Source: Chaetoceros tenuissimus (lineage: Eukaryota; Bacillariophyta; Thalassiosirophyceae; Chaetocerotales; Chaetocerotaceae). Taken from it: a stretch of 64,000 bases of DNA. Below the pieces are notes generated by a model. The model saw nothing but the letters and a program-made list of their open reading frames with translations, had not been told where the DNA came from and made no database searches. Position 1 is the stretch's first letter. Each line of letters opens with the position of its first letter. The DNA lies in contig BLLK01000069.1 of the NCBI GenBank assembly GCA_021927905.1, positions 1,798,001-1,862,000 of the forward strand, given 5' to 3'. Both the position numbers and the translations under genes were made by a program. Shown here in pieces: positions 1 to 64,000 of this stretch.

Positions 1-2153
1 CTGCGGTTCCATCGACATGTAAAAGGGGATCCTGGAATAATTTCATCTAATTTTGGCGATGTTGTCGCGTACATAAACAGACACAAAGACAGATTAACAT
101 GTTCGTTCCCATTGCGTACAGAGGCTGCAGAAAAAAGGAAGTAAGTTTTGTATTTAAATCTCCTGTGTACTTTCTATTTGCAAGTTGCTCACACAATCTT
201 CTTCAATAGAAACGAAAATAAGAATCCTGTTACTCCTTCAACAAAGTAAGATAGGTTATGAACCTTCCAAAATTTTTTTTCAATAAAAATTTTGGAAATG
301 TCCCATCTCAAACTCAACATTCTCACATTTTCTTTTATCTTTACAGGAGAAAGAAGACAGAACCAAATAAACAACAAAATGAACTTGAGCTCCATGAAAC
401 GACTACAGATGTAACTCAGAATGAAACTCAAGAAGACAACACACAACCGGCAAGACGATCTTTGAGAAGTAGAACAAATGTGTCTTATGTCCAACCTGAT
501 GATGATGAATCTTCTATACAAGAAGAAACTTCACCTCTAGAAAAAGCAACTATTGCTAATGAAGACAAAGACGATGATGAATACCTCAACACACAAGACG
601 AAACTGCTACGAATTCCTTCGACAATGAAGATCAAGAAGAGGAGAATGGTGACGAAGTTGATGAAGAGAGTCCAACTATCCAACAAGAGATAGAAGACTT
701 AGCGCAAGACAATGACGTCAGTGTCGCATCAGATGAGGCAATGACTCTATTTCAATTACAATTGAAATTTGATGACGACTTATTTTTTGATCTCGACGAA
801 AAGATTTTGCCTTACCTTGGTGAACAAGATAAAATCTCACCTATCATGCCTAGGCCAGGACAAAACACTGAGAAGGCGTACGCAAAAATGGTAGACAACA
901 TGAGATCGCAGCTTTTGTTTGAAGTTTACAAAATTTATGCCTTCGTCCTAAAAGAGAATAGATGCACAGCAAATTGGAATTCATCTAGAGCGTTTCTGTT
1001 CACGATTGGTTATGCATATGACTGTCTCTACCTAAAACCTCTTTTCCATCGGTTGATGCAATTTGTCCCGTGCTTTGATGCAATGTTTTCGAAGATTCAA
1101 AGGAACACAACAAAGGAAACAGTACTTGTTTCATTCAATGATACATGTATTTCTGACACATTACATTTGCATCCAAAATATGACTCAAAGTTTAAACATT
1201 TCATTGATGTCACTTTCACACGTAACCAAGAGAGATATCGTACAATCCTTGATCAGAGAATGAAATTAGTATCTCTCTTCAAAAACAACAACCCTTGGTT
1301 TCCTACGATGTTCCAATATAATCCAACCTCCAGAAATGAAAACTGGGACAGACATCTTCAGCAGGCAAATTATGAAGAATATCTCACGTATGAAGACTTG
1401 TCCCACAAAACAAAAGACTATATTCATATCAGAACTTCAATGGAGAGTGACAAGATTTTACCTTTTCTTTCTGAATTTGGATTTGAAACAGAGAAATTTG
1501 AGAGTATCACTGTAGACACCATGGGAAAAAGCGTTACAGACGGAACATTTCACAAGTTCCTTGTACCACATTCTGCGTCGTTGTACGAAAATCTTTTATT
1601 CAGTAGTGATGTCATTGCTGCATCCAATGTGTTAAGAAAAGATGATGACTACGTGAGGATTACTCTCTACGATGAATCTAAACAAGAAGAACAATACTTT
1701 CAGCATAATGAACTCACCCATGTCCTTGTCATCAAACTAGAAACGGGAAAAACTTATCTTTCGCCATATAGTGAAGACTTCTTCCCAGTTTACAAAGTTA
1801 GAGCTCGCATCAGACCTCGTATACATCAAATGACGAGATGTACAAATATTCTAGGAGATATTTTTGATGTTCCACACACTTCTATTGAAGTCATTGAAGA
1901 AGATACCGATAGTACTGTTATTGAGTTTGGAGATAGAAATCAAATGATACCTATTTTGAAAAAGAGGCAAAATTCCAACAAGTATACATACGTATCAGAC
2001 GATCTTCAATATCTGTTCTCTATAGGTGAAGGAAGCTTTTCCATGCAATTTTTTGCCAAAGATTGGGAAGTAACTGGTGACCTATTTTATGACTTTGATG
2101 AGGTATACACTATCAATGACTACTACAACAAAGTTATGAAAATTACAACATAA
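1..2153 (+). CDS. Hypothetical acidic protein, 5' end beyond window
   Basis: I do not recognise this protein. The coding path joins 1..140, 210..245 and 347..2153. The frame is open from base 1, the two introns (141..209, 246..346) start GTAAG and end in ATAG and ACAG, and the phase matches at both joins, so the start codon lies left of the window. The second exon is only 36 nt. After a Lys-rich segment comes a long Asp/Glu/Asn-rich low-complexity region (encoded at about 360-760), then about 450 residues of mixed composition that look folded. No signal peptide or membrane segment is visible in the part present. The acidic tract and LRSR-type basic patch would suit a nuclear protein, but that is inference only. 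The 3' exon is certain as coding sequence; the two short upstream exons are predicted from phase and splice signals. Confidence 0.75.
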
Positions 2154-2563
2154 TCTAATCTTTATTTCATCACTGTATAATACTTCTCGTACTGCGTATG
2201 CAGCCTGTATTGTGCCACTTGGGGGAACTGTCAACTTCACAACTTCCAACTAGTCCCAACCCAACATGACGGACCCCCCTCCGGTTATTCATTACATGCT
2301 TGCATTCATGAATACAACTGACGTTTCATTGTAAAGCATCCAGATACAGAAGAGGAGATGAGATGATACATTGCACATTGCCATTATTCCCAATACATTA
2401 GATCAAATACCTAATACATCTACATAGTTCATACTTGAATAATTGTTTGATATCATTGATACTTAGTTTAGACAAGAAACAAAGCATTTATCGGGAGTCA
2501 TTCTTTAGCCAGAAACAACAGCAGAGATATCGCAGAAGAAAACATACCTTAGCTCATTCAAAA
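2154..2563. other. Intergenic region upstream of GINS2
   Basis: This is the spacer between the acidic orphan gene and GINS2. The GINS2 frame stays open upstream to an ATG at 2435, adding 43 residues that no GINS2 homologue needs, so 2435-2563 is better read as 5' leader. A C-rich patch lies near 2271-2283. I see no repeat, RNA gene or recognisable promoter element. Confidence 0.5.
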
Positions 2564-3436
2564 ATGTCCATGGCTACATCATCATCAAAAAATGCTTCGT
2601 ATCTGCCATCGCAGAATCCTCAAAGGATGCAAGCACTCAAAACATTTCTCGCAGCAGATGAAATTGTAACTATCAATCCCACATTCTCCTACAAGGCACC
2701 GCTTGATTTCCTCATTACACAAGAATCTATCGGACCATTCGAGGCAGGCATTGACACAAATGTTCCATTATGGTTGGCACTCTATCTTCGGAAAAGAAAT
2801 TTGTGTAGATTGAGATGTCCGGAATGGATGGATGTCGAAAATCTCAAGCAAGTATTGAAACACGAACGTGATCCTCAAGAGGATTCTTTTTCAAAAGATT
2901 TACCATTTCGATATGCTGAAATTTCAAGAGCTATTTTACAAGCTTGTGGTGCAGGACGATCTGCTGTACATGCTGGAGGAAGTGGTGTTGATGGAGGAGA
3001 GGAAATTCCACAAATGGAAGTTGTGAGAGTTTTATTAGAAGATATCAGTATGTTGAGAATGGGCAAGATTAGAGATAATATTCATTTCTTATCGGGCGTC
3101 ATGGGAAGAAGTTTGGAAAAACCTATGCCAGGAATTAGTGTAGATGGTATGGGATCTATTGAATTGGCGGGTGTCAAACCATTTATGGAAGGAGCCTTTG
3201 CAGATCATTTCAAAATTATAAAGTCAGGAGTTTCAAAGGGTGAAAGTGGGAAAACACCAAGTAAGAGAATTGCAAGTCGTATCAGAGGTTCTAGAAGAAA
3301 GCAAGTCCAGGAAGTTGACGAAGATGGACTCATGGAACCTACAGCTGACGATGAAGATGAACTTATGGAACCAACAGCTGAAGAGCCGGAAGAAGAAGAG
3401 CAAGAAGGTGGCAGATCATTGAGAAGATATCGTTGA
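2564..3436 (+). CDS. GINS2: GINS complex subunit PSF2 (GINS2)
   Basis: This is the PSF2 subunit of the GINS tetramer, which joins CDC45 and MCM2-7 to form the replicative CMG helicase in the nucleus. The 290-residue product carries the PSF2 core: an N-terminal beta segment ending in VPLWLALYLRKRNLCRL, then PEWMDVENL and the helical A-domain with PFRYAEISRAIL. I start at the ATG at 2564 (context CAAAAATG) because homologues begin close to this point. Animal PSF2 is about 185 residues. Here an extra C-terminal tail of about 80 residues is first basic (KRIASRIRGSRRK) and then acidic, with a duplicated LMEPTA unit. The gene has no intron. Family assignment is firm; the role of the tail is unknown. 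Confidence 0.9.
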   Translation: MSMATSSSKNASYLPSQNPQRMQALKTFLAADEIVTINPTFSYKAPLDFLITQESIGPFEAGIDTNVPLWLALYLRKRNLCRLRCPEWMDVENLKQVLKHERDPQEDSFSKDLPFRYAEISRAILQACGAGRSAVHAGGSGVDGGEEIPQMEVVRVLLEDISMLRMGKIRDNIHFLSGVMGRSLEKPMPGISVDGMGSIELAGVKPFMEGAFADHFKIIKSGVSKGESGKTPSKRIASRIRGSRRKQVQEVDEDGLMEPTADDEDELMEPTAEEPEEEEQEGGRSLRRYR

Positions 3437-3792
3437 TTTTTGATATAATTAACTGTATTGTAACATACGCATGAATCATATAAATCATATTTCGCATTTT
3501 TGCCATTAATTTCTTTCTAAAATAGAAGCGCATTTACAATATTCTTCTGTAGGAAGAGGCAAATCTGCAAATCTATTACAATTTTTTAATACAAGACTAA
3601 CTCGTGACTTTTTTAGCTTCAGTCATGTCGTGTACATTTTTTTCAAATCCTGAATTGAAACTCCGACGTCACATTTTTAAAATTATTTCTACTCCAAAAC
3701 GAAAACACTGTCACGTTGAGTCACGTATGAAGCTTCATCATAAATGGTTATCCTCATAAATTTACACTAACTCACATTGTGATTTGTAAACC
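3437..3792. promoter_or_regulatory. Probable promoter of the PS-rich secreted protein gene
   Basis: The 3' flank of GINS2 and upstream region of the next gene. Three ACGT cores lie within 130 bp of the start codon: CGACGTCAC at 3664-3672 and two GTCACGT copies at 3710-3716 and 3720-3726. They resemble bZIP sites. This is pattern only, with no expression evidence. Confidence 0.3.
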
Positions 3793-5819
3793 ATGCAATT
3801 TTTCAAGAAAGGTCTAGTACCTCTGCTACTTATCTTTGCTGGATGCGAAGGTCAAGATGAAATTGGAGACCAGAGAACATGCAAAGGCGTAGATGGGCTA
3901 AAATCCAAGGTAAGTTGTAAACAGCTTATATTTAACTGACATAATGGCTTTATCTCACCTAAAACACCAACTTTCTGTCCAACAAGGTACGCATTTTTTG
4001 TACTGACGTACAAACTGGAGTAGATTGCCTCAGCACCGATGGCAAACCATTTATGACTCAGCTCAGTGATAGTTGCGGTACAAGGAAACTGAAGTTTCGT
4101 TACAAATTGAGTAACAAAAACGACGACGTTGAGGTTAGAGTAAACACAAATACTAAGATTCTCTACAACGGCAAAAGCATTTTCACCGACGATGATGATG
4201 ATAATGTAGTTGGAAAAGACATCCAGCCTAATCAGACACACTCCGGGGTTTACCTGGCAGACTTTGATACTTGTCAAGAACGCGCATCTTTTGCAGTGAT
4301 TTTGAAGCTCAAGACTACTTCAAACGGAAGTGGAACGAAAAGATACGTTGGATGTAAGTTTAGCATGTACCTTGCTATTTGGTGTTTGATCATTACTTCA
4401 GATTTAACGAATTACATTGATTGTCCCTCTTCATTAGGTCAAACTGAAATTATTCCATATGTGGAACTCTATCAGGCAGACTTATTTGATCCCATCACAC
4501 CATTTCCTACTCCTCAGAAGTCATTGGCTCCCTCTAGGGAAAATACCAAACCTCCTCTTTCTACTCCTCCAACACTAGCTCCATCCCTGAAACCATCTAT
4601 CAGAACAATCGTTGGAGAGGATCCAGATGACAGTGAAGTATCACCGTCCATGGCACCATCTACCTCACTGTCACCATCAAAGGGAAAGTCGGCAAAGTCG
4701 TCAACACCGTCGATGTCACGTTCTCCTTCGTCATTTCCAAGTAGATCAAGTGTACCTTCCACTTCTATCGCACCTTCAAAAGGTACAAAAAGTACATGCA
4801 AAAAGAAGAGTAGAGTCGCAGTGCCCCCACGATGCAGAGCGGACTATGATGCTGATCCAGAGCCTCTCCATTATAGACCGAAAATGACCAAGACTGATGT
4901 AACGAATTCTGTCTGTAGAGCTGCATACATCGAATCAAGTTACAGTCTTTTTGATTCTGAAGTCAATGATGACATCTACAGTGACACTTCGGAACTTGTA
5001 GCATCTGATCTTGGACTATTCAAAGGACTCAATGAAATCCAGAGATATGTGGGGTTCTTCAAAGATTCCACCCTCTTTGACATTTCGTTCACTTCCACCA
5101 GATCGGGCGAATTTGATAACATTCTCAACATTTATTCCGATGAAAATGAATGTGTTTTAACTCATGCGTTTGTTGCAACGATGAGAACCAAAGCTGCTAC
5201 TGACCCACAAACAATGGATGTTGTCATTGGTGTACGTACAAAGTTCTCAATCATAGAGCCAGGTAAAATCTCTATCCGCCGTAACGACGTAGTAAGTGTT
5301 TTTGCATGGGATCGTCTATTACATTCATGTTCATGTCCGAATTTTATGTCTCATCCCATCCCATTTCACAATCCATAATGATAGTTTGTACCGAGAACAT
5401 TCTCAAAATTCTTCTGGGGTGAAGCTTTACACACACGCGAAATCGCTTTCAGGAACTGTAACATTATGACGGAGTCTTGTGCAGTGGAATTCCGTGATAA
5501 TTGTTACTCCATTATGAATGTCGATGATTGTGTGATTGATATGTTAGCCTTGCCGGGAGCTGATCGTCGAGGAAACGTAGATGGCAAGAGCTTCGGATGT
5601 CGCACTTTCTATTCCACATTTGTTGGAGAAGACTCGGAAGTTTGTCCAAGTATCAGTTACCAACCAAAGTTTACAAGTGATTGCAAGCTCAAGTGTCAGA
5701 ATTCATCCAAACTCAAGAACCGCGAAATGTTTCTCAAAGAAGAGTTGGACTTTTTTCAAGACTTTAGTGCATTTGTTGGACTTGGAGAAGACAAATGGAC
5801 ATCTCCAAGCATCATCTAA
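3793..5819 (+). CDS. Secreted protein with PS-rich repeat region, unknown function
   Basis: Predicted as join(3793..3909, 3987..4353, 4438..5291, 5385..5819), 590 residues. All introns begin GTAAGT and phase is kept at every join; the last join uses ATGATAG as acceptor. The start MQFFKKGLVPLLLIFAGCEG gives a hydrophobic signal peptide. The N-terminal domain (about residues 35-180) and the C-terminal domain carry scattered cysteines. Between them, encoded at about 4500-4790, is a proline/serine-rich stretch of repeated PS units, a low-complexity linker common in secreted diatom proteins. I do not recognise a catalytic family. The second intron (84 nt) is a multiple of three with no stop, so a retained form would also be open. 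Location outside the plasma membrane or in the cell wall is inferred from signal peptide and composition only. Confidence 0.7.
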
Positions 5820-5889
5820 AAGCACTATGAGAGTGTCAAGCTTCCAATAATGAGACTTCCAAAAGTTAAATTCATAAAACGGAACAGTA

Positions 5890-6570
5890 TCAGGATACTT
5901 TTCTACATTCATTCAATCTACGCATGCATAATTCAAGACCATCTTTTCTCATCCTTTGTTTATTTCTAGTCGGTAAATTCTCTAAATCTTTATATCCTGA
6001 AGTGACTGCTTTCATGACATCTTCTTCTCTTAGTAGGTGAATAATTGGAAATGGTGATCGTATTGTATAATCGGCGGCATCTTCTTCAATCCATTCAGAA
6101 TAAGTTTGATGTGTGGCCTTTGGATGGAAAAGAACCTGTTGCAAACTATGTGTATAGGAATGTTTATTGATCACTTCTTCTTGAACTTGCCAAGACAATC
6201 GCACCAAGTCTCGAAAATCTGTTAGAGATGTACAAATTTCTTCATTTAAAACAACAAGCGTTGTTTCAGGTCTACTATGGAGTGATGTATACGGATCAGT
6301 AGTTCCGACTAATAAATGAGCCTCTTCGTGCATTTGATCAACGATTTCATCATGACTGTTGCTATTCAATATTTTGATTCGGAGTTTCGGTGGTCTTCTA
6401 ACCGGAGGAGCAAAAGGACAAAGCTTCTGTTTGATAACTATATCATCAAGCCATTTTTCGATTACTTGTTGTCTTGCGGTAGAATCTGCTCCTACTGCTG
6501 CAAATGATCGAACTCCTTTCCAATTTTTAAGCACCTTAGATTGTAGGGGTCGAAATATATTTGAAATCAT
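5890..6570 (-). CDS. DUF1415 family protein
   Basis: A 226-residue DUF1415 protein, a family widespread in bacteria and present in algae, with no established function. Diagnostic segments are IEKWLDDIVIKQKLCPFAPP near the start of the domain, the TTLVVLNEE stretch, QVLFHPKATHQTY, and RSPFPIIHLLREEDV followed by LENLPTRNKQRM. I chose the ATG at 6570 because the longer open frame upstream begins with TTG. The leader before the domain, with FRPLQSKVLKNWKGVRSF, is basic and free of acidic residues, which would suit a mitochondrial presequence (inference). The gene is convergent with the PS-rich gene, with 70 bp between stop codons, and has no intron. Confidence 0.85.
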   Translation of the reverse strand: MISNIFRPLQSKVLKNWKGVRSFAAVGADSTARQQVIEKWLDDIVIKQKLCPFAPPVRRPPKLRIKILNSNSHDEIVDQMHEEAHLLVGTTDPYTSLHSRPETTLVVLNEEICTSLTDFRDLVRLSWQVQEEVINKHSYTHSLQQVLFHPKATHQTYSEWIEEDAADYTIRSPFPIIHLLREEDVMKAVTSGYKDLENLPTRNKQRMRKDGLELCMRRLNECRKVS

Positions 6571-7172
6571 TTTCCAAAATGCATTTATTGTAATGAAACG
6601 AACAGACAAAGAAGAGGGTTTTGATGTTTGGATTTTTTTTATGTACGTTTTGCTGTGTTCTGTTTGCTGTGTTTTTGTACATAGAAGATGGTATGGTACA
6701 TAGGTACGTCTATTCAGGTAGAAATGGGACTAAAAAGCTTTATTTTCCTCGTCATTTGTCTTTTCTCCATATCTTTGTTAGAACATTCCGAAAGTGAAAG
6801 TGGAATAGGTAATGCCCTCCTCAATAAGTGCAATCACAATATTTTTCCACACATAGAGCAACTTACTCGTAGGTAAAACTAAAAAAAAAAATGGAAAGAA
6901 TGTTTCAGCAAGAATTCTAAAAATACGATTCTCTCATCCATGTTCTCAGAGTTCGGGTCATCGCGTCATTTCAATGGCATTTCTACGTTTATCCTCTTGT
7001 TTCTCCGTGAAAAGATATGACCATACGTACCAGTTTTGCTTGGCTGAGAGCATTACTTCACTATTTTCTTCGGCGCTATTGGTTCGTAGTAGATCCAAGT
7101 AGATGAGAAGCGAAAGTGAAAGCAGTTTAGTTGTAACTATTTTACATACATCATCGCAAAAGTAAGAACAAG
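6571..7172. other. Intergenic region between DUF1415 and glycosyltransferase-like genes
   Basis: A divergent intergenic region. It holds one short ORF (6724-6876, + strand, 50 codons) that starts with a hydrophobic signal-like stretch, MGLKSFIFLVICLFSISLL, but has no further recognisable content, so it is not called a gene. A poly-A run lies near 6880-6890. Nothing else stands out. Confidence 0.4.
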
Positions 7173-9318
7173 ATGATGCTGAATCCGATGAGAAGAAGAA
7201 ATGGTGGTGGTACACAAAGGACAACTTGCTCTACGAATACTAAGCTACAAAATAAGAGAGTTCTTATCTTGGGCTTCTTTGCTCTCGGCTTTCTACACAT
7301 AACATTTCTTCAAGATATTGGAACAAGTAATGAAAGTATTGATACTTCTCAGAATCCTTACCCGTCACAAGATCTAGATGTTCGAAACTTGGCAGCTAAA
7401 AGGAGGGTTGCTGTAGTAAGACCATTTTCCGTAAATGCTTTGGATTCTATTGCGCACTCCTTTGACTCTTGGTCGAAATTCATCCCGTGCAGTAAATGGA
7501 CTCGCCGCAAAAAGGAATTCCGAGATTTTGAGTTTGACGTTGTTCTTAGTTTCAGTCAAACATATGAAAGTGTACCGGAAGCTGATAAAGTTACAAAAAC
7601 TATGATGGACGATTTAAATGAAGCAAATTGGTACAAATGTTTTCATAGTGTAATTAGAATTTCAAACAACATACCTGCAGATGAGGATATCTATGATCAA
7701 AGTCAAGCGGCGACAAACATAATGTGGGCTCATGGGCCGAACAAAATGTTTGTTGAGAATATGAAAAAGCTAATGGAACAAGGCTATGAATATGCATTAG
7801 TCATGGAAGAAGATACCATTCCCGTACGAAAGTACTGGTTAGATAGATTAATGGAAGAGGCATCAAAGAGCAATTTTGCAGTAATTGGAAGGTAAGTTGA
7901 TACACTCGATTCCTCTGCATTGCAAAGTTACTAGAAGATGTACTAAAGTATCCTGATTTCTTCCTCACCACAGTAAATATCGTGGCCATGCTTGGGATGG
8001 GTTTGAATCTACGTTGTCCATTGCATTGAGACAGCACTTTAATGGTAACGCACTGTTCAATCTCAAGCATCCCTACGTAAAGGAACTGGTTCTTCAGTTA
8101 GAACGGGAAGAAAATACTCCTCTTCATGCAATAGGCTATGATTACAGAATCGCCCAGATTGTTTTAGAAGGTCTTGATGGTACACAACCAATAGTTCCAC
8201 CGCAAATTTTGGATAATTACGATGGTGAACTACCAAATAATAGGAAACACTTCCGAAATTTGTTTCTTTCGTATTTCATGAATGAGAGCGGTCAGCCTAC
8301 TTTTCGCGAGACTTCTGTGGTGCAAAATCACGCAATGAGCTTAGTTTCAAAGGGAAACTTATTAGATCCAGATGTAAGCCTCGTACACGGTGGTGTCCAT
8401 CTCAAGACTTGGCCAAAACAAAAGAAATTAACCTTGGTCGTTGTAATCGATGAAGAGAATAAAGTGAATGCTTTGGTAAATAGCAATATAGTCCAGAAAA
8501 GCACTTTCGCAGTCAGCAATTTAATTGTTACTGTACCAAGAGACTATCCAATGGATCTAATTCGAACTGAACTTCAAAGTTTAAAGGTGACAGCACCTAC
8601 ACACATTCATCTGAGAAATGATCAGAATCAGCTCGATCTTTGTGAACCAATAGTCGGCGACGGAAATTTTATTATCCTCAAAGCAGGTGAAATTGAAGAA
8701 AAGCTGCCAGATTTACTATATGTGACAACACACGAGTCTAAGCCTATTATTGCTAACTATGACTATCATTGTAATGATTCCGATACATGTCGTTACACTT
8801 TAGACAAAGTTAGAAGAGTGTATGGTGCGGATGAAGAACGCATAGTTATCAAGAATAATAGTGTGGTATTCGATACAGCTGCTTTCAATGACTTTTGTGT
8901 CGCCTGGAATTTCGTGATACAAGCAGAACCAAATCCTTCAGACAAGGAAAATTTGAAGTCAAGTCCATATATTGCATCTGCATATATTGCATCTCTTCAA
9001 AAAAGGAAAAAACTCCATGATCTTTATACTGTTGTTGGAAAGCATATAAAGCTCACTGACGAGAGGATAAGTCACGCAGCTCGACTTCTTCAAGATTGTT
9101 CCTCTTACACCGATAGAAAAGTATGCAATGCAGTCAGCGGTTGCTCGTTCAAGAAGGGTCTTTGCGTTCCAGACTCTCCAGTTTCCCCTCCGACTTTGGC
9201 TCCTTCTTGTTCTACATTGTCACGAAAGCAATGTATTGACGCGGAAGCATGCTTTTACGACAGTGATAGTCGGTCTTGTTTAGATAATGTTGTCCAAACA
9301 TTATCTCTGGAAGAATAA
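7173..9318 (+). CDS. Type II membrane glycosyltransferase-like protein
   Basis: Predicted as join(7173..7891, 7974..9318), 687 residues; the 82 nt intron starts GTAAGT and ends CACAG, and the frame is kept. A short basic tail, then one membrane helix (about residues 30-47, VLILGFFALGFLHITFL), gives type II topology typical of Golgi enzymes. The luminal part has an acidic YALVMEEDTIPVRKYW segment, like the metal-binding acidic motif of nucleotide-sugar transferases, followed across the splice junction by GSKYRGHAWDGFE. The rest does not match a family I can name. The C-terminus carries two small cysteine repeats (CSSYTDRKVCNAVSGCSF and CSTLSRKQCIDAEACF). The glycosyltransferase role is inferred from topology and the acidic motif; the gene itself is solid. 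Confidence 0.75.
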
Positions 9319-9835
9319 ATGATCCTACTACAATGACGAAAAGAATGATTTGTAACAAGTCTTTTTCAGGAATCGTCTTTGTGTTCCAACCAATCATCAC
9401 TTTCTCTTGCAATCTAAAGTGGTAAAAGTAATATACCGGCCCAGAAAGCATGTCTTCCACGCGTATATAGATAGTTCCCAAGTGACTCTGATATAATTCT
9501 AGATGCAGTAAGCCTATGAAAACATTATTATCACAGTTTTTCTATTTTGTGAAGAAAAGACAGAGCGTTTTCTATTCCGTTACGAGGAATGTATTACATT
9601 CTTCCTTTTTCTACGCTTTCTCTTCGTTACTTTTTCTTTTTATTTTGGATGTGCCAGCCTTACAGCCTCACGTTGGCTTCAAAAAGAGCATCTCATCATC
9701 ATACCAATCTGCTTCTCACAAACAACCATAATTTGTATCTTTCAGTAGACCTGCAGAGCTCTTATGTTGTCAATGTTTTAACTTGTGTGAGGTACTAGCA
9801 AAGTGAAAATTGTGTGAATGTGTGAAAGGCATATT

Positions 9836-9877
9836 TTTCTGTTCTATGCTTAGAAACAACTAAGCATCAAACAGAAA
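9836..9877. repeat. Near-perfect inverted repeat forming a hairpin
   Basis: Left arm TTTCTGTTCTATGCTTAG (9836-9853) pairs with the right arm at 9860-9877 over 18 positions with two central mismatches, around a 6 nt AAACAA loop. It lies about 520 bp downstream of the glycosyltransferase-like gene. It could be a fold-back relic, a transcript 3' structure or a small-RNA precursor. None of these is shown by the sequence. Confidence 0.7.
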
Positions 9878-10566
9878 TATCTTTTGCTTTTCGTTGTTTT
9901 TGTCGAACGGCTTCAATATATAGAGTCGCCGTCTTGGCTTACACCATGCCATGAAACGGTGCTAATTGGAGCCAACACAAAAAGACAGGGGATTTAGCTC
10001 ATCAGATGCAAATGCTTCCAAAATTCCTTCGGGAGTTTTGGGCATGTTGACTGGTGGGTTGATCTAGACCGACGACATCTTCTATCCATCCATATCAAAT
10101 GGATATCTTGTGTGCATGATCCTACCTGGTGGTGGGTGCAGGCTTCAAATTAATGAAGAAACCTGTGGCGGCTTGACGGCCGAGTTGTTCGATTCAACCT
10201 TGCGCACGTTGCAACTGAGAACAAAGTACTACTATATTGTAGTATCTAAATAATTATATAGCCTAACCAGATCCCAATTTTTCTTAAATTTTCTTTTCTT
10301 TAACTATGCATCTACCATGGAGCTCTAAAGAGCAATGAAAAATATCAAATTATTATGGCGTTGGAAACCTATTTACTCGTAATGTTCGGGAAAAAGTTTT
10401 TAAGGGTGGCACGATGACCAGCGGAGCCAACTAGTCGAGCTCAGGCTTCGCATTTTTCAAGTTTGGGCTTCTTGTTCGAAGTGATAAATAATGAGAATTA
10501 TTGATTCAGCTCATATCAGAGGTCATTTTGGTATCTTTGATCAACTGACTTTGGGAAAAACACATA

Positions 10567-10809
10567 TTGAAAGGAGTATTGGAACAAGGGACCTGTGTTG
10601 CGTGTGGAAAATTTGGGTCTGAAACGGAACCTTGGAGGTCATACATCGGAATTGCGTCAGAAAATGTATCAGTAGAAGAATTATCCTCTTGTAATGGTGA
10701 TGGGTGTATCCAAGGTGGACATCTCATTCAAGGATCCTCATATGATGTTGAAAATCCCATGAACCCTCAAGATGTAGCTGACACATTCGAAATAAATCCA
10801 GTGCATTGA
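10567..10809 (+). other. Coding-like ORF, possible gene relic
   Basis: Eighty codons ending in TGA, without a good ATG start (the frame opens after a stop just upstream of 10546). The translation contains a GTCVACGKFG segment and a second CNGDGC cysteine pair, and its composition resembles real protein rather than random AT-rich translation. No homologous family is recognised. It may be the last exon of a decayed or unrecognised secreted-protein gene. Confidence is low. Confidence 0.2.
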
Positions 10810-11491
10810 AAAATAAAAGTGAGGAAAGGAACTTTAGCTACGTAAATATATAAAGAATGTACTAGTATGAATATTGCATTGCATTAGTTATCTCTTTACC
10901 TAAGAAATGTTTGACTAGTAAAGATTTTTTAGTCTCACTATAGCCGTCATTTTTGGAATAGATTAACTGAGAGAACCTAGGCTATGTTGAATTTGTTTTA
11001 TGAGTCCGTCACCCGTCACCCTCGACATCCCTCAAAGTTGTCTTTCGATGGAGAAAACAAGTCATATCGCCATCATATGTACTTATGTATGAACACTTCT
11101 ACATAAGCCATGGTATTATCATTCATGTTGGAATAAATCGGAGAAGAAAGGAAGAAAGCATTCCAATCCTTCATCTGTCAGTTATTTAGCTGGTATTTTT
11201 AGACAGCCCCGGATAGTTTGACACGATAGGTACTGGAAGCTACTCGTAAAAGAAGAACGAACAACCTCTTCTCTACTAGCTGGATTTGCCTTTAGCACGC
11301 ACAGAGGCAGAGGTGACGTTCAATTCGTTCCAGTGTTCTCGTCCAAAACAGTGCTACTAACAACTCTACAAACACAAAATCCATCAAACTGTGCTGATCT
11401 CTATTTCAAAAAATCTTTTTTCCGACTAGCATAAAGCACTTCCTCCCGAAACGACAAATAGAATTCTCCAGTACAGAGCTGAGTTATCAAC

Positions 11492-13269
11492 ATGTCCAAC
11501 CTTATACTGAATCCTCATCACCACGATGGTAAGATGCAGCTTGTCATGTGATGTATGTTCCCATCGTCATATCTTTCCGTAATCTAACAATTACCTCTCA
11601 TAGTTCTATCGGGTAGAGGGAATAATATCAACTATCATCCAGGTAATCAATACTTTCGTAATCTGGTGAAGGCTCTCAGATTAGAATATGTAAAGACTCC
11701 AAAACCTGAAAAAATCTTTTTTGGAAAGCTTGTAGTTCAACATATACAATCTTTGAAGCCAGCTGGTCGCTTTCTTCAAAAAGACAAAGATTCTGGGGCT
11801 TATTATGAATTAGATGATAAGAAAGCGCTAGATAAGACTCGACAAGCTCTTCGTGAAGGAGCCCCTGAGTTAGAAAAGAAGATTAAAGCAGGAGAAATTA
11901 TTGTACCTGACGTAAGTAGTGCATTTGCTCATTCATATTCATTTCTGAAAAAGAAGTATACATGCTCATCGATTTTTAGTTTGAAGTGCACACACTTATA
12001 ATTGAGAGGTCGCAAGAAGTTTATAAACAAACATTCCCACATGGTGCAGTTGCTCCTTACCACAGCCAAAGTAGCATGAGTCAATATCAAAGTTATAGCA
12101 GTCAAAGCTACCAAAGTAGCAATAATACTTTTACTCAACCCCCTCCTCCTTTGCCTGAACAAGCTATGAACAATGGAATAAGTCCCAACCAAATGCCACA
12201 AATCAACCAAGATGTTCATTACAACAACTATGACCAAGTGCAACCACAAGATTACAATGTAGAGCAATTCCACCATCCTACAATTAAAGAAAGGCGTCAA
12301 AGTATATTGAAGTATGTCGAAGACTTTTTGCCCGAAGGAATTGATGTAGAAGAACCTACAGACAAAATGTGCGCACAAGAACAATATCAGTCTAGTAACC
12401 AGTCATCATTCAATGATTCTGCATCTGACAACCGTAGAAGCACATTTATTGCAAGAGGGTACGAATGCAACAACTTGGAACATACGGTCGAGCAACTTGA
12501 TAATGATCCAAGAGGAAACTACTTTCATTCCTTTACGACAGGCAAAAAGGTTCCTCTTAGGGAAAGTTTTCTTCACACGATGGATGTTCCGAATATGAAT
12601 GAAAATAACGAATGGATGCAAAGCAATAATGCTCGCTTAGAACAGATGTCTCGTGATAAGATGTCAAGAAGAAGATCTACTTTTGTCCAAATGATGAAGG
12701 ATTTGAATCCTCTTGAATACGATGGTGATAATGATTCTGATTCTGATACTTTTGATGAAAGGATCGATAAAATTCTATCTAGATTTAGTCAAAAAGGAGG
12801 TTCTAATGTTGATTCAATGTCCATCAGCAACATGGATTCGTTTGCGATGGACTCATTGAGAATGAGTCTTGATGATGTTGATGTATCAAATCACATGAAA
12901 AGAATGTCAGTCAAACTTAATGGCGCCACACGTAGATCAACAAGAATGTCGCTTGCTTTACGTCAAAGCCTTTTTAGCTTGGATGAAGACGACAAGGACA
13001 TGCCACAAAGCAATAGCGTTTATATTCCTGATATTTTTGATTCCAAGAGAAATAGACGTGGGGATACTATTGTTGAAAGTTCTTCGCAATTATTGTCTGC
13101 AGTTTATGGAAAAAAAGAAATTGAAGAGACTGTAAAGAAAGAACCTGAACGAGCTGAATTTCTTCTCAATAGTCTTGTTATGTCCAATTCTGATGCCGAT
13201 GAATTAATGTCGTCCATACGAGAGGACATATTTTCTAGTAACAACGGAGACACAGGCTTCGAGGTATAA
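11492..13269 (+). CDS. DUF6824 domain protein
   Basis: Predicted as join(11492..11528, 11604..11911, 11980..13269), 544 residues, with GTAAG donors and phase-true joins. The first about 115 residues form a DUF6824 domain, a module expanded in diatoms: VLSGRGNNINYHPGNQYFR, then KPAGRFLQKDKDSGAYYEL and KTRQALREGAPEL. The first intron cuts just after the initial Asp of this domain. The remaining about 420 residues are Asn/Gln/Ser-rich and look disordered, with several basophilic phosphosite-like patches (RRSTF twice, RRSTRMS). DUF6824 has no established biochemical role; a DNA-binding or regulatory role has been suspected from its composition but I cannot show it here. An unspliced reading would truncate the domain, which supports the intron calls. 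Confidence 0.85.
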
Positions 13270-13366
13270 ATAGAGGGTGAACGATCAAGGATTCATACAT
13301 TTATAGTATGTACGATACATGCGTAGGGATAGATGCACATGATTAAACTTTTAATTATCTTACATT

Positions 13367-14965
13367 TTAAAATATTTTATGTACAGCGATTGAAATGTCA
13401 TCTCGATATGGCTGACCTATTGTTAATCCGAATTGCATCCAATGTAAAGAGCTTTGCAAAATTAGAGACTGACAGGCAGCATGTAGCCCACTAGGGTCGT
13501 TTTTCTTCATAGCCTCAGCTAGGAATTCCGCTATTTTCGCCTCTTTAATATGATCAAATATTCCATCACTCATCGAAACTGCAAACAGCTCTGTTGTAGG
13601 AGATCTATACTTCTCTTTCAATTCTGATATTTTTAGAACATCAACAGTAGGATCTACAATGACACCTACTTTCTTTGCATAAGAATCTCCGAAACTTCTA
13701 GACATTGCTAATGAGTATGCATTACCAAATCCAGGTATAGGAATAATCACTCGCGATGAAATTTCCACTCCATTCATGTTACGAGGTGGTATTATTTGAG
13801 CACCCTTGGAGGTTACTCTCCTTGCCTCTTCTGGAAGATGCCCTTTATGGGGTTGCGTTATGTATACAATCCTAGCATTCGACGGTTTTCCATTTTCTGC
13901 ATCGTATGCAACAATCATGGATCTAGAATCTCCGGTGTTTACTGCAACGATGTTATCGTTCCCTATTCTACTCAAAAATGAACCAGTTGCACCTGCTGTA
14001 CGAGAAATAGATTCAGGCAATGCCGTATCCATCGATCTGAATAACTCTATCCATTCTTGCTTCAATGCTGCTTCATCATTTACAACAATGTCGCTATCTA
14101 GCTTTGAATCACCCATCCCCATTTTTGCACGAATTAAATCCATCAAAATAGAATGAGAAACCTTATGCCCATCTTCACCATGGCCATCAATAATTCCCAT
14201 AATGAAACCATAGGCGGTCGGTGGATGCAAAATAAATGGTCGATCTTGATTGCATTTCGATCCTTCATCTCCTTTAAAACCTCGTCTTGTAATTACCGCG
14301 TAATCATTGTGATCAGAAAACTTTGGCGTCGACGATTTGAAAACAGGCTTTTTCATTTCGGGGAAAAAAGTAGCTTCGTCTATTTCCAATTCATCACTTA
14401 TCTCATACACCGGCCCTTGAATACTGCATAGTAATTGATTCTCCTTTTCATTTGTTTGCGTATCGCTTCTCAAATTAGTATTTCTCTTTTCTCCGCAAAC
14501 GTATACAAAGTTGCCGACAAGAGTTTTCCTTCCGTAAAGAAGGTAATCATAAATGTCACTCTTCTGTCCATGAACATTTTGAAAGAAGGATTCTAATGGT
14601 CTCGCAGAAGATTTATCTGGTAAGATTGCAACATTCATGCTATCACTACCTGGACCAATTCTAGCTCCTTCTTCCTCCTCCTTTTCATTGTTATCATCAA
14701 CTGCACCCTCGGCATTGACAGTTTCTCTTTCATCATTCTTATTATGATAAGTGTCATATACTTTGCTTGGAGTAGTATTTGAACTATCTACAAATAGAAA
14801 TACTACCAGGACTGTGACCGATATAAAGCCCAACTTTAGGAATGATTTCATGAAAGGTTGGGACATGAGATTTGTTTTCTTTCCTTCAAATGTGTCGGTA
14901 TCTTTGGTCTCTCCACTCTCTATTGTTGTTCCTTTTGAACCATGACTATGTTGCCTTAACCGCAT
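13367..14965 (-). CDS. Membrane-anchored PP2C-type protein phosphatase
   Basis: A metal-dependent Ser/Thr phosphatase of the PPM/PP2C family, 532 residues, intronless. One membrane helix lies near residues 43-60 (KLGFISVTVLVVFLFVD) after a basic N-tail, so the catalytic domain (about 215-532) is membrane-tethered. Visible family motifs are NQDR at about 239-242, the metal-binding IIDGHGEDG at 258-266, GATGSF with VAVNTGDSR at 325-348, HKGHLPEEARRV at 373-383, MSRSFGDS at 421-428, MSDGIFD at 465-471 and the closing RDDISIAV. The metal-ligand aspartates are all present, so activity is plausible. The usual HKP is HKG. An acidic, Asn-rich linker separates helix and catalytic domain. Substrate is unknown. 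Confidence 0.9.
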   Translation of the reverse strand: MRLRQHSHGSKGTTIESGETKDTDTFEGKKTNLMSQPFMKSFLKLGFISVTVLVVFLFVDSSNTTPSKVYDTYHNKNDERETVNAEGAVDDNNEKEEEEGARIGPGSDSMNVAILPDKSSARPLESFFQNVHGQKSDIYDYLLYGRKTLVGNFVYVCGEKRNTNLRSDTQTNEKENQLLCSIQGPVYEISDELEIDEATFFPEMKKPVFKSSTPKFSDHNDYAVITRRGFKGDEGSKCNQDRPFILHPPTAYGFIMGIIDGHGEDGHKVSHSILMDLIRAKMGMGDSKLDSDIVVNDEAALKQEWIELFRSMDTALPESISRTAGATGSFLSRIGNDNIVAVNTGDSRSMIVAYDAENGKPSNARIVYITQPHKGHLPEEARRVTSKGAQIIPPRNMNGVEISSRVIIPIPGFGNAYSLAMSRSFGDSYAKKVGVIVDPTVDVLKISELKEKYRSPTTELFAVSMSDGIFDHIKEAKIAEFLAEAMKKNDPSGLHAACQSLILQSSLHWMQFGLTIGQPYRDDISIAVHKIF

Positions 14966-15321
14966 TGTGAGTCTCTCCCTCCTAATATGATTTTTTTCTT
15001 ATTTCTGCTGTCTAGATTCAGATCACTTTTCACACCTATCTTTGCCAACTTTTTCCTGTGCTCTTTTTGGGGCTTTGGTTCCTAATGTAATTTAGGCTCA
15101 GCTTTGGGGGTGACAAAAGGGGGTGGCTCATACTGATACATAAGTACAGAGAAGAGATCCAGCACGAAAAAAGGAGGCACGCAAAAAGAGATCTTTCATT
15201 TTGTTCCATACTCGTAAATAGGAACAGTAGACTTGTTAATTGAAGTTTCCACTGCTTTTCCACATACTAGAGATACATATACACAAGAAGCTTCCAACTG
15301 AGCGAAGATCAACATTTCAAG
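14966..15321. promoter_or_regulatory. Divergent intergenic region, PP2C / UBX protein
   Basis: Head-to-head spacer of 356 bp between the PP2C gene (minus) and the UBX gene (plus), so it should hold both promoters. I see pyrimidine-rich and G-rich patches but no strong palindrome or repeat. Confidence 0.4.
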
Positions 15322-16692
15322 ATGGAGGAAAGAGTACCACTAGCATCAGGACCGATGTCTCGTCGTCCGAGAACGACTGACGCATCTCCCTCAAGTAGAA
15401 TACGAACACAACAAGTTGATGACGATGAAAGAGAATCTCGCAGGAGGAGATTCAATCCATCATTACTTCTATCTCCTACATATCTTTTGCATAAAATCAT
15501 ACTGGTTCTGAACATCGTATTGACATTTCTACTTTTCCCGGTGAGAAAGGTTGTAAACTTGCTCCTCCCTCCTGGAGAATTTGATAATCTTTCTCAATCT
15601 GCAGTGTCGAATGGTGCAGCAAAAGCTTTTATAAAATCTTTTACTGCAGAATATATCACACCATTGCAGAAGCAACAAAGTGAAGACGATGATTCTGAAT
15701 CACTCGAATGTCCATTTGTTGAGAAAGGATATACAGCAACTGTGAACGACATTGCAAATCAAGGTAGACTTCATGAAGAAAATGGAGATGAAAACCCTCC
15801 CCCTCCACTGCTACTGATCTACGTCCACTCTCCTCTTCATGGAAAAGTCCCATCTTTTCTGAAAAAAACATTTTGCAATCCAAGGGTATTATCACTATTG
15901 AATCAGCATACAAACAGTGGTACTCTGACATGCTGGGGAGGATCTATCCATACTGCCGACGGAGCAAACGCAATGAAGACATTACAGGCATCCTCTTTCC
16001 CATTTCTATCCCTTGTACGTGTAGAATCTGCAAGAAATAGCAATAGTGACCAAACCTCTGTACAGCGAAAAGTTGAATTGCTATTTCGTATGGAAGGGCC
16101 AGCACTTCAAAACATTTCACCAAATAGTCTTCATTCTCACTTGTCTAATTCTCTTGTCAAATATCAAGCAATTCTATCAGAAGCTGCAATGAAAAGACTT
16201 CAACGCCAAGAAGAGATTAGATTACGTGAAGAACAAGATCGTGAATATAGAGAGGCTTTGGAAGCAGATCAGAGACGTGAACGTGAGAAGTTGGAGCAGC
16301 AGAGGTTGAAGGAGGAAGAAGAGCGTAGAATGCAAGAGGAGATTGAAAAAGCAGAAACCGAAAGATTGAATAAAATTGATTTTGCAAAGCGTACTTTGAG
16401 CATGAATGGTGACGAAGAACCTGATCCAAATGACAAATCTATCAAACAAGCCCGCATTCGTCTCATGCTTCCAAGTGGGAAAAGACTTGATCGTAGATTC
16501 CGTGGTGATGATACAATTGACGTCGTTAGATCTTTTTTGATTTTGCATTTTCATGAAAATGATGTAGGGATCGAGAATTTTCAATTGAGCAGTAATTACC
16601 CAAAGAAAACTTTGGCTGATGGATCGAAAACATTGGAAGAAGAAGATCTTTGTCCGCAGGCTGTAATCATGGTCCAAGATTTAGATGCATAA
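15322..16692 (+). CDS. FAF2: FAF2/UBXD8-like UBX domain protein
   Basis: A p97/CDC48 adaptor of the FAF2 (UBXD8, yeast Ubx2-related) type, which acts in ER-associated degradation and lipid-droplet protein turnover. The 456-residue product has a hydrophobic hairpin segment near residues 47-78 for insertion in the ER face, a thioredoxin-like UAS domain (about 115-270, with PLLLIYVHSPLHGKVPSFL), a long charged helix (about 285-355) and a C-terminal UBX domain (about 375-456). The p97-contact loop, usually FPR, reads YPK here, so affinity for p97 may differ. No N-terminal UBA domain is visible, unlike animal FAF2. Intronless; its stop is 77 bp from the convergent Mpv17-family gene. It is close to two other ubiquitin-pathway genes. 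Confidence 0.85.
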   Translation: MEERVPLASGPMSRRPRTTDASPSSRIRTQQVDDDERESRRRRFNPSLLLSPTYLLHKIILVLNIVLTFLLFPVRKVVNLLLPPGEFDNLSQSAVSNGAAKAFIKSFTAEYITPLQKQQSEDDDSESLECPFVEKGYTATVNDIANQGRLHEENGDENPPPPLLLIYVHSPLHGKVPSFLKKTFCNPRVLSLLNQHTNSGTLTCWGGSIHTADGANAMKTLQASSFPFLSLVRVESARNSNSDQTSVQRKVELLFRMEGPALQNISPNSLHSHLSNSLVKYQAILSEAAMKRLQRQEEIRLREEQDREYREALEADQRREREKLEQQRLKEEEERRMQEEIEKAETERLNKIDFAKRTLSMNGDEEPDPNDKSIKQARIRLMLPSGKRLDRRFRGDDTIDVVRSFLILHFHENDVGIENFQLSSNYPKKTLADGSKTLEEEDLCPQAVIMVQDLDA

Positions 16693-16769
16693 TTCAAAAG
16701 TAATTTCAAGAGAAATACTTTATTTTAGTAAATAGTTTCATTGTCTAGAAGTGCAACTTGATATTTTGG

Positions 16770-17426
16770 CTAGTTGGACTTGGATTCTTCTTGTGTCTTC
16801 CACGAAACGTAGATATTCCAAACTAACCCTACACAGTTTGAATACAGAACTTGCCATTGTAAAGGAATATATGCGAAGTTGACAAACATTGCTGGAATCC
16901 ATAGCGTCCAATTAGACACAACTACATCAGGAACATCTCTTTTCAACACTGGCAAAATGCTGTTCATATCTTGTCCTTCCAAAGTAAACAATGCTGTCAT
17001 GAAAGAAGGAATGAAGAGTGGAGCGAACAATATCTGGTCACAAAATAATCTCTTCAGAACAACTGATATAGATTTCCCTGGAATCCTTGAACCTAATAGG
17101 CCATACCAATTGTGAACGATTGGAGCGACAAACGCTGAACCCATCAAAGTGAATCTACCTGTTCTTGCCAAATCAAAGGTTAACTCCTCCTCCTCCTCAT
17201 TCTCAGCTGCTCTCTTCTGATATGAAATAGCCTGACATATTAAATCTGCACTTCCACTGATGACACCACTTGTGATTGCCTTAGTCAATATCGGGTGAGT
17301 CTCGAGCTTTTCTGAGTACCATTGGAAAAAATTACTCTGCTTTGAAGAAGACGAAAAAGAGGAAGATGAGCTATGCCTTATTTTTCTTCTGATTAATCTG
17401 GCGGTCGATGATATTCTTATTGACAT
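16770..17426 (-). CDS. Mpv17/PMP22 family membrane protein
   Basis: A 218-residue Mpv17/PMP22 protein; family members sit in the mitochondrial inner membrane or the peroxisome and are thought to form channels. The family signature runs from WYSEKLETHPILTKAITSG through GSADLICQ, the GRFTLMGSAFVAPIVHNWY segment, the DQILFAPLF motif and the closing WTLWIPAMFVNFAYIPLQWQ. Four hydrophobic segments can be seen. The N-terminus (MSIRISSTARLIRRKIRHSS) is basic and Ser-rich, which favours mitochondrial import (inference). Length is normal for the family and no intron is needed. Confidence 0.9.
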   Translation of the reverse strand: MSIRISSTARLIRRKIRHSSSSSFSSSSKQSNFFQWYSEKLETHPILTKAITSGVISGSADLICQAISYQKRAAENEEEEELTFDLARTGRFTLMGSAFVAPIVHNWYGLLGSRIPGKSISVVLKRLFCDQILFAPLFIPSFMTALFTLEGQDMNSILPVLKRDVPDVVVSNWTLWIPAMFVNFAYIPLQWQVLYSNCVGLVWNIYVSWKTQEESKSN

Positions 17427-17806
17427 GGTGGGTAGTTCCTATATAAAGCTAAGAAATTGATGATAAATATAAGTGTAAACCTTCAAGCATACTCCTATGT
17501 GGTGTCTATGTTATGTGTAAACGTGTAAACACAGGAATAGAAAATCCAAAAATACACACGTTGCACGTTGCACTTCGTTGTCTGTCACTCGTCATCCGCC
17601 ACTGATAGATCCGTTGCATGGTTAACATGGAAATAAGTCGTAGTAAGACATGAAATAAGACATGTGATTGGTAAACATGGATGAACTATATGAAGTTGTA
17701 AAGTTCTTGTTATGTTATCATATCCCCATCTATACCATCTTACCTTTACCAAACAGGAAATAATGGAATCAAATCATTTATATTCCCACTTAGGCATGGA
17801 GTAAGG
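17427..17806. other. Intergenic region upstream of the Mpv17-family gene
   Basis: Separates two minus-strand genes; it should hold the Mpv17-family promoter and the 3' flank of the PUB gene. There are short direct repeats, GTTGCACGTTGCAC near 17560-17575 and two AAGACATG copies near 17646-17663. Nothing else is recognised. Confidence 0.35.
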
Positions 17807-18493
17807 CTACTTCTTTTGCCGTTTTGCATCCGACTCTCCAAATCCTGTCGACCGTTTTGAGGAATCATTCTTCGTATCTTCTGTGGGCCTTATTTCATCT
17901 TGTGTAGCTTTTACATCTTTGTTTGAGTCGCTCAAACTATCATCTGCCTTGATAGAGTCATCTGAAAGACTCTCCATAATATCCAGCAATTGTTTCACGT
18001 CTTCCAAATTGACATTTCCTTCTAAAAGCAGTAAGGGTTCATGAGTTTCAGAATCTTGCTTATCTGAGAAACCAACAAATGTTAATAGCCTTCGACATGG
18101 ATCTATATCCAACAGCGATTTTACTTTGGGATTATTCAACCGCAACTTTCTGAATTTGAGATTCTCTGGGTCTTTCAATAAATTGCGTAATATTGTCTTG
18201 ATTGCTTTTTGACTTAAAGGTAATTTTTCTAATTCACTACACACTTTTACTGTTGTCGCTACAGCTCCACCTACTGCTGCAGCTGCATTACGTCCAGCTC
18301 CTGCACACGGCGGACAATAAAAAACTTCTGAAACGATTAGTGCTTGGCTGCAATCGGAACAACAAACATTTTCGCAGTCGGGAGTATCACATAGTGGCCA
18401 ACCTTTCGAAGAGGGAAGCCAAAGTTGACCGCATAGGCAGCATTCGTCATTAGAATTTTCGCCAATATTTTCCTCAATGTTTTCAGTTGTCAT
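17807..18493 (-). CDS. Zinc-finger and PUB domain protein, probable p97-binding
   Basis: A 228-residue protein. Residues about 17-62 form a cysteine cluster with four Cys pairs (CCLCG, CDTPDC, CCSDC, CPPC), a treble-clef PHD/RING-like pattern. Residues about 90-175 match a PUB domain: LPLSQKAIKTILRNLLKDP, FRKLRLNNPKV, LLDIDPCRRLLTFVGF. PUB domains of PNGase, HOIP and UBXD1 bind the C-terminal tail of p97/CDC48, which links this gene to the UBX gene two loci away. The C-terminal tail is acidic and Ser-rich. Intronless. It is divergent from the RING-like/UBA gene. A zinc finger joined to PUB is not an arrangement I know from well-studied proteins. The domain call is good; the cellular role is inferred. 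Confidence 0.8.
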   Translation of the reverse strand: MTTENIEENIGENSNDECCLCGQLWLPSSKGWPLCDTPDCENVCCSDCSQALIVSEVFYCPPCAGAGRNAAAAVGGAVATTVKVCSELEKLPLSQKAIKTILRNLLKDPENLKFRKLRLNNPKVKSLLDIDPCRRLLTFVGFSDKQDSETHEPLLLLEGNVNLEDVKQLLDIMESLSDDSIKADDSLSDSNKDVKATQDEIRPTEDTKNDSSKRSTGFGESDAKRQKK

Positions 18494-18834
18494 GGCTTTT
18501 GATGGTTGTACTTGAAAATGAAGTATTCAATTAATCAAAATCGTTGAATTCATGATGTTTGTTTTGTTGATGAATTGTAGTACGTACGTACTGGTATAGT
18601 CTTGGACAGACGAAAGTGTCCATATCCTGACTGTTCACCTTTCTACTGTGTAGTACGTAGTGGTGATTGGTGATGAAAGATGAAAGCGTGAAAACGTGAA
18701 AGCACAAACAAAGTAGATCTAAAAGAAAACACCACCACATCATCACTCAGGACAGAGAGTGTAGAGATTGTCGCATTACAAAGAGCAACTAATGAGATCG
18801 TGACAATTACAAGCTTGAAAGTAAGCAATTGGAA
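18494..18834. promoter_or_regulatory. Divergent promoter region with TACGTA palindrome
   Basis: Head-to-head spacer between the PUB gene (minus) and the RING-like/UBA gene (plus). It holds a perfect 14 bp palindrome, AGTACGTACGTACT at 18579-18592, and a related TAGTACGTAG at 18651-18660. The octamer GTACGTAC recurs in two other divergent spacers of this window (39123-39130 and 48249-48256). Confidence 0.45.
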
Positions 18835-20583
18835 ATGCCATCATCAAAGAGTACGCGAGACGCTGACCCATCGCTTCTGAAGGATCTTTTGGCTATAAAA
18901 TTTCCACGCTGTGCTGTCTGCGACGTCCTATACGCTCAGGACGATGATGATGAAATTGAGATACAAGAAGATAAACAGAGCGATGAGCATTATTTCAATC
19001 TAGCCCAGAAGCTCATACCTCTCGCTGAATGTAAATGCACATGTAAAATGATATCCTGCACAATTGACGACGATGACATGTTTACATCAGCTGAACTTAG
19101 TAGAATTCTGAAACAGTTTCAAAACTTCGATGAGTCGGCCATTGTATCTTTACTCATCAATAAATTTTGTCATGCAAACAATATCAAAACCTGTAAAGGT
19201 GTAGCCTTCTGTAAAGCTTGCTTTGACAAATCTGTGGAAGTTTCTGATGAAGTGATTGAGCATGATTATAGAAGTGAATCGCAGCCCAACCAAAAGTTCA
19301 GTATAAATTTCAAATGTCCATTTTGTAAAAAACTTTATACAAAAAACTTTATCAGAAATTTACGGAAGGGAGATAGGATGAGTGAAGCAAAGCAAATGGA
19401 AATAATGCAAATGAGAGGCGTGTACAAAAATACAATGCAGTTTGTTGGATTCAAGAAGAAGGTCAGGAATATCTTGAAGCAAACTTGCAGCGATGAAAAA
19501 GATCGATTGCAGGGTGTTTCAGATGCGACTAGAAATACAGTTTTGGAATGGGTCAATGATGATGATGTACAGGACAGTGATGACTGCTTTTCAGATACGG
19601 ATGTCGGTTATGTGCAATCTAAACCCCGTCACATCGAGACTACACCAGGTGAATTGAAAGAATATCTCATGCAGCAATGTCCACACTTTCGACAAGAACA
19701 AGAAGATCGTATATTTGCGGAAAAATTACAGAGAGAAAGTGAAGGTTTTAGTAATGATCATAAAGCAAGCGCAGAGCAAGCACCGTCAGAGGCTGATGAT
19801 GCAGCTCTTGCTAAAAAATTACAAAGTGAATACATTGCAAAAAGCAAAGGTCAGAAGAAATCTCCAATACTTGACTTCTTAGTGAAGGGTCCAAATATCA
19901 CGGATACAAGTAATGGAAAATCTTCAAAATGTACAAGAGTTAGATTAGAGGAATCATCGAAGCGGAAGGAAAAACCAAAAGAAGGTATTCAGAAATTTTT
20001 GACAGACATACTTTCCAAACCAGACTCGGATGATTCAGATAAGTCTCAATCTTCCAAGGAGGGTTCTCGTCGGAAGAAAAGACGGAAGCAAAAAACGCCA
20101 ACGGAGACGAGGGTAATTGATTCCATTGAAATTTTGTCTGATGGAGAAGAAGATGAGCATAGTGACAATGGGAATAAAAAGCAAGGGTTCAAAAAGAGTC
20201 CAGGATATTACCTCCAAGATAAGGAGAACGACGATGAATCCGTTGTAATTGAAAGAAAAACACGTCAGATGACACCTAAAAAATATTTGAATAAGAAAAA
20301 CGACGTTGGAAAGACGAAGACTCCCGAAATCATTGTTATGACGAGTAAAGATTCCGATGACGATAGCATGCCTGGCCTAACTCCAAGGGGGGAGGAGAAA
20401 GAAACATCTGAAAAGGAGAACCTAAAAGAAGCTATCGACGAAGACGCCATTTCGCGCTTACAATGGCTGGGATCTTATAATAGGGAGCAGTGTATTTCTG
20501 CACTTTGCGAAAGTGGCAATGATCCAGAATTGGCTGCAAATATTTTACTAGGATACAATGCTCAGACACAGCAGATCGAATAA
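18835..20583 (+). CDS. RING-like zinc cluster protein with UBA domain and SIM-like motifs
   Basis: A 582-residue protein; I start at the ATG at 18835 because the two codons upstream open with TTG. The N-terminal about 165 residues hold paired cysteines (CAVC near 26, CKCTC near 66, CKACF near 127, CPFC near 161), a RING-like cross-brace pattern with a long acidic insert. Two helical AEKLQRE/ALAKKLQSE motifs resemble ubiquitin-interacting helices. A disordered, charged middle contains SIEILSDGEEDE and PEIIVMTSKDSDDD, hydrophobic cores followed by acidic residues as in SUMO-interacting motifs. The C-terminus (about 538-575, LQWLGSYNREQCISALCES) is a UBA domain. This set suggests a ubiquitin ligase or adaptor reading SUMO and ubiquitin, possibly SUMO-targeted; that role is inferred. 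Intronless and divergent from the PUB gene. Confidence 0.75.
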   Translation: MPSSKSTRDADPSLLKDLLAIKFPRCAVCDVLYAQDDDDEIEIQEDKQSDEHYFNLAQKLIPLAECKCTCKMISCTIDDDDMFTSAELSRILKQFQNFDESAIVSLLINKFCHANNIKTCKGVAFCKACFDKSVEVSDEVIEHDYRSESQPNQKFSINFKCPFCKKLYTKNFIRNLRKGDRMSEAKQMEIMQMRGVYKNTMQFVGFKKKVRNILKQTCSDEKDRLQGVSDATRNTVLEWVNDDDVQDSDDCFSDTDVGYVQSKPRHIETTPGELKEYLMQQCPHFRQEQEDRIFAEKLQRESEGFSNDHKASAEQAPSEADDAALAKKLQSEYIAKSKGQKKSPILDFLVKGPNITDTSNGKSSKCTRVRLEESSKRKEKPKEGIQKFLTDILSKPDSDDSDKSQSSKEGSRRKKRRKQKTPTETRVIDSIEILSDGEEDEHSDNGNKKQGFKKSPGYYLQDKENDDESVVIERKTRQMTPKKYLNKKNDVGKTKTPEIIVMTSKDSDDDSMPGLTPRGEEKETSEKENLKEAIDEDAISRLQWLGSYNREQCISALCESGNDPELAANILLGYNAQTQQIE

Positions 20584-20629
20584 AATTAAAGTTGATATTC
20601 TGATGAGGGCAGTAAGTATTCTAGATATT

Positions 20630-23605
20630 TTAAAGTTCGCCAGCTCTTCTCTCAGATGAGTTACGAAGAGAACCATGTGAAACACCTCCAGTTCTACCAT
20701 TGCTATCACGAATTTCTTTTAGCATGTCCCATACTTCAAACGCTTTTGACTCGCCTGACAAAACTCCCATGTAACCTCTTACAATTTTCTTGACATCATC
20801 CTTGCCTTCATCAACAAGCTCGATACGGATAGTTCCTACCCCAGCATCGGCCCACTCTCTTATACTATGCACTCCACTTTGAGCTTCCGCAGAGAATACA
20901 GTATTTCGACATCCGAGGTCTGCTAAAACCAAGTTATCTTGCCCTGACTGATCCCGCAAATGAACTGTGTTTCTAGTACAAACATGTCCACAATCTAAAT
21001 ATGAGTCACCTTTGGATAAAAATCTGGCAAACACACAGTGCTCGGTGTGAAAAATAGGGAGGTGCGTGTGTGCAATCACCTCAAGTTTTGTTGATGCACT
21101 GTTCATTGCTCTCGCCAGTTCAGTGATAGACCTTGCTGAAAGATCAAGACCTGTTGTCAGTCTGCTCAATCCACCATAATCTAGTAGCTCAGCTGTTGTC
21201 ATTGTATTTGTTGGATTAAGTGAGAAATCACCAATCATTTCGGGTATCTTGACTGTTTGTGCTCCAATTGATACTTCTGCTCCTTGCCCACCTAAGGACT
21301 GGAGCTTATGCACTAGTCCAGAAGATCTGATCAGTAATCCATCTGGTTCCAGACGAAGTAGCACTTTCCATATGCCTTCTTCACCAGGTTTTATGATTCT
21401 TGGGGTAGCAAGTACAACCTTTGCGCCCGCAACTTTTCTTATGGTATTGACAGCATCTCTTATACCATCAATTTCGAGAAAATCTATGATTATCTCATCA
21501 ATGAATGATCCTGATTCAATCATTTCGCACAATGCCTCCACTTGTGCTTGATTTCTGGCGAGGACGGCTAAAGAAGGAGGTGATACATTACTATCTATCT
21601 CCTGTTTTGCTTTTTTGCTATCCAAAATAATTGAAGAAACAAGGTCACTCTGATTATCGTAATCTTCAAGATCATCACTCATGTTGGCAATTTCTTCAGT
21701 GGAGATGATTTTGCTTTGATTTAGAAGACCCTCCACCGCCTGCTGTCTTGCTTTCTTAATCCAACTGATTGGGCACCATGTATTCAATTCTAGATTACTC
21801 AAATCAATACCAGAGTTATCTTCAGGAAGCGTAAATTCCGTGTTACCTAATGTGCCAATTGCTTTGAAAATAGATTTTTCGTCTAGTCCTCTTTTCTCAG
21901 GTTCAATTAAAATACCCTCGCTTTGTCCAACACCAGTAATCCCGTTGACAGTATCATGGATTTTTACTTGTATAGGACCATTCAGCTTTCCTATAACTTC
22001 CACACTAACTGATGATCTCGGAGGGGCAGCCTCAATCAACTTCTTCATCTTCTTGTCAATAGCTGAATCACTTGTACGCCAAACGTGAGCGTTTGGAGGT
22101 GCCAACGGCCTTCTTGTCCCAAGTCCTCGTCTTGCTTCGTCATCAGTTTTCTTCCATTCTTTCTCTACCCCTTTCGAAAATCGAATCAGCGTGGTTCCAT
22201 CTTGCATATCTTGAACGTCAAAAATCGGTCCACCCAATTCAAGTTCTTGTGGCATTCCTCGATCAACGACAATTCCATCTCCGCGTTTAAGTGTGTTGAT
22301 GTATTCATCATTTGCAATCAACAGCCCATTTCTTGGAGAAGATCCACGGACAACTCTCCCAATATGAACACCACGATGCCTAGGATTTCTACCGCGAACT
22401 AATCTTTGATGTTTACTTCCTTCAAAGAAACCTGGTGTAAGTCCATCATTATCTTCATCTTGACCTCTTGAAAATAACTGCGTTAGGTCTTCTTTTGTTA
22501 TTGTTTCATGTGAGTCTAATAATCTAGTCCTTGAAGAGGCTTGTATACCTCTTTCTTTTTGAATTTTTGTCCAAGCTTCATCTACAGCATTGCGATATGC
22601 TCTTGTAGTAGCTGCGACGTAGTTTTCATCTTTTAAACGACCTTCAATCTTCAAACAACTCACTCCAGCTCTAACCAAATCCTCAACTTGATCTAGACCA
22701 CATAAGTCTTGCGGACTTAGTAAATATGACATATCTTGTAAATCCTTTAGTTCGCCATTTTGAATTAAGCCATATGGAAGTCTACAAGCTTGCGCACACT
22801 GGCCTCGATTTGCACTTCTTCCACCCCATGCTTCAGAGGAAAAGCATTGACCAGAATAACTGACACACAGAGCACCATGAACAAAGGTTTCTACTTCGAC
22901 TTCGTCGTCTTCTAATACTTCAATATCTCTAGTAACGGCTTTAATCTCTTCAATACTCAATTCTCTACCTAAAACTACACGATTTGCCCCACCACGATTT
23001 TTAGCATACATGACTCCATCTGTATTGGTTACTGTTTGTTGAGTAGATGCATGAATTTCTAGATTAGGTGCAATCTTCTGTGCTAATTTTGTAACACCAA
23101 TATCTTGTACAATAAGTGCATCGACATTTGCTTTATCACAAACTTGAATCCATTTTGCAACCTCTTCCAATTCATTTTGAAAGACCAATACATTCAATGC
23201 AACATATACTTTAACGCCTGATTGGTGACACAACTTTACAGCCTCGTGTAATTCGCTGGGAGAAAAGTTTGATGCTCTAGCTCTTGCACTAAATGCACTC
23301 AAACCGAGATAGATGGAATCAGCTCCGTTAGCAACTGCGGCTTTAAGTTGTGGAAAACCACCACAAGGAGCCATTACCTCGGGAGGACGTTTCGGCCCAG
23401 AAAATGTAGCTTTGGCATCTACATTTGTATTTTGAGATAACGTCAAATCCTCTCTCCATAATGCTGGACTTTTTCTTCTATTTATAAGTTCTGTCTCGGA
23501 TAAAGATTTTTTCTTTGGTACTGTTGCCTTTGGTTTTGGAGCTGAGAATGAATACCCTTCATGCACTATTGAAAGGGCAGCAGATAATGATAGCCAAAAT
23601 TTCAT
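20630..23605 (-). CDS. Peptidase U32 family protein, probable plastid RlhA-like enzyme
   Basis: A 991-residue U32 (collagenase-like) protein. In bacteria RlhA of this family hydroxylates 23S rRNA using a Fe-S cluster; other members act with ubiquinone or tRNA hydroxylation. The first barrel carries PEVMAPCGGFPQLKAAV, VHGALCVSYSGQCF and the cysteine motif NRGQCAQACRLPY, then CLKIEGRLKDENYVA. A DUF3656-like central region and a second barrel with HTEHCVFARFL and DCGHVC follow, as in long plant and algal versions. I start at the ATG at 23605: it gives a signal peptide ending in GYS followed by FSAP, matching the diatom plastid motif with Phe at +1. The open frame extends 29 codons upstream without such a signal. 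Intronless. The family is certain; plastid location and rRNA substrate are inference. Confidence 0.85.
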   Translation of the reverse strand: MKFWLSLSAALSIVHEGYSFSAPKPKATVPKKKSLSETELINRRKSPALWREDLTLSQNTNVDAKATFSGPKRPPEVMAPCGGFPQLKAAVANGADSIYLGLSAFSARARASNFSPSELHEAVKLCHQSGVKVYVALNVLVFQNELEEVAKWIQVCDKANVDALIVQDIGVTKLAQKIAPNLEIHASTQQTVTNTDGVMYAKNRGGANRVVLGRELSIEEIKAVTRDIEVLEDDEVEVETFVHGALCVSYSGQCFSSEAWGGRSANRGQCAQACRLPYGLIQNGELKDLQDMSYLLSPQDLCGLDQVEDLVRAGVSCLKIEGRLKDENYVAATTRAYRNAVDEAWTKIQKERGIQASSRTRLLDSHETITKEDLTQLFSRGQDEDNDGLTPGFFEGSKHQRLVRGRNPRHRGVHIGRVVRGSSPRNGLLIANDEYINTLKRGDGIVVDRGMPQELELGGPIFDVQDMQDGTTLIRFSKGVEKEWKKTDDEARRGLGTRRPLAPPNAHVWRTSDSAIDKKMKKLIEAAPPRSSVSVEVIGKLNGPIQVKIHDTVNGITGVGQSEGILIEPEKRGLDEKSIFKAIGTLGNTEFTLPEDNSGIDLSNLELNTWCPISWIKKARQQAVEGLLNQSKIISTEEIANMSDDLEDYDNQSDLVSSIILDSKKAKQEIDSNVSPPSLAVLARNQAQVEALCEMIESGSFIDEIIIDFLEIDGIRDAVNTIRKVAGAKVVLATPRIIKPGEEGIWKVLLRLEPDGLLIRSSGLVHKLQSLGGQGAEVSIGAQTVKIPEMIGDFSLNPTNTMTTAELLDYGGLSRLTTGLDLSARSITELARAMNSASTKLEVIAHTHLPIFHTEHCVFARFLSKGDSYLDCGHVCTRNTVHLRDQSGQDNLVLADLGCRNTVFSAEAQSGVHSIREWADAGVGTIRIELVDEGKDDVKKIVRGYMGVLSGESKAFEVWDMLKEIRDSNGRTGGVSHGSLRNSSERRAGEL

Positions 23606-23976
23606 GTTGCTCAGAATTCTAGTTATACATGAATAAATAGGTAGTATGGTCTGTAATCTATGTAATAGGTCTTCGTATTTGATGTATGGCACTTCTTTTT
23701 TATGAATGTGATGATGGTGATGATGATGTGATGGATTTTGTCCGTTTGATGTGATGAGTGGTTCTCAGCGATCCAAGACTGATAGCTAAACTCCTGTAAA
23801 ATAAATATTGACACGTGTCAGCCCTCTGGGTCATTCTTCTCATGCCTCCTTTTCTCTTTTAGCTGCGAGCCTTCTTTTTGCACGCTATCTAAAAAAATCA
23901 TTACCACCTCAATTCTAACTACAAGCTCTCAAATCGCATAGGTTTGCATCTCATAAACTACGATTGAGTTAATATA
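23606..23976. promoter_or_regulatory. Divergent promoter with G-box palindrome
   Basis: Spacer between the U32 gene (minus) and the Cys-repeat gene (plus). TGACACGTGTCA at 23809-23820 is a perfect 12 bp palindrome with a CACGTG G-box core, the kind of site bound by bHLH or bZIP factors. A GATGATG simple repeat runs near 23706-23735. Confidence 0.45.
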
Positions 23977-26677
23977 ATGAAGATTGGAGTTGCATCAGAC
24001 TCGGCGGTGAAAGACTCCACAGAAGTCTTTGCATCAGTGGATCTTTTAGACGAGGGAAATCATGCGAACCAGAATACATCCGCTATGACCAGACAGTCAC
24101 CATCTAATCCATATGTTGATGAGGATCTAAGTGAAGATTCATCTTCTCATAGCGATAGTGAATCTGATAGCAGTGATAGCTCAGATTCTACAAGAAGTAG
24201 TCAGGTACCAAGTGACTCGGATGATAGTAGCGATTCGGATGTTTCCGAGACTTCATCCGAAGACGAAGATGTGAACGCATCTGCTGTAACAACTCGTACT
24301 GGAAATATCAAAGGAAAATTGATGAACTCGTTTAGAAAGAATCCAGGAAATGAAAGGGAGAAAGTGATGAAGATGGAGAGCAGCAAACCGCCTGCTTCAA
24401 CATTCAAACACAAATTGAAATTGCCACAACTTGTGAATAAAGGTGCAAAGCATCAACGTCTTGCAGCGGATGAAGATGAAGCAGATCGTCAAGATGAAGC
24501 TGTGGAATTTGCAGCAAAATCTTCAGCAGCACGTAATGTGAGAATGGGCAGAGATAGAAAACCATTGGTTGAATCAGAGAATGGATCTACTAGGGCGCCA
24601 TTCCGTGTTCATGACCCTGCGAATTTTCCGCTTGAAGATTACACAGATGCGGAATATGGCATTTCAGGTACACCACCTGAAACATACTCATATACATCTT
24701 CCAACCCAATGTCGATCGATTACAATCCTAGATCTTTGAAGAAAATGGAAGCGCTTGATAGTAGGGCAGAGCACGAGAAAATGCAGAGAAAAGTAATTAT
24801 TTGTGGATTCTGTACTACCATCATGATTTCTATGTTCATTATGATTGCGTCAGTTGTATCCTATGAAAATCACATTGATGTCAGTCCTGCCCCAAAAAAC
24901 TTGGATGGCGTTTGTTCTATCCTCAATACTCGCACAGAGAAAGGGCATAAGTTTTGTGAAAAGAAATGTAAAGAAGCGAAATGTTGTATGCAATCATTCG
25001 ATTCTAGTTGTTTTTTGGAGCAGGAAGATGTATGTACTGAATACTCTCCTTGCGGAACTATACATACAAATTTTGATGCAAATACAAAAGAGCATTCATT
25101 ACTCGTAGCTCCTGCTCCAAAGAATATTGGGGCATTATGCTCCGATGCAAATATTGCTACTCAAGATGGATTTCTAGATTGTCAAGCTGCGTGTAATCCT
25201 GGTCTCTGCTGCCTTCCAACAACTGTTTCTACAGATGACAGTAGCGCTCCAGAGAGAAAACTTTGTTCACTTTCACATGCTGATGTCTGTGAACATTATA
25301 GCCCATGCAAAGCGCTAGATGGTGTCAGTAAGAATTATGGTTCGCCATTAGAGCTTGTGAATATCAAATGCACTCCACACAATCTCAAGTTTTCGGAAGG
25401 TATGGAAGACTGTGGTAATATTTGTAAGACAAGAAGTTGCTGCTTTACCGACTCGAAAAAGGCGAATTGTAGAGAAGACAACGAGGTATGGTGTAATGAA
25501 TTTGCTGCATGTGAACAGTTACCTTCTCTTTCAACTTTTGTAGATGGGTCTTCATCAGTGTCTACGGAAGTTTCAGAGACCAGTTCTTCAACCACTGGGA
25601 CAGTCACTGTTGATAGTTGCAAGAATATGATTTCACTCAATAATAAGTACAAGAATGCTTGTACTACAATATGTCATGAAGCTTCGTGTTGCTTCAGTGA
25701 TATGGATGAATGTGAAGGGCATATTGACTGTGATTACTATGAAAAATTCTGCCCAAAGGTATTTGAGTACAATGACAATATTCCAAATATTGGAGGAAAT
25801 GGGGGTATGAATGATTCTAAGAACCCTTCCCCAGTTGAAGTTGCTAACGCTTGTCACAGTTTAGCTACAATATCGCAAAAAGAACAATGCGAGGACAAGT
25901 GTGCAAACTTTCGTTGTTGTTTCCAAAATAACTATGATCCTATTTCATGTCACTCAAAGTCAATTTGCGACCAATATTCAATTTGTGAAGAACTAGAAAA
26001 TGAAGTCGGAGTCACTGAATTTGATGTAGCAGAAATGTGTTCCATCAACAACCTCTTAACTGGAAATGGATATTCACAGTGTGAGAACATCTGTGAAGGC
26101 AAAATGTGCTGCTTTGGTACAGATGGTGGTTGTACACAAGTAGGCGGAAGATCATGTTCAGTTTTCGAAGCATGTGAGATCCTCGTGAGTGATATGTTAT
26201 TAGGACAAAATAATGATGGATCTGCCGACTTTAATGTGATGAAGGTTTGTGCAAAAGATGGTTTGGGTGATATGGAAAATAAGAAGATATGCCAAGCAGT
26301 CTGTGCTGGTAAATCATGCTGCGCAGACAACAGCTGTAATAACTCCAAGGACTGCGAGAACTACCAATTTTGCAGCAACTTGAATGCTCAGGTAGTGACC
26401 TATGAAAAACCAAAAGTGAATCTCAAGACGGTATGTAGCTTACAAATGTTGTCGGATTCCTTCTATAGATCAAATTGTGGGAATCTGTGCGAACCAGCTA
26501 AGTGCTGTAAGGAAAATACATGCAGACATATTGCTGAGTAAGTAGAAACATATATATGCCCTGATTCATTTCATGAAAGAAAGGAGTTAGATTCTAACCT
26601 ATGCTTCAATTTTCTTGCACAGTTTCTGTGAGCATTACGGGCCTTGCTACAATGTTTGGGATGCGATTGGTCAGTAA
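23977..26677 (+). CDS. Single-pass membrane protein with eight Cys-Cys repeats
   Basis: Predicted as join(23977..26537, 26623..26677), 871 residues; the 85 nt intron has GTAAGT and CACAG ends, and the short last exon completes the final repeat. The N-terminal 270 residues are hydrophilic with a long acidic Ser/Asp run (about 49-105). A membrane helix follows (about 273-296, VIICGFCTTIMISMFIMIAS). The rest contains eight copies of a cysteine module of about 50-75 residues with the pattern C-x(10)-C-x3-C-x4-CC-x(n)-C-x6-C-x4-C; examples are FCEKKCKEAKCC, NCGNLCEPAKCC and FCEHYGPC. I do not recognise the module as a named family. With no cleavable signal, topology is probably type II, repeats outside. 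An adhesive or wall-linked function would be guesswork. Confidence 0.8.
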
Positions 26678-26846
26678 ATAAATCGCTCATGAAAGAAGAC
26701 TTTGTCAATCATGTCTTGATTTTTTCAAAAAATTGTGTACATGGATTTTCATACATTGCTTGTTCATATTACCTATCAGCAATATGTGTGTTTCAATACA
26801 AAACTCATAACAAATTCACAATAGTAATTTATAAAACAAATTAGTT

Positions 26847-27923
26847 TTATTTTTCAAGCTCTAGTAGGACCTTTGCCATATCACTCATTGTTTCTTCGAC
26901 CGATCTTGGTTTCAAATCAAGCAACGATTCCATCCTTTCATAACAACCAACTTCCTTATCACCAATTTGAATTGCACCACCACTAAATTCAGTATCCGCG
27001 TAAATCTTGTCTGGAGCTCCGATCCCCATTTCAGTAGACATCTTTTTGAGTTCTTCAGCCATTTTCTCCGATGGTATACGTGCTTCTGTAGAAACAATGA
27101 TTCTCTCATTAATGGTACAATCTCTGATTGCTGCTTGGACATGTGCGAGTGCAACATCTCTAACATCGACGCATAGTCTACTTTGAACTGGTCCCTCTCC
27201 AAAAATCCACTTTCTCACAGTCGAGATGGAAAAGGATTCTGAAGACTTTGCATCAGATGGTGGCCCAAAGATGAATGAAGGACACAAACCAGTAAAGTTG
27301 ATGTTTTTCTCTTTTGCAATATCCCATGCTCTTTGCTCAGAAGTTGCTTTAGACCATTGATAACTTGCACCCCAATTTGCACCAAGTTCAGATTGTGTAT
27401 TCCAATCCTTTTCAGTGTAAAATTTGCCATTCTCAGGAATTTGACCTGACCCTCTAACTCCTGCCATTGAACTTGTAAGTATAACCCTGGTCTTTTCCAC
27501 TGGAAACTTTGCAACTGCATTCATCAAATCTTCTGCTCCTTTTACATTATCAAGTGCCATTTGCTCATGCTCTTCTGTAGGAGTGAATACTGACGCAACA
27601 TGTAAGATACAACATTTCTCATTTTCATTCTGAAATACGGTTGAGAGTGCATCCTCTACAGTTTTTCCATCATCCAACATATCGTAGGGCATAACTTTGA
27701 CTGCTTTATTATCTTCCCAATATTGACATTCATCTTCTATACGATGTTCACGAACAAGACACACAATATTGGAGTCTTGAAGCACATCGTTGTCCAATAT
27801 CGAGTGAACAATCTCTCTTCCGAGATAGCCACTTGCGCCAGTGATCACAAGGCTTGTAGGAGTTCCAAAGCCGCTCACTGAAACAATGGTACAAATGAGA
27901 GAGAGAAGAAGTACTAGAAGCAT
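26847..27923 (-). CDS. Extended SDR / dihydroflavonol reductase-like NAD(P)-dependent reductase
   Basis: A 358-residue extended short-chain dehydrogenase of the dihydroflavonol-4-reductase/cinnamoyl-CoA reductase type. Visible features are the nucleotide-binding VITGASGYLGREIV near residues 26-39, VILTSSMAG (catalytic Ser region) and the YQWSK active-site Tyr-x3-Lys, followed by GLCPSFIFGPP. The N-terminus is a hydrophobic signal ending in SVSG followed by FGTP. Phe after the predicted cut is the diatom plastid-import signature, though ER or secreted location is also possible. The substrate cannot be told from sequence; diatoms use such enzymes for diverse carbonyl reductions. Intronless. Its 3' end faces the Cys-repeat gene, 169 bp away. 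Confidence 0.85.
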   Translation of the reverse strand: MLLVLLLSLICTIVSVSGFGTPTSLVITGASGYLGREIVHSILDNDVLQDSNIVCLVREHRIEDECQYWEDNKAVKVMPYDMLDDGKTVEDALSTVFQNENEKCCILHVASVFTPTEEHEQMALDNVKGAEDLMNAVAKFPVEKTRVILTSSMAGVRGSGQIPENGKFYTEKDWNTQSELGANWGASYQWSKATSEQRAWDIAKEKNINFTGLCPSFIFGPPSDAKSSESFSISTVRKWIFGEGPVQSRLCVDVRDVALAHVQAAIRDCTINERIIVSTEARIPSEKMAEELKKMSTEMGIGAPDKIYADTEFSGGAIQIGDKEVGCYERMESLLDLKPRSVEETMSDMAKVLLELEK

Positions 27924-28312
27924 GATTCGTTGTTGGAATGTTATATTTCCTTATATACTATATGGAGAAAGTCTACTTTACATTTATGCTAAAAATGGGA
28001 AATGGAAATTGGAGAGAAAAATGAGAAAGCAACTCATAACCCGTTTTTATTGGTGACACCTACTCAGGCCATTTGCGTTTGATTGATAAGAGTCATTTAG
28101 CGAGAGAAATGAAAAGCTACGACAAACGGAAAAAATCCAAACAAAAGCACAGCAAGCAGAGCACACAGCAATCTTTTCAAATACACAACCTCACGACCTT
28201 CAACTGATTCCATTGCATAACTCCCAACTTCAAGCCCAACTCCCACTCTCATCCTTTCATCAGCTCAGCTTAGTCATTAGAGCAAGTCAAATCGAAAGGG
28301 CTCTTTGAAATC
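27924..28312. promoter_or_regulatory. Divergent intergenic region, SDR / coiled-coil gene
   Basis: A 389 bp head-to-head spacer. The 100 bp before the plus-strand start are C/A-rich with several CAGC and CACAGC copies, as in many 5' leaders. No palindrome or repeat of note. Confidence 0.35.
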
Positions 28313-31300
28313 ATGTCGTTTCTTTTGAAGCACAACTTCCGGAGCAACAAGAGCAATGGTCCGGCCTCTACTTCCGCTTCTGGTAACAACAACAGACCAA
28401 ATCAATTCAACTCTCGTCCAAATGCTAACCGACAGTTTGCTTCTAAGCAAGTTATGCCTCAACCTGCTACACGTCGTGGAGGTGTCAATGCAGGCGGAGG
28501 TCAGGTTCAAATTCAAAGACCAGGCATTCAAAAGACAGCCGTGTCTTCGAATGAACAGCAATTGAATCCCGCTCAAAGGAATCAAGCTCTACAGCGAATG
28601 AGTGACTCTAATCAAACTCAGAACAGTACTCAGCAGCAGAATGTCATTTCCATGGACGAAGGTGAGTCGATCTCGCTTGGTCGGATTTGATTTTCATTTG
28701 TCTTACCGCCGCTTCCCTTTATGTCACTTGACATCTCTGTTTACTTTTCTCAATCTTTGCATTTCAATATCTGACTCTTTTTTCCTCGACAATTTTCTGT
28801 AGTAATGGAAGATCTTCGTATCCTCGAACAGCAGCAAAGAGACTCTCAGCAGCAACTCGCCACGATCAAAGTCACCAAACAGCACAAACTCGACCAACGA
28901 TCCATGTTTGAATCTAAACTCTCTGCATTGAAATACTCCAACGGGGAATTGCGCTTTCAACTCAATCATGCTCGCACCGTGCTCTCTAAAATCCAAAGAG
29001 AATTAGCCACTGCTAAAATCTCATCGGAAAGATCAAACAATGATCTCAAGAAATTTGATGAAAAGCTCAAGGCTACTCTTGACATTGTCAACAAGTTGCA
29101 TAACAAACGGAGAAATCTAGATGGTGTCATTGCTAGACTTGAAAACAAGTGTGATGAAATGCAACAGCGTGAAAAGAGTATCGAAGAACAGGTCAAGAAT
29201 GTCAAGGGGCAAGTTGAATCTGTGGTACATCAGGAAAAGCTCTTGGCCAAGGATGTACAGGATATCAAGAATGAAAAACAGCAATGTGTTTCCGCCTTGA
29301 CTCAGATGAGAACTGACTCGGTTGCTCTGGATAGGGAGTTGACCAATGTGCAGCAGCTTGAGGTTGAAACCAAGATTGCTCTTGAACAAAAGAGGGCTGA
29401 CTTGCAGTCGGAACGTGAACGTTTTGACGTCGCCAAGAATACGTTTATGGAAAGAACTAATCTTGTAGATGAAGAGACAAAGAATTTAGAGCAGGCTCTT
29501 TTGGATATTGAAAAACAAGTAGCCGTTCATAATGATGCTCTCAAGGTAGCTTTTGAAAAGTGCATTGAGATCCAAAAAGAGGAAATGCTTGATGTCAGTA
29601 CAAATATGAATGACGCACGGCTTGATTTGGAATCTGCGCGTGCTCGTCTTGATGATGAAAAGGCTGAACTTGCATCGTATGAAATGGAAGCAGATCTTGT
29701 CAAGAAGGATCATTCTGTTCTACAATTGGAGCTTGAAAATTTTCTGAAACAGAACCAAGAGATTGAGCAACAAATGAAGGAGTTGAAGCTAGACCTGCAA
29801 AGTCGTAGAGAAGTAGAAATTTCAAAAGGAGAGGAAAGAAAGCAGGAGTTTGCAAAGATTGAAGAGGCAAAGAAAGTACTTTCTACCCATCAAGAACAAG
29901 TCAAGGCTCTGGAGGAGAATGAAGCGTCTCATCATATGAATATTGAACAGCAGAAAGAAGTGTTGGACTCTTCTTTTGCAGACAAGAAGGTGAAGCTTTC
30001 AGAAATTGTGGCTGAGTTGGATTCCATGCAAGATGAAATTGCCACTTTGAAGGAAGAATATGAAGTGACCAAAACCAAGTGTGCAGAACAAATAGCTTCT
30101 GCTAGAAGCACGGAACTTGATGCAAAGCAAAGCCTTGAAAATGCAAAGAAACTCCTCGAAAATAAGCCAGACTTGGAGTCTTTGGCTAAGTCGGAACAGG
30201 CGGAAAGAGACCTCATCGAAGAAATCAATGCAAAGAAGCAAACTATACTATCTAGTAAGTGTCATTTCATATTATCCAAAGTGAATGCTGCTACTATGTC
30301 TAACTCGATGTTCACCTCTCTCGTAGACTATCCATTTCTTAGCTCTATCGATCTCTCATCTGACCCTAATCAATCACGGGAAGCACAGATTGAAGAGTCT
30401 CTTTATGATTTGAGAGAGTTTTGTAGAAGCAAACTAGACAATGCGAAAGCTGCTTATGAGGATCGCTGTGAAAAATTCAAGGAAGCAAAAGAGCAAGAGA
30501 AGATTGAGAGCATGATGAAGGAAGAGTTGGAGAAAAATAAAATTGACGAAGAGGAAGATAAATCAGAGGTGAAAAGCAAAAGTATCCTCAAAGAAAGGAA
30601 CATTGTACGAAAGAGAAAAGTCGATCCAATTGAAACGGATGATGAATCTGTTGATTTTGATGCAGACATGAGTCCTGTATTGAATCGCAACAAGAAAAAC
30701 GCAAGACGTGGTTACGGTTCCAGCAGAGGTGATGAGAAGGTATCTTTGAAAGGAAGCTCTTCTAGATCATCAAAGAGAGATTCAGTTTCTAGTCCAAAGT
30801 CATCCAAACTTCGCAAGCGCTCTTCGTCAAGATACAGCGACACTCCTAGTAAGGTGAAGTTCCAAGAGGAAGTGACTGTTGCAAGTACTTATGATATGGA
30901 CAGGTCGATGAAAAAGAAGGAGAGAAAAGTTGAGAAACCAAAGGAAATCTCTGCCACAAAAGTTGACTTGTTCTCTTCTCGTGAATCGCCAGTATCCAAA
31001 GAGAAAAGTTCTTCTTCAATTTCTAAAGAGATAAGCACATCCAGAGAATCTTCTTCGTCTAGAAGCAAAAGTCGACGTTCTGATTCGAGTCGAAAGGACA
31101 AGGAACGCACATCTTCTTCATCTTCTGTTAGAAGCAAATCATCGACAAAGGATAGATCTGGGAGAAGTGAGTCCCGAGAAAGATCTTCAGGTCAGTCTAG
31201 AGAGCGTCATGCTCGAAAGGAAAGATCAACAGAAAGAACTAGAAGCGATGACACCTCCAAGTCCGAATCTCTTGGTAGAAGCAAAGAAAGGAGATCTTCA

Positions 31301-31906
31301 TCTGACTCTAAAAGTAGAGAAAAGAGAAGAGGAGAAAGTTTGTCTAAGCGCTCCGTGGCGGATGTCGAATCTAGTAGTAAGTCAGAGGACAGGGCTTTGA
31401 AGAAATCAAAATCTTTGAATGATGATGGTACAATAGGCGACAGACGTAAGAGTGCTACCAAGACTTCGTCCAGAGGTAGATCTGAGACAAAAGATTCATC
31501 AAGAAGCAGATCTGACGTAAAGAGTACCTCAAGAGGAAGGTCTCAGACGAAAGACTCTTCGTCGAGAGTTCGAGCAGACACAAAGACATCTTCCAGAGGC
31601 AGATCTGAGACGAAAGATGCGTCGAGGAGCAAGTCTGGATCGTCTGGTAGCTTGTCGAAAAGTAAGAGTACTTCTTCAGATAAAACAAAACTTGAAAGAC
31701 ACAGAAGCTCTTCAAAGGATGCGAAAACCTCATCATCTTCTAGGGGTCTGTCAAAAGAGAGAAGCTCTTCTTCTTCGAAATCTCGTTCTTTATCAAAGAG
31801 TACCAAGGATTCATCACTTTCTCAGGCTACATCGGGATCTCGAAGACGAAAGAAAACTTTAACCAAGACAACCGTCAAAAGTGGTGACGACTTCAGTTTT
31901 CTTTAG
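28313..31906 (+). CDS. Long coiled-coil protein with RS-rich C-terminus
   Basis: Predicted as join(28313..28661, 28803..30254, 30327..31906), 1126 residues. Exon 1 encodes an Asn/Gln-rich disordered head. Exon 2 is almost entirely heptad-like coiled coil (about residues 117-600, rich in Gln, Glu, Lys and Leu, no prolines). Exon 3 ends the coil and leads into about 400 residues of Ser/Arg/Lys-rich sequence resembling the RS domains of splicing factors, with a basic C-terminus (GSRRRKKTLTKT). The second intron, 72 nt with GTAAGT and CGTAG, is a multiple of three without a stop, so I infer it from its splice signals only. No motor or ATPase domain is present, so it is not an SMC or kinesin. The function is unknown; a nuclear or cytoskeletal scaffold is possible. 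Confidence 0.75.
31460..31642 (+). repeat. Three in-frame tandem repeats of about 61 bp
   Basis: Inside the RS-rich end of the coiled-coil gene, three consecutive units of 20, 21 and 20 codons share the pattern KTSSRGRSETKDSSRS. DNA identity between first and third units is high (AGAGGTAGATCTGAGAC versus AGAGGCAGATCTGAGAC), which suggests recent in-frame duplication and possible length variation between strains. Confidence 0.75.
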
Positions 31907-32118
31907 TAGAAAGAATTGTAATGAGAGGGGGAGTTCTTGACTATTTACCTTGGAGGTGTAGTCGAGACTCTCTTCCAACTTCTATAGAGTGATGTAATCT
32001 AATATTGAACTAGGGTATTATGTACTACAACCCTACTTAGTAGTCTCTTAGTTACATTCTACTTTACATCATTTTTTCGTGAGTTCCGCTAACCAAAGCT
32101 CTTCCTAATTATACTCCT

Positions 32119-33495
32119 TCATTCTTCGTCATGTCGTGAAAATTGCAGCCTTAATTCACAAGGAAATTGAAGAGTTGGTCGATATTGGATGTCTTCAATC
32201 CACCCACCACTACCGTATCTATCTTTGAAATGAGTCTTCTCATTTAGAAAGGTCCAAGTATATTCGTTAGCAATTGATGATAGTACTTTTGAAATGCAAT
32301 CAAGTGAAATGATTCCTGCTGGGCATTTCCTCTTTCCTATTCCCCATGGTTGCGCTTGCGAGTCTTTTGTTTCTTCAGGGTGAAATTCTAGTGATTCACT
32401 GCATCCTGAATGCGCAAATGCTAAAAGATCGATAATGAACACTTGGCTCTTTTCAAACTCAGTTCTAATGTCATTTTTCGCTATTGTCAATTCGCAATCT
32501 GCTGCAAATCTTGGTAAGCCAGCCACTGGTGGAAATATTCTTAATGTCTCCTGTACAACGTCTTTTGGTGTCAGATTCCCAATCTTTAAATCCAATTGTA
32601 AATCATTTCTACCAGCAAGAAAACAAAACACGCCGGTGATGGTGGTACAAATTGTCTGTGATCCTGCTAATAGTGCAGAGAAGACGTTGGAGACTATCTC
32701 ATCTCTTGTCAGGTAATTATCATTATCACTTGGATTCTCTATCTCAAAGCGCAATAAGCGTTGTAGAAGGCAATCATTTTGCAACTGGTCAGGAGTTGAT
32801 GCGACATTATCGATAAAGCATCTGATCAGTGTGTCAATGTGTGTGACTATTTGCTTTGTTTCCAGTGAACATTCTTCGTCTCGCCTAGGTTCCAAGTTAT
32901 CCAAAAACATTAGACTTAATGCTTCAATTAAATCTTTTCTCGTACCATATTCCTCGCCAAGAACAGCAACAAGCAGAGTACAAACTGCGACTTCTTTTGA
33001 TACTTTGCGTATATCCACTCCCTTCTTCTTACATTTCATACTACAAAAGCTGAGTAGTTTTTTCTTCCCACCACTGCCACGTGAATTACTTGATTGGTCC
33101 TTACTCAGTGCATCGAGGAACTTCTTGGCAGCAAAGATTGACCACTTCTCTCGCATTTTCTTTGGCACTGCAAACGCTCTACTAATGCAATATCTTTGGC
33201 GTTTCCATACGTCACCATTGACATTGGTCAAGGCACAGTCTAATAATTTTCTAGGTTTTGGAGGTTTGTAAAGATTTGCATATTGACAATCCCCAGCAAG
33301 ATCTTCATCTGAATCATAGCTTTTCAACTCATGCTCTTCAAGAATCCTTTTTGCCACATTAGAATCAATGACGAAGCTTATGCTTGGATCGACACCCTTC
33401 ATTACTGGACAGTGTTTAGCTGCACATTCTCTCGTGTAGGCAATCCTTTCCTTCATGGAAGGAAATTTGCTTTCTTTTTGCTTAGATTTCATCAT
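32119..33495 (-). CDS. Divergent cytochrome P450-like protein, no membrane anchor seen
   Basis: A 458-residue P450-like protein. Support comes from WKRQRYCISRAF (C-helix), a helix-I-like segment NVFSALLAGSQTICTTITG, the ExxR motif E316-T-L-R319 followed by IFPPVAGLPRF, and a heme loop PWGIGKRKCPAG with Cys391 as the expected thiolate ligand. The usual FxxGxRxCxG is altered: Trp replaces Phe, and the Gly after Cys is shifted by one position (CPAG). Helix I lacks the standard AGxDTT, having AGSQTI. No N-terminal membrane helix is present and the protein is about 40 residues shorter than the second P450 here. It may be a soluble or unusual P450, or an isomerase-type heme enzyme like those that do not activate oxygen. 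Intronless. Confidence 0.7.
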   Translation of the reverse strand: MMKSKQKESKFPSMKERIAYTRECAAKHCPVMKGVDPSISFVIDSNVAKRILEEHELKSYDSDEDLAGDCQYANLYKPPKPRKLLDCALTNVNGDVWKRQRYCISRAFAVPKKMREKWSIFAAKKFLDALSKDQSSNSRGSGGKKKLLSFCSMKCKKKGVDIRKVSKEVAVCTLLVAVLGEEYGTRKDLIEALSLMFLDNLEPRRDEECSLETKQIVTHIDTLIRCFIDNVASTPDQLQNDCLLQRLLRFEIENPSDNDNYLTRDEIVSNVFSALLAGSQTICTTITGVFCFLAGRNDLQLDLKIGNLTPKDVVQETLRIFPPVAGLPRFAADCELTIAKNDIRTEFEKSQVFIIDLLAFAHSGCSESLEFHPEETKDSQAQPWGIGKRKCPAGIISLDCISKVLSSIANEYTWTFLNEKTHFKDRYGSGGWIEDIQYRPTLQFPCELRLQFSRHDEE

Positions 33496-33983
33496 TTCAC
33501 TTTTTTACCAGCAATTAATTTGATGTGTTCTAGTTTTCGATTTGGATGATGAAAACAATAGATACTCTACGCACACACTTGTGTTGTAAGTGATGCATCA
33601 AATTTCTTTCCTCTGTCTTTCTCTCGCTGTATATAGTATTCTACTATCCCACATGTATGTGTAAAATCATGCATGGGGTCTATGATACATATGTGATGTG
33701 GTGATGTGGTGGTCGAGCAATTGATCTAGATTTTTCACAATGACCGTCTGATGTCATTGACATGATGTTTTGACCAGGATTGACAATAACAGGTTATTTG
33801 TTCATTTTCACGATTAACCGATCACTCTCTACCAACCACCAATCTCAAAATCTAAAAGCTTATCAAAAAACAATAATGAGTAGTAATCAAATTCAATATT
33901 GGTGGATGAACTAGGAGATATATATATTGTTTCCTCTAGAAATTGCACTAGATTTAGATGCTATCTCCTCTAGATCTCCCAAG
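33496..33983. promoter_or_regulatory. Divergent intergenic region, P450-like / oxygenase-like
   Basis: A 488 bp head-to-head spacer with an imperfect GTGATGTG repeat near 33692-33712 and AT-rich tracts. In-frame sequence upstream of the next gene begins with TTG at 33927, so I do not count it as coding. A small upstream exon is possible but no phase-consistent one was found. Confidence 0.35.
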
Positions 33984-35141
33984 ATGATCAGAAGTTGTGA
34001 AAAAGATAACCGGAAGAAACAAAGACTACTTCCAGATCTACTAGAAAAAATTACTATACAGATTGATCCATCAACGCATCAAATTTCATATGATGACTTC
34101 AAAGTTGTATTTGACAAATACAAGATAGTTTACTTTCCGCAGATAAATACTGCCGAGCATGATGGATCCATGAAGATTGAAGAATTTTTCAATATCTTCA
34201 ACAAGCTTACAAAGGAAGACAAAGAAACATGGACTGAAGAGACATGGGATATCAAGAAAGATGAGGTACAAAATAGAATCCCTGGAACATTTCTCGAAGA
34301 AAAAGATTCAAATAGAACCCAACGGGGATATTGCAGTTTCATAGTACAACATGATGATGAGCAAAAGAAAGAGATGTTAAAAAAGCTTCCTGTCCCTGAA
34401 CTTCCTTTTGCTCAATCAGAATCAGATGAAGTCGAAGTAGAAGTAGAATATGGTCCAGGAATATGGATATTTTATGGGCGCAATAACGAGAATAAAGCCC
34501 TTGAAGGTAGAGGAGAGCATACTGATTCTATAGAACATGATGGAACATTTCATTTCCAAATTTCAGGGGTAAAGAATTGGCATGTTCGGCCTACTTCTAC
34601 GTTACTCAATCTAATTTCATCTGAGTCCGAGTCCGATGACTGTTTGCTGACTCAAAAGTGGATAGAAGAATTAGAAAAGGATGATTGCGTAAAGCATTCT
34701 ACATTAGATATAGAATGTAGTAAGGGCGATATCTTGATGATAAACACCAAGCTATGGTGGCATGCAACAGATCTTCCTCAACAACCTTTCTTGAACGAGT
34801 CAAAGGCTTTTGTTCCTTCTGTAAGTTATGCTAGAGATGTCTACCTTGATAAAACAAAGATTGGGAAGGACCATGGCACAAATCTAACGAATTTAGATGG
34901 ACTGTATGCTGCTGATGATATTGAAGCTGGGACCATTGTATTTAGAGAAAGCGAAATGCCAGGCTGTGAATTGCACAGAACAAGAGAAAATCCAAACTGT
35001 GAAATAGTTGAACTATCAGATGGAGAAGGTGCTATCGTTTCCTGTAGAGAGATCAAGGCGGGGGAATTCTTTTGTGTCTTGGAATCAGATGACAGTAGTT
35101 GCGAGGAAGAATACGAAACAGATGATGATGAAGAGCAATGA
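33984..35141 (+). CDS. JmjC/cupin-like Fe(II) oxygenase-like protein with SAF/SET-like tail
   Basis: A 385-residue protein starting at the first in-frame ATG (33984). The middle has GRGEHTDSIEHDGTFHFQI then GVKNWHVRP, where His-x-Asp could be two metal ligands, and a downstream WWHATDLP could supply the third His; this is the layout of JmjC/cupin 2-oxoglutarate oxygenases. After about residue 295 comes LDGLYAADDIEAGTIVFRE and, later, NPNCEIV with REIKAGEFFCV, which resembles the first and last strands of a SET domain or a SAF fold, with the catalytic middle missing. The last residues are acidic. The oxygenase call rests on few residues. The fused tail is unusual. Intronless as read; nuclear location is not shown. 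Confidence 0.55.
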   Translation: MIRSCEKDNRKKQRLLPDLLEKITIQIDPSTHQISYDDFKVVFDKYKIVYFPQINTAEHDGSMKIEEFFNIFNKLTKEDKETWTEETWDIKKDEVQNRIPGTFLEEKDSNRTQRGYCSFIVQHDDEQKKEMLKKLPVPELPFAQSESDEVEVEVEYGPGIWIFYGRNNENKALEGRGEHTDSIEHDGTFHFQISGVKNWHVRPTSTLLNLISSESESDDCLLTQKWIEELEKDDCVKHSTLDIECSKGDILMINTKLWWHATDLPQQPFLNESKAFVPSVSYARDVYLDKTKIGKDHGTNLTNLDGLYAADDIEAGTIVFRESEMPGCELHRTRENPNCEIVELSDGEGAIVSCREIKAGEFFCVLESDDSSCEEEYETDDDEEQ

Positions 35142-35277
35142 TCAATTGTTGTGGCTTACATGCCCCCTTCTACATCCACTTCCATTACTATCAATCATAT
35201 TTCAAGTATAGCCAAATATTTTATAATAGAATAACCATTACGTATTATATATAAATGTTAATATATTCATGAACATC

Positions 35278-37297
35278 TCATGAAACGCAAGATCCTTTTG
35301 TCCACACACAATCGCCGTTGCACTCTTTTTTCGTCTTTCCACTACAAACATTGGGAAGAATACAATTGCCATTCTGGCATACCTCGCCATTCGGGCATGT
35401 GATTGGAGTCCCAGTGCAGATTCCTTCAGAGCACAAATCATTTTCAGTACAAGGATCACCGTCGTCACAACTTTCCCCATTGATACAGCTTTCAATTGTA
35501 CCGAGAATTTCTGCTACATTTCCAATTGTATAGGTTGTAAAAAATTCACCATCTATGTTTTTATAGTTGCCATAAGTATTTGTTCCATCACTTTGAGTTA
35601 CACACCATTCTGCAGTGCCATTACTATCTCCCCACAATTGCCCAACAATTTCATTGTTCGAATTAACGATTGGGCCTCCACTACTGCCACTCATTGTCTC
35701 TCCCAATAATGGCTTGCTATAGATAAATCCTTGCTCTGGTTGATTATTTGAAACAACTTGCTCTTGATATGACTGAGGTCCAGCTCGTGGATGGCTGATG
35801 ATTGAAATGTTTGATGAGTATCATAAAAAATCATGATGCATCCATAATAACAAACACAAACACACTTACCTGATACGGAATGTCTTTGTTCCTGTTTGCA
35901 ATTTGTCCGTGTTCCAGCCTAAAGCATAGAAATTTTTACCTTCAGGCAAAGCTTGAGAAATTTCCATCAGTGTAAAGTCTGATTTCCTAGAAGATGCCAA
36001 CTTCACGGCCCCTATAGTGTCTGCTGTTCTAAAGGCATAAAGGCACGTATCATTCGTTTCGCATTTATTGTTTCTTGCCCCAAAGTAAAGTTCCATAGAT
36101 GTACTAGACTTTGATATACAGTGATTGGCTGTCAGTAGAATAGGACGTCCATCTGCATTGTTGATCAAACCTCCACTTTCATAAACAGAAAAACAAAAGG
36201 CAGAATAAGGATGGCATGATACGAAATTCATGTACTCTCGAATACAAATATGTTCTACTTACGTACAGCTGTATCTCCAGTTGCCATCCACCCTTTTGGA
36301 AGAGGATACATTTAATTGCGTCAGAATGATAAACTAAAGTAACCAAATTTGAAAGAGTAACGATTACATACCATGACATCTTTGCAATAGCTCTACTGTA
36401 GTTTGTAATGTGGTCATCACGAAAGAGTGCACTGTCTTCATTTGCATTCTGCCAATTTCCGCATTCTTGAAGAGCGAGTTCGACAACGTCTTGATCAAAG
36501 TTTGTCATATTCTTCTTGCAGCACATGTAGTCGACAACGCAGTCTGCAATACCCCAATTGCAGTCACCCAACCTTCTTGTTTCAAAGTCGTCCCTGGGAT
36601 CTGGATTGAATATACTCACTCGAGTCACAGAGAAGGACAAGGACGAAAGAGTCCCCTCGACGTCTAATCCTTTGTAAGTGATTGCAAGGAAAGCTTCATT
36701 TCCGTTAACTGTCTTTGTCCAAACTTCATTGTTTGAAATACGCGCTTCAATTTTCGTATCGAAATCACCATGCGCATTGAAGAAACTCACTGAAACATCG
36801 TCAGGTATGACGGCGTCCTTGATGAAAATACTTAGACCCAGAGCATCATAAGAAGATTTGACGTTCAAAGTCCAAGTGAAACCATCGCCTGTCTCTTCAT
36901 AGACACCACTATCGAAAATATGTTTTTGACCTAGGCGCCTCTTAGACTTTCCTTTTCCAACTGCTTTCTCTATGTTTTTCACAGCTCCAGTTATGAATGG
37001 TATAGTGAAAAGCTTTTCTGCCTTTTGATGTTCGCGCATATATGCCTTGTCTTCTTTTGTCATCTCCACGTAGACGGAGGACTTCTCAAGAATAGCTCTG
37101 CTTGGACGAAGGAAACGATTTTTGTCAGGGAGTAGAGCGAGTAGCTTTCTGTGCGTAGATCTTGATAGAAGGTAGTGTTCTTCTTCCGTCAAGGAGCTTG
37201 TCTTCAACATTCTTGGAGGCATGTTGATGCTAAAAATACTAGAAACATTGGAAGCAATGACAAAAAGATGGAGGGATAGCTTGATAATAGAAACCAT
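35278..37297 (-). CDS. Lysyl-endopeptidase-like secreted serine protease
   Basis: Predicted as complement(join(35278..35794, 35870..36175, 36263..36292, 36372..37297)), 592 residues. All introns have GT..AG ends and the phases fit; the second exon is a 30 nt microexon. The product begins with a hydrophobic signal sequence, then a propeptide-like domain (about 25-300). The protease domain shows SCTGGLINN, which is completed only by splicing in the microexon, LLTANHC (His337), RKSDFTLMEI (Asp385), ISHPRAGPQ and GSSGGP (Ser459). The catalytic triad is therefore complete and the pattern is closest to bacterial Lys-C endopeptidases. The C-terminus has a Cys-rich tail with CDDGDPCTENDLC and CPNGEVCQNGNC repeats, probably extracellular. 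Cleavage specificity is inferred from family only. Confidence 0.85.
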
Positions 37298-37968
37298 GGT
37301 CTGGAACTACTTTTGATTCTTATATTTTGAAAATATTCAATAGATATTTGTTGTTTTGTTTGTTTTTTAAGTTGATGGGATTGAGTAAGAAATTTTGTGA
37401 ACACACACAAACTCCGCAATCATGGCGAATGAACTGAAGAGAAACTCAGAAGTCAAAAGATGGATAGTCTTCTCATTATAAAGCGCCTTGCGAAGCCTGT
37501 AAAATTTTGTACGTCAAAATGACGTACGAACTAGCTCATTTATCAGATCTACTTGATAATACTATTGAGAAGTACCTAATCCACACGTTTTTATCTAAAA
37601 CTTTTGGGTCTCTTATTTTCTTCACGAAATGGCATTGGGTGTCAATACGCGATTACATTCGTAAGTCGATGAATTAGCGTGTTTGACTATCGAAGCCAAC
37701 ACTGAACAAAATCTTCTAATGTCAAGGTCTTTGTACTGATCCAATGAACATCCAATCTTCCATTCATCAAATCCTTTGACCTATGCAACCACTCCTTATT
37801 TATTAAAGACTGCGCAAATGTTTGAAGTATGTTTATTCAAACTATTCAACATCCTCCATCATATCTTGAACACATTCCCCCTTTCGTTATCGCAGAGACT
37901 AATGCACCAACTTTTGTAACTTTCTCTACCAAATGCTTTCATTTACATACATGTCATCTATGATATGT
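37298..37968. other. Intergenic region with protease promoter
   Basis: Lies upstream of the Lys-C-like gene and downstream of the methyltransferase gene (both minus). It holds the inverted ACGTCA repeat described separately. The remainder is AT-rich with no ORF or repeat worth calling. Confidence 0.4.
37509..37527. promoter_or_regulatory. Inverted ACGTCA/TGACGT site
   Basis: GTACGTCA (37509-37516) and TGACGTAC (37520-37527) form a perfect inverted repeat around AAA, about 210 bp upstream of the protease start. TGACGT/ACGTCA cores are bZIP sites and match the CO2/cAMP-responsive elements reported for diatom carbonic anhydrase promoters. Function here is inference. Confidence 0.45.
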
Positions 37969-38910
37969 TTAAAACCTTTTCTTTTTTCTAACACCATCTT
38001 CATTTCTATATTTGCTGTTTCCTTTTCGTTTCTTTTGTTTTCCTTGCTGTATCGCACTTTGATTTCTCGCCGCAGATGTTCCCTCTGTTCTATCTCTTTG
38101 TTGAGACTGACTTCCCTCTGAAAGTTGTTGCATCTTCTTTTTCGCTTTCAGCCTTTGCTTCAAGTTCTTACGCTTCTGTGTAGGTACTGCATTCAATTGG
38201 CGAAGTTCTTGTAAAGTAGAAACAAGACGAGGTTTTTCCATGGAACTTCCAATGTTTCCAACTCCTATATTTGAATCTCCATACATTTTTCGAAATGCCT
38301 TTTTTGCAGCTGCAACTTTGGATGATGGAATTCCGCAAAACCAAATAGATTTGAAGGGCGAAACTTCCTTCCCGGTGCCTTCAGGATGATCATATTCATA
38401 AGGAATAGGCGGTATAACATACAAAATATCATTTGGATCGTCACCATTGTCACCGGATTTGATGGCTGATCGAAAGTGATTACGAACTGCTACATAATTC
38501 GGCATCAGAATAAAGAATGGTTTGGAAATTTGCTTCTTCTTTTTCTTCTTTTGAGAATTCTTTGGTCTTAGTCTGTCAATTGCAAATTGCACACATTTCT
38601 CTTTGTGGTCTGATGAATATGGGGGATTAGTAATGAATGTGTGATAATTTGGCAACTGATTCTTTTCCACATCTTCATAAAAGTCTCGTTTTTCATGAAC
38701 CACATTTGTAAAACCAAGTGACTGTAGCAAAACTTTTGTGCGGCCATTGCAGTAGAACGGGTCATATATAATATGATTCTCACGGGAAGAAGATGGCTGA
38801 ACAGCATCCATGAGTGGCATGATGTGTTCGTAAGCACATTGTGGAGTCTCAAAGTGATCGTTGTAATCAACTTTATATGGATATTGTATTCTAGTGGGTG
38901 CTGAAGTCAT
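37969..38910 (-). CDS. Class I SAM-dependent methyltransferase with NPPY motif
   Basis: A 313-residue protein starting at the ATG at 38910; the frame extends to an ATG at 39042, but the extra 44 residues have no domain character and would overlap most of the shared promoter. The N-terminal half has HFETPQCAYEHIMPL, then IYDPFYCNGRTKVLLQSLGF in the place of the AdoMet-binding motif I, HTFITNPPYSSDHKEKC with the NPPY motif, and PFFILMPNYV. NPPY is typical of enzymes that methylate exocyclic amines of adenine, or glutamine. The C-terminal 100 residues are very basic (KKKKKK, KRKNLKQRLKAKKK) and suit RNA or DNA binding in the nucleus or nucleolus. The substrate is unknown. It is divergent from DCC1. 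Confidence 0.75.
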   Translation of the reverse strand: MTSAPTRIQYPYKVDYNDHFETPQCAYEHIMPLMDAVQPSSSRENHIIYDPFYCNGRTKVLLQSLGFTNVVHEKRDFYEDVEKNQLPNYHTFITNPPYSSDHKEKCVQFAIDRLRPKNSQKKKKKKQISKPFFILMPNYVAVRNHFRSAIKSGDNGDDPNDILYVIPPIPYEYDHPEGTGKEVSPFKSIWFCGIPSSKVAAAKKAFRKMYGDSNIGVGNIGSSMEKPRLVSTLQELRQLNAVPTQKRKNLKQRLKAKKKMQQLSEGSQSQQRDRTEGTSAARNQSAIQQGKQKKRKGNSKYRNEDGVRKKKRF

Positions 38911-39279
38911 CGCTATGAATAGGCTGATGTTGGTATATCGATAGTAGATGGATACTTGTTCTAAAGAGCATGCATGGATTGCTGTATCTCTTTTGAATTT
39001 CAATTGTGATGTGAGATGTGAATGGTGGTGAAAAAAGCACACAATGAGTATCTATTCCAAAGTCAAATATTGTCTATGACGTCATTATTATTCTTGAAAT
39101 GCATTGCTCTGTCATATGGAATGTACGTACGTATATATATCCACATTTATTTTACACGAAACAAATTACAATGCTAAATGCTGCCTCTGCACTCATTCAT
39201 TAATCGAATAATATACCTATCACACATACCTCCAGTAAAGCTGCATTTCAATTTCTGAATCTAAGTATCCGAACTAAGT
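38911..39279. promoter_or_regulatory. Divergent promoter, methyltransferase / DCC1
   Basis: A 369 bp head-to-head spacer with a perfect CRE-type palindrome ATGACGTCAT (39076-39085) and TACGTACGTA (39124-39133) followed by a TATATATAT run. These are the clearest candidate sites. Confidence 0.45.
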
Positions 39280-40631
39280 ATGAGTAAGAGAAAGCACCAT
39301 CTACTGGATACTGTCCTCAAAATACCAAAGACGGACTTCCCATCCTTAGGATCAGGCACAAAAACAAAAGTGAGCAAAACAGCTGCTCCTCCCCTCTTGC
39401 TCCTGCAACTACCAGAAAAATTATCCATATCAGATCTGACCAAAAGTAACTTTGTCATGCATGATGATACAGATAAATGTCGACTACTGTGTGAGGACCA
39501 AGGTGTTACCTTTGATCTGGTCAGAGTGGAGACAAGTAACTCGTATGTATTGGTGAAAGATGGGAAAGATGAGGAAACTAATACTGAAAATAGCAGTGAA
39601 AATAATGATGGAAAGAAGAAGGAAACTGAAGCTAGGTTATTGAGAGAAAATAATACTTTCTTCTTGGAGTGCAATGAGTCTAGAATGGATCTTAAATCTG
39701 CTCTTGAAGAAATTTTGAAGCCATTTGTCTATCCTACCAATGGTATCTCATTCAGCAAGATTTGTGAAAAGTTGATGCATTCGAAGAAAGAAGTGAAAGA
39801 TGCTTTGGACAGTACTCATGCACTTAAAATTTCCAATGATGGCGAGGATCTCAAATATGGTATCCTTTCGGAAGAAATGGAAATCGATGTATGGTATGTA
39901 ATTCGCAGAGTCTTGTCTGAATGGGACGGAGGTGCCGATTATGCGAATGGGGTTGTCTTGGATGAAATGATCAAGGAGATTCTCAAATTAAATGATGGGA
40001 CAGGTGATGATGTAGATGAATGCGTTTTGAGAAATTGTTTAGAGAAATGTACTGTGAGCACCAATGACAACAAGACGCAGTTGGATGTGAATTATGTAAG
40101 TATGATTGAAAACGTAGATTCAGGATTTTCATTTTAGTTCACTACATTCAGGATACTTAATTTCTCACCTCTCTATATTTATAGATTGCGAAAATTGTCG
40201 CACATCATGTCTTTACCATGCAATCTGCACCTTGGGAAAAAGAAGAATTTGTTGCACAATGGCATTCTTACATGCCCGGAGTTGGATCAGAATACCAGCC
40301 AAGCTTAGATATTATCAAGGACTTGGCTCTCGTAGAAAAAGAAATACAAGCACAAGAAGCACATGATATTGAAACATTTGTAAAAGATGAAAGCAAGCAA
40401 TATCTCAAATACTTTCCCAGAACTAGTCTACCAAAGACCATAGAACGTCGATTCAAAGCTCTATTTAAAGAAAGGGCAAAGTGGAAATTGGAGGACCTTG
40501 TTCCATATGTTGATGACTTGGTTGAGACATCAAATTACAAGACGGTACAAGAATTACTTGCACAGCACACAAAAGTTGCTCCGAGGGACGAAGACGACGA
40601 GGAAGATGTTGAATACTATGTCGCTCAATAA
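39280..40631 (+). CDS. DSCC1: Sister chromatid cohesion protein DCC1
   Basis: DCC1 joins CTF8 and CTF18 in the alternative clamp loader CTF18-RFC, which loads PCNA and supports sister chromatid cohesion. Predicted as join(39280..40095, 40185..40631), 420 residues; the intron has GTAAGT and TATAG ends and phase 0. The N-terminal half has the LLLLQLPEKL strand and the winged-helix-like region IDVWYVIRRVLSEW. The C-terminal half shows the conserved YFPRTSLPKTIERRFKALF with ERAKWKLEDLVPYVDDL, close to animal DCC1. Length agrees with the family (about 390). The last residues are acidic. Confidence 0.9.
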
Positions 40632-40732
40632 GTGAAGTCAAAGCAATGGGGCATTGGTTTTTGAAGAACTTGAAGAAAAGGCTAAAATGAATTTATATGG
40701 AAATTCTAAATTTAAATCTTATAGAATGAATA

Positions 40733-41983
40733 TTATTGGTCACAATTTGATCGTGCTATGCCTAATCTCATGTTTCCTACATCAAATAAAATATCGTGGT
40801 TAATCATTGCATTACTTCCAAGAACCGCCCCTTCTGGCTCATCAACATATATTCGAGAGATGAATTGTGCTGTACCTGACCACTCAGATTTGACATCTAC
40901 CTTTCCTTTCGGTTGTTCCATGTATTGTTCGGGCTGTATGATCCAATCATATCCTGATGACAACGTAATCGTTATATTCGGTAATTTTTCGAATTGCTCT
41001 TTTGATAGATTTTGTGCATTGTTGTGAAATTTTCCACCTGTGATTGTTTTCCAGGCAGACTTGAACTCTTTTTCAATTGCTTTTGATATATAGGTATCAG
41101 TAGTTCCAGAATCTATTATGGTTCCTTTTCCTTGATTAAATACTTCATCTATAAAACCCTTTCGATTACCTTTCATTTCAATATCACCAACCTTGAAACT
41201 TTTTATTTTGACAGAATAATATTTGCCATGCTTCAATGGCTCAAAAGTCATTTGCTCTTGATGTTGATGTTTCAAAGATGTACCACCAATACTTAATGTT
41301 CCAGCATTGCTTGTCATGCACATACTGAAACCGTAGTGTGGTATCGCCCCTTCCCTATACATCATATCTATTACAGTATCTTGTTGCAATGAAATCATAC
41401 CTACGATTCCATCCGCAAATTGATTTGCAATCATTCCTGTCTCAGCCGTTTCACATCCAAATGAAAATGGAACTGCTGTTTGCAAATGAACTTTTATACT
41501 CTGTTCATAATTTCCAGTTCCAAAGAACACAATGTCTTCTACTTCAAAACCCTTAAGATGTGAGCCTTCTGTGTAGCCTTGACGAAAATGACACTCGTCA
41601 TTTGCATATGGACACATGCCATTTTTCGATGGGATGTTGGAAAATGAGCATTCATTGTCACTGCATTTGTTGCTTATTGCTGTTGTACTGAGAGAGGTGT
41701 CGAAATAGCTTTTGGAATAATGATGCTTGCCACATTGGTGACAAGGCTGACATGGGAATACAAGATGACGGCTACCAGTATCAACAATCACAAGCTTTTG
41801 TTGCGGAGGAGAACCAATATAGACATAGGCATGATGCGAGTTTTTAACAGCGACTAGAGGTACATGAATTTTTGTTGTTGGTATTTCATCTTCCTTGATG
41901 GCATTTGTACGCGTCCTTAGCGCATTGGAGGTAGACAACAGTAGAAGGCATGTATATATGAACACTATCGATGCCTCATTCAT
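40733..41983 (-). CDS. Pepsin-like aspartic protease (A1 family), secreted
   Basis: A 416-residue A1 aspartic protease with a signal peptide (MNEASIVFIYTCLLLLSTSN). Both catalytic motifs are intact: IVDTGSRHLVFPC with Asp68 and TIIDSGTTDTYIS with Asp291. Between them lies a Cys-rich insert (about 78-135: CQPCHQCGKHH, CSDNECSF, CPYANDECHF), like the nepenthesin-type insert of plant and algal vacuolar or extracellular enzymes. GIVGMISLQQDTVIDMM matches the conserved strand after the flap. No C-terminal membrane helix is seen. Intronless. It is convergent with DCC1, with about 100 bp between stops. Active protease is likely; its target is unknown. Confidence 0.9.
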   Translation of the reverse strand: MNEASIVFIYTCLLLLSTSNALRTRTNAIKEDEIPTTKIHVPLVAVKNSHHAYVYIGSPPQQKLVIVDTGSRHLVFPCQPCHQCGKHHYSKSYFDTSLSTTAISNKCSDNECSFSNIPSKNGMCPYANDECHFRQGYTEGSHLKGFEVEDIVFFGTGNYEQSIKVHLQTAVPFSFGCETAETGMIANQFADGIVGMISLQQDTVIDMMYREGAIPHYGFSMCMTSNAGTLSIGGTSLKHQHQEQMTFEPLKHGKYYSVKIKSFKVGDIEMKGNRKGFIDEVFNQGKGTIIDSGTTDTYISKAIEKEFKSAWKTITGGKFHNNAQNLSKEQFEKLPNITITLSSGYDWIIQPEQYMEQPKGKVDVKSEWSGTAQFISRIYVDEPEGAVLGSNAMINHDILFDVGNMRLGIARSNCDQ

Positions 41984-42332
41984 ACTTCATCTTAATGTTA
42001 TATGTATGTATGGGAGAGTAGGAGAGTTCACTATCCTATCTTACAGTCCTTTTTTGTTTTGAAAATCCCAATGACGAGTAAAACGGAAAAAGAAGGAAGA
42101 GAAGAGAAGAGGATGAGATAGTTGATCTAATAAGACAAATTTAGAATGTGGGACCAACATGTCAATACATCTGGAATGAACAATGTCACATCGAAGATAG
42201 AGAAAAACAGAACTCTGTGGTACATAATGAAAGCAACTAGCGAGATAAATAGGTCGTACCGCATATTCATATATGTTCTTCAATTCACAAAACTCTAAAC
42301 GAAATATAAAATACGATCACAAATAATACACT
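41984..42332. promoter_or_regulatory. Divergent intergenic region, aspartic protease / beta-rich orphan
   Basis: A 349 bp head-to-head spacer. Purine-rich tract near 42090-42115. No palindrome, repeat or ORF that I can support. Confidence 0.3.
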
Positions 42333-43331
42333 ATGAAAAACTCATCGGATTATCCCGTTTTGATTCCATACGCTGTGGACTTCAGTGTCTCTTCTGTTGG
42401 TAGCATCATCAAACAAACAAAACGAAAATTTGTTTGGCGCTTCGGGTTCACACACATTCCATCCCTTCTACAGGGTAAAGTTGGTGTTGAATGTAGAGGC
42501 TTTGAACTTGAATTGAAAGTTATATGGAGTTGTACTAGTGGACATCTAGACATCTTTTTGAATAATGAGGTTGTTTATAGTCAGTCGCGTGCAAGTCATT
42601 TGAAGCTCGAAAATCATCTACAATACATGTTCTTTATTCCCGAACCTGTATTTCGAGGCGGTCATAGCATCAAGGTCGAAGCGTTTGCTCTAGCATTTGG
42701 AGAGCAAGCTAGTGAGCATCAATACAGCATGTTCTTCGATGGTCAAGAGTATGGAGACTTTCAATCCATCTGTGATCTTGGAACGGAAAAAATGCTAGAA
42801 GAATACGCTGAAGCTCTTGATCGCATCAAAGTCTCCGACTTCCTTGAAACGAATTCTCAGCAGTCCTTTAATTCTTCGCGAGCAGTGCGTTTGAATACAT
42901 GGGGCGTACAAGCAGAATCTTCCAACACCTATATGGAAAAAGATCGTTGCAATACATGGCCTGAAATGATGGCTGATCGTGCAATTGACGAGAAACGCCA
43001 GACAGATGAAGCAATCCTATTGCAACTTCATGACCTATCTCAACAGGCTAATCCTCAGACACCAACGTATGAAAACGTTCACGTACCTTCAGTCAGTGCT
43101 CAATTGCCTCAAGTACCAGCCTTGGAGCAATCTCCCACATTTATCGGTTCAAATAAAGTTTACGAATACGAATATTCTCAAGAGAATAAAAGGAGTTCTA
43201 ACCATACTAACTTGCTGCATGCTGACTCGAAATTCGCAACAGTCCCACCGAGTCCACCAAGGATTGTATCCATCAATAAGGCAACTGCCTTTCAGCAACA
43301 AAACAATTACATTCCAAGTATTCATAGATGA
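42333..43331 (+). CDS. Uncharacterised beta-rich protein, weakly FAIM-like
   Basis: A 332-residue intronless protein without signal or membrane helix. The first about 155 residues look beta-rich: RKFVWRFGFTHIPSL, LELKVIWSCTSGHLDIFLNN, MFFIPEPVFRGGHSIKVEA and YSMFFDGQEYGDFQSICDL. The order of an immunoglobulin-like first half and a closing FDGQ strand recalls the FAIM fold of tandem beta-sandwiches, but the match is weak. The C-terminal half is Gln/Asn/Ser/Pro-rich and probably disordered. The function is unknown. It is convergent with the P450 gene, about 100 bp apart. Confidence 0.6.
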   Translation: MKNSSDYPVLIPYAVDFSVSSVGSIIKQTKRKFVWRFGFTHIPSLLQGKVGVECRGFELELKVIWSCTSGHLDIFLNNEVVYSQSRASHLKLENHLQYMFFIPEPVFRGGHSIKVEAFALAFGEQASEHQYSMFFDGQEYGDFQSICDLGTEKMLEEYAEALDRIKVSDFLETNSQQSFNSSRAVRLNTWGVQAESSNTYMEKDRCNTWPEMMADRAIDEKRQTDEAILLQLHDLSQQANPQTPTYENVHVPSVSAQLPQVPALEQSPTFIGSNKVYEYEYSQENKRSSNHTNLLHADSKFATVPPSPPRIVSINKATAFQQQNNYIPSIHR

Positions 43332-43429
43332 TTATCTGTTTATTTATTCACGTCATCAACATTGGGTCAAATACATGCTTACATTCTACACTGTGATTCC
43401 TTCTAAACTAAGTATCTTACAACTGTGAA

Positions 43430-44902
43430 CTAGTTTTCCGATAGTCTCCGAGCCTTTAGCCTCGCACCCACTGGTTTCAATGTTAAGAAATACGAAACGC
43501 TGCCTTCATCTTCCAATGTCAACTCAAACTCGGATACGATTCTAGAAACAATGGACTGCATCTCTGCTTTCGCCAATGACTGACCGATACAATTCTGCTT
43601 TCCTAATGAAAATGGAATGAAGGTGTCCAACATTTCTCTTGTCGGATTTACCCACCGTTTTGGAACAAACTTTGTAGGTGAATCAAAGATGGCTTCATCA
43701 CGAAAGAAGAGGAGAAAAGGTATCCAAACTACCGAATCTTTGGGGATTTCCATTTTTTGCCCATGCCTTTCATAAACAACATCTCTGCCAATTTTGCGGA
43801 TGGAACCACTAGAAGCAACAGGATTCAGTCTCATAACTTCCTTGATTACCAAATGCAACATTTCGGAATTGCCAAAGTCATTTTTACTTGGTAATTCTAA
43901 TAGCGACTTCCGTAATTCCTGCTGCTCTTTCGGATGTTTTGCCAATTCCAATAAAATAAAAGCAATACTATGTGAAGTTGTATCTGCTCCTGCAATAATG
44001 AATTCAATCAATTGTGCTGCTTTTAAATCATCATTTGGAAAGGCCTCATCTGAATCCATAATCCTTTGGATGATTGTTCCTTTTGCTGGTTGTTTCAATT
44101 TTCTATAATTTTCCATGACTTCAAAAGCAATTTGGCGTATATATGCCGCAGCTTTGTATGCTCTTCGGCGTTCTGGGATCAAGAGTCCGAATGGTTTACG
44201 CAAAGGGTTTGATCCAGTTTTCAATGCAAATTCCATCAAGGCAAGTTCTATTTCATTACTTAAAGTTTCAACTTGCTCTCTAGTCATACTGTATTCAAAT
44301 GCAGTTTCCATAATAGCTGCTAAAACTACACAAACGATTTCATGTGCAATATCAAAGGACTCATTGTTAGCAATGTATTTGAGTAGGTATTCTTGAATCC
44401 ATTCTTCAGTCTTTTCGAGTGCAACTTGATTCATTCTCTTGACATGATTGCTTGAAAATGCTGGTGCACAAGCTTTTCTTGGAGGAAGCCATTCTTTACC
44501 ATCCAGCGTAAACATGGTTGGATTTCCCCCATTAACAGCTCTGATGGGCTTGTATATTAGGTCCGGTTTGGTTGTTGCGGGATCCAGTAATATTTCTCTT
44601 GCAACTGCAGAAGAGCCTACGAAATATAATTTTCTCCCAAAAGGTAACTTAACTTGAAATATTTGATGACGAATCTTCTGAATTACGGACAATAACCAGA
44701 ACGGAAACTCTGTAGAGGTAAGTTTCTGTACATGAAGTGTCATGTTTCCAGGAGCAAATGGAGGCAACAAAGAATCTTTACCTTCATTTTTCTGAACCTT
44801 TCTTTTCCATACATTGGATACCAGTACAGAAAACACAAGAAAGATGAGAGTCCCCAAGACTCTATGTTCTTTGAGTACGTAATCGTTGAGTAGCTGCTTC
44901 AT
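43430..44902 (-). CDS. Cytochrome P450, membrane-anchored
   Basis: A canonical P450 of 490 residues. I start at the ATG at 44902, since the frame upstream begins with TTG. A membrane helix follows at about residues 14-30 (VLGTLIFLVFSVLVSNVW), anchoring it in the ER or a plastid envelope. Helix I has AGADTTSHS (about 304-312), ExxR is E355-VM-R358, and the heme loop is PFSLGKQNCIGQSLA with Cys438 as ligand. WLPPRKACAPAFS is the C-helix motif. All key residues are intact, so monooxygenase activity is likely; the pattern resembles CYP4/CYP97-like microalgal enzymes but I cannot assign a clan or substrate. Intronless. It is head to head with OGG1 across the hAT-like element. Confidence 0.9.
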   Translation of the reverse strand: MKQLLNDYVLKEHRVLGTLIFLVFSVLVSNVWKRKVQKNEGKDSLLPPFAPGNMTLHVQKLTSTEFPFWLLSVIQKIRHQIFQVKLPFGRKLYFVGSSAVAREILLDPATTKPDLIYKPIRAVNGGNPTMFTLDGKEWLPPRKACAPAFSSNHVKRMNQVALEKTEEWIQEYLLKYIANNESFDIAHEIVCVVLAAIMETAFEYSMTREQVETLSNEIELALMEFALKTGSNPLRKPFGLLIPERRRAYKAAAYIRQIAFEVMENYRKLKQPAKGTIIQRIMDSDEAFPNDDLKAAQLIEFIIAGADTTSHSIAFILLELAKHPKEQQELRKSLLELPSKNDFGNSEMLHLVIKEVMRLNPVASSGSIRKIGRDVVYERHGQKMEIPKDSVVWIPFLLFFRDEAIFDSPTKFVPKRWVNPTREMLDTFIPFSLGKQNCIGQSLAKAEMQSIVSRIVSEFELTLEDEGSVSYFLTLKPVGARLKARRLSEN

Positions 44903-45884
44903 TCTTACCTTGTATTTGCAACTAATTGTGTCCAAAATATCGAAACAAATCGCGATGAAAGAGTCAAAAGAATGAACGAAGAATGAAGATGCATCTCATC
45001 ACAAAAGATCGGAAAAGATTGATCCACACATTGATCCAAAATCCAAAAGCCAAAAGTAGGGGTACGGCCACATATCCAGTTTTGAGTGGCACTTTATCCG
45101 AAATATATCCGTCCTACTTGAACGGCCTACCCGACGTCCCCTACATGACCCGACATCTGTCGTGCCTACCATTGGCACAGCATTGGTACAAACTATAAAT
45201 GCTGTATCTGGTGTTAGAGCATTAGAAATTATTAACAAGCTTAACCTCAAGAAGATCGACGATGAAGTTTATAGTTTCTTAATATGAACAAGAAGCTGTC
45301 GAATTTACAAAAAGTCAATTCAGTGATACTATCTGCGATCATGGTTTGCTGCTTCGTCTTGTGAGCAAGTGAAGTGAGTCCTGACAAGCTCATAGATCGT
45401 AGGAGATAGGTTTGTTAGAGAAACCTTAGAACATAGAGTGCTTTTATGATGCAACAATGGTCTTGTAGATGATTACAATGCCTAAAATATGAGTTTACAC
45501 ATTATAGCATAATACATTTATAATATCCATTGGATATTTTGATATCCGAAATCAGGAAAAAATGTGCCATTTTATCCGCAGATATGTGGCCGTACCCCTA
45601 GCCAAAAGTTCAACTTTTGCAATCTACCCAACTTCTTTGCCAACTACTATGTAAGTACATACAGAATCTGGACAGATTTAAACCTTTCCATGTCGGTATT
45701 TCGTTATTCATCCAATGACGCTCTCTATCTCCTTTCTGTGTTAGGTAAGAGGTACCTAAGGGTTACCTTACGTAGTACCTATTGTTGATGTGTGCCTATC
45801 AAACTTATCATATTGTAATTCAACAGCATAAAGTTTTGAACTGCATCGAAAGAAAAGCTAGAGGTTGGAACTGATTCCTGAGAA
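44903..45884. other. Divergent intergenic region carrying an inserted hAT-like element
   Basis: Between the P450 (minus) and OGG1 (plus). Without the 544 bp element and one copy of its target duplication, the spacer would be about 430 bp, normal for this window. The flanks contain TAAGTACATAC and TTACGTAGTACC near OGG1. No other gene. Confidence 0.5.
45057..45600. mobile_element. Non-autonomous hAT-like transposon (MITE), complete
   Basis: The element is 544 bp. Its ends are perfect 19 bp terminal inverted repeats, TAGGGGTACGGCCACATAT at 45057-45075 and the complement at 45582-45600, with imperfect extension that includes a shared TGGCAC about 30 bp in. It is flanked by an identical 8 bp direct repeat GCCAAAAG (45049-45056 and 45601-45608). 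A TAGGGG-type end and 8 bp target duplication are the marks of the hAT superfamily. It has no transposase; the longest internal frames are under 85 codons. The intact ends and target duplication suggest a fairly recent insertion that needs a transposase elsewhere in the genome. Confidence 0.85.
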
Positions 45885-47282
45885 ATGAAATACCTATCTT
45901 CCCTTCACATCTTTAATTTTTTCTCAATCAAAGGATCCTTTTCATTTTTACTCAATACTAGGCCTACCAACTACTACTACAATCGTTTGCAAACGAACAA
46001 AATCTTTCAACAAATGGCAAAATCAAGTAGTTTAGCAGACAAATCACCGCCGAGGACTCCAAAGAAGAGAAAGGCAAAGAAAAATATCGACCCATCTCCG
46101 TCACCAAGAAAATCGCCCAAAAAGTCTGTGCCAAAGAAAGTAATCTATGCCAGTGACATCGAACAAATATCCCCCCAAAATAAATGGATTGATTTACAAG
46201 TTCCTCCTCAAGAGCTTCGACCTTCCGCGACGTTGACTACAGGGCAGTCATTCAGTTGGATGGTGGTTATGGATTCCATTACTGATCAATCTGCATCATC
46301 TGCATGGGGTCGTCATAATGAAACAATGTGGATAGCACCAATTGGAAATCAAATCATTACCATCAAAGAAACACCGTCAACGACAATGTATCGAGTTGTT
46401 CATGGAGATGAAGAAAATATTACGCCATTTTTAGTCGATTATTTTCAACTGGAGACTCCACTTGATCCATTGTATTCGAAATGGTCAGAGCGAGATGAAA
46501 GACTTGCCAAGATTGCTAATGTGATTCCTGGGGTTCGAATTATTCGCCAAGATCCAGTAGAGTGTCTCTTTTCATTTATATGTTCTAGTAACAACAATAT
46601 TCCTCGTATTACGAAAATGTTGTCAAGTTTCAGAAGCACATATGGAACGAAAATATTGAATTTACCAGTGAGACATTTTGAAGATGGTGAATTATCAGAA
46701 CCTTTGAATGACCAAGAGATGGAAATATTCTCTTTTCCAACACTAGATCAATTGCAAGGGGCTACAGAACAAGAGTTGAGAGATATGGGGCTGGGCTATA
46801 GAGCTGACTACATTGTAAAGACACGAGATTTATTGATGGAATTCGGGGGCAAAGAATTTTTGATGGATCTACGAAGTAAAGATGCTGAAACTGTTCAAGA
46901 GGAGTTGATCAAGTTTAGAGGCATAGGTCGAAAGGTGGCAGACTGTGTTGCGTTGTTTTCTCTCGATCAAACTGAAGCTATTCCAGTTGACGTGCACGTA
47001 CAACGAATAGCTTCTCGAGATTATGATCCAACTTTGTCGCAAGCCAAGAGTTTGACTCCAACTATTTACAAAAGGGTTGGTGATTTATTCAGAGATAGAT
47101 TTGATTATGCAGGATGGACTCATAGTTTGTTGTTTGTTGCAGAGTTACCTTCTTTTCGTGACGTTCTCCCAGTAGATATTGTAGAACAGATGGATGCCTT
47201 CAAGGAAGAAGAAATTCAACGAAAGGCTAAAGAAAAGGCAGCAAAAGAAGCTAGAAAAGCACTATCCCCAAAGAAAAAGTAA
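45885..47282 (+). CDS. OGG1: 8-oxoguanine DNA glycosylase OGG1
   Basis: A base-excision repair enzyme that removes 8-oxoguanine opposite cytosine and nicks the strand by beta-elimination. The 465-residue product has the OGG1 N-terminal domain (TLTTGQSFSWMVV), the HhH-GPD fold with FRGIGRKVADCVALF (nucleophile Lys350) and IPVDVHVQRIASRDY (catalytic Asp369). Lys to Asp spacing is 19, as in human OGG1. The first 43 residues form a Phe/Ser/Asn-rich, acid-poor leader like a mitochondrial presequence; a second in-frame ATG at 46014 (context ACAAATGGC) is followed by basic KKRKAKKN, a nuclear signal. Two starts could thus give mitochondrial and nuclear forms (inference). Intronless. Its stop is 18 bp from the convergent U2AF35 stop. 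Confidence 0.92.
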   Translation: MKYLSSLHIFNFFSIKGSFSFLLNTRPTNYYYNRLQTNKIFQQMAKSSSLADKSPPRTPKKRKAKKNIDPSPSPRKSPKKSVPKKVIYASDIEQISPQNKWIDLQVPPQELRPSATLTTGQSFSWMVVMDSITDQSASSAWGRHNETMWIAPIGNQIITIKETPSTTMYRVVHGDEENITPFLVDYFQLETPLDPLYSKWSERDERLAKIANVIPGVRIIRQDPVECLFSFICSSNNNIPRITKMLSSFRSTYGTKILNLPVRHFEDGELSEPLNDQEMEIFSFPTLDQLQGATEQELRDMGLGYRADYIVKTRDLLMEFGGKEFLMDLRSKDAETVQEELIKFRGIGRKVADCVALFSLDQTEAIPVDVHVQRIASRDYDPTLSQAKSLTPTIYKRVGDLFRDRFDYAGWTHSLLFVAELPSFRDVLPVDIVEQMDAFKEEEIQRKAKEKAAKEARKALSPKKK

Positions 47283-47300
47283 TTATTAGAATTATGGTTT

Positions 47301-48107
47301 TTACTCTTTCCCGTCACGGCGTGGACTTTCACTTCGAGAAGAACTTCTATCTCTACTTCTACTGCGACTTCTCGAACTTGAGTAGGAGCGGTCTCTATCA
47401 CGACGAGATCTCTTCCTTTCTCTTCTACTACTGCGGTGATCTCTGTCTCTGTGAGAGTGCTTACGTCTTTGTCGTCTTCTGCGATCTTCTTCCTTTCTTC
47501 TCTCATATTCGACATCCTCTTCAAGACTCCGAATAAGCGGCATTGGGACAGGCTTGATATGCATAAAATTGCAAAATCCACCACGAGCACAAGTACTTTC
47601 CGAATAATCTCTGCATCTTGCCTCCGCAAAATTTGTCACAGGACTAAACTCCACCTCCATCTTTTTCCCGTCATAATATCTCCCATTCATTACATTGAGC
47701 GCATCTGCGGCCTCCTCTTCATCTTCGAACTTGCAATACAAATGACCCAGCATATGATCCCCCAAGTTATCACAAACTGCAAGACATTCAATCCTGCCAA
47801 ACTTCCCCAACTCCATAAACATATTTTCAAAAAACTGAAAGAAATCTTCTTGAGCTTTCTTTTCATCGATACTCATTTCCAAAGCTCTAGTATTACTAGT
47901 GTCTCTTCCTTCTGCCAATGCTCGAAGTTCTGCTTCACGGACAGGATGGCGGTAGATATGCTTGATGAGTATAGTTTGACTGAATGCTGGGCGATGATGG
48001 ATTCTTGAACAGCGTTCACCATGACGACAAGCCCCAATTTTCAGGTAGAAGGGACAATTGATTCTATCCTCTTCTGTGCCATGAATCTTCGCGAGATGTT
48101 GAGCCAT
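47301..48107 (-). CDS. U2AF1: Splicing factor U2AF small subunit (U2AF35)
   Basis: U2AF35 recognises the 3' splice-site AG and with U2AF65 recruits U2 snRNP in the nucleus. The 268-residue protein has two CCCH zinc fingers, CPFYLKIGACRHGERC and CRDYSESTCARGGFC, on either side of a UHM-type RNA-recognition domain (about 65-145, with FFQFFENMFMELGKFG and GHLYCKFEDEEEAADAL). The C-terminus is an RS domain (KRSRRDRDRSYSSSRSRSRS). All domains and lengths match animal U2AF1 (240 residues). Intronless. The gene is convergent with OGG1 at 18 bp spacing and divergent from the RABL6-like gene. Confidence 0.95.
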   Translation of the reverse strand: MAQHLAKIHGTEEDRINCPFYLKIGACRHGERCSRIHHRPAFSQTILIKHIYRHPVREAELRALAEGRDTSNTRALEMSIDEKKAQEDFFQFFENMFMELGKFGRIECLAVCDNLGDHMLGHLYCKFEDEEEAADALNVMNGRYYDGKKMEVEFSPVTNFAEARCRDYSESTCARGGFCNFMHIKPVPMPLIRSLEEDVEYERRKEEDRRRRQRRKHSHRDRDHRSSRRERKRSRRDRDRSYSSSRSRSRSRDRSSSRSESPRRDGKE

Positions 48108-48523
48108 TTTATTTTAGTATTCAGAAGGCTTTCGGTAAGTCTAGTGAGTGAAAAGAGTTAACTAAAAGGGTTGCTGTGTTGCTGTTGCTGTGGTTCTATT
48201 AGAGTCGAGTTGGTCGAGTCGCTGGTTGTGCTGGTGTACCACGTAGTAGTACGTACAGGCAAAGCAAATTTCCTCCCTTGCTATATACTAATAATGAGTC
48301 TAATAAGTGGCTACGTAAATATTCATCTTGTGTCTTGTCCAATGACGAATGCACCTCCCGCCCTCTCAGTTCTCTCCGTTGAATTTTTTGGTTTTTGGAA
48401 AGTCTCTCTCTCACACCACTCATAACTTCTGTTCATGTTGAAACCTAACCATTTTTTTGATTTCGCATTCAAGTTGCCAACTGGATCTTCATTTATATAT
48501 ATCATCACATTTCCTGAACAAGA
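48108..48523. promoter_or_regulatory. Divergent promoter, U2AF35 / RABL6-like
   Basis: A 416 bp head-to-head spacer. The GTACGTAC octamer occurs at 48249-48256, with an ACGTAGTA copy just before. A TTGCTGTTGCTGTGG imperfect repeat lies near 48171-48195. Confidence 0.4.
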
Positions 48524-51500
48524 ATGGGAACAACGGAATCGACTCTAAATCATGGAGAAGAAGGAAGCGACAAAGTACGCCCTTCAATATCTCCCTCAAA
48601 ACATTCCATTCAAACTAGTGGACATGCGACACCTCGGAGCGTTGGAACTGTTTCCACTGCTTCATCCAGAAATAATTTACACATACCAAGAGCGATACAA
48701 ACGAATGGTACAGTGTCTCCAAATATTAAACCGTCGGGGAAACGCATACAGTCTCCCATTAGTACAAATAGTATCAGCATTGGATCAACTACATCTCCAA
48801 TGGCAAGTGCGAAACAAATGCCCAAGAGACAATTATCAATACTCAAAGGAATTGTATGTGGACATGAAGGATCGGGGAAGTCATCGCTCATGTATAGATT
48901 ACGAGGAGAAGAACATATCCCTCAAAACAAACAGAACATCAAGAAAAAAGTGATGGCTCTTATTCCTTGGTCTGCGAATTCGGCATTTTCAGACCCAGAT
49001 GCAAATGCTGGAACAGAAAAAGTTGATGCTATATCAAATGGAAATATGAAGAATGATGTTGTACAGCTGCATATAGTGGAACGACATGAAAAGGATTACT
49101 CGACATGGGTAACCCGAAGTAAAGTTGACTTTGTCATTATACTGGTAGATCGAACAAATCAAGAGTCGCTAGAAGCTGCTGTTGCCATTTTCAAAAGTAT
49201 TGAGTCATATTTTGCTAATGATGAAAAGGAAAAGAGCAATGATAACATGCTTAGTATATGTATCCTATTGAATCATTATGATAAAAGTGTCATACCAAAA
49301 GATGCCAAGAATGAAACTAGTACAGATGAGAAGAAGATTAATTTGATTACGCTTGAAGATGTAAAATCAGCTATGGGAAGGCGAACCGTAGACAAGATTC
49401 AAGTGAAGTATTTAGAAACATGCATGAAAATTGGATATGGTTTAGAAGCATTGAATTCCTTCATATCGTTGCCATATTTACAAAAGAAAAGAGAAGAACT
49501 TATGAAACAACTTGAGCAAGTAAATCACGGATTGAACACATGGGAAACAAATTTTTCAAAGCAGTGTTTTGTTACATATCAGGAGATTTATGAAGCTCAA
49601 AGGTCCAGTACTGTCGATACATCATCGTCAGTGAATGAGAATAAAAAAGAAGTGAGAGATCAAAAGGGTGCTGTTAAAGAAACATCTGTCAGCTTAGTCA
49701 ATGAAGCTTCAAAACCAAACGATAAAGACATGAATTCCATAAACAACCAAAGTAAAACAACGCATACTGAGAGAAGGAGTATTATACATGGAAATGGAAA
49801 TAAATCATTATCGAACATGGACAAATCAGACAAGATCAAACCTAGTAAAAAGTTGGAAACAGCGGCAAAGATTGCGTCAAAGAAGCAAACCAAACGAAAA
49901 AGTGGGAAATCTATCTCCAAGAAATACGAGAAAAAAGTTTCGAAAAAAGAAATCCCTGTATATAAAGATCCAAAGGAAGCCTTGGAGGCATTTCTCGCTA
50001 GTGATGATGATGACGACGATATTCAATATTCTAAAACAACACACAAAGAAATGCGAATAAATTTTTCTGCGAAAACTAAACACCATGCTACAAATTCGGC
50101 CGTCTTAGATAGCGACTCTGAGGATAGTTCCGTATCTTCGTCTTACTATATTCAGAGCTATGAGCCGACCTTGTCAAAGGCTCGAGACAAAAGTAATGAT
50201 ACGACTTCGGGTCACGAATATGAAAGTCATGCAACAGAAAATGATGAAGAAGAAAGTAAGGAAGTACAAGACACTACGAGCAGTAAAGAAGAATCTGTTA
50301 GAGATGTTAAGGAAACTGAAAAATCTCAAGATCTGTCAATTTCTTCCACAGAATCAACTCCAAATGTGAATGAGAATGCGACTTCAGTGAGGAAAAACTG
50401 TAATAAAGAAATTCAGGAAACTGTTGTAGAAGATGAAAGTTCGATGAAGGAAATTTCTGATGATAATCGTGCAGAGACAGAAGAACGGCAGAAGTGCGAC
50501 GTAGAGTATGACAAATCGGTTGCAGAAAATGTTACTACCGAGAGCGAGCTAACTACCAAGGAAAAAAAGGATTGTGGAGAAAAGTGTTCGGTACACAAAG
50601 AAATACCATCTGAAATTGAAGTAGAGAAGATACCAGATCTTGATGACAATACTGCTCAGATCGAATCTTCGAGGTCGGATGATGAGGTGGGGGGACAGGA
50701 AGTAATCCAGCGAGATATTGCTTTAGAAGGTGACAAAAAACAAGACAGCACTAAGGAAACTCAAATTCAAAGTACAGACGTTATCTCGAGTGCCGCTAAT
50801 GATGAAGTGCAAGTCTCAAGATTAGAAGAAGAACCAGTAGAAGCTTTGCAAAATTGTAAATGTGATAAAGTTGACGAGACTTCTACATCTATAGATTCTC
50901 TAAGAAGCAAGATTGATCAAAATGAACTTGATGAAGATGAAGATACTCATGTAGACCTGGATACAGTCACGCAGGAGGAGATCTTACCACCAGACAATGT
51001 TGATGACAGTGCAGAAGCTTCTATAGTGGAAGGAGATAATTTTGCTTCAAACGTTCAAATCGAAATAAAGTATGGCGAATCTTCGATGGAGGAAAAGAGT
51101 GAAAACGAAGAAGTATCAAAAGATGAAGATCAGCAAGATCAACATTCAATGCTTTCAGAGGAAAATACAGCTCGGGCAAGTAAGTTTACGAATCAACAGG
51201 CTCTAGTTTTTGATGAAGAAAGTGATGTAGAAGACGTTCTACTACAGAAAAATATTCAAGTCATTGACAGTGATAGTGATGATGACTTTATTGTGGGAAC
51301 AAAAGACGCCCAAGCCCATACACGCAACCGGATATATCGAAGTGATCTGAAAAACATGCAAAATGTAGAAGCCCATACAGAAAGTGTTCAGGAGAATCAT
51401 TCCACCCCAGAAGTTTCTTTGTCGGCAAACGTGAATGACGCAATCCAAGCCGCTCTCGCTGCCGCCCAAAAGAATGCAGAAAAGGCGTCCAAGCCAAAAA

Positions 51501-51589
51501 AGAGTAAGAAATCGAAGAAGTCCTCTTCATCCAGTGCTGTGGAAAAAAAGAAGAAAAAGAAAAAAAAGAAGTCAGTAGTTGTGGATTAA
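48524..51589 (+). CDS. RABL6: RABL6-like small GTPase-domain protein
   Basis: A 1021-residue protein related to RABL6 (PARF), a large Rab-like GTPase of uncertain function. The N-terminus MGTTEST fits an N-myristoylation site, followed by a Ser-rich spacer. The GTPase domain (about 105-320) has GHEGSGKSS as P-loop at 113-121 and VDFVIILVDRTNQESLEA; the base-binding NKxD is NHYD. The RABL6-specific region follows: MKIGYGLEALNSF, LPYLQKKREELMKQLE. About 650 residues of acidic, Ser/Glu-rich disordered sequence come next, ending in AIQAALAAAQKNAEKA and a lysine-rich tail. The short C-terminal SDSDDDFIVG and VFDEESDVED motifs resemble RABL6. Intronless. Nucleotide hydrolysis is not assured because the catalytic switch residues are unclear. 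Confidence 0.8.
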   Translation: MGTTESTLNHGEEGSDKVRPSISPSKHSIQTSGHATPRSVGTVSTASSRNNLHIPRAIQTNGTVSPNIKPSGKRIQSPISTNSISIGSTTSPMASAKQMPKRQLSILKGIVCGHEGSGKSSLMYRLRGEEHIPQNKQNIKKKVMALIPWSANSAFSDPDANAGTEKVDAISNGNMKNDVVQLHIVERHEKDYSTWVTRSKVDFVIILVDRTNQESLEAAVAIFKSIESYFANDEKEKSNDNMLSICILLNHYDKSVIPKDAKNETSTDEKKINLITLEDVKSAMGRRTVDKIQVKYLETCMKIGYGLEALNSFISLPYLQKKREELMKQLEQVNHGLNTWETNFSKQCFVTYQEIYEAQRSSTVDTSSSVNENKKEVRDQKGAVKETSVSLVNEASKPNDKDMNSINNQSKTTHTERRSIIHGNGNKSLSNMDKSDKIKPSKKLETAAKIASKKQTKRKSGKSISKKYEKKVSKKEIPVYKDPKEALEAFLASDDDDDDIQYSKTTHKEMRINFSAKTKHHATNSAVLDSDSEDSSVSSSYYIQSYEPTLSKARDKSNDTTSGHEYESHATENDEEESKEVQDTTSSKEESVRDVKETEKSQDLSISSTESTPNVNENATSVRKNCNKEIQETVVEDESSMKEISDDNRAETEERQKCDVEYDKSVAENVTTESELTTKEKKDCGEKCSVHKEIPSEIEVEKIPDLDDNTAQIESSRSDDEVGGQEVIQRDIALEGDKKQDSTKETQIQSTDVISSAANDEVQVSRLEEEPVEALQNCKCDKVDETSTSIDSLRSKIDQNELDEDEDTHVDLDTVTQEEILPPDNVDDSAEASIVEGDNFASNVQIEIKYGESSMEEKSENEEVSKDEDQQDQHSMLSEENTARASKFTNQQALVFDEESDVEDVLLQKNIQVIDSDSDDDFIVGTKDAQAHTRNRIYRSDLKNMQNVEAHTESVQENHSTPEVSLSANVNDAIQAALAAAQKNAEKASKPKKSKKSKKSSSSSAVEKKKKKKKKKSVVVD

Positions 51590-51806
51590 AGTAATTGCTA
51601 TTTTGGATGCTTATAATATCTAAACTAGAAAATATACATGCCTAAAAGTGCATTCAGATGTAAATCTAAAAAGAATTTATAATTACATGAAGACAAACAT
51701 AAACTTCAATTCTTGCCTTCATCTACTGTTTATAACCCCAAGCAGTTGATAGATGCTGACCTAAAAAAACATCTCCTACTGTTGCTCTAAATCTTTGGAC
51801 TCAATA

Positions 51807-54226
51807 TTACTGATCACACGTACCAAAAAGTGTGATCTGTTGATAATGAAAGTCACCTGCACCTCCAAATGTGATATCCTTCTCATTTACCTTGAAGGAA
51901 TAGTCTCCGGATCCACCACCTGCATTATTTTCAACAACTAGTTTGTAACATCCATGGGGGAGGCATCCACTACTTTGAATTTCATTGGTGCTTGGAAAGT
52001 TGATATTGCCTGCAGATCCTGCTTTCTTCTCCGAATTACCATGGGTTTCTATTCTCCAACTAAGATCACCTATTGCGTCACCTTTTTGAAGGTGTAAATC
52101 AAATTCTAAATCACAGTCTTGCTGACATGATCCCCATGTGATGGAGGTAGATTTCCCGAAATCCCCTCCTTCAATTACAACATCTTTGTTGTATGTCAGA
52201 GCAAATTTTCCAGATCCCTGTCCACAACAGATTCCGTCTAGCAATGCGAAAAACAAGAGTATTAGAAAAGGTGGTAAAGAAAGCGTTCACATATGCTAAA
52301 GCATGTGCAGAACTTACCACCATATGTATCTTCAATTTCGAAGGTATACTGAGAAGGCGAAAAGTCCCCTTTTTCCTCGTATGTCGTGAACTTTTCTTTA
52401 TACCCCTCGCCACTCATGACGATTTCGTTGTTCTTACAGTTATCGACAATTCGCCATTTGGTCTCATTTGGATATTGATCTGTTAATAGCACCATCTCCA
52501 TAAACCCACCGCACTTGTCATTCGGAGTGTGAACGCACATACCGGTTTCAGTATTACATGTATCAGTAGTACAGCTCGAATTATCATCACAATCTATGTT
52601 TGATGAGCACATTGGTTTCCTTACAGAAATTTTTGCGTATGGAGGATTTGCGTTAAAATCTATATTTTCAACCTTTACAAAAACTTCAGAATCTGTTCCA
52701 CCAAAGTGACTAATTAGAAAAGTTTCTCCAATATCCAATTTCGCTTCAAGATTTGATTCATCGTTAGTACCTGAACCCACACTCTGAATAGTTACTTTGT
52801 CTCTGGCATCTATTTCAGCATTTCCTCTATTAATGCCACTTCTACGATTGAACCCAATAAAGTAATCTTTATTATGGCCCTCAATCTTCAAGATAATATC
52901 TTTACTATTACCCGCAGTATCATAATCCACGAAACCTACAAGGTCTCCCTCCCATGTATTTTCCTCTAATGGATTGACAATGACATGCTTATCAGCATAC
53001 CACCCAAGCTGCCAGTGCTTCGCATTGTTGAAACATTGCACAGGAGCATCGTCAGCTGCATAGGAAAATCCCATAAGTCCTGATTGATCATGGTAAACGT
53101 TCCCATCTTCGTTAGAATGCTTTAAGCCCAAATTGTGACCTGATAAGTAGACATTTATGTTATTAGAAATAGTTTCAATTTATTCGAGAAAGTAGATTAC
53201 AAATACCATATCATACTCACCTATTTCGTGAATTGTTGCAGAAGGATATGTGCATCTCTTATCGTTGTACACTGATATAAAGCCTCCTACATATGCGTAT
53301 GCTGCCCAGCTCCCTGTTCCAGGAGGAATACATAGCATTAAATGGTCAAATTGTTCCAAGTCTTCAAAATCGGCTTCTAACTTGTTCATAATCGCATCCT
53401 TTACTTGACCTTCTTGTTTTCCATTTACAGAAAAATATGGGATTTTGACGGTATATATACCATTATTTAGCTTGCTATGGCTTGCTGGTGAAAAGGTAAG
53501 TTTTCCATGAGAGCAACTTTTGTATCCACTTGAAAGATTGAAGCTGTCTCCATTGCCTGATGAATCTTTGATACCAAATATTTCACGAGCAAGATCTTCT
53601 TCTGATGGTGTAGTGACGGAGTCAGAGGCTTCTACACGCACAACAAGAACTTTCCTATCTCCGACAATTGCTAATCTTCTTCCATTTGTAGCTGTTCTCT
53701 TCCTTGAAAAAGTTGGTTTTCCTCTTAGTACAAGTTTATCTTCAATGATGAGAGCATCATCTGCATAAACTTCAGTTTCTCCACTTTCAAGTGATCCAGC
53801 ATAACGATCTTTGAAAGTTTCAGGAAGGTTCATATTCAACTTGACAATATGACCCCTCTTTCCAAAGTTATCTTCTGGATGCAATTCACATTCATACCAA
53901 TGCTCGATGTTTTCTTTATCTTGCTTCTCGACAAGATACAATGTGCATGGTTTCGTGAGTGCCCTTTCTGACATATTAGACTGTGAGCTATTTCTTTGAA
54001 GATGTCTGGTCCTAGTAGCGACAGAAGGTCTCTGTAAATAGAGCAGTTGATTGGTTATAGCATGGATATTGCAACGAGACATATATGTGAGGATTGGTAA
54101 GAAATTGCAATCCAATTAAAAATACAAATAACTTACATTTTCTTCTTGTGAATGTCTGGCCAATGCATTTACATTGGATAATGCAAAATTCCAAAGAACT
54201 AGAGATGAGATGAGAGAAACTTTCAT
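51807..54226 (-). CDS. M11 (gametolysin-like) secreted metalloprotease
   Basis: Predicted as complement(join(51807..52237, 52318..53139, 53221..54031, 54137..54226)), 717 residues, all introns phase-consistent with GT..AG ends. Exon 1 gives a signal peptide (MKVSLISSLVLWNFALS). The zinc motif HEIGHNLGLKH (His298, Glu299, His302, His308) is assembled across the second intron, and LMGFSY downstream supplies the Met-turn; both are features of peptidase M11, whose type member gametolysin degrades the gamete cell wall in Chlamydomonas. The C-terminal third holds a CDDNSSCTTDTC disintegrin-like cluster and two copies of a beta module with YTFEIEDTYG-DGICC-GQGSGKF and GCYKLVVENNAGGGSGDYSF. The protease is probably extracellular or wall-directed. 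Substrate is unknown. Confidence 0.85.
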
Positions 54227-55290
54227 AGTTGTTATCATACCTCAAAAGAGAAAATGGGAAGTTTTATGATGTGAATGCAAGGGATGGTGGATTTTTCCCA
54301 TGATAATTTCGGAGGTAGTGTGCGTCAACGCCATTAAACACTGTGTGAGTCCCTATTCATGCCAGGATTTTAGTCTGAACTAGACATGGCATCCTGGACT
54401 GCCCGCTTTTATACGTGTGTATTCACCAGTTTTTATAAACACATGAGTTGCACATGGAAAATGTGAGTGATTCAAAATGACGACTTCCAAAATTTGTCTT
54501 TCTGAGTATCAGATTAGATTGCTTAGAAAGATCTGGAGAAAAATCTGTAAACAGCGAGAGACATTTTGAATCGGAGTTGAAAGTAATTTGCCAGGTTTGA
54601 GAGGACTTTATCAATATCCAATCACGAACTAACTTGAAGTTCTTATGTTGATATGTGGAACGTTGACTTTTGAAAAATAGCGAACCTGATCTTCATGTGC
54701 AACAACCCGTATCATTGATTAAATTTGCAAAAGTAGACGGTTTTGAAGAGTATTGTTATGATGCATTGTTAATTAATATATTTTTAAGTACTTAAAACGT
54801 CATATTACTATTCCTGCTCTTGTCGACTGCATGCATGAATTGAAACTGCCACGTGGTGCTCCAAGAACACCACGTTTACGTGCTGGTGAAATTAGTAAAA
54901 TGTGTGTGACAGCAAAATGACGTAAGTGCATGTCAGCTGATCAGTCATCTGTCATATTGCAATCAGGCATTTCACCCTTTATCCTCGTTCGTTTAGGAGG
55001 AAAAATTGTTCTCTAACAAAAATGAAAATGTCTAAGTTATTGTCATATAGAAGCATAAAAGTCTTATAAGAGACAAATTAATTAAATATTAGATTAGAAT
55101 ATCTCTAGATTTTGTATCGGGACGGGTCATTTCCACAGCTTTACTCTGATCAGGCTAGAAACCATCCAGGATGGCACACAGCAGTGTTGTGAAGCTACTA
55201 AACACACTCAATCTTGTTCTAGAGAGTATCTACCAACAACACAATAGAAGTACCTACCATAATCGATAAGGTTCTTCTTCAATCTTCTGA
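54227..55290. promoter_or_regulatory. Divergent intergenic region, M11 protease / ArfGAP-like
   Basis: About 1.06 kb head to head. It contains a CACGTG core at 54850-54855, a small hairpin at 54851-54875 and a TGACGTAA site at 54918-54925. The rest is AT-rich with no ORF of note. Confidence 0.4.
54851..54875. repeat. Short hairpin with G-box-like arms
   Basis: ACGTGGTG (54851-54858) and CACCACGT (54868-54875) are perfect complements around a 9 nt loop. With the preceding C the left arm makes CACGTG. It may be two opposed ACGTGG sites rather than an RNA structure. Confidence 0.45.
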
Positions 55291-57542
55291 ATGAATCCTC
55301 GAGCACATCCCCCTGAGATGAAGGAACTGACACTCAATCATTCAGTGAGAAGGATGCCTAGAATTAATAGCCTAGCTTGTCAACTTGCAGAACTGAACAC
55401 TGACAGCGTCCTTACGTCAGCGTCTACAACTACAAGAAGAATTACGAGACAAAGCAATCACTTCCCAATTGGTCTGTCTACATTTGTAAAAATTATTCCT
55501 GGAAACAACTACTGTTTAGATTGTAGGTTTCGTCAAGAAGAAAATCCAAGTGATGAATTGTTATGGGCCAAGTAAGTGTCGACTCTGACAGATGACATAA
55601 TCTATCTTTCTTTGCTAATTCTTCATTTCCTATTTCAAATCCTTAGCATCACCTTTGGTACTCTTATTTGTGCCATGTGTGCACATGAGCATATAAATAC
55701 ATCGGGGGTATGTATAACAGGTCTTTTTATATATAAAAAATTCCCATGTTAGATTCTCATATCCTTTTTTTTTTTCCTACATAGAACACATCTGATATAT
55801 TATCACTAGAAAATAGCTCTTGGGACAAACAGCAAATATTATCATTATTGGAAGGTGGAAATGAGAAGGTGACGAACGCACTATCAAAAGATTTCAAAAG
55901 GGCAAGAAAAGTACCATCAATCAAGGATAGGTACAACACAAAAACTGCCAAACAATACAGTCAGAATCATTTAACTAGGGTACAGAATTTGTACAAAAGT
56001 TTCGAAGAAAAATTGAAAGAACAAGCTCTAAAATCAGCTTCTGAAAATAAGACTGATGACAAATCAAGTAGAATACAAGATCCGATAGGTAAAACACATG
56101 GAGTTGATGAATTCCAACCTCGAGCAGCAAAAGCTGGAACCATGTCGTTGGGTATTCCATTCGCTGGCAGGGTTTTGGATTCCATCACTTCAGGAATCAA
56201 ACAAACGATTGGGATAGGAGGGCAACAATCGATGAGTCCAAAGAAGCAATTGCAGCAGAAATCGTCAATGAAACCTATACCAAAACATGAAGTAAAAAAT
56301 ACTGTTTCGAGCACAATACAACGAACTCAACCGAAACCGGTAGTAGAGGCTCGAGTAGACATGAATGATGTAGAAAAATCTGCAAATCTATTCATGTCCA
56401 GAATGAATGAACTAGGCCTGAATGCAGATGCAGGCAGTGGTACAGGTTCAGGTAGCGATGGCGCTTATTCCCAAAGAGGAAAAAAGATTAATGACAAGCA
56501 AAGAAGACGAAGAAGAGCAGCGGTACAAACATCTCGACAGTCTATTTCACTTCAACCAAAAATAAATGAGTTGCATATCGAACCGCTTGGTGTGCAAAGA
56601 AGGAATGTCCAAATAAGAGAAGATCAAAATGTTGATGTACACATGCATAATAATAGTAATCGCAGTCTGCAGCGAGAGGATTCCGACCGTGATAAATTTT
56701 TAGAAAGAATGCGACGAAGCAGCTCTAATCGACCAGACGCTCGTCAGAGGGGTGCGACCATGATACCTCAATCCAATCCTAGAGCAGAATTTGCGTCTTC
56801 ATCACTAAGTCCACCCTCATCGAGTAGATACCTTCAGAGCACAAGTAATGTCCAGAGTGGTGTAACAAAAAGAAAGTCAATGAATAAAAGAAGCTCCATG
56901 GATACTTCATTGGCCATAGTAGTGGATGAGCCTAAATTGGGAGCTGACTCACAGGTACCAAATGCTGTAATTCCCGAACTTATGGATAGAAATAATCCAA
57001 TTTGGAAAAGAGTTGTACATCAAAATGTTGATAGTCGTGAATATCGTGGGAATGTAGAAAGTTTTAGGAACAACAATATTCCTAACCCTCATCACAATCA
57101 TGATAATAATAGAAATAGACCTCATCAAACCGCAACTCGGCAATACCCTCAAAATATGGAACCAATTAGAAGACAGGGTATATCGCTTGAACCTGGTCGA
57201 AATGAAACTTTGATAAGGTCTAGAAACCAAAACATTTCTCAGTCTAATAGACATCCACAGGAGGTGGTACCTCGTGGAGAAGTGTCAAGACCTCGGTCGT
57301 CGGTCGAACTTGCCCAAGATCCAAGATCGTCAAACAATAGATTCCAGTTAAATGTTGGTACTAGGGTAGCACCTCATCAAGATCCCATGAATAAGTTCAC
57401 AACTTCTACCCGAAATATAAATGTCTTCAGTTCAAATAGACCTGAGCCAGCGTATGAACAGCGAAATTTTGAGAAGACCTCGCTATTTAACACTACTTTG
57501 CGAAGAAATGTCAACAGTCAATTACATGTTCAACGTAACTGA
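55291..57542 (+). CDS. ArfGAP-like zinc finger protein, catalytic Arg absent
   Basis: Predicted as join(55291..55571, 55647..55707, 55785..57542), 699 residues; introns start GTAAGT and GTATGT, and frames fit. The domain is divided over all three exons: NNYCLDC (Cys75, Cys78), WANITFGTLICAMC (Cys102, Cys105) and then LEGGNEKVTNAL, matching the WAS-N-G-x-C-x2-C and GN-x3-N landmarks of ArfGAPs. The spacing between Cys pairs is 23 rather than 16. The catalytic Arg finger, in CxxCxGxHR, is replaced (CAMCAHEHI), so GAP activity is doubtful, and the protein may only bind an Arf GTPase. The remaining about 550 residues are Arg/Asn/Ser/Gln-rich and disordered with basic patches. It is an unusual, perhaps scaffold-like member. 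Confidence 0.75.
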
Positions 57543-57596
57543 AACCAGGCTAATATGGTTATTGTTTATTACTATAAAATAGAAGGGGAAGTCTTT

Positions 57597-59492
57597 TTAA
57601 TTCATCTCTTGAATGTCTGAAAGTGCCCTTCGTAGCATCAATGATTCTTCCAAACATTTGTCGTTTCTATTCTTAGATCTGCAATAATCCGCAATCTCGT
57701 CAAGTAGATCGTAAATGTTCTGTGTCAGTGATTTGGTGAGATACTCCTGAAAGAACGCCACCTTCTTGAGTAGCGAAAGGAGAAGTCGCTTGGCATAGTA
57801 CCAAGTATCAGCACCAAGTTTTGTCTGAAATGGATGTAGGCTTTTGCATAAACGTTCAATACCAAACTCGTAGTTCCCCTTTTCACAATACAAAGACGCC
57901 AAAACCAGGTTGATAATACAAGAGTGATGGGTGTCATCCTTTTTGTCCTTTACTTTTGACGAAGATTCCTCGTCATCAATTCTCTTGATTATATTTTCTG
58001 CATCTTCATTCTGATCACTGAGAATGTACGCCACTGTAAGATTTGCGAGGACGATTGGTGAGATGTCCAATAACGTCCCATCTGGACTCTCGCTTTCAAT
58101 ATAGGTTTTATAGTACTCTATGGACTTTTGAAGTTTCTTTGATTCTTGAGCAAAGCAACAATGTCCAAGGTTCAAATTGAACATATTTAAAGTTGCGCAA
58201 ATATCAGAATAGCGAAGCAGTAGCGACTCGGCCTTTGAGAATTCCTCTCGATCCCACAGAATCTTTGTCATGGCCATGAGCACAGGAATAAATGTGTCAA
58301 GTTCTCGTTCTAATTCAATCTCGTAGAATTCCAAATCTTGTGTTTCCCCCATTTCTGCTATCTCTTCTATAGCATTCACCAAGGACCTCATGTTTGGGGA
58401 TAGACGTTTCAGCAATGCTTGGAATTTGCTGAAAGCACCTTCTGGACTTGATTTGGACATGATGAAGGTATCCAAAAAGTCGTGGATACTCTTGTCAAGT
58501 AATTCTTGAACTAATTCACCATTGTCTGCAATAACATCCATGTATGCATCAAAACACTCATGCTGACAATATAAAATGAGCAAGTTTTGAAATGTTCCTG
58601 GAGGAAATGGAGGATGTGACAGGAGAAACCCTAATTTCTTCAAGGTCACCTCAGGATCGCCGTTTTGATTCAAGATGGCAGAATTGTGGAGGGACACAGC
58701 ATCCAACTCTTCATCTCTACGGTGGGGCATCAAAGCGAAAGCCTGCCTGGCCTCTGTTTCATTTTTCAAACGATAATAAATGGCTGTCTTGAGATTGTAA
58801 GCTTCGATGAGGAAAGATTCTTGCAGTTCAATCGAATTCGAAACAAAAGAATCATCATGAGGGTTGTCAGTATGCTCAAATTGTGGATAATTTTGCACAC
58901 TGTCATGAATAATTTCGTCAACTAGTTCCTCTGCGTCGTCGTACCGACCAAGCATGTAATGAGATAGAGAAACATTGTACGCTGTATTGGTGTCTTGTCC
59001 AAGTATGCGTGATACTTTCAAATACTTGTCAAGTGCGCTTTTGTAATCACCCTCCTTGAACTCGATGGTTGCTTCGGCAGCGATGGACTGTGGATCAGAC
59101 TTGTCACATTCGTCCAAATATTCTCTGGCCCCTTCAAGATTATCATCTTCCAATTCACAAGCTATTTTGAGAAGTAGCAAACGTTGAGAGGGACTCTCTT
59201 CAATCAAGTGAGAAAGGCTTTCATTAGCGTCTACAACTGCCCCAATACGTAACATGCAGTGAATGCGATTGACATGATAGTCTTCCTCATTGGGGACAAG
59301 TTGGATAAGTCTGTTGTAGATTTCAATGACATCAGTGTACTCTTGGAGATTGTAGTAACAATAAGCAAGAAGAGAAAGAGCAGCTCGCGAACGAGGAAAC
59401 AATTCAACCTTTTCTTCTAGAATTTGAGCAGCAGCTGTATAGTCTCCATCTCTAATTAGACCGTAAATTAAAGTGGTGAGCGATTGAATCAT
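57597..59492 (-). CDS. IFT70: Intraflagellar transport protein IFT70 (TTC30)
   Basis: IFT70/TTC30 (DYF-1) is a TPR protein of the IFT-B core that carries cargo along axonemes. The 631-residue protein is almost wholly TPR repeats, as in the family (about 665). Family landmarks include IYGLIRDGDYTAAAQIL near the start, the LHNSAILNQNGDPE and HPPFPPGTFQNLLILYCQHE regions, PVLMAMTKILWDREEF, SPIVLANLTVAYILSDQNE and the C-terminal YCEKGNYEFGIERLCKSL with LGADTWYYAKRLLLSL. Intronless. It is head to head with DNAAF5, 150 bp apart. Presence implies that this species builds flagella at some stage, most likely in male gametes. Confidence 0.95.
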   Translation of the reverse strand: MIQSLTTLIYGLIRDGDYTAAAQILEEKVELFPRSRAALSLLAYCYYNLQEYTDVIEIYNRLIQLVPNEEDYHVNRIHCMLRIGAVVDANESLSHLIEESPSQRLLLLKIACELEDDNLEGAREYLDECDKSDPQSIAAEATIEFKEGDYKSALDKYLKVSRILGQDTNTAYNVSLSHYMLGRYDDAEELVDEIIHDSVQNYPQFEHTDNPHDDSFVSNSIELQESFLIEAYNLKTAIYYRLKNETEARQAFALMPHRRDEELDAVSLHNSAILNQNGDPEVTLKKLGFLLSHPPFPPGTFQNLLILYCQHECFDAYMDVIADNGELVQELLDKSIHDFLDTFIMSKSSPEGAFSKFQALLKRLSPNMRSLVNAIEEIAEMGETQDLEFYEIELERELDTFIPVLMAMTKILWDREEFSKAESLLLRYSDICATLNMFNLNLGHCCFAQESKKLQKSIEYYKTYIESESPDGTLLDISPIVLANLTVAYILSDQNEDAENIIKRIDDEESSSKVKDKKDDTHHSCIINLVLASLYCEKGNYEFGIERLCKSLHPFQTKLGADTWYYAKRLLLSLLKKVAFFQEYLTKSLTQNIYDLLDEIADYCRSKNRNDKCLEESLMLRRALSDIQEMN

Positions 59493-59642
59493 GCTTTTTG
59501 TTGGGAAGTAGAAGAAGAAAAGTGCCTTTGGAGAAAGTGGCTGGAGGTTCGATTTACTTTGATTTTTAAATCAAATTTGATTTTTTGCTTAGTAGAAAGA
59601 TTCTTCCAAACACAAGTTCAAGTAGCCTCCATTTAATTTGAA
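59493..59642. promoter_or_regulatory. Shared 150 bp divergent promoter of IFT70 and DNAAF5
   Basis: The whole space between the two ciliary start codons is 150 bp, so both promoters must overlap. AAATCAAATTTGATTT at 59568-59583 is a perfect 16 bp palindrome in the middle, flanked by T-runs. No RFX X-box was recognised. A sperm-stage regulator might bind here; that is inference. Confidence 0.6.
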
Positions 59643-62033
59643 ATGAACGATGAAATCGATGAAATCTGGGAGTCTCTCAAGAAAGAGACTCATCGATCTA
59701 AGACTAAAGATATCTCGCATCTATGGCAAAGTCAAGGTGATTCTAAACAGAGACAAAAAGAAGAGATGGAAATAATGACTAATTCTAAATCTATTTCAGA
59801 CAAGACTCTTGTTCCAGCTGGGGAAAATAAGTCGTTCAACCTCTCCAACCTCACCAAAGTGCTTGCATGTGATGGAGATTCTGACGATGAATCTGAAGAC
59901 GGATCAATTTCAACTCCCAAAGAGCCCGAAGACAACACGAGGCTATCACAGATTCGAGGAATGATTCGAAGTGATGATCGTCAACAAAGAGTACAATTTC
60001 TACAAATTCTCAAGGCAGATGTTGAAAATCTACACAAGAAAATGAACCTTCACGAATCTAGCATCCCAGAATTGAACCTTCCACGCCCATATGACGTAGG
60101 AAGCATAAGTCTGACCTACAAGCAGAATGGAGGTATTGTATCAGATCTAGCGAGTGAAGAGTTTTCAGAATGGAACAAAACTTTCAATCCTTTGGGAAAG
60201 CAGTTTCGAGAAGCTGACAAGGAACCTCAAAAAGATGATGAACGTACACCATCATTCAATCCATCCTATCGAGAGAAATTGCAAAACATTTTGGATACCG
60301 TCGGAAAATCTCTTTTCAAATTGATTTCTGATTCATCTGAAAAATGTCGTTTGCTCTCCATTGAAATTATTCAACTTTTGCTCTTGTCAAAGTTGAACAT
60401 AGGAAAACACGTTGCCTATCTCATGCCAGCAATCTTTTCTAGAATGCCAACTACGCAACATGACCCAGAATTGAATATTTTTGTTCAGGACACACAATCT
60501 CTTGATTTTTACAAACGTGGCGGAGCAAAACTTTTGGAGCAACAGAAAAGAGTACTCACTAGGTCTGAGGGAAGCTCTTGCAGCTCTCTCGAATCATGTG
60601 AAGAAACAAGATTTGGATTGATCAACCTCCTGGAAACTGTGATTCGGTCATGTTTAAATTTAGGAGTACTCTCCTTTCTCGATGCTTATTTTACTGATAT
60701 TATATTTGCCTTGGAGTCCAGTCTTGCTGATCCTTTTCACAAAGTAAAAATCAAAAGTGCAGACATCTTGAAAAATATTGTGCGTATTCCAAACTGGGAA
60801 GTAGCTGCGAAATATTATGCCACAGCTCTCGCAAGGGCCTCCTTGGTACTGATGAGGCATAGAAAGCACAATGTACGCATCGCTGGGATCACTATGTTTG
60901 AGGCTTGTGTATGCGTTCCCGACCGTGAGAAGATTAAAGGTGCAGGATCTGATGCCATTCTCGATCTTATTGGATTTAAAGAGGAGAATGTTCTACCTAT
61001 ATCTGCTTTCTATTCTGCGGAGAATGGGGTCAATGTCAATATCTTGGCAGAGTTGACTACAGATCGACATGCCACGGTGAGACTTGAGTGTTGTAAAGTG
61101 CTTTGCTTCCTCATTTGTTGTCTACCAAATCGCTATGACTTTACTCAAAGATTTTTACCGTATCTGCTCAATTTTTACAATGATGACTTTGATATCGTTC
61201 GAGATCAAGCCATGTTTGCAATTGAAAATTGTGGAAGACAGTACGAAGTTGAGCACCCTGATGAAGTGATTGAAAGAAAACAGTATGGAATAGATGGAGA
61301 TAGCAGGTGTAACTACGAAGGTCAGCTTCCGGAGCCAATTATACAACGGCCAAGCATTGGATCTAGGCTCTTTGTACGTTCGAATTCAAAAAGATTCTGT
61401 GTTGCTCTACTTCAAGAGTTGAACAATTGGATTCCAAAAGTTCGTCTACAAACCGCAAAACTTCTGAAAATTCTCACTGTATATTGTGAAGAAAATCTTA
61501 CCATGGACTTTCATGAAACTCTATCCAAAATTGTAAAGGCACTGAAAAAGGTAATGTCAAGTGAAGATAAAGAGGACAAGCAGTTACAAATAGAGCTAGA
61601 AACTCTACTTACATCAATAGGGCGATACGTCGACCCAGAGGTTTACACTCCACTTCTCCTGCCTTCAATGTTTGGAACACTTACCTCAAAAGAAAGTTGC
61701 GTTGTAAACTTGAAAGCTTTTCAGTCTTTGATCAAAGGCAGCAAACCAAACAGAGTCAAGTCACAAATAAATCTAGTTTTATCTACAATCACAGGCTCAT
61801 TTCTTCAGGAGGATTTGATTTGTAGCACGGAGAGTTCAAGACTGCAGTTGCAAGTGATCGAAGATATCTTTCTTCGTGTGGAAAATGAGATTATGGACAC
61901 AGACATTATTGAAAATATTGACAATTTGGAGGAGATGCTGAGAAAATCTGTTGACAGAGGGAACTGTTCAAAACTAGCTCTCTCTCTACTTGATACAATG
62001 ACACGAACGAAATCACAGAGTGAAAGTATTTAA
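59643..62033 (+). CDS. DNAAF5: Dynein axonemal assembly factor 5 (HEATR2)
   Basis: DNAAF5/HEATR2 is a cytoplasmic HEAT-repeat protein needed to preassemble axonemal dynein arms before they enter the flagellum. The 796-residue product has a charged N-terminus and then repeated paired helices: FKLISDSSEKCRLLSIEIIQ, LDAYFTDIIFALESSLADPF followed by VKIKSADILKNIV, HKVK-type turns, and WIPKVRLQTAKLLKILTVY. Conserved motifs such as DRHATVRLECCKVL and FDIVRDQAMFAIEN match HEATR2. Length is close to animal DNAAF5 (about 855). Intronless and head to head with IFT70, so the window holds a transport factor and a dynein assembly factor on one promoter region. Dynein arms are thus probably present in the gamete flagellum. 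Confidence 0.85.
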   Translation: MNDEIDEIWESLKKETHRSKTKDISHLWQSQGDSKQRQKEEMEIMTNSKSISDKTLVPAGENKSFNLSNLTKVLACDGDSDDESEDGSISTPKEPEDNTRLSQIRGMIRSDDRQQRVQFLQILKADVENLHKKMNLHESSIPELNLPRPYDVGSISLTYKQNGGIVSDLASEEFSEWNKTFNPLGKQFREADKEPQKDDERTPSFNPSYREKLQNILDTVGKSLFKLISDSSEKCRLLSIEIIQLLLLSKLNIGKHVAYLMPAIFSRMPTTQHDPELNIFVQDTQSLDFYKRGGAKLLEQQKRVLTRSEGSSCSSLESCEETRFGLINLLETVIRSCLNLGVLSFLDAYFTDIIFALESSLADPFHKVKIKSADILKNIVRIPNWEVAAKYYATALARASLVLMRHRKHNVRIAGITMFEACVCVPDREKIKGAGSDAILDLIGFKEENVLPISAFYSAENGVNVNILAELTTDRHATVRLECCKVLCFLICCLPNRYDFTQRFLPYLLNFYNDDFDIVRDQAMFAIENCGRQYEVEHPDEVIERKQYGIDGDSRCNYEGQLPEPIIQRPSIGSRLFVRSNSKRFCVALLQELNNWIPKVRLQTAKLLKILTVYCEENLTMDFHETLSKIVKALKKVMSSEDKEDKQLQIELETLLTSIGRYVDPEVYTPLLLPSMFGTLTSKESCVVNLKAFQSLIKGSKPNRVKSQINLVLSTITGSFLQEDLICSTESSRLQLQVIEDIFLRVENEIMDTDIIENIDNLEEMLRKSVDRGNCSKLALSLLDTMTRTKSQSESI

Positions 62034-62095
62034 AAGCGATAGATTTAGGATAGAAATATCGTAGTATATAAATGTATATAAATTATTCAATAATT

Positions 62096-63126
62096 TTATT
62101 TCTCAATGACGATATCAGGTGCATCTTTCTCTAAACGCTTTAGCAAATTTGTTTTCACATCCTCCTTAATGACAGATGATCGCAATAGTGTATCCAACCT
62201 AGAAATTGGTTTCATTCCATTCTTTCCATCAGAGTATCTGTACTTTTGTTCATATACGATCTTTCCGTCAGTGTAAAGCCCAGGCGTGAGTCTACGTTCT
62301 CTCCAGAATGCACCAGATGAATCAGTGAAGAAGTGCTTTGCATTGAAATTCCAAAGATTACTTTTGAAGAAATATCGTCAGTAATGTATCTCAAACGCGC
62401 GTAAATATAAAGACATTTCGTTCGTACTTACAATGGAGATTTCTTCTTGATGCTGTATTCTGCTTGAATTAAAGGTCTACTTGGTGCTGATGGATCCTCG
62501 CCTTCTTGAAGTGCATCTCTACGACTTCCAGTGTTGACATATTTTCCAAAAACATCTACTTTCCCATGTACAAACATGTCTCTTACAATTGCATCTCTAT
62601 TTGCATGCAATAGACGTACATTCCATTTTGAGTCTGCAGGTCTCTTTCTCGCAAACCATTTAACTTTCTTTTCAGCATCAGGGGGCTGTACAACTCCTAC
62701 AAATTGATACTTGGATGCATTCTTCTTTGAGATTTTGGATGGGCAAACTTGATCAAATCCAGCAACAGCTGCATCATACGCCTTTTCGACCAATTCCTCT
62801 TCCTTCTCAGATCGCATCTTTTCCAATTGAGCATTCTTCGCACCAAAATCCTTTCCAACATAGTCATCACTGTCAACAGCATCTCTTTGTGTAACGATTC
62901 TTTCCCTTACATCTTTTTCTGCAGCAAGCCCCGCTTTGAATTTAGGAAGAAACTCCTCTCTTGGAGTTGTTGATGGTACATCCTTTGGGAAAATTGTAAG
63001 GGACTGTAATGGCGAAACAAACTTCAAAGTTGGACTAACTTTTCTTCCAAATGCATCTCCAGATTGACCCTGAATGAGTGATGGTGCTGAAAGCAGAATG
63101 AGTAGAATATTGTTGCTTGTCTTCAT
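62096..63126 (-). CDS. Uncharacterised protein with N-terminal signal
   Basis: Predicted as complement(join(62096..62360, 62432..63126)), 319 residues; the 71 nt intron has GTAAGT and AAAAG ends and the phase fits. The start MKTSNNILLILLSAPSLIQG is a signal peptide, and GDAFGRKV just after it contains AF, so plastid import through the diatom route is possible. The middle is a Lys/Glu-rich helix (about 75-120), then a beta-rich region with FVGVVQPPDAEKKVKWFARK, VRLLHANRDAIVRDMFVHGK and, after splicing, FNLWNFNAKHFFTD and GLYTDGKIVYEQKYRYSDGK. I recognise no family. The two C-terminal motifs look conserved rather than random. Function unknown; the exon 2 call depends on the phase match. Confidence 0.65.
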
Positions 63127-63550
63127 ATTTCAGTTCGTGTCTATGATCTCAACCGTTCAGTGTTTTGGATTTATGAGATAGAGTCTAGGTTTGGATCTCT
63201 CGCCTTGGTTGAATGGAAAATAAAGAAGAATATTTTGTCGATATTATTTTGGGTTGATTGACTGCTTTTGATGTTGTTTGAGTGTGTCGCTTGTGGAGAA
63301 GATACGCGTGTAAGGACAACAATGTATCGATCTAGAGACCTAGCTATCTACTGAAACAAAGAACAACACAATCTAATGATTGTCTTTTGAAGCAAGAGCG
63401 ATGGTACAACGAGTACCTGACGCACTTTACTTTGCAACTAATTGTTCATGAACTAAGAGAATTCAAATTCAAATCTAGTATGGAAAATATGGAAGACGAC
63501 TGGTACTTTTTCATGCAATTTGGATTTTAGTATCCTACTACTTATTATCT
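63127..63550. other. Intergenic region upstream of the signal-bearing orphan gene
   Basis: Between two minus-strand genes. No ORF, repeat or palindrome that I can support; it should contain the orphan promoter and the 3' flank of the Cpn20 gene. Confidence 0.35.
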
Positions 63551-64000
63551 TTAGAACTTTGCAAGAACCTCCGGCATCTTTACAACTGAGTATTCCTTGT
63601 CGCCTATCTTGATTTCGTTTCCTGCGAAATCCATGAATTTTACATTGTCCCCAACTGCTACATTCATTGGCATAAGTTCACCATTCTGCGCCATTTTTCC
63701 AGGTCCAACCTTAACAACTACTCCTGTTGATGGGCGTTGCGAATCATCCTTCGTTGCAGCCAATAGCAAACCCCCACTTGTTTCTTCTTCTCTTGTCTGA
63801 ACCTCTACAAGAAGCGAATCATTAACAACTTCAACATTTTCTTCGCTTAGTGGTCCGTCTTTGAATTTTACAAGAATATCTGTATCTCTAATGAGACTGT
63901 GCTTTTCTCCATCAAGAACAACTTCAGTTCCATCATATTTACCATATACTACACTATCTCCGGTTTCTACTGGCATAGGATAAAGTATTCCAGAATCTGG
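63551..64000 (-). CDS. CPN20: Chloroplast Cpn20-like co-chaperonin, 5' end beyond window
   Basis: The 3' part (149 residues plus stop) of a GroES-fold co-chaperonin; the frame is open to the right edge, so the start lies outside. The visible part shows the end of one GroES domain (GDSVVYGKYDGTEVVLDGEK with DTDILVKF) followed by a second complete one: NDSLLVEVQTREEETSGGLL as mobile-loop region, then GVVVKVGPGKM, VGDNVKFMDFAGNEIKIGDK and VKMPEVLAKF. Two tandem GroES domains are the hallmark of plastid Cpn20, which caps the Cpn60 folding chamber and helps fold Rubisco. No intron in the part seen. Identification is firm; the targeting peptide cannot be seen. Confidence 0.9.
   Translation of the reverse strand, partial: PDSGILYPMPVETGDSVVYGKYDGTEVVLDGEKHSLIRDTDILVKFKDGPLSEENVEVVNDSLLVEVQTREEETSGGLLLAATKDDSQRPSTGVVVKVGPGKMAQNGELMPMNVAVGDNVKFMDFAGNEIKIGDKEYSVVKMPEVLAKF

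What the first reader, a model, noticed from the sequence alone, without database searches (positions are those of the whole stretch)
57597..62033. Head-to-head ciliary gene pair IFT70-DNAAF5 on a 150 bp promoter
An IFT-B protein gene and an axonemal dynein assembly factor gene share one short divergent promoter region. In a diatom, flagella exist only in sperm of centric species, so both should be silent most of the time and switched on together. The arrangement offers a compact handle on the regulator of diatom spermatogenesis and a marker for whether dynein-arm assembly is kept.
Basis: partly seen in the sequence, partly recalled or inferred. Interest (0 to 1): 0.75.

Follow-up and report, generated by a model that had tools for sequence, protein, structure and literature searches.

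The report
Tightly paired sperm-flagellum genes in diatom
Two genes needed to build a moving flagellum sit back to back only 150 bases apart in what appears to be a centric diatom genome, unusually close for that genome, so they probably share one on-switch used when the alga makes sperm, but nothing here proves that they are switched on together.

Summary
Window 57597-59492 (-) is a complete, intronless IFT70 gene; 59643-62033 (+) is a complete, intronless DNAAF5/HEATR2 gene; each was found at one locus only. Their start codons are exactly 150 bp apart. The genome fits the published Chaetoceros tenuissimus NIES-3715 assembly, a centric diatom. In 264 kb the gap is the shortest of 38 divergent ORF pairs (median 694 bp), so two separate ordinary promoters hardly fit. 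Two flagellar genes being neighbours is less striking: a divergent ciliary pair somewhere in the genome is expected by chance with P about 0.05-0.25 for an assumed 60-150 ciliary genes. The genome keeps three outer-arm dynein heavy chains plus cytoplasmic dynein-1; no inner-arm or dynein-2 chain was found. DNAAF5 therefore probably serves outer arms only, as published for Thalassiosira pseudonana. Common regulation is not shown: no motif passes correction across seven ciliary upstream regions, and an 18-bp palindrome at the centre of the gap, exact at one place in the genome, rests on post hoc inspection. Conservation could not be tested on DNA; contig-length comparison gave no sign of it elsewhere. 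Likely a real, compact bidirectional promoter, a new instance of a familiar arrangement.

The parts
57597..59492 (-). IFT70 (TTC30/DYF-1) gene, intronless CDS, 631 aa, intraflagellar transport complex B subunit
   Evidence: PDB IFT70 8bd7_C E 6.9e-127; Pfam TPR families; one match in the genome
59643..62033 (+). DNAAF5 (HEATR2) gene, intronless CDS, 796 aa, dynein axonemal assembly factor
   Evidence: Pfam TPR_DNAAF5 102.4 bits, HEAT_DAAF5 76.8 bits; 16-sequence alignment with conserved start; other loci are other HEAT proteins
59493..59642 (.). 150-bp intergenic region: presumed bidirectional promoter with both 5' UTRs
   Evidence: coordinates; shortest of 38 divergent gaps in 264 kb; promoter function inferred
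59558..59575 (.). palindrome TTTGATTT-TT-AAATCAAA, centre 1 bp from the centre of the gap; candidate site for a dimeric regulator
   Evidence: I5; exact pattern found at one place in the genome; post hoc; with 2 mismatches 20 of 100 shuffles of the window also hold a match; 9 of 38 divergent gaps, this one included, hold an inverted repeat with arms of 8 or more
59576..59585 (+). third half-site, TTTGATTTTT, directly abutting the palindrome
   Evidence: D3, I6; this 10-mer is in 0 of 127 background upstream regions, post hoc

Best explanation
A compact head-to-head pair of two motile-flagellum genes in a centric diatom, IFT70 (cargo transport into the growing flagellum) and DNAAF5 (cytoplasmic assembly of axonemal dynein), driven from one shared 150-bp promoter. 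Shown: the two genes, their orientation and the unusually short gap. Inferred: both start sites lie in one open-chromatin stretch, so that activation in spermatogonia opens both genes at once; IFT70 then serves flagellum growth and DNAAF5 the loading of the three-headed outer-arm dynein that this genome still encodes, while both stay low in vegetative cells.
For: Gene identities. Gap of 150 bp, shortest of 38 divergent gaps, median 694. Both genes serve the same organelle (established knowledge). Four heavy-chain loci by two domain searches: outer-arm gamma/DNAH5-like, beta/DNAH9-17-like and alpha/Kelch-type, plus cytoplasmic dynein-1. So a client for DNAAF5 exists. IFT46 and two PIH1-domain proteins are also present. 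In L. danicus TTC30a rises at meiosis. In T. pseudonana a HEATR2 orthologue accompanies outer-arm-only sperm.
Against: No transcript data for either gene in this species; the main text of the C. tenuissimus transcriptome paper has no hit for dynein, IFT, cilia or sexual, and its one flagell- hit is in the reference list. No motif shared with other ciliary upstream regions survives correction. By chance alone at least one divergent ciliary pair is expected with P 0.049, 0.126 or 0.254 for assumed K = 60, 100 or 150 (0.011 for 30, 0.414 for 200). No sign of linkage elsewhere: by eye, none of the 22 other DNAAF5 rows shares its longest-contig length with any listed IFT70 row (120 listed of 239, the window's own included). 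None of the 22 L. danicus flagellar genes was differentially expressed in sexualised Skeletonema marinoi, and TTC30a is not marked for Chaetoceros curvisetus in the published transcriptome table. A HEATR2 orthologue in non-motile Chlorella (passage) shows that the gene need not imply a moving flagellum.
Confidence: 0.55

Rival explanations
1. Chance neighbours: genome compaction or a local deletion brought two unrelated promoters close together, and the genes merely happen both to be ciliary. Each has its own regulation, and any co-expression is incidental.
For: Gene-dense genome, 18,705 genes in 41 Mb. P of at least one divergent ciliary pair 0.05-0.25 for K 60-150, before allowing for a reader who picked the case. 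No conserved motif and no sign of conserved linkage.
Against: The gap is at the extreme low end for this genome (1 of 38 at most 150 bp), which leaves little room for two separate promoters.
Confidence: 0.33
2. Asymmetric pair: the region is a promoter for both genes, but only IFT70 is sperm-specific. DNAAF5 is expressed at a low constant level or has another role, and the shared region is a constraint rather than a switch.
For: A HEATR2 orthologue exists in a non-motile green alga. IFT70 induction is documented in another centric diatom, while I found none for DNAAF5.
Against: I recall no role of DNAAF5 outside axonemal dynein assembly (recalled, not searched). The genome keeps outer-arm heavy chains as clients.
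Confidence: 0.1

Closest known systems
Bidirectional (head-to-head) promoters, including divergent gene pairs of other eukaryotes
   Same: two genes on opposite strands, start to start, well under 1 kb apart
   Different: in several published cases shared activity was tested by reporters or transcript assays (starts of abstracts seen in the listing); here it is only inferred, and 150 bp lies at the short end for this genome
IFT70/TTC30 of IFT-B (solved chains 8bd7_C and 4uzy_A; that they are from Chlamydomonas is recalled)
   Same: residues 6-599 of 631 align with the solved protein; TPR repeats
   Different: intronless here; 7 of the 13 homologues aligned have at most 4 (6 of them) or 16 (1) residues before position 33, perhaps because of an early intron
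DNAAF5/HEATR2 (Drosophila CG31320, T. pseudonana orthologue)
   Same: both DNAAF5 Pfam domains in order
   Different: nothing in kind: it occurs in a genome where only outer-arm heavy chains were found, as published for T. pseudonana
Centric-diatom flagella gene sets (Nanjappa 2017; Parmales genome paper 2023; 2025 sex-marker paper)
   Same: IFT-B genes and axonemal heavy chains kept for sperm
   Different: these papers list genes and expression; gene order or promoter sharing is not treated in the sections and passages I read

Membership tests
IFT70/TTC30 | full-length TPR superhelix aligned with known IFT70 | tested here: met
   query 6-599 of 631 to IFT70 chain 17-609, E 6.9e-127
IFT70/TTC30 | assembly in the IFT-B1 core (with IFT52/IFT88) | not testable with these tools
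   IFT46 found; IFT52_GIFT search gave nothing but its control was silent too
DNAAF5/HEATR2 | TPR_DNAAF5 plus HEAT_DAAF5 domains above cut-off | tested here: met
   102.4 and 76.8 bits
DNAAF5/HEATR2 | occurs with axonemal dynein heavy chains | tested here: met
   three outer-arm heavy chains in the same genome
Bidirectional promoter pair | divergent orientation with start-to-start gap under 1 kb | tested here: met
   150 bp between start codons; transcription starts unknown
Bidirectional promoter pair | gap shorter than usual for the genome | tested here: met
   shortest of 38; 1 of 38 at most 150 bp; 2 of 39 at the 100-aa threshold
Bidirectional promoter pair | co-expression of the two genes | not testable with these tools
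   no expression data held for these genes
Bidirectional promoter pair | arrangement conserved in relatives | tested here: inconclusive
   no diatom DNA reached; contig-length comparison by eye found no shared contig
X-box/RFX-driven ciliary promoter | X-box in the promoter and an RFX factor in the genome | tested here: inconclusive
   X-box-like pattern (recalled consensus) in 0 of 7 ciliary regions but also in none of the 116 background regions; RFX family not found, with a silent control

The most novel reading that the evidence does not exclude
The central triple element (TTTGATTT / AAATCAAA / TTTGATTT, 59558-59583) is a symmetric binding site for a dimeric sperm-specific regulator of diatom flagellar genes that works without RFX. 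It would drive both genes equally from the middle of the gap and also act at other flagellar genes such as IFT46, whose upstream region carries the same 10-mer TTTGATTTTT. A simple two-way switch would then control the diatom sperm flagellum programme.
Probability: 0.08. Interest if true: 0.65.

Novelty: new member of a known kind. Interest (0 to 1): 0.36.

Why it matters
I came across no established regulator of sperm-flagellum genes in diatoms: the listings show none by title or abstract start, and a T. pseudonana paper leaves open whether myb24, myb16 and bzip2 act in gamete development (passage). A 150-bp region that must serve two flagellar genes is a small, clonable reporter target, and a two-colour reporter on it could mark spermatogenesis in a bloom-forming centric diatom. 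The heavy-chain inventory (three outer-arm chains and cytoplasmic dynein-1, nothing else found) also gives a clear prediction for sperm structure in this species: outer arms only.

Tried and rejected
Conservation of the pair: scans of viral contigs with the DNAAF5 and IFT70 alignments and of genome contigs with the DNAAF5 alignment found no relatives; by their descriptions these collections hold viral and prokaryotic records, so this is no evidence. Comparing longest-contig lengths by eye between the DNAAF5 lists (22 other rows; one further row) and the 120 listed of 239 IFT70 rows gave no shared contig apart from the window's own. This is weak: contigs are mostly short, some rows have none, and the list was cut.

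Motif search: 6-8-mers in 7 ciliary upstream regions against 116 background regions. Best raw p 7.1e-5 among 2,310 8-mers, not significant after correction. From the sequences printed there, at least the outer-arm beta and gamma regions contain exon and intron sequence, so the test is flawed as well as small. I rejected any claim of a shared element on that basis. TTTGATTTTT was chosen after seeing it and stays a lead: 0 of 127 background regions; 2 copies here; 1 upstream of IFT46; none in the checked upstream stretches of outer-arm beta or the two PIH1 genes. It also occurs once inside the outer-arm alpha ORF (L040:4402), once in L041 (position 806, kilobases from IFT140), and 4 times in all in 264 kb, 2 of them here. 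The shorter TTTGATTT is in 12 of 127 background regions. With 2 mismatches the palindrome is matched in 20 of 100 shuffles of the window. An inverted repeat with arms of 8 or more is in 9 of 38 divergent gaps, this one included. The hairpin is not exceptional (z -1.65, 11 of 200 shuffles as good). The sigma-70-type scan does not apply to a eukaryote.

Absence claims I did not make: IFT80/172 TPR, IFT52 and RFX searches gave nothing, but their controls were silent. GAS/DRC4 gave two matches below cut-off, and the control also rang in 4 genomes. A possible second DNAAF5 copy was checked and rejected. The 'no inner-arm, no dynein-2' statement rests on two family searches of one assembly.
Full report
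WHAT IS THERE. The minus-strand ORF 57597-59492 encodes 631 aa whose best solved relative is IFT70 (8bd7_C, E 6.9e-127, residues 6-599). The plus-strand ORF 59643-62033 encodes 796 aa with both DNAAF5 domains (TPR_DNAAF5 102.4 bits, HEAT_DAAF5 76.8 bits). Both reading frames are open from start to stop. The DNAAF5 start is supported by the conserved N-terminus in a 16-sequence alignment, in which the two nearest relatives are 86% and 85% identical (their sequences). The IFT70 start is supported by the alignment with the solved protein, which begins at residue 6. No in-frame ATG lies upstream of either start. The gap is 150 bp. IFT70 gives one match in the genome. The TPR_DNAAF5 model also passes its cut-off on contigs C42 and C34 with per-stretch scores close to those of the window gene, but these frames are GCN1/EF3-type and SF3b1-type HEAT proteins without HEAT_DAAF5. 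So DNAAF5 too was found at one locus.

WHERE IT IS. The genome has 41,027,912 bases in 68 contigs, and contig C34 is 4,456,483 long. This fits the published Chaetoceros tenuissimus NIES-3715 assembly: 41.0 Mb in 85 scaffolds, 38.9% G+C, largest scaffold 4.46 Mb, 18,705 genes (first part of the Results read). Window G+C runs from 36% to 42%. The one DNAAF5 homologue that carries an organism name is from Conticribra weissflogii, a centric diatom (recalled). I take the species as C. tenuissimus; this is an inference.

IS THE GAP UNUSUAL? I called ATG-to-stop ORFs in the window and in 200 kb of C34 (this pair counted). At 150 aa or more there are 38 divergent pairs, with 5th percentile 292, median 694 and only this pair at 150 or less. 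At 200 aa it is 1 of 35. At 100 aa 2 of 39 are at 150 or less, with median 435. With both ORFs at 300 aa or more this is the shortest of 20, and the next is 279. Missed introns lengthen background gaps and first-ATG calls shorten them, so the rank is approximate. Two ordinary promoters with their 5' UTRs would not usually fit in 150 bp in this genome (inference).

IS THE PAIRING UNUSUAL? With 18,705 genes placed at random and one adjacent pair in four divergent, at least one divergent adjacent pair of ciliary genes occurs with P 0.011, 0.049, 0.126, 0.254 or 0.414 for 30, 60, 100, 150 or 200 ciliary genes (K assumed). The pairing by itself is therefore not strong evidence of selection. Multiplying by the spacing rank gives 0.0013-0.0067 for K 60-150 with 1 of 38, or 0.0025-0.013 with 2 of 39, but both the case and the spacing were looked at because a reader had picked them.

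DOES THE GENOME STILL BUILD DYNEIN ARMS? Two domain searches found the same four heavy-chain loci (DHC_N2, 4 matches; AAA_6, 8 matches at 4 loci). By best solved relatives they are: an outer-arm gamma/DNAH5-like chain (first an outer-arm chain called alpha in its entry, which I recall as ciliate nomenclature, then a chain named gamma, then DNAH5); outer-arm beta/DNAH9-17; an alpha-type chain with Kelch, IPT and filamin domains; and cytoplasmic dynein-1. No inner-arm and no dynein-2 heavy chain was found. IFT46 and two PIH1-domain proteins are present. This matches the published picture of T. pseudonana sperm, 9+0 with outer arms only, with a HEATR2 orthologue (passage). Hence 'dynein-arm assembly is kept' holds for outer arms, and DNAAF5's presence in such a diatom is not new.

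WHAT IS KNOWN OF EXPRESSION. TTC30a (IFT70) is among six flagellar genes raised more than 2-fold at meiosis in L. danicus (section 6 read). In the table of the same paper TTC30a is marked for many centrics but not for Chaetoceros curvisetus (section 7 read). IFT88 is raised in sexualised T. pseudonana (passages). Outer-arm dynein genes are raised in sexualised Skeletonema marinoi, but none of the 22 L. danicus flagellar genes was differentially expressed there (passages), a result against simple transfer between species. The 2025 marker paper uses two axonemal heavy chains, DRC4 and SIG1 as flagella markers (passages). For DNAAF5 in any diatom I found presence only (search listing, passage). 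Pennate diatoms lack IFT-B genes in the Parmales paper (passage).

INSIDE THE GAP. It is 33% G+C, with a palindrome TTTGATTT-TT-AAATCAAA at 59558-59575 whose centre is 1 bp from the centre of the gap, followed at once by a third half-site. The exact pattern with two free middle bases is at one place in the genome (that search skips very common words), and three half-sites within 30 bp occur once in 264 kb. TTTGATTTTT is in 0 of 127 background upstream regions, twice here and once upstream of IFT46. Against this: it was found by inspection; with 2 mismatches 20 of 100 shuffles of the window hold the palindrome; 9 of 38 divergent gaps, this one included, hold an inverted repeat of such arm length; the checked upstream stretches of outer-arm beta and both PIH1 genes lack the 10-mer, which also turns up inside a coding frame and elsewhere; and an unbiased k-mer test gave nothing after correction.

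VERDICT. The pair and its gap are real, and the gap is unusually short. A shared bidirectional promoter is the most economical reading. Joint control in spermatogenesis is plausible from relatives but untested here, as is conservation. In the searches I ran I saw no paper describing this pair or a bidirectional flagellar promoter in diatoms (listings). It is an interesting, usable locus rather than a new kind of system.

Noticed in passing
L032:628-2928 and 3008-3985 (G000:C32, about 990947-994304, +): An IFT140 homologue, an IFT-A subunit (second beta-propeller, TPR and C-terminal TPR domain), in a genome where no dynein-2 heavy chain was found. The Parmales paper calls IFT-A completely absent from the diatoms it studied (passage), while Nanjappa 2017 marks IFT140 in five centrics, not in Chaetoceros curvisetus. 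The long ORF just upstream has no Pfam match at E 0.001, so the first propeller seems to be missing or elsewhere.
   Followed up: partly
G000:C27 ~41-44 kb, C44 ~314-320 kb, C32 ~2.784-2.789 Mb, C32 ~226-228 kb: Only four dynein heavy-chain loci found: three outer-arm types, including a Kelch/IPT/filamin alpha type, and cytoplasmic dynein-1. A reduced, outer-arm-only motor set.
   Followed up: partly
IFT70 homologues P0025, P0026, P0027, P0029, P0032, P0034, P0038: Of 13 aligned homologues 7 lack most of the first 32 residues (0-4 residues in six, 16 in one), perhaps because an early intron interrupts the gene there; the window's gene has none.
   Followed up: no
window 57543-57596: The gene before IFT70 (ORF 55785-57542, +) converges on it with only 54 bp between the two stop codons.
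   Followed up: no
window 1-64000: Pfam scans of 32 window ORFs out of the 42 frames show no further ciliary family; neighbours include P450s, an OGG1-like glycosylase, an aspartyl protease, a U32 peptidase and PSF2.
   Followed up: partly
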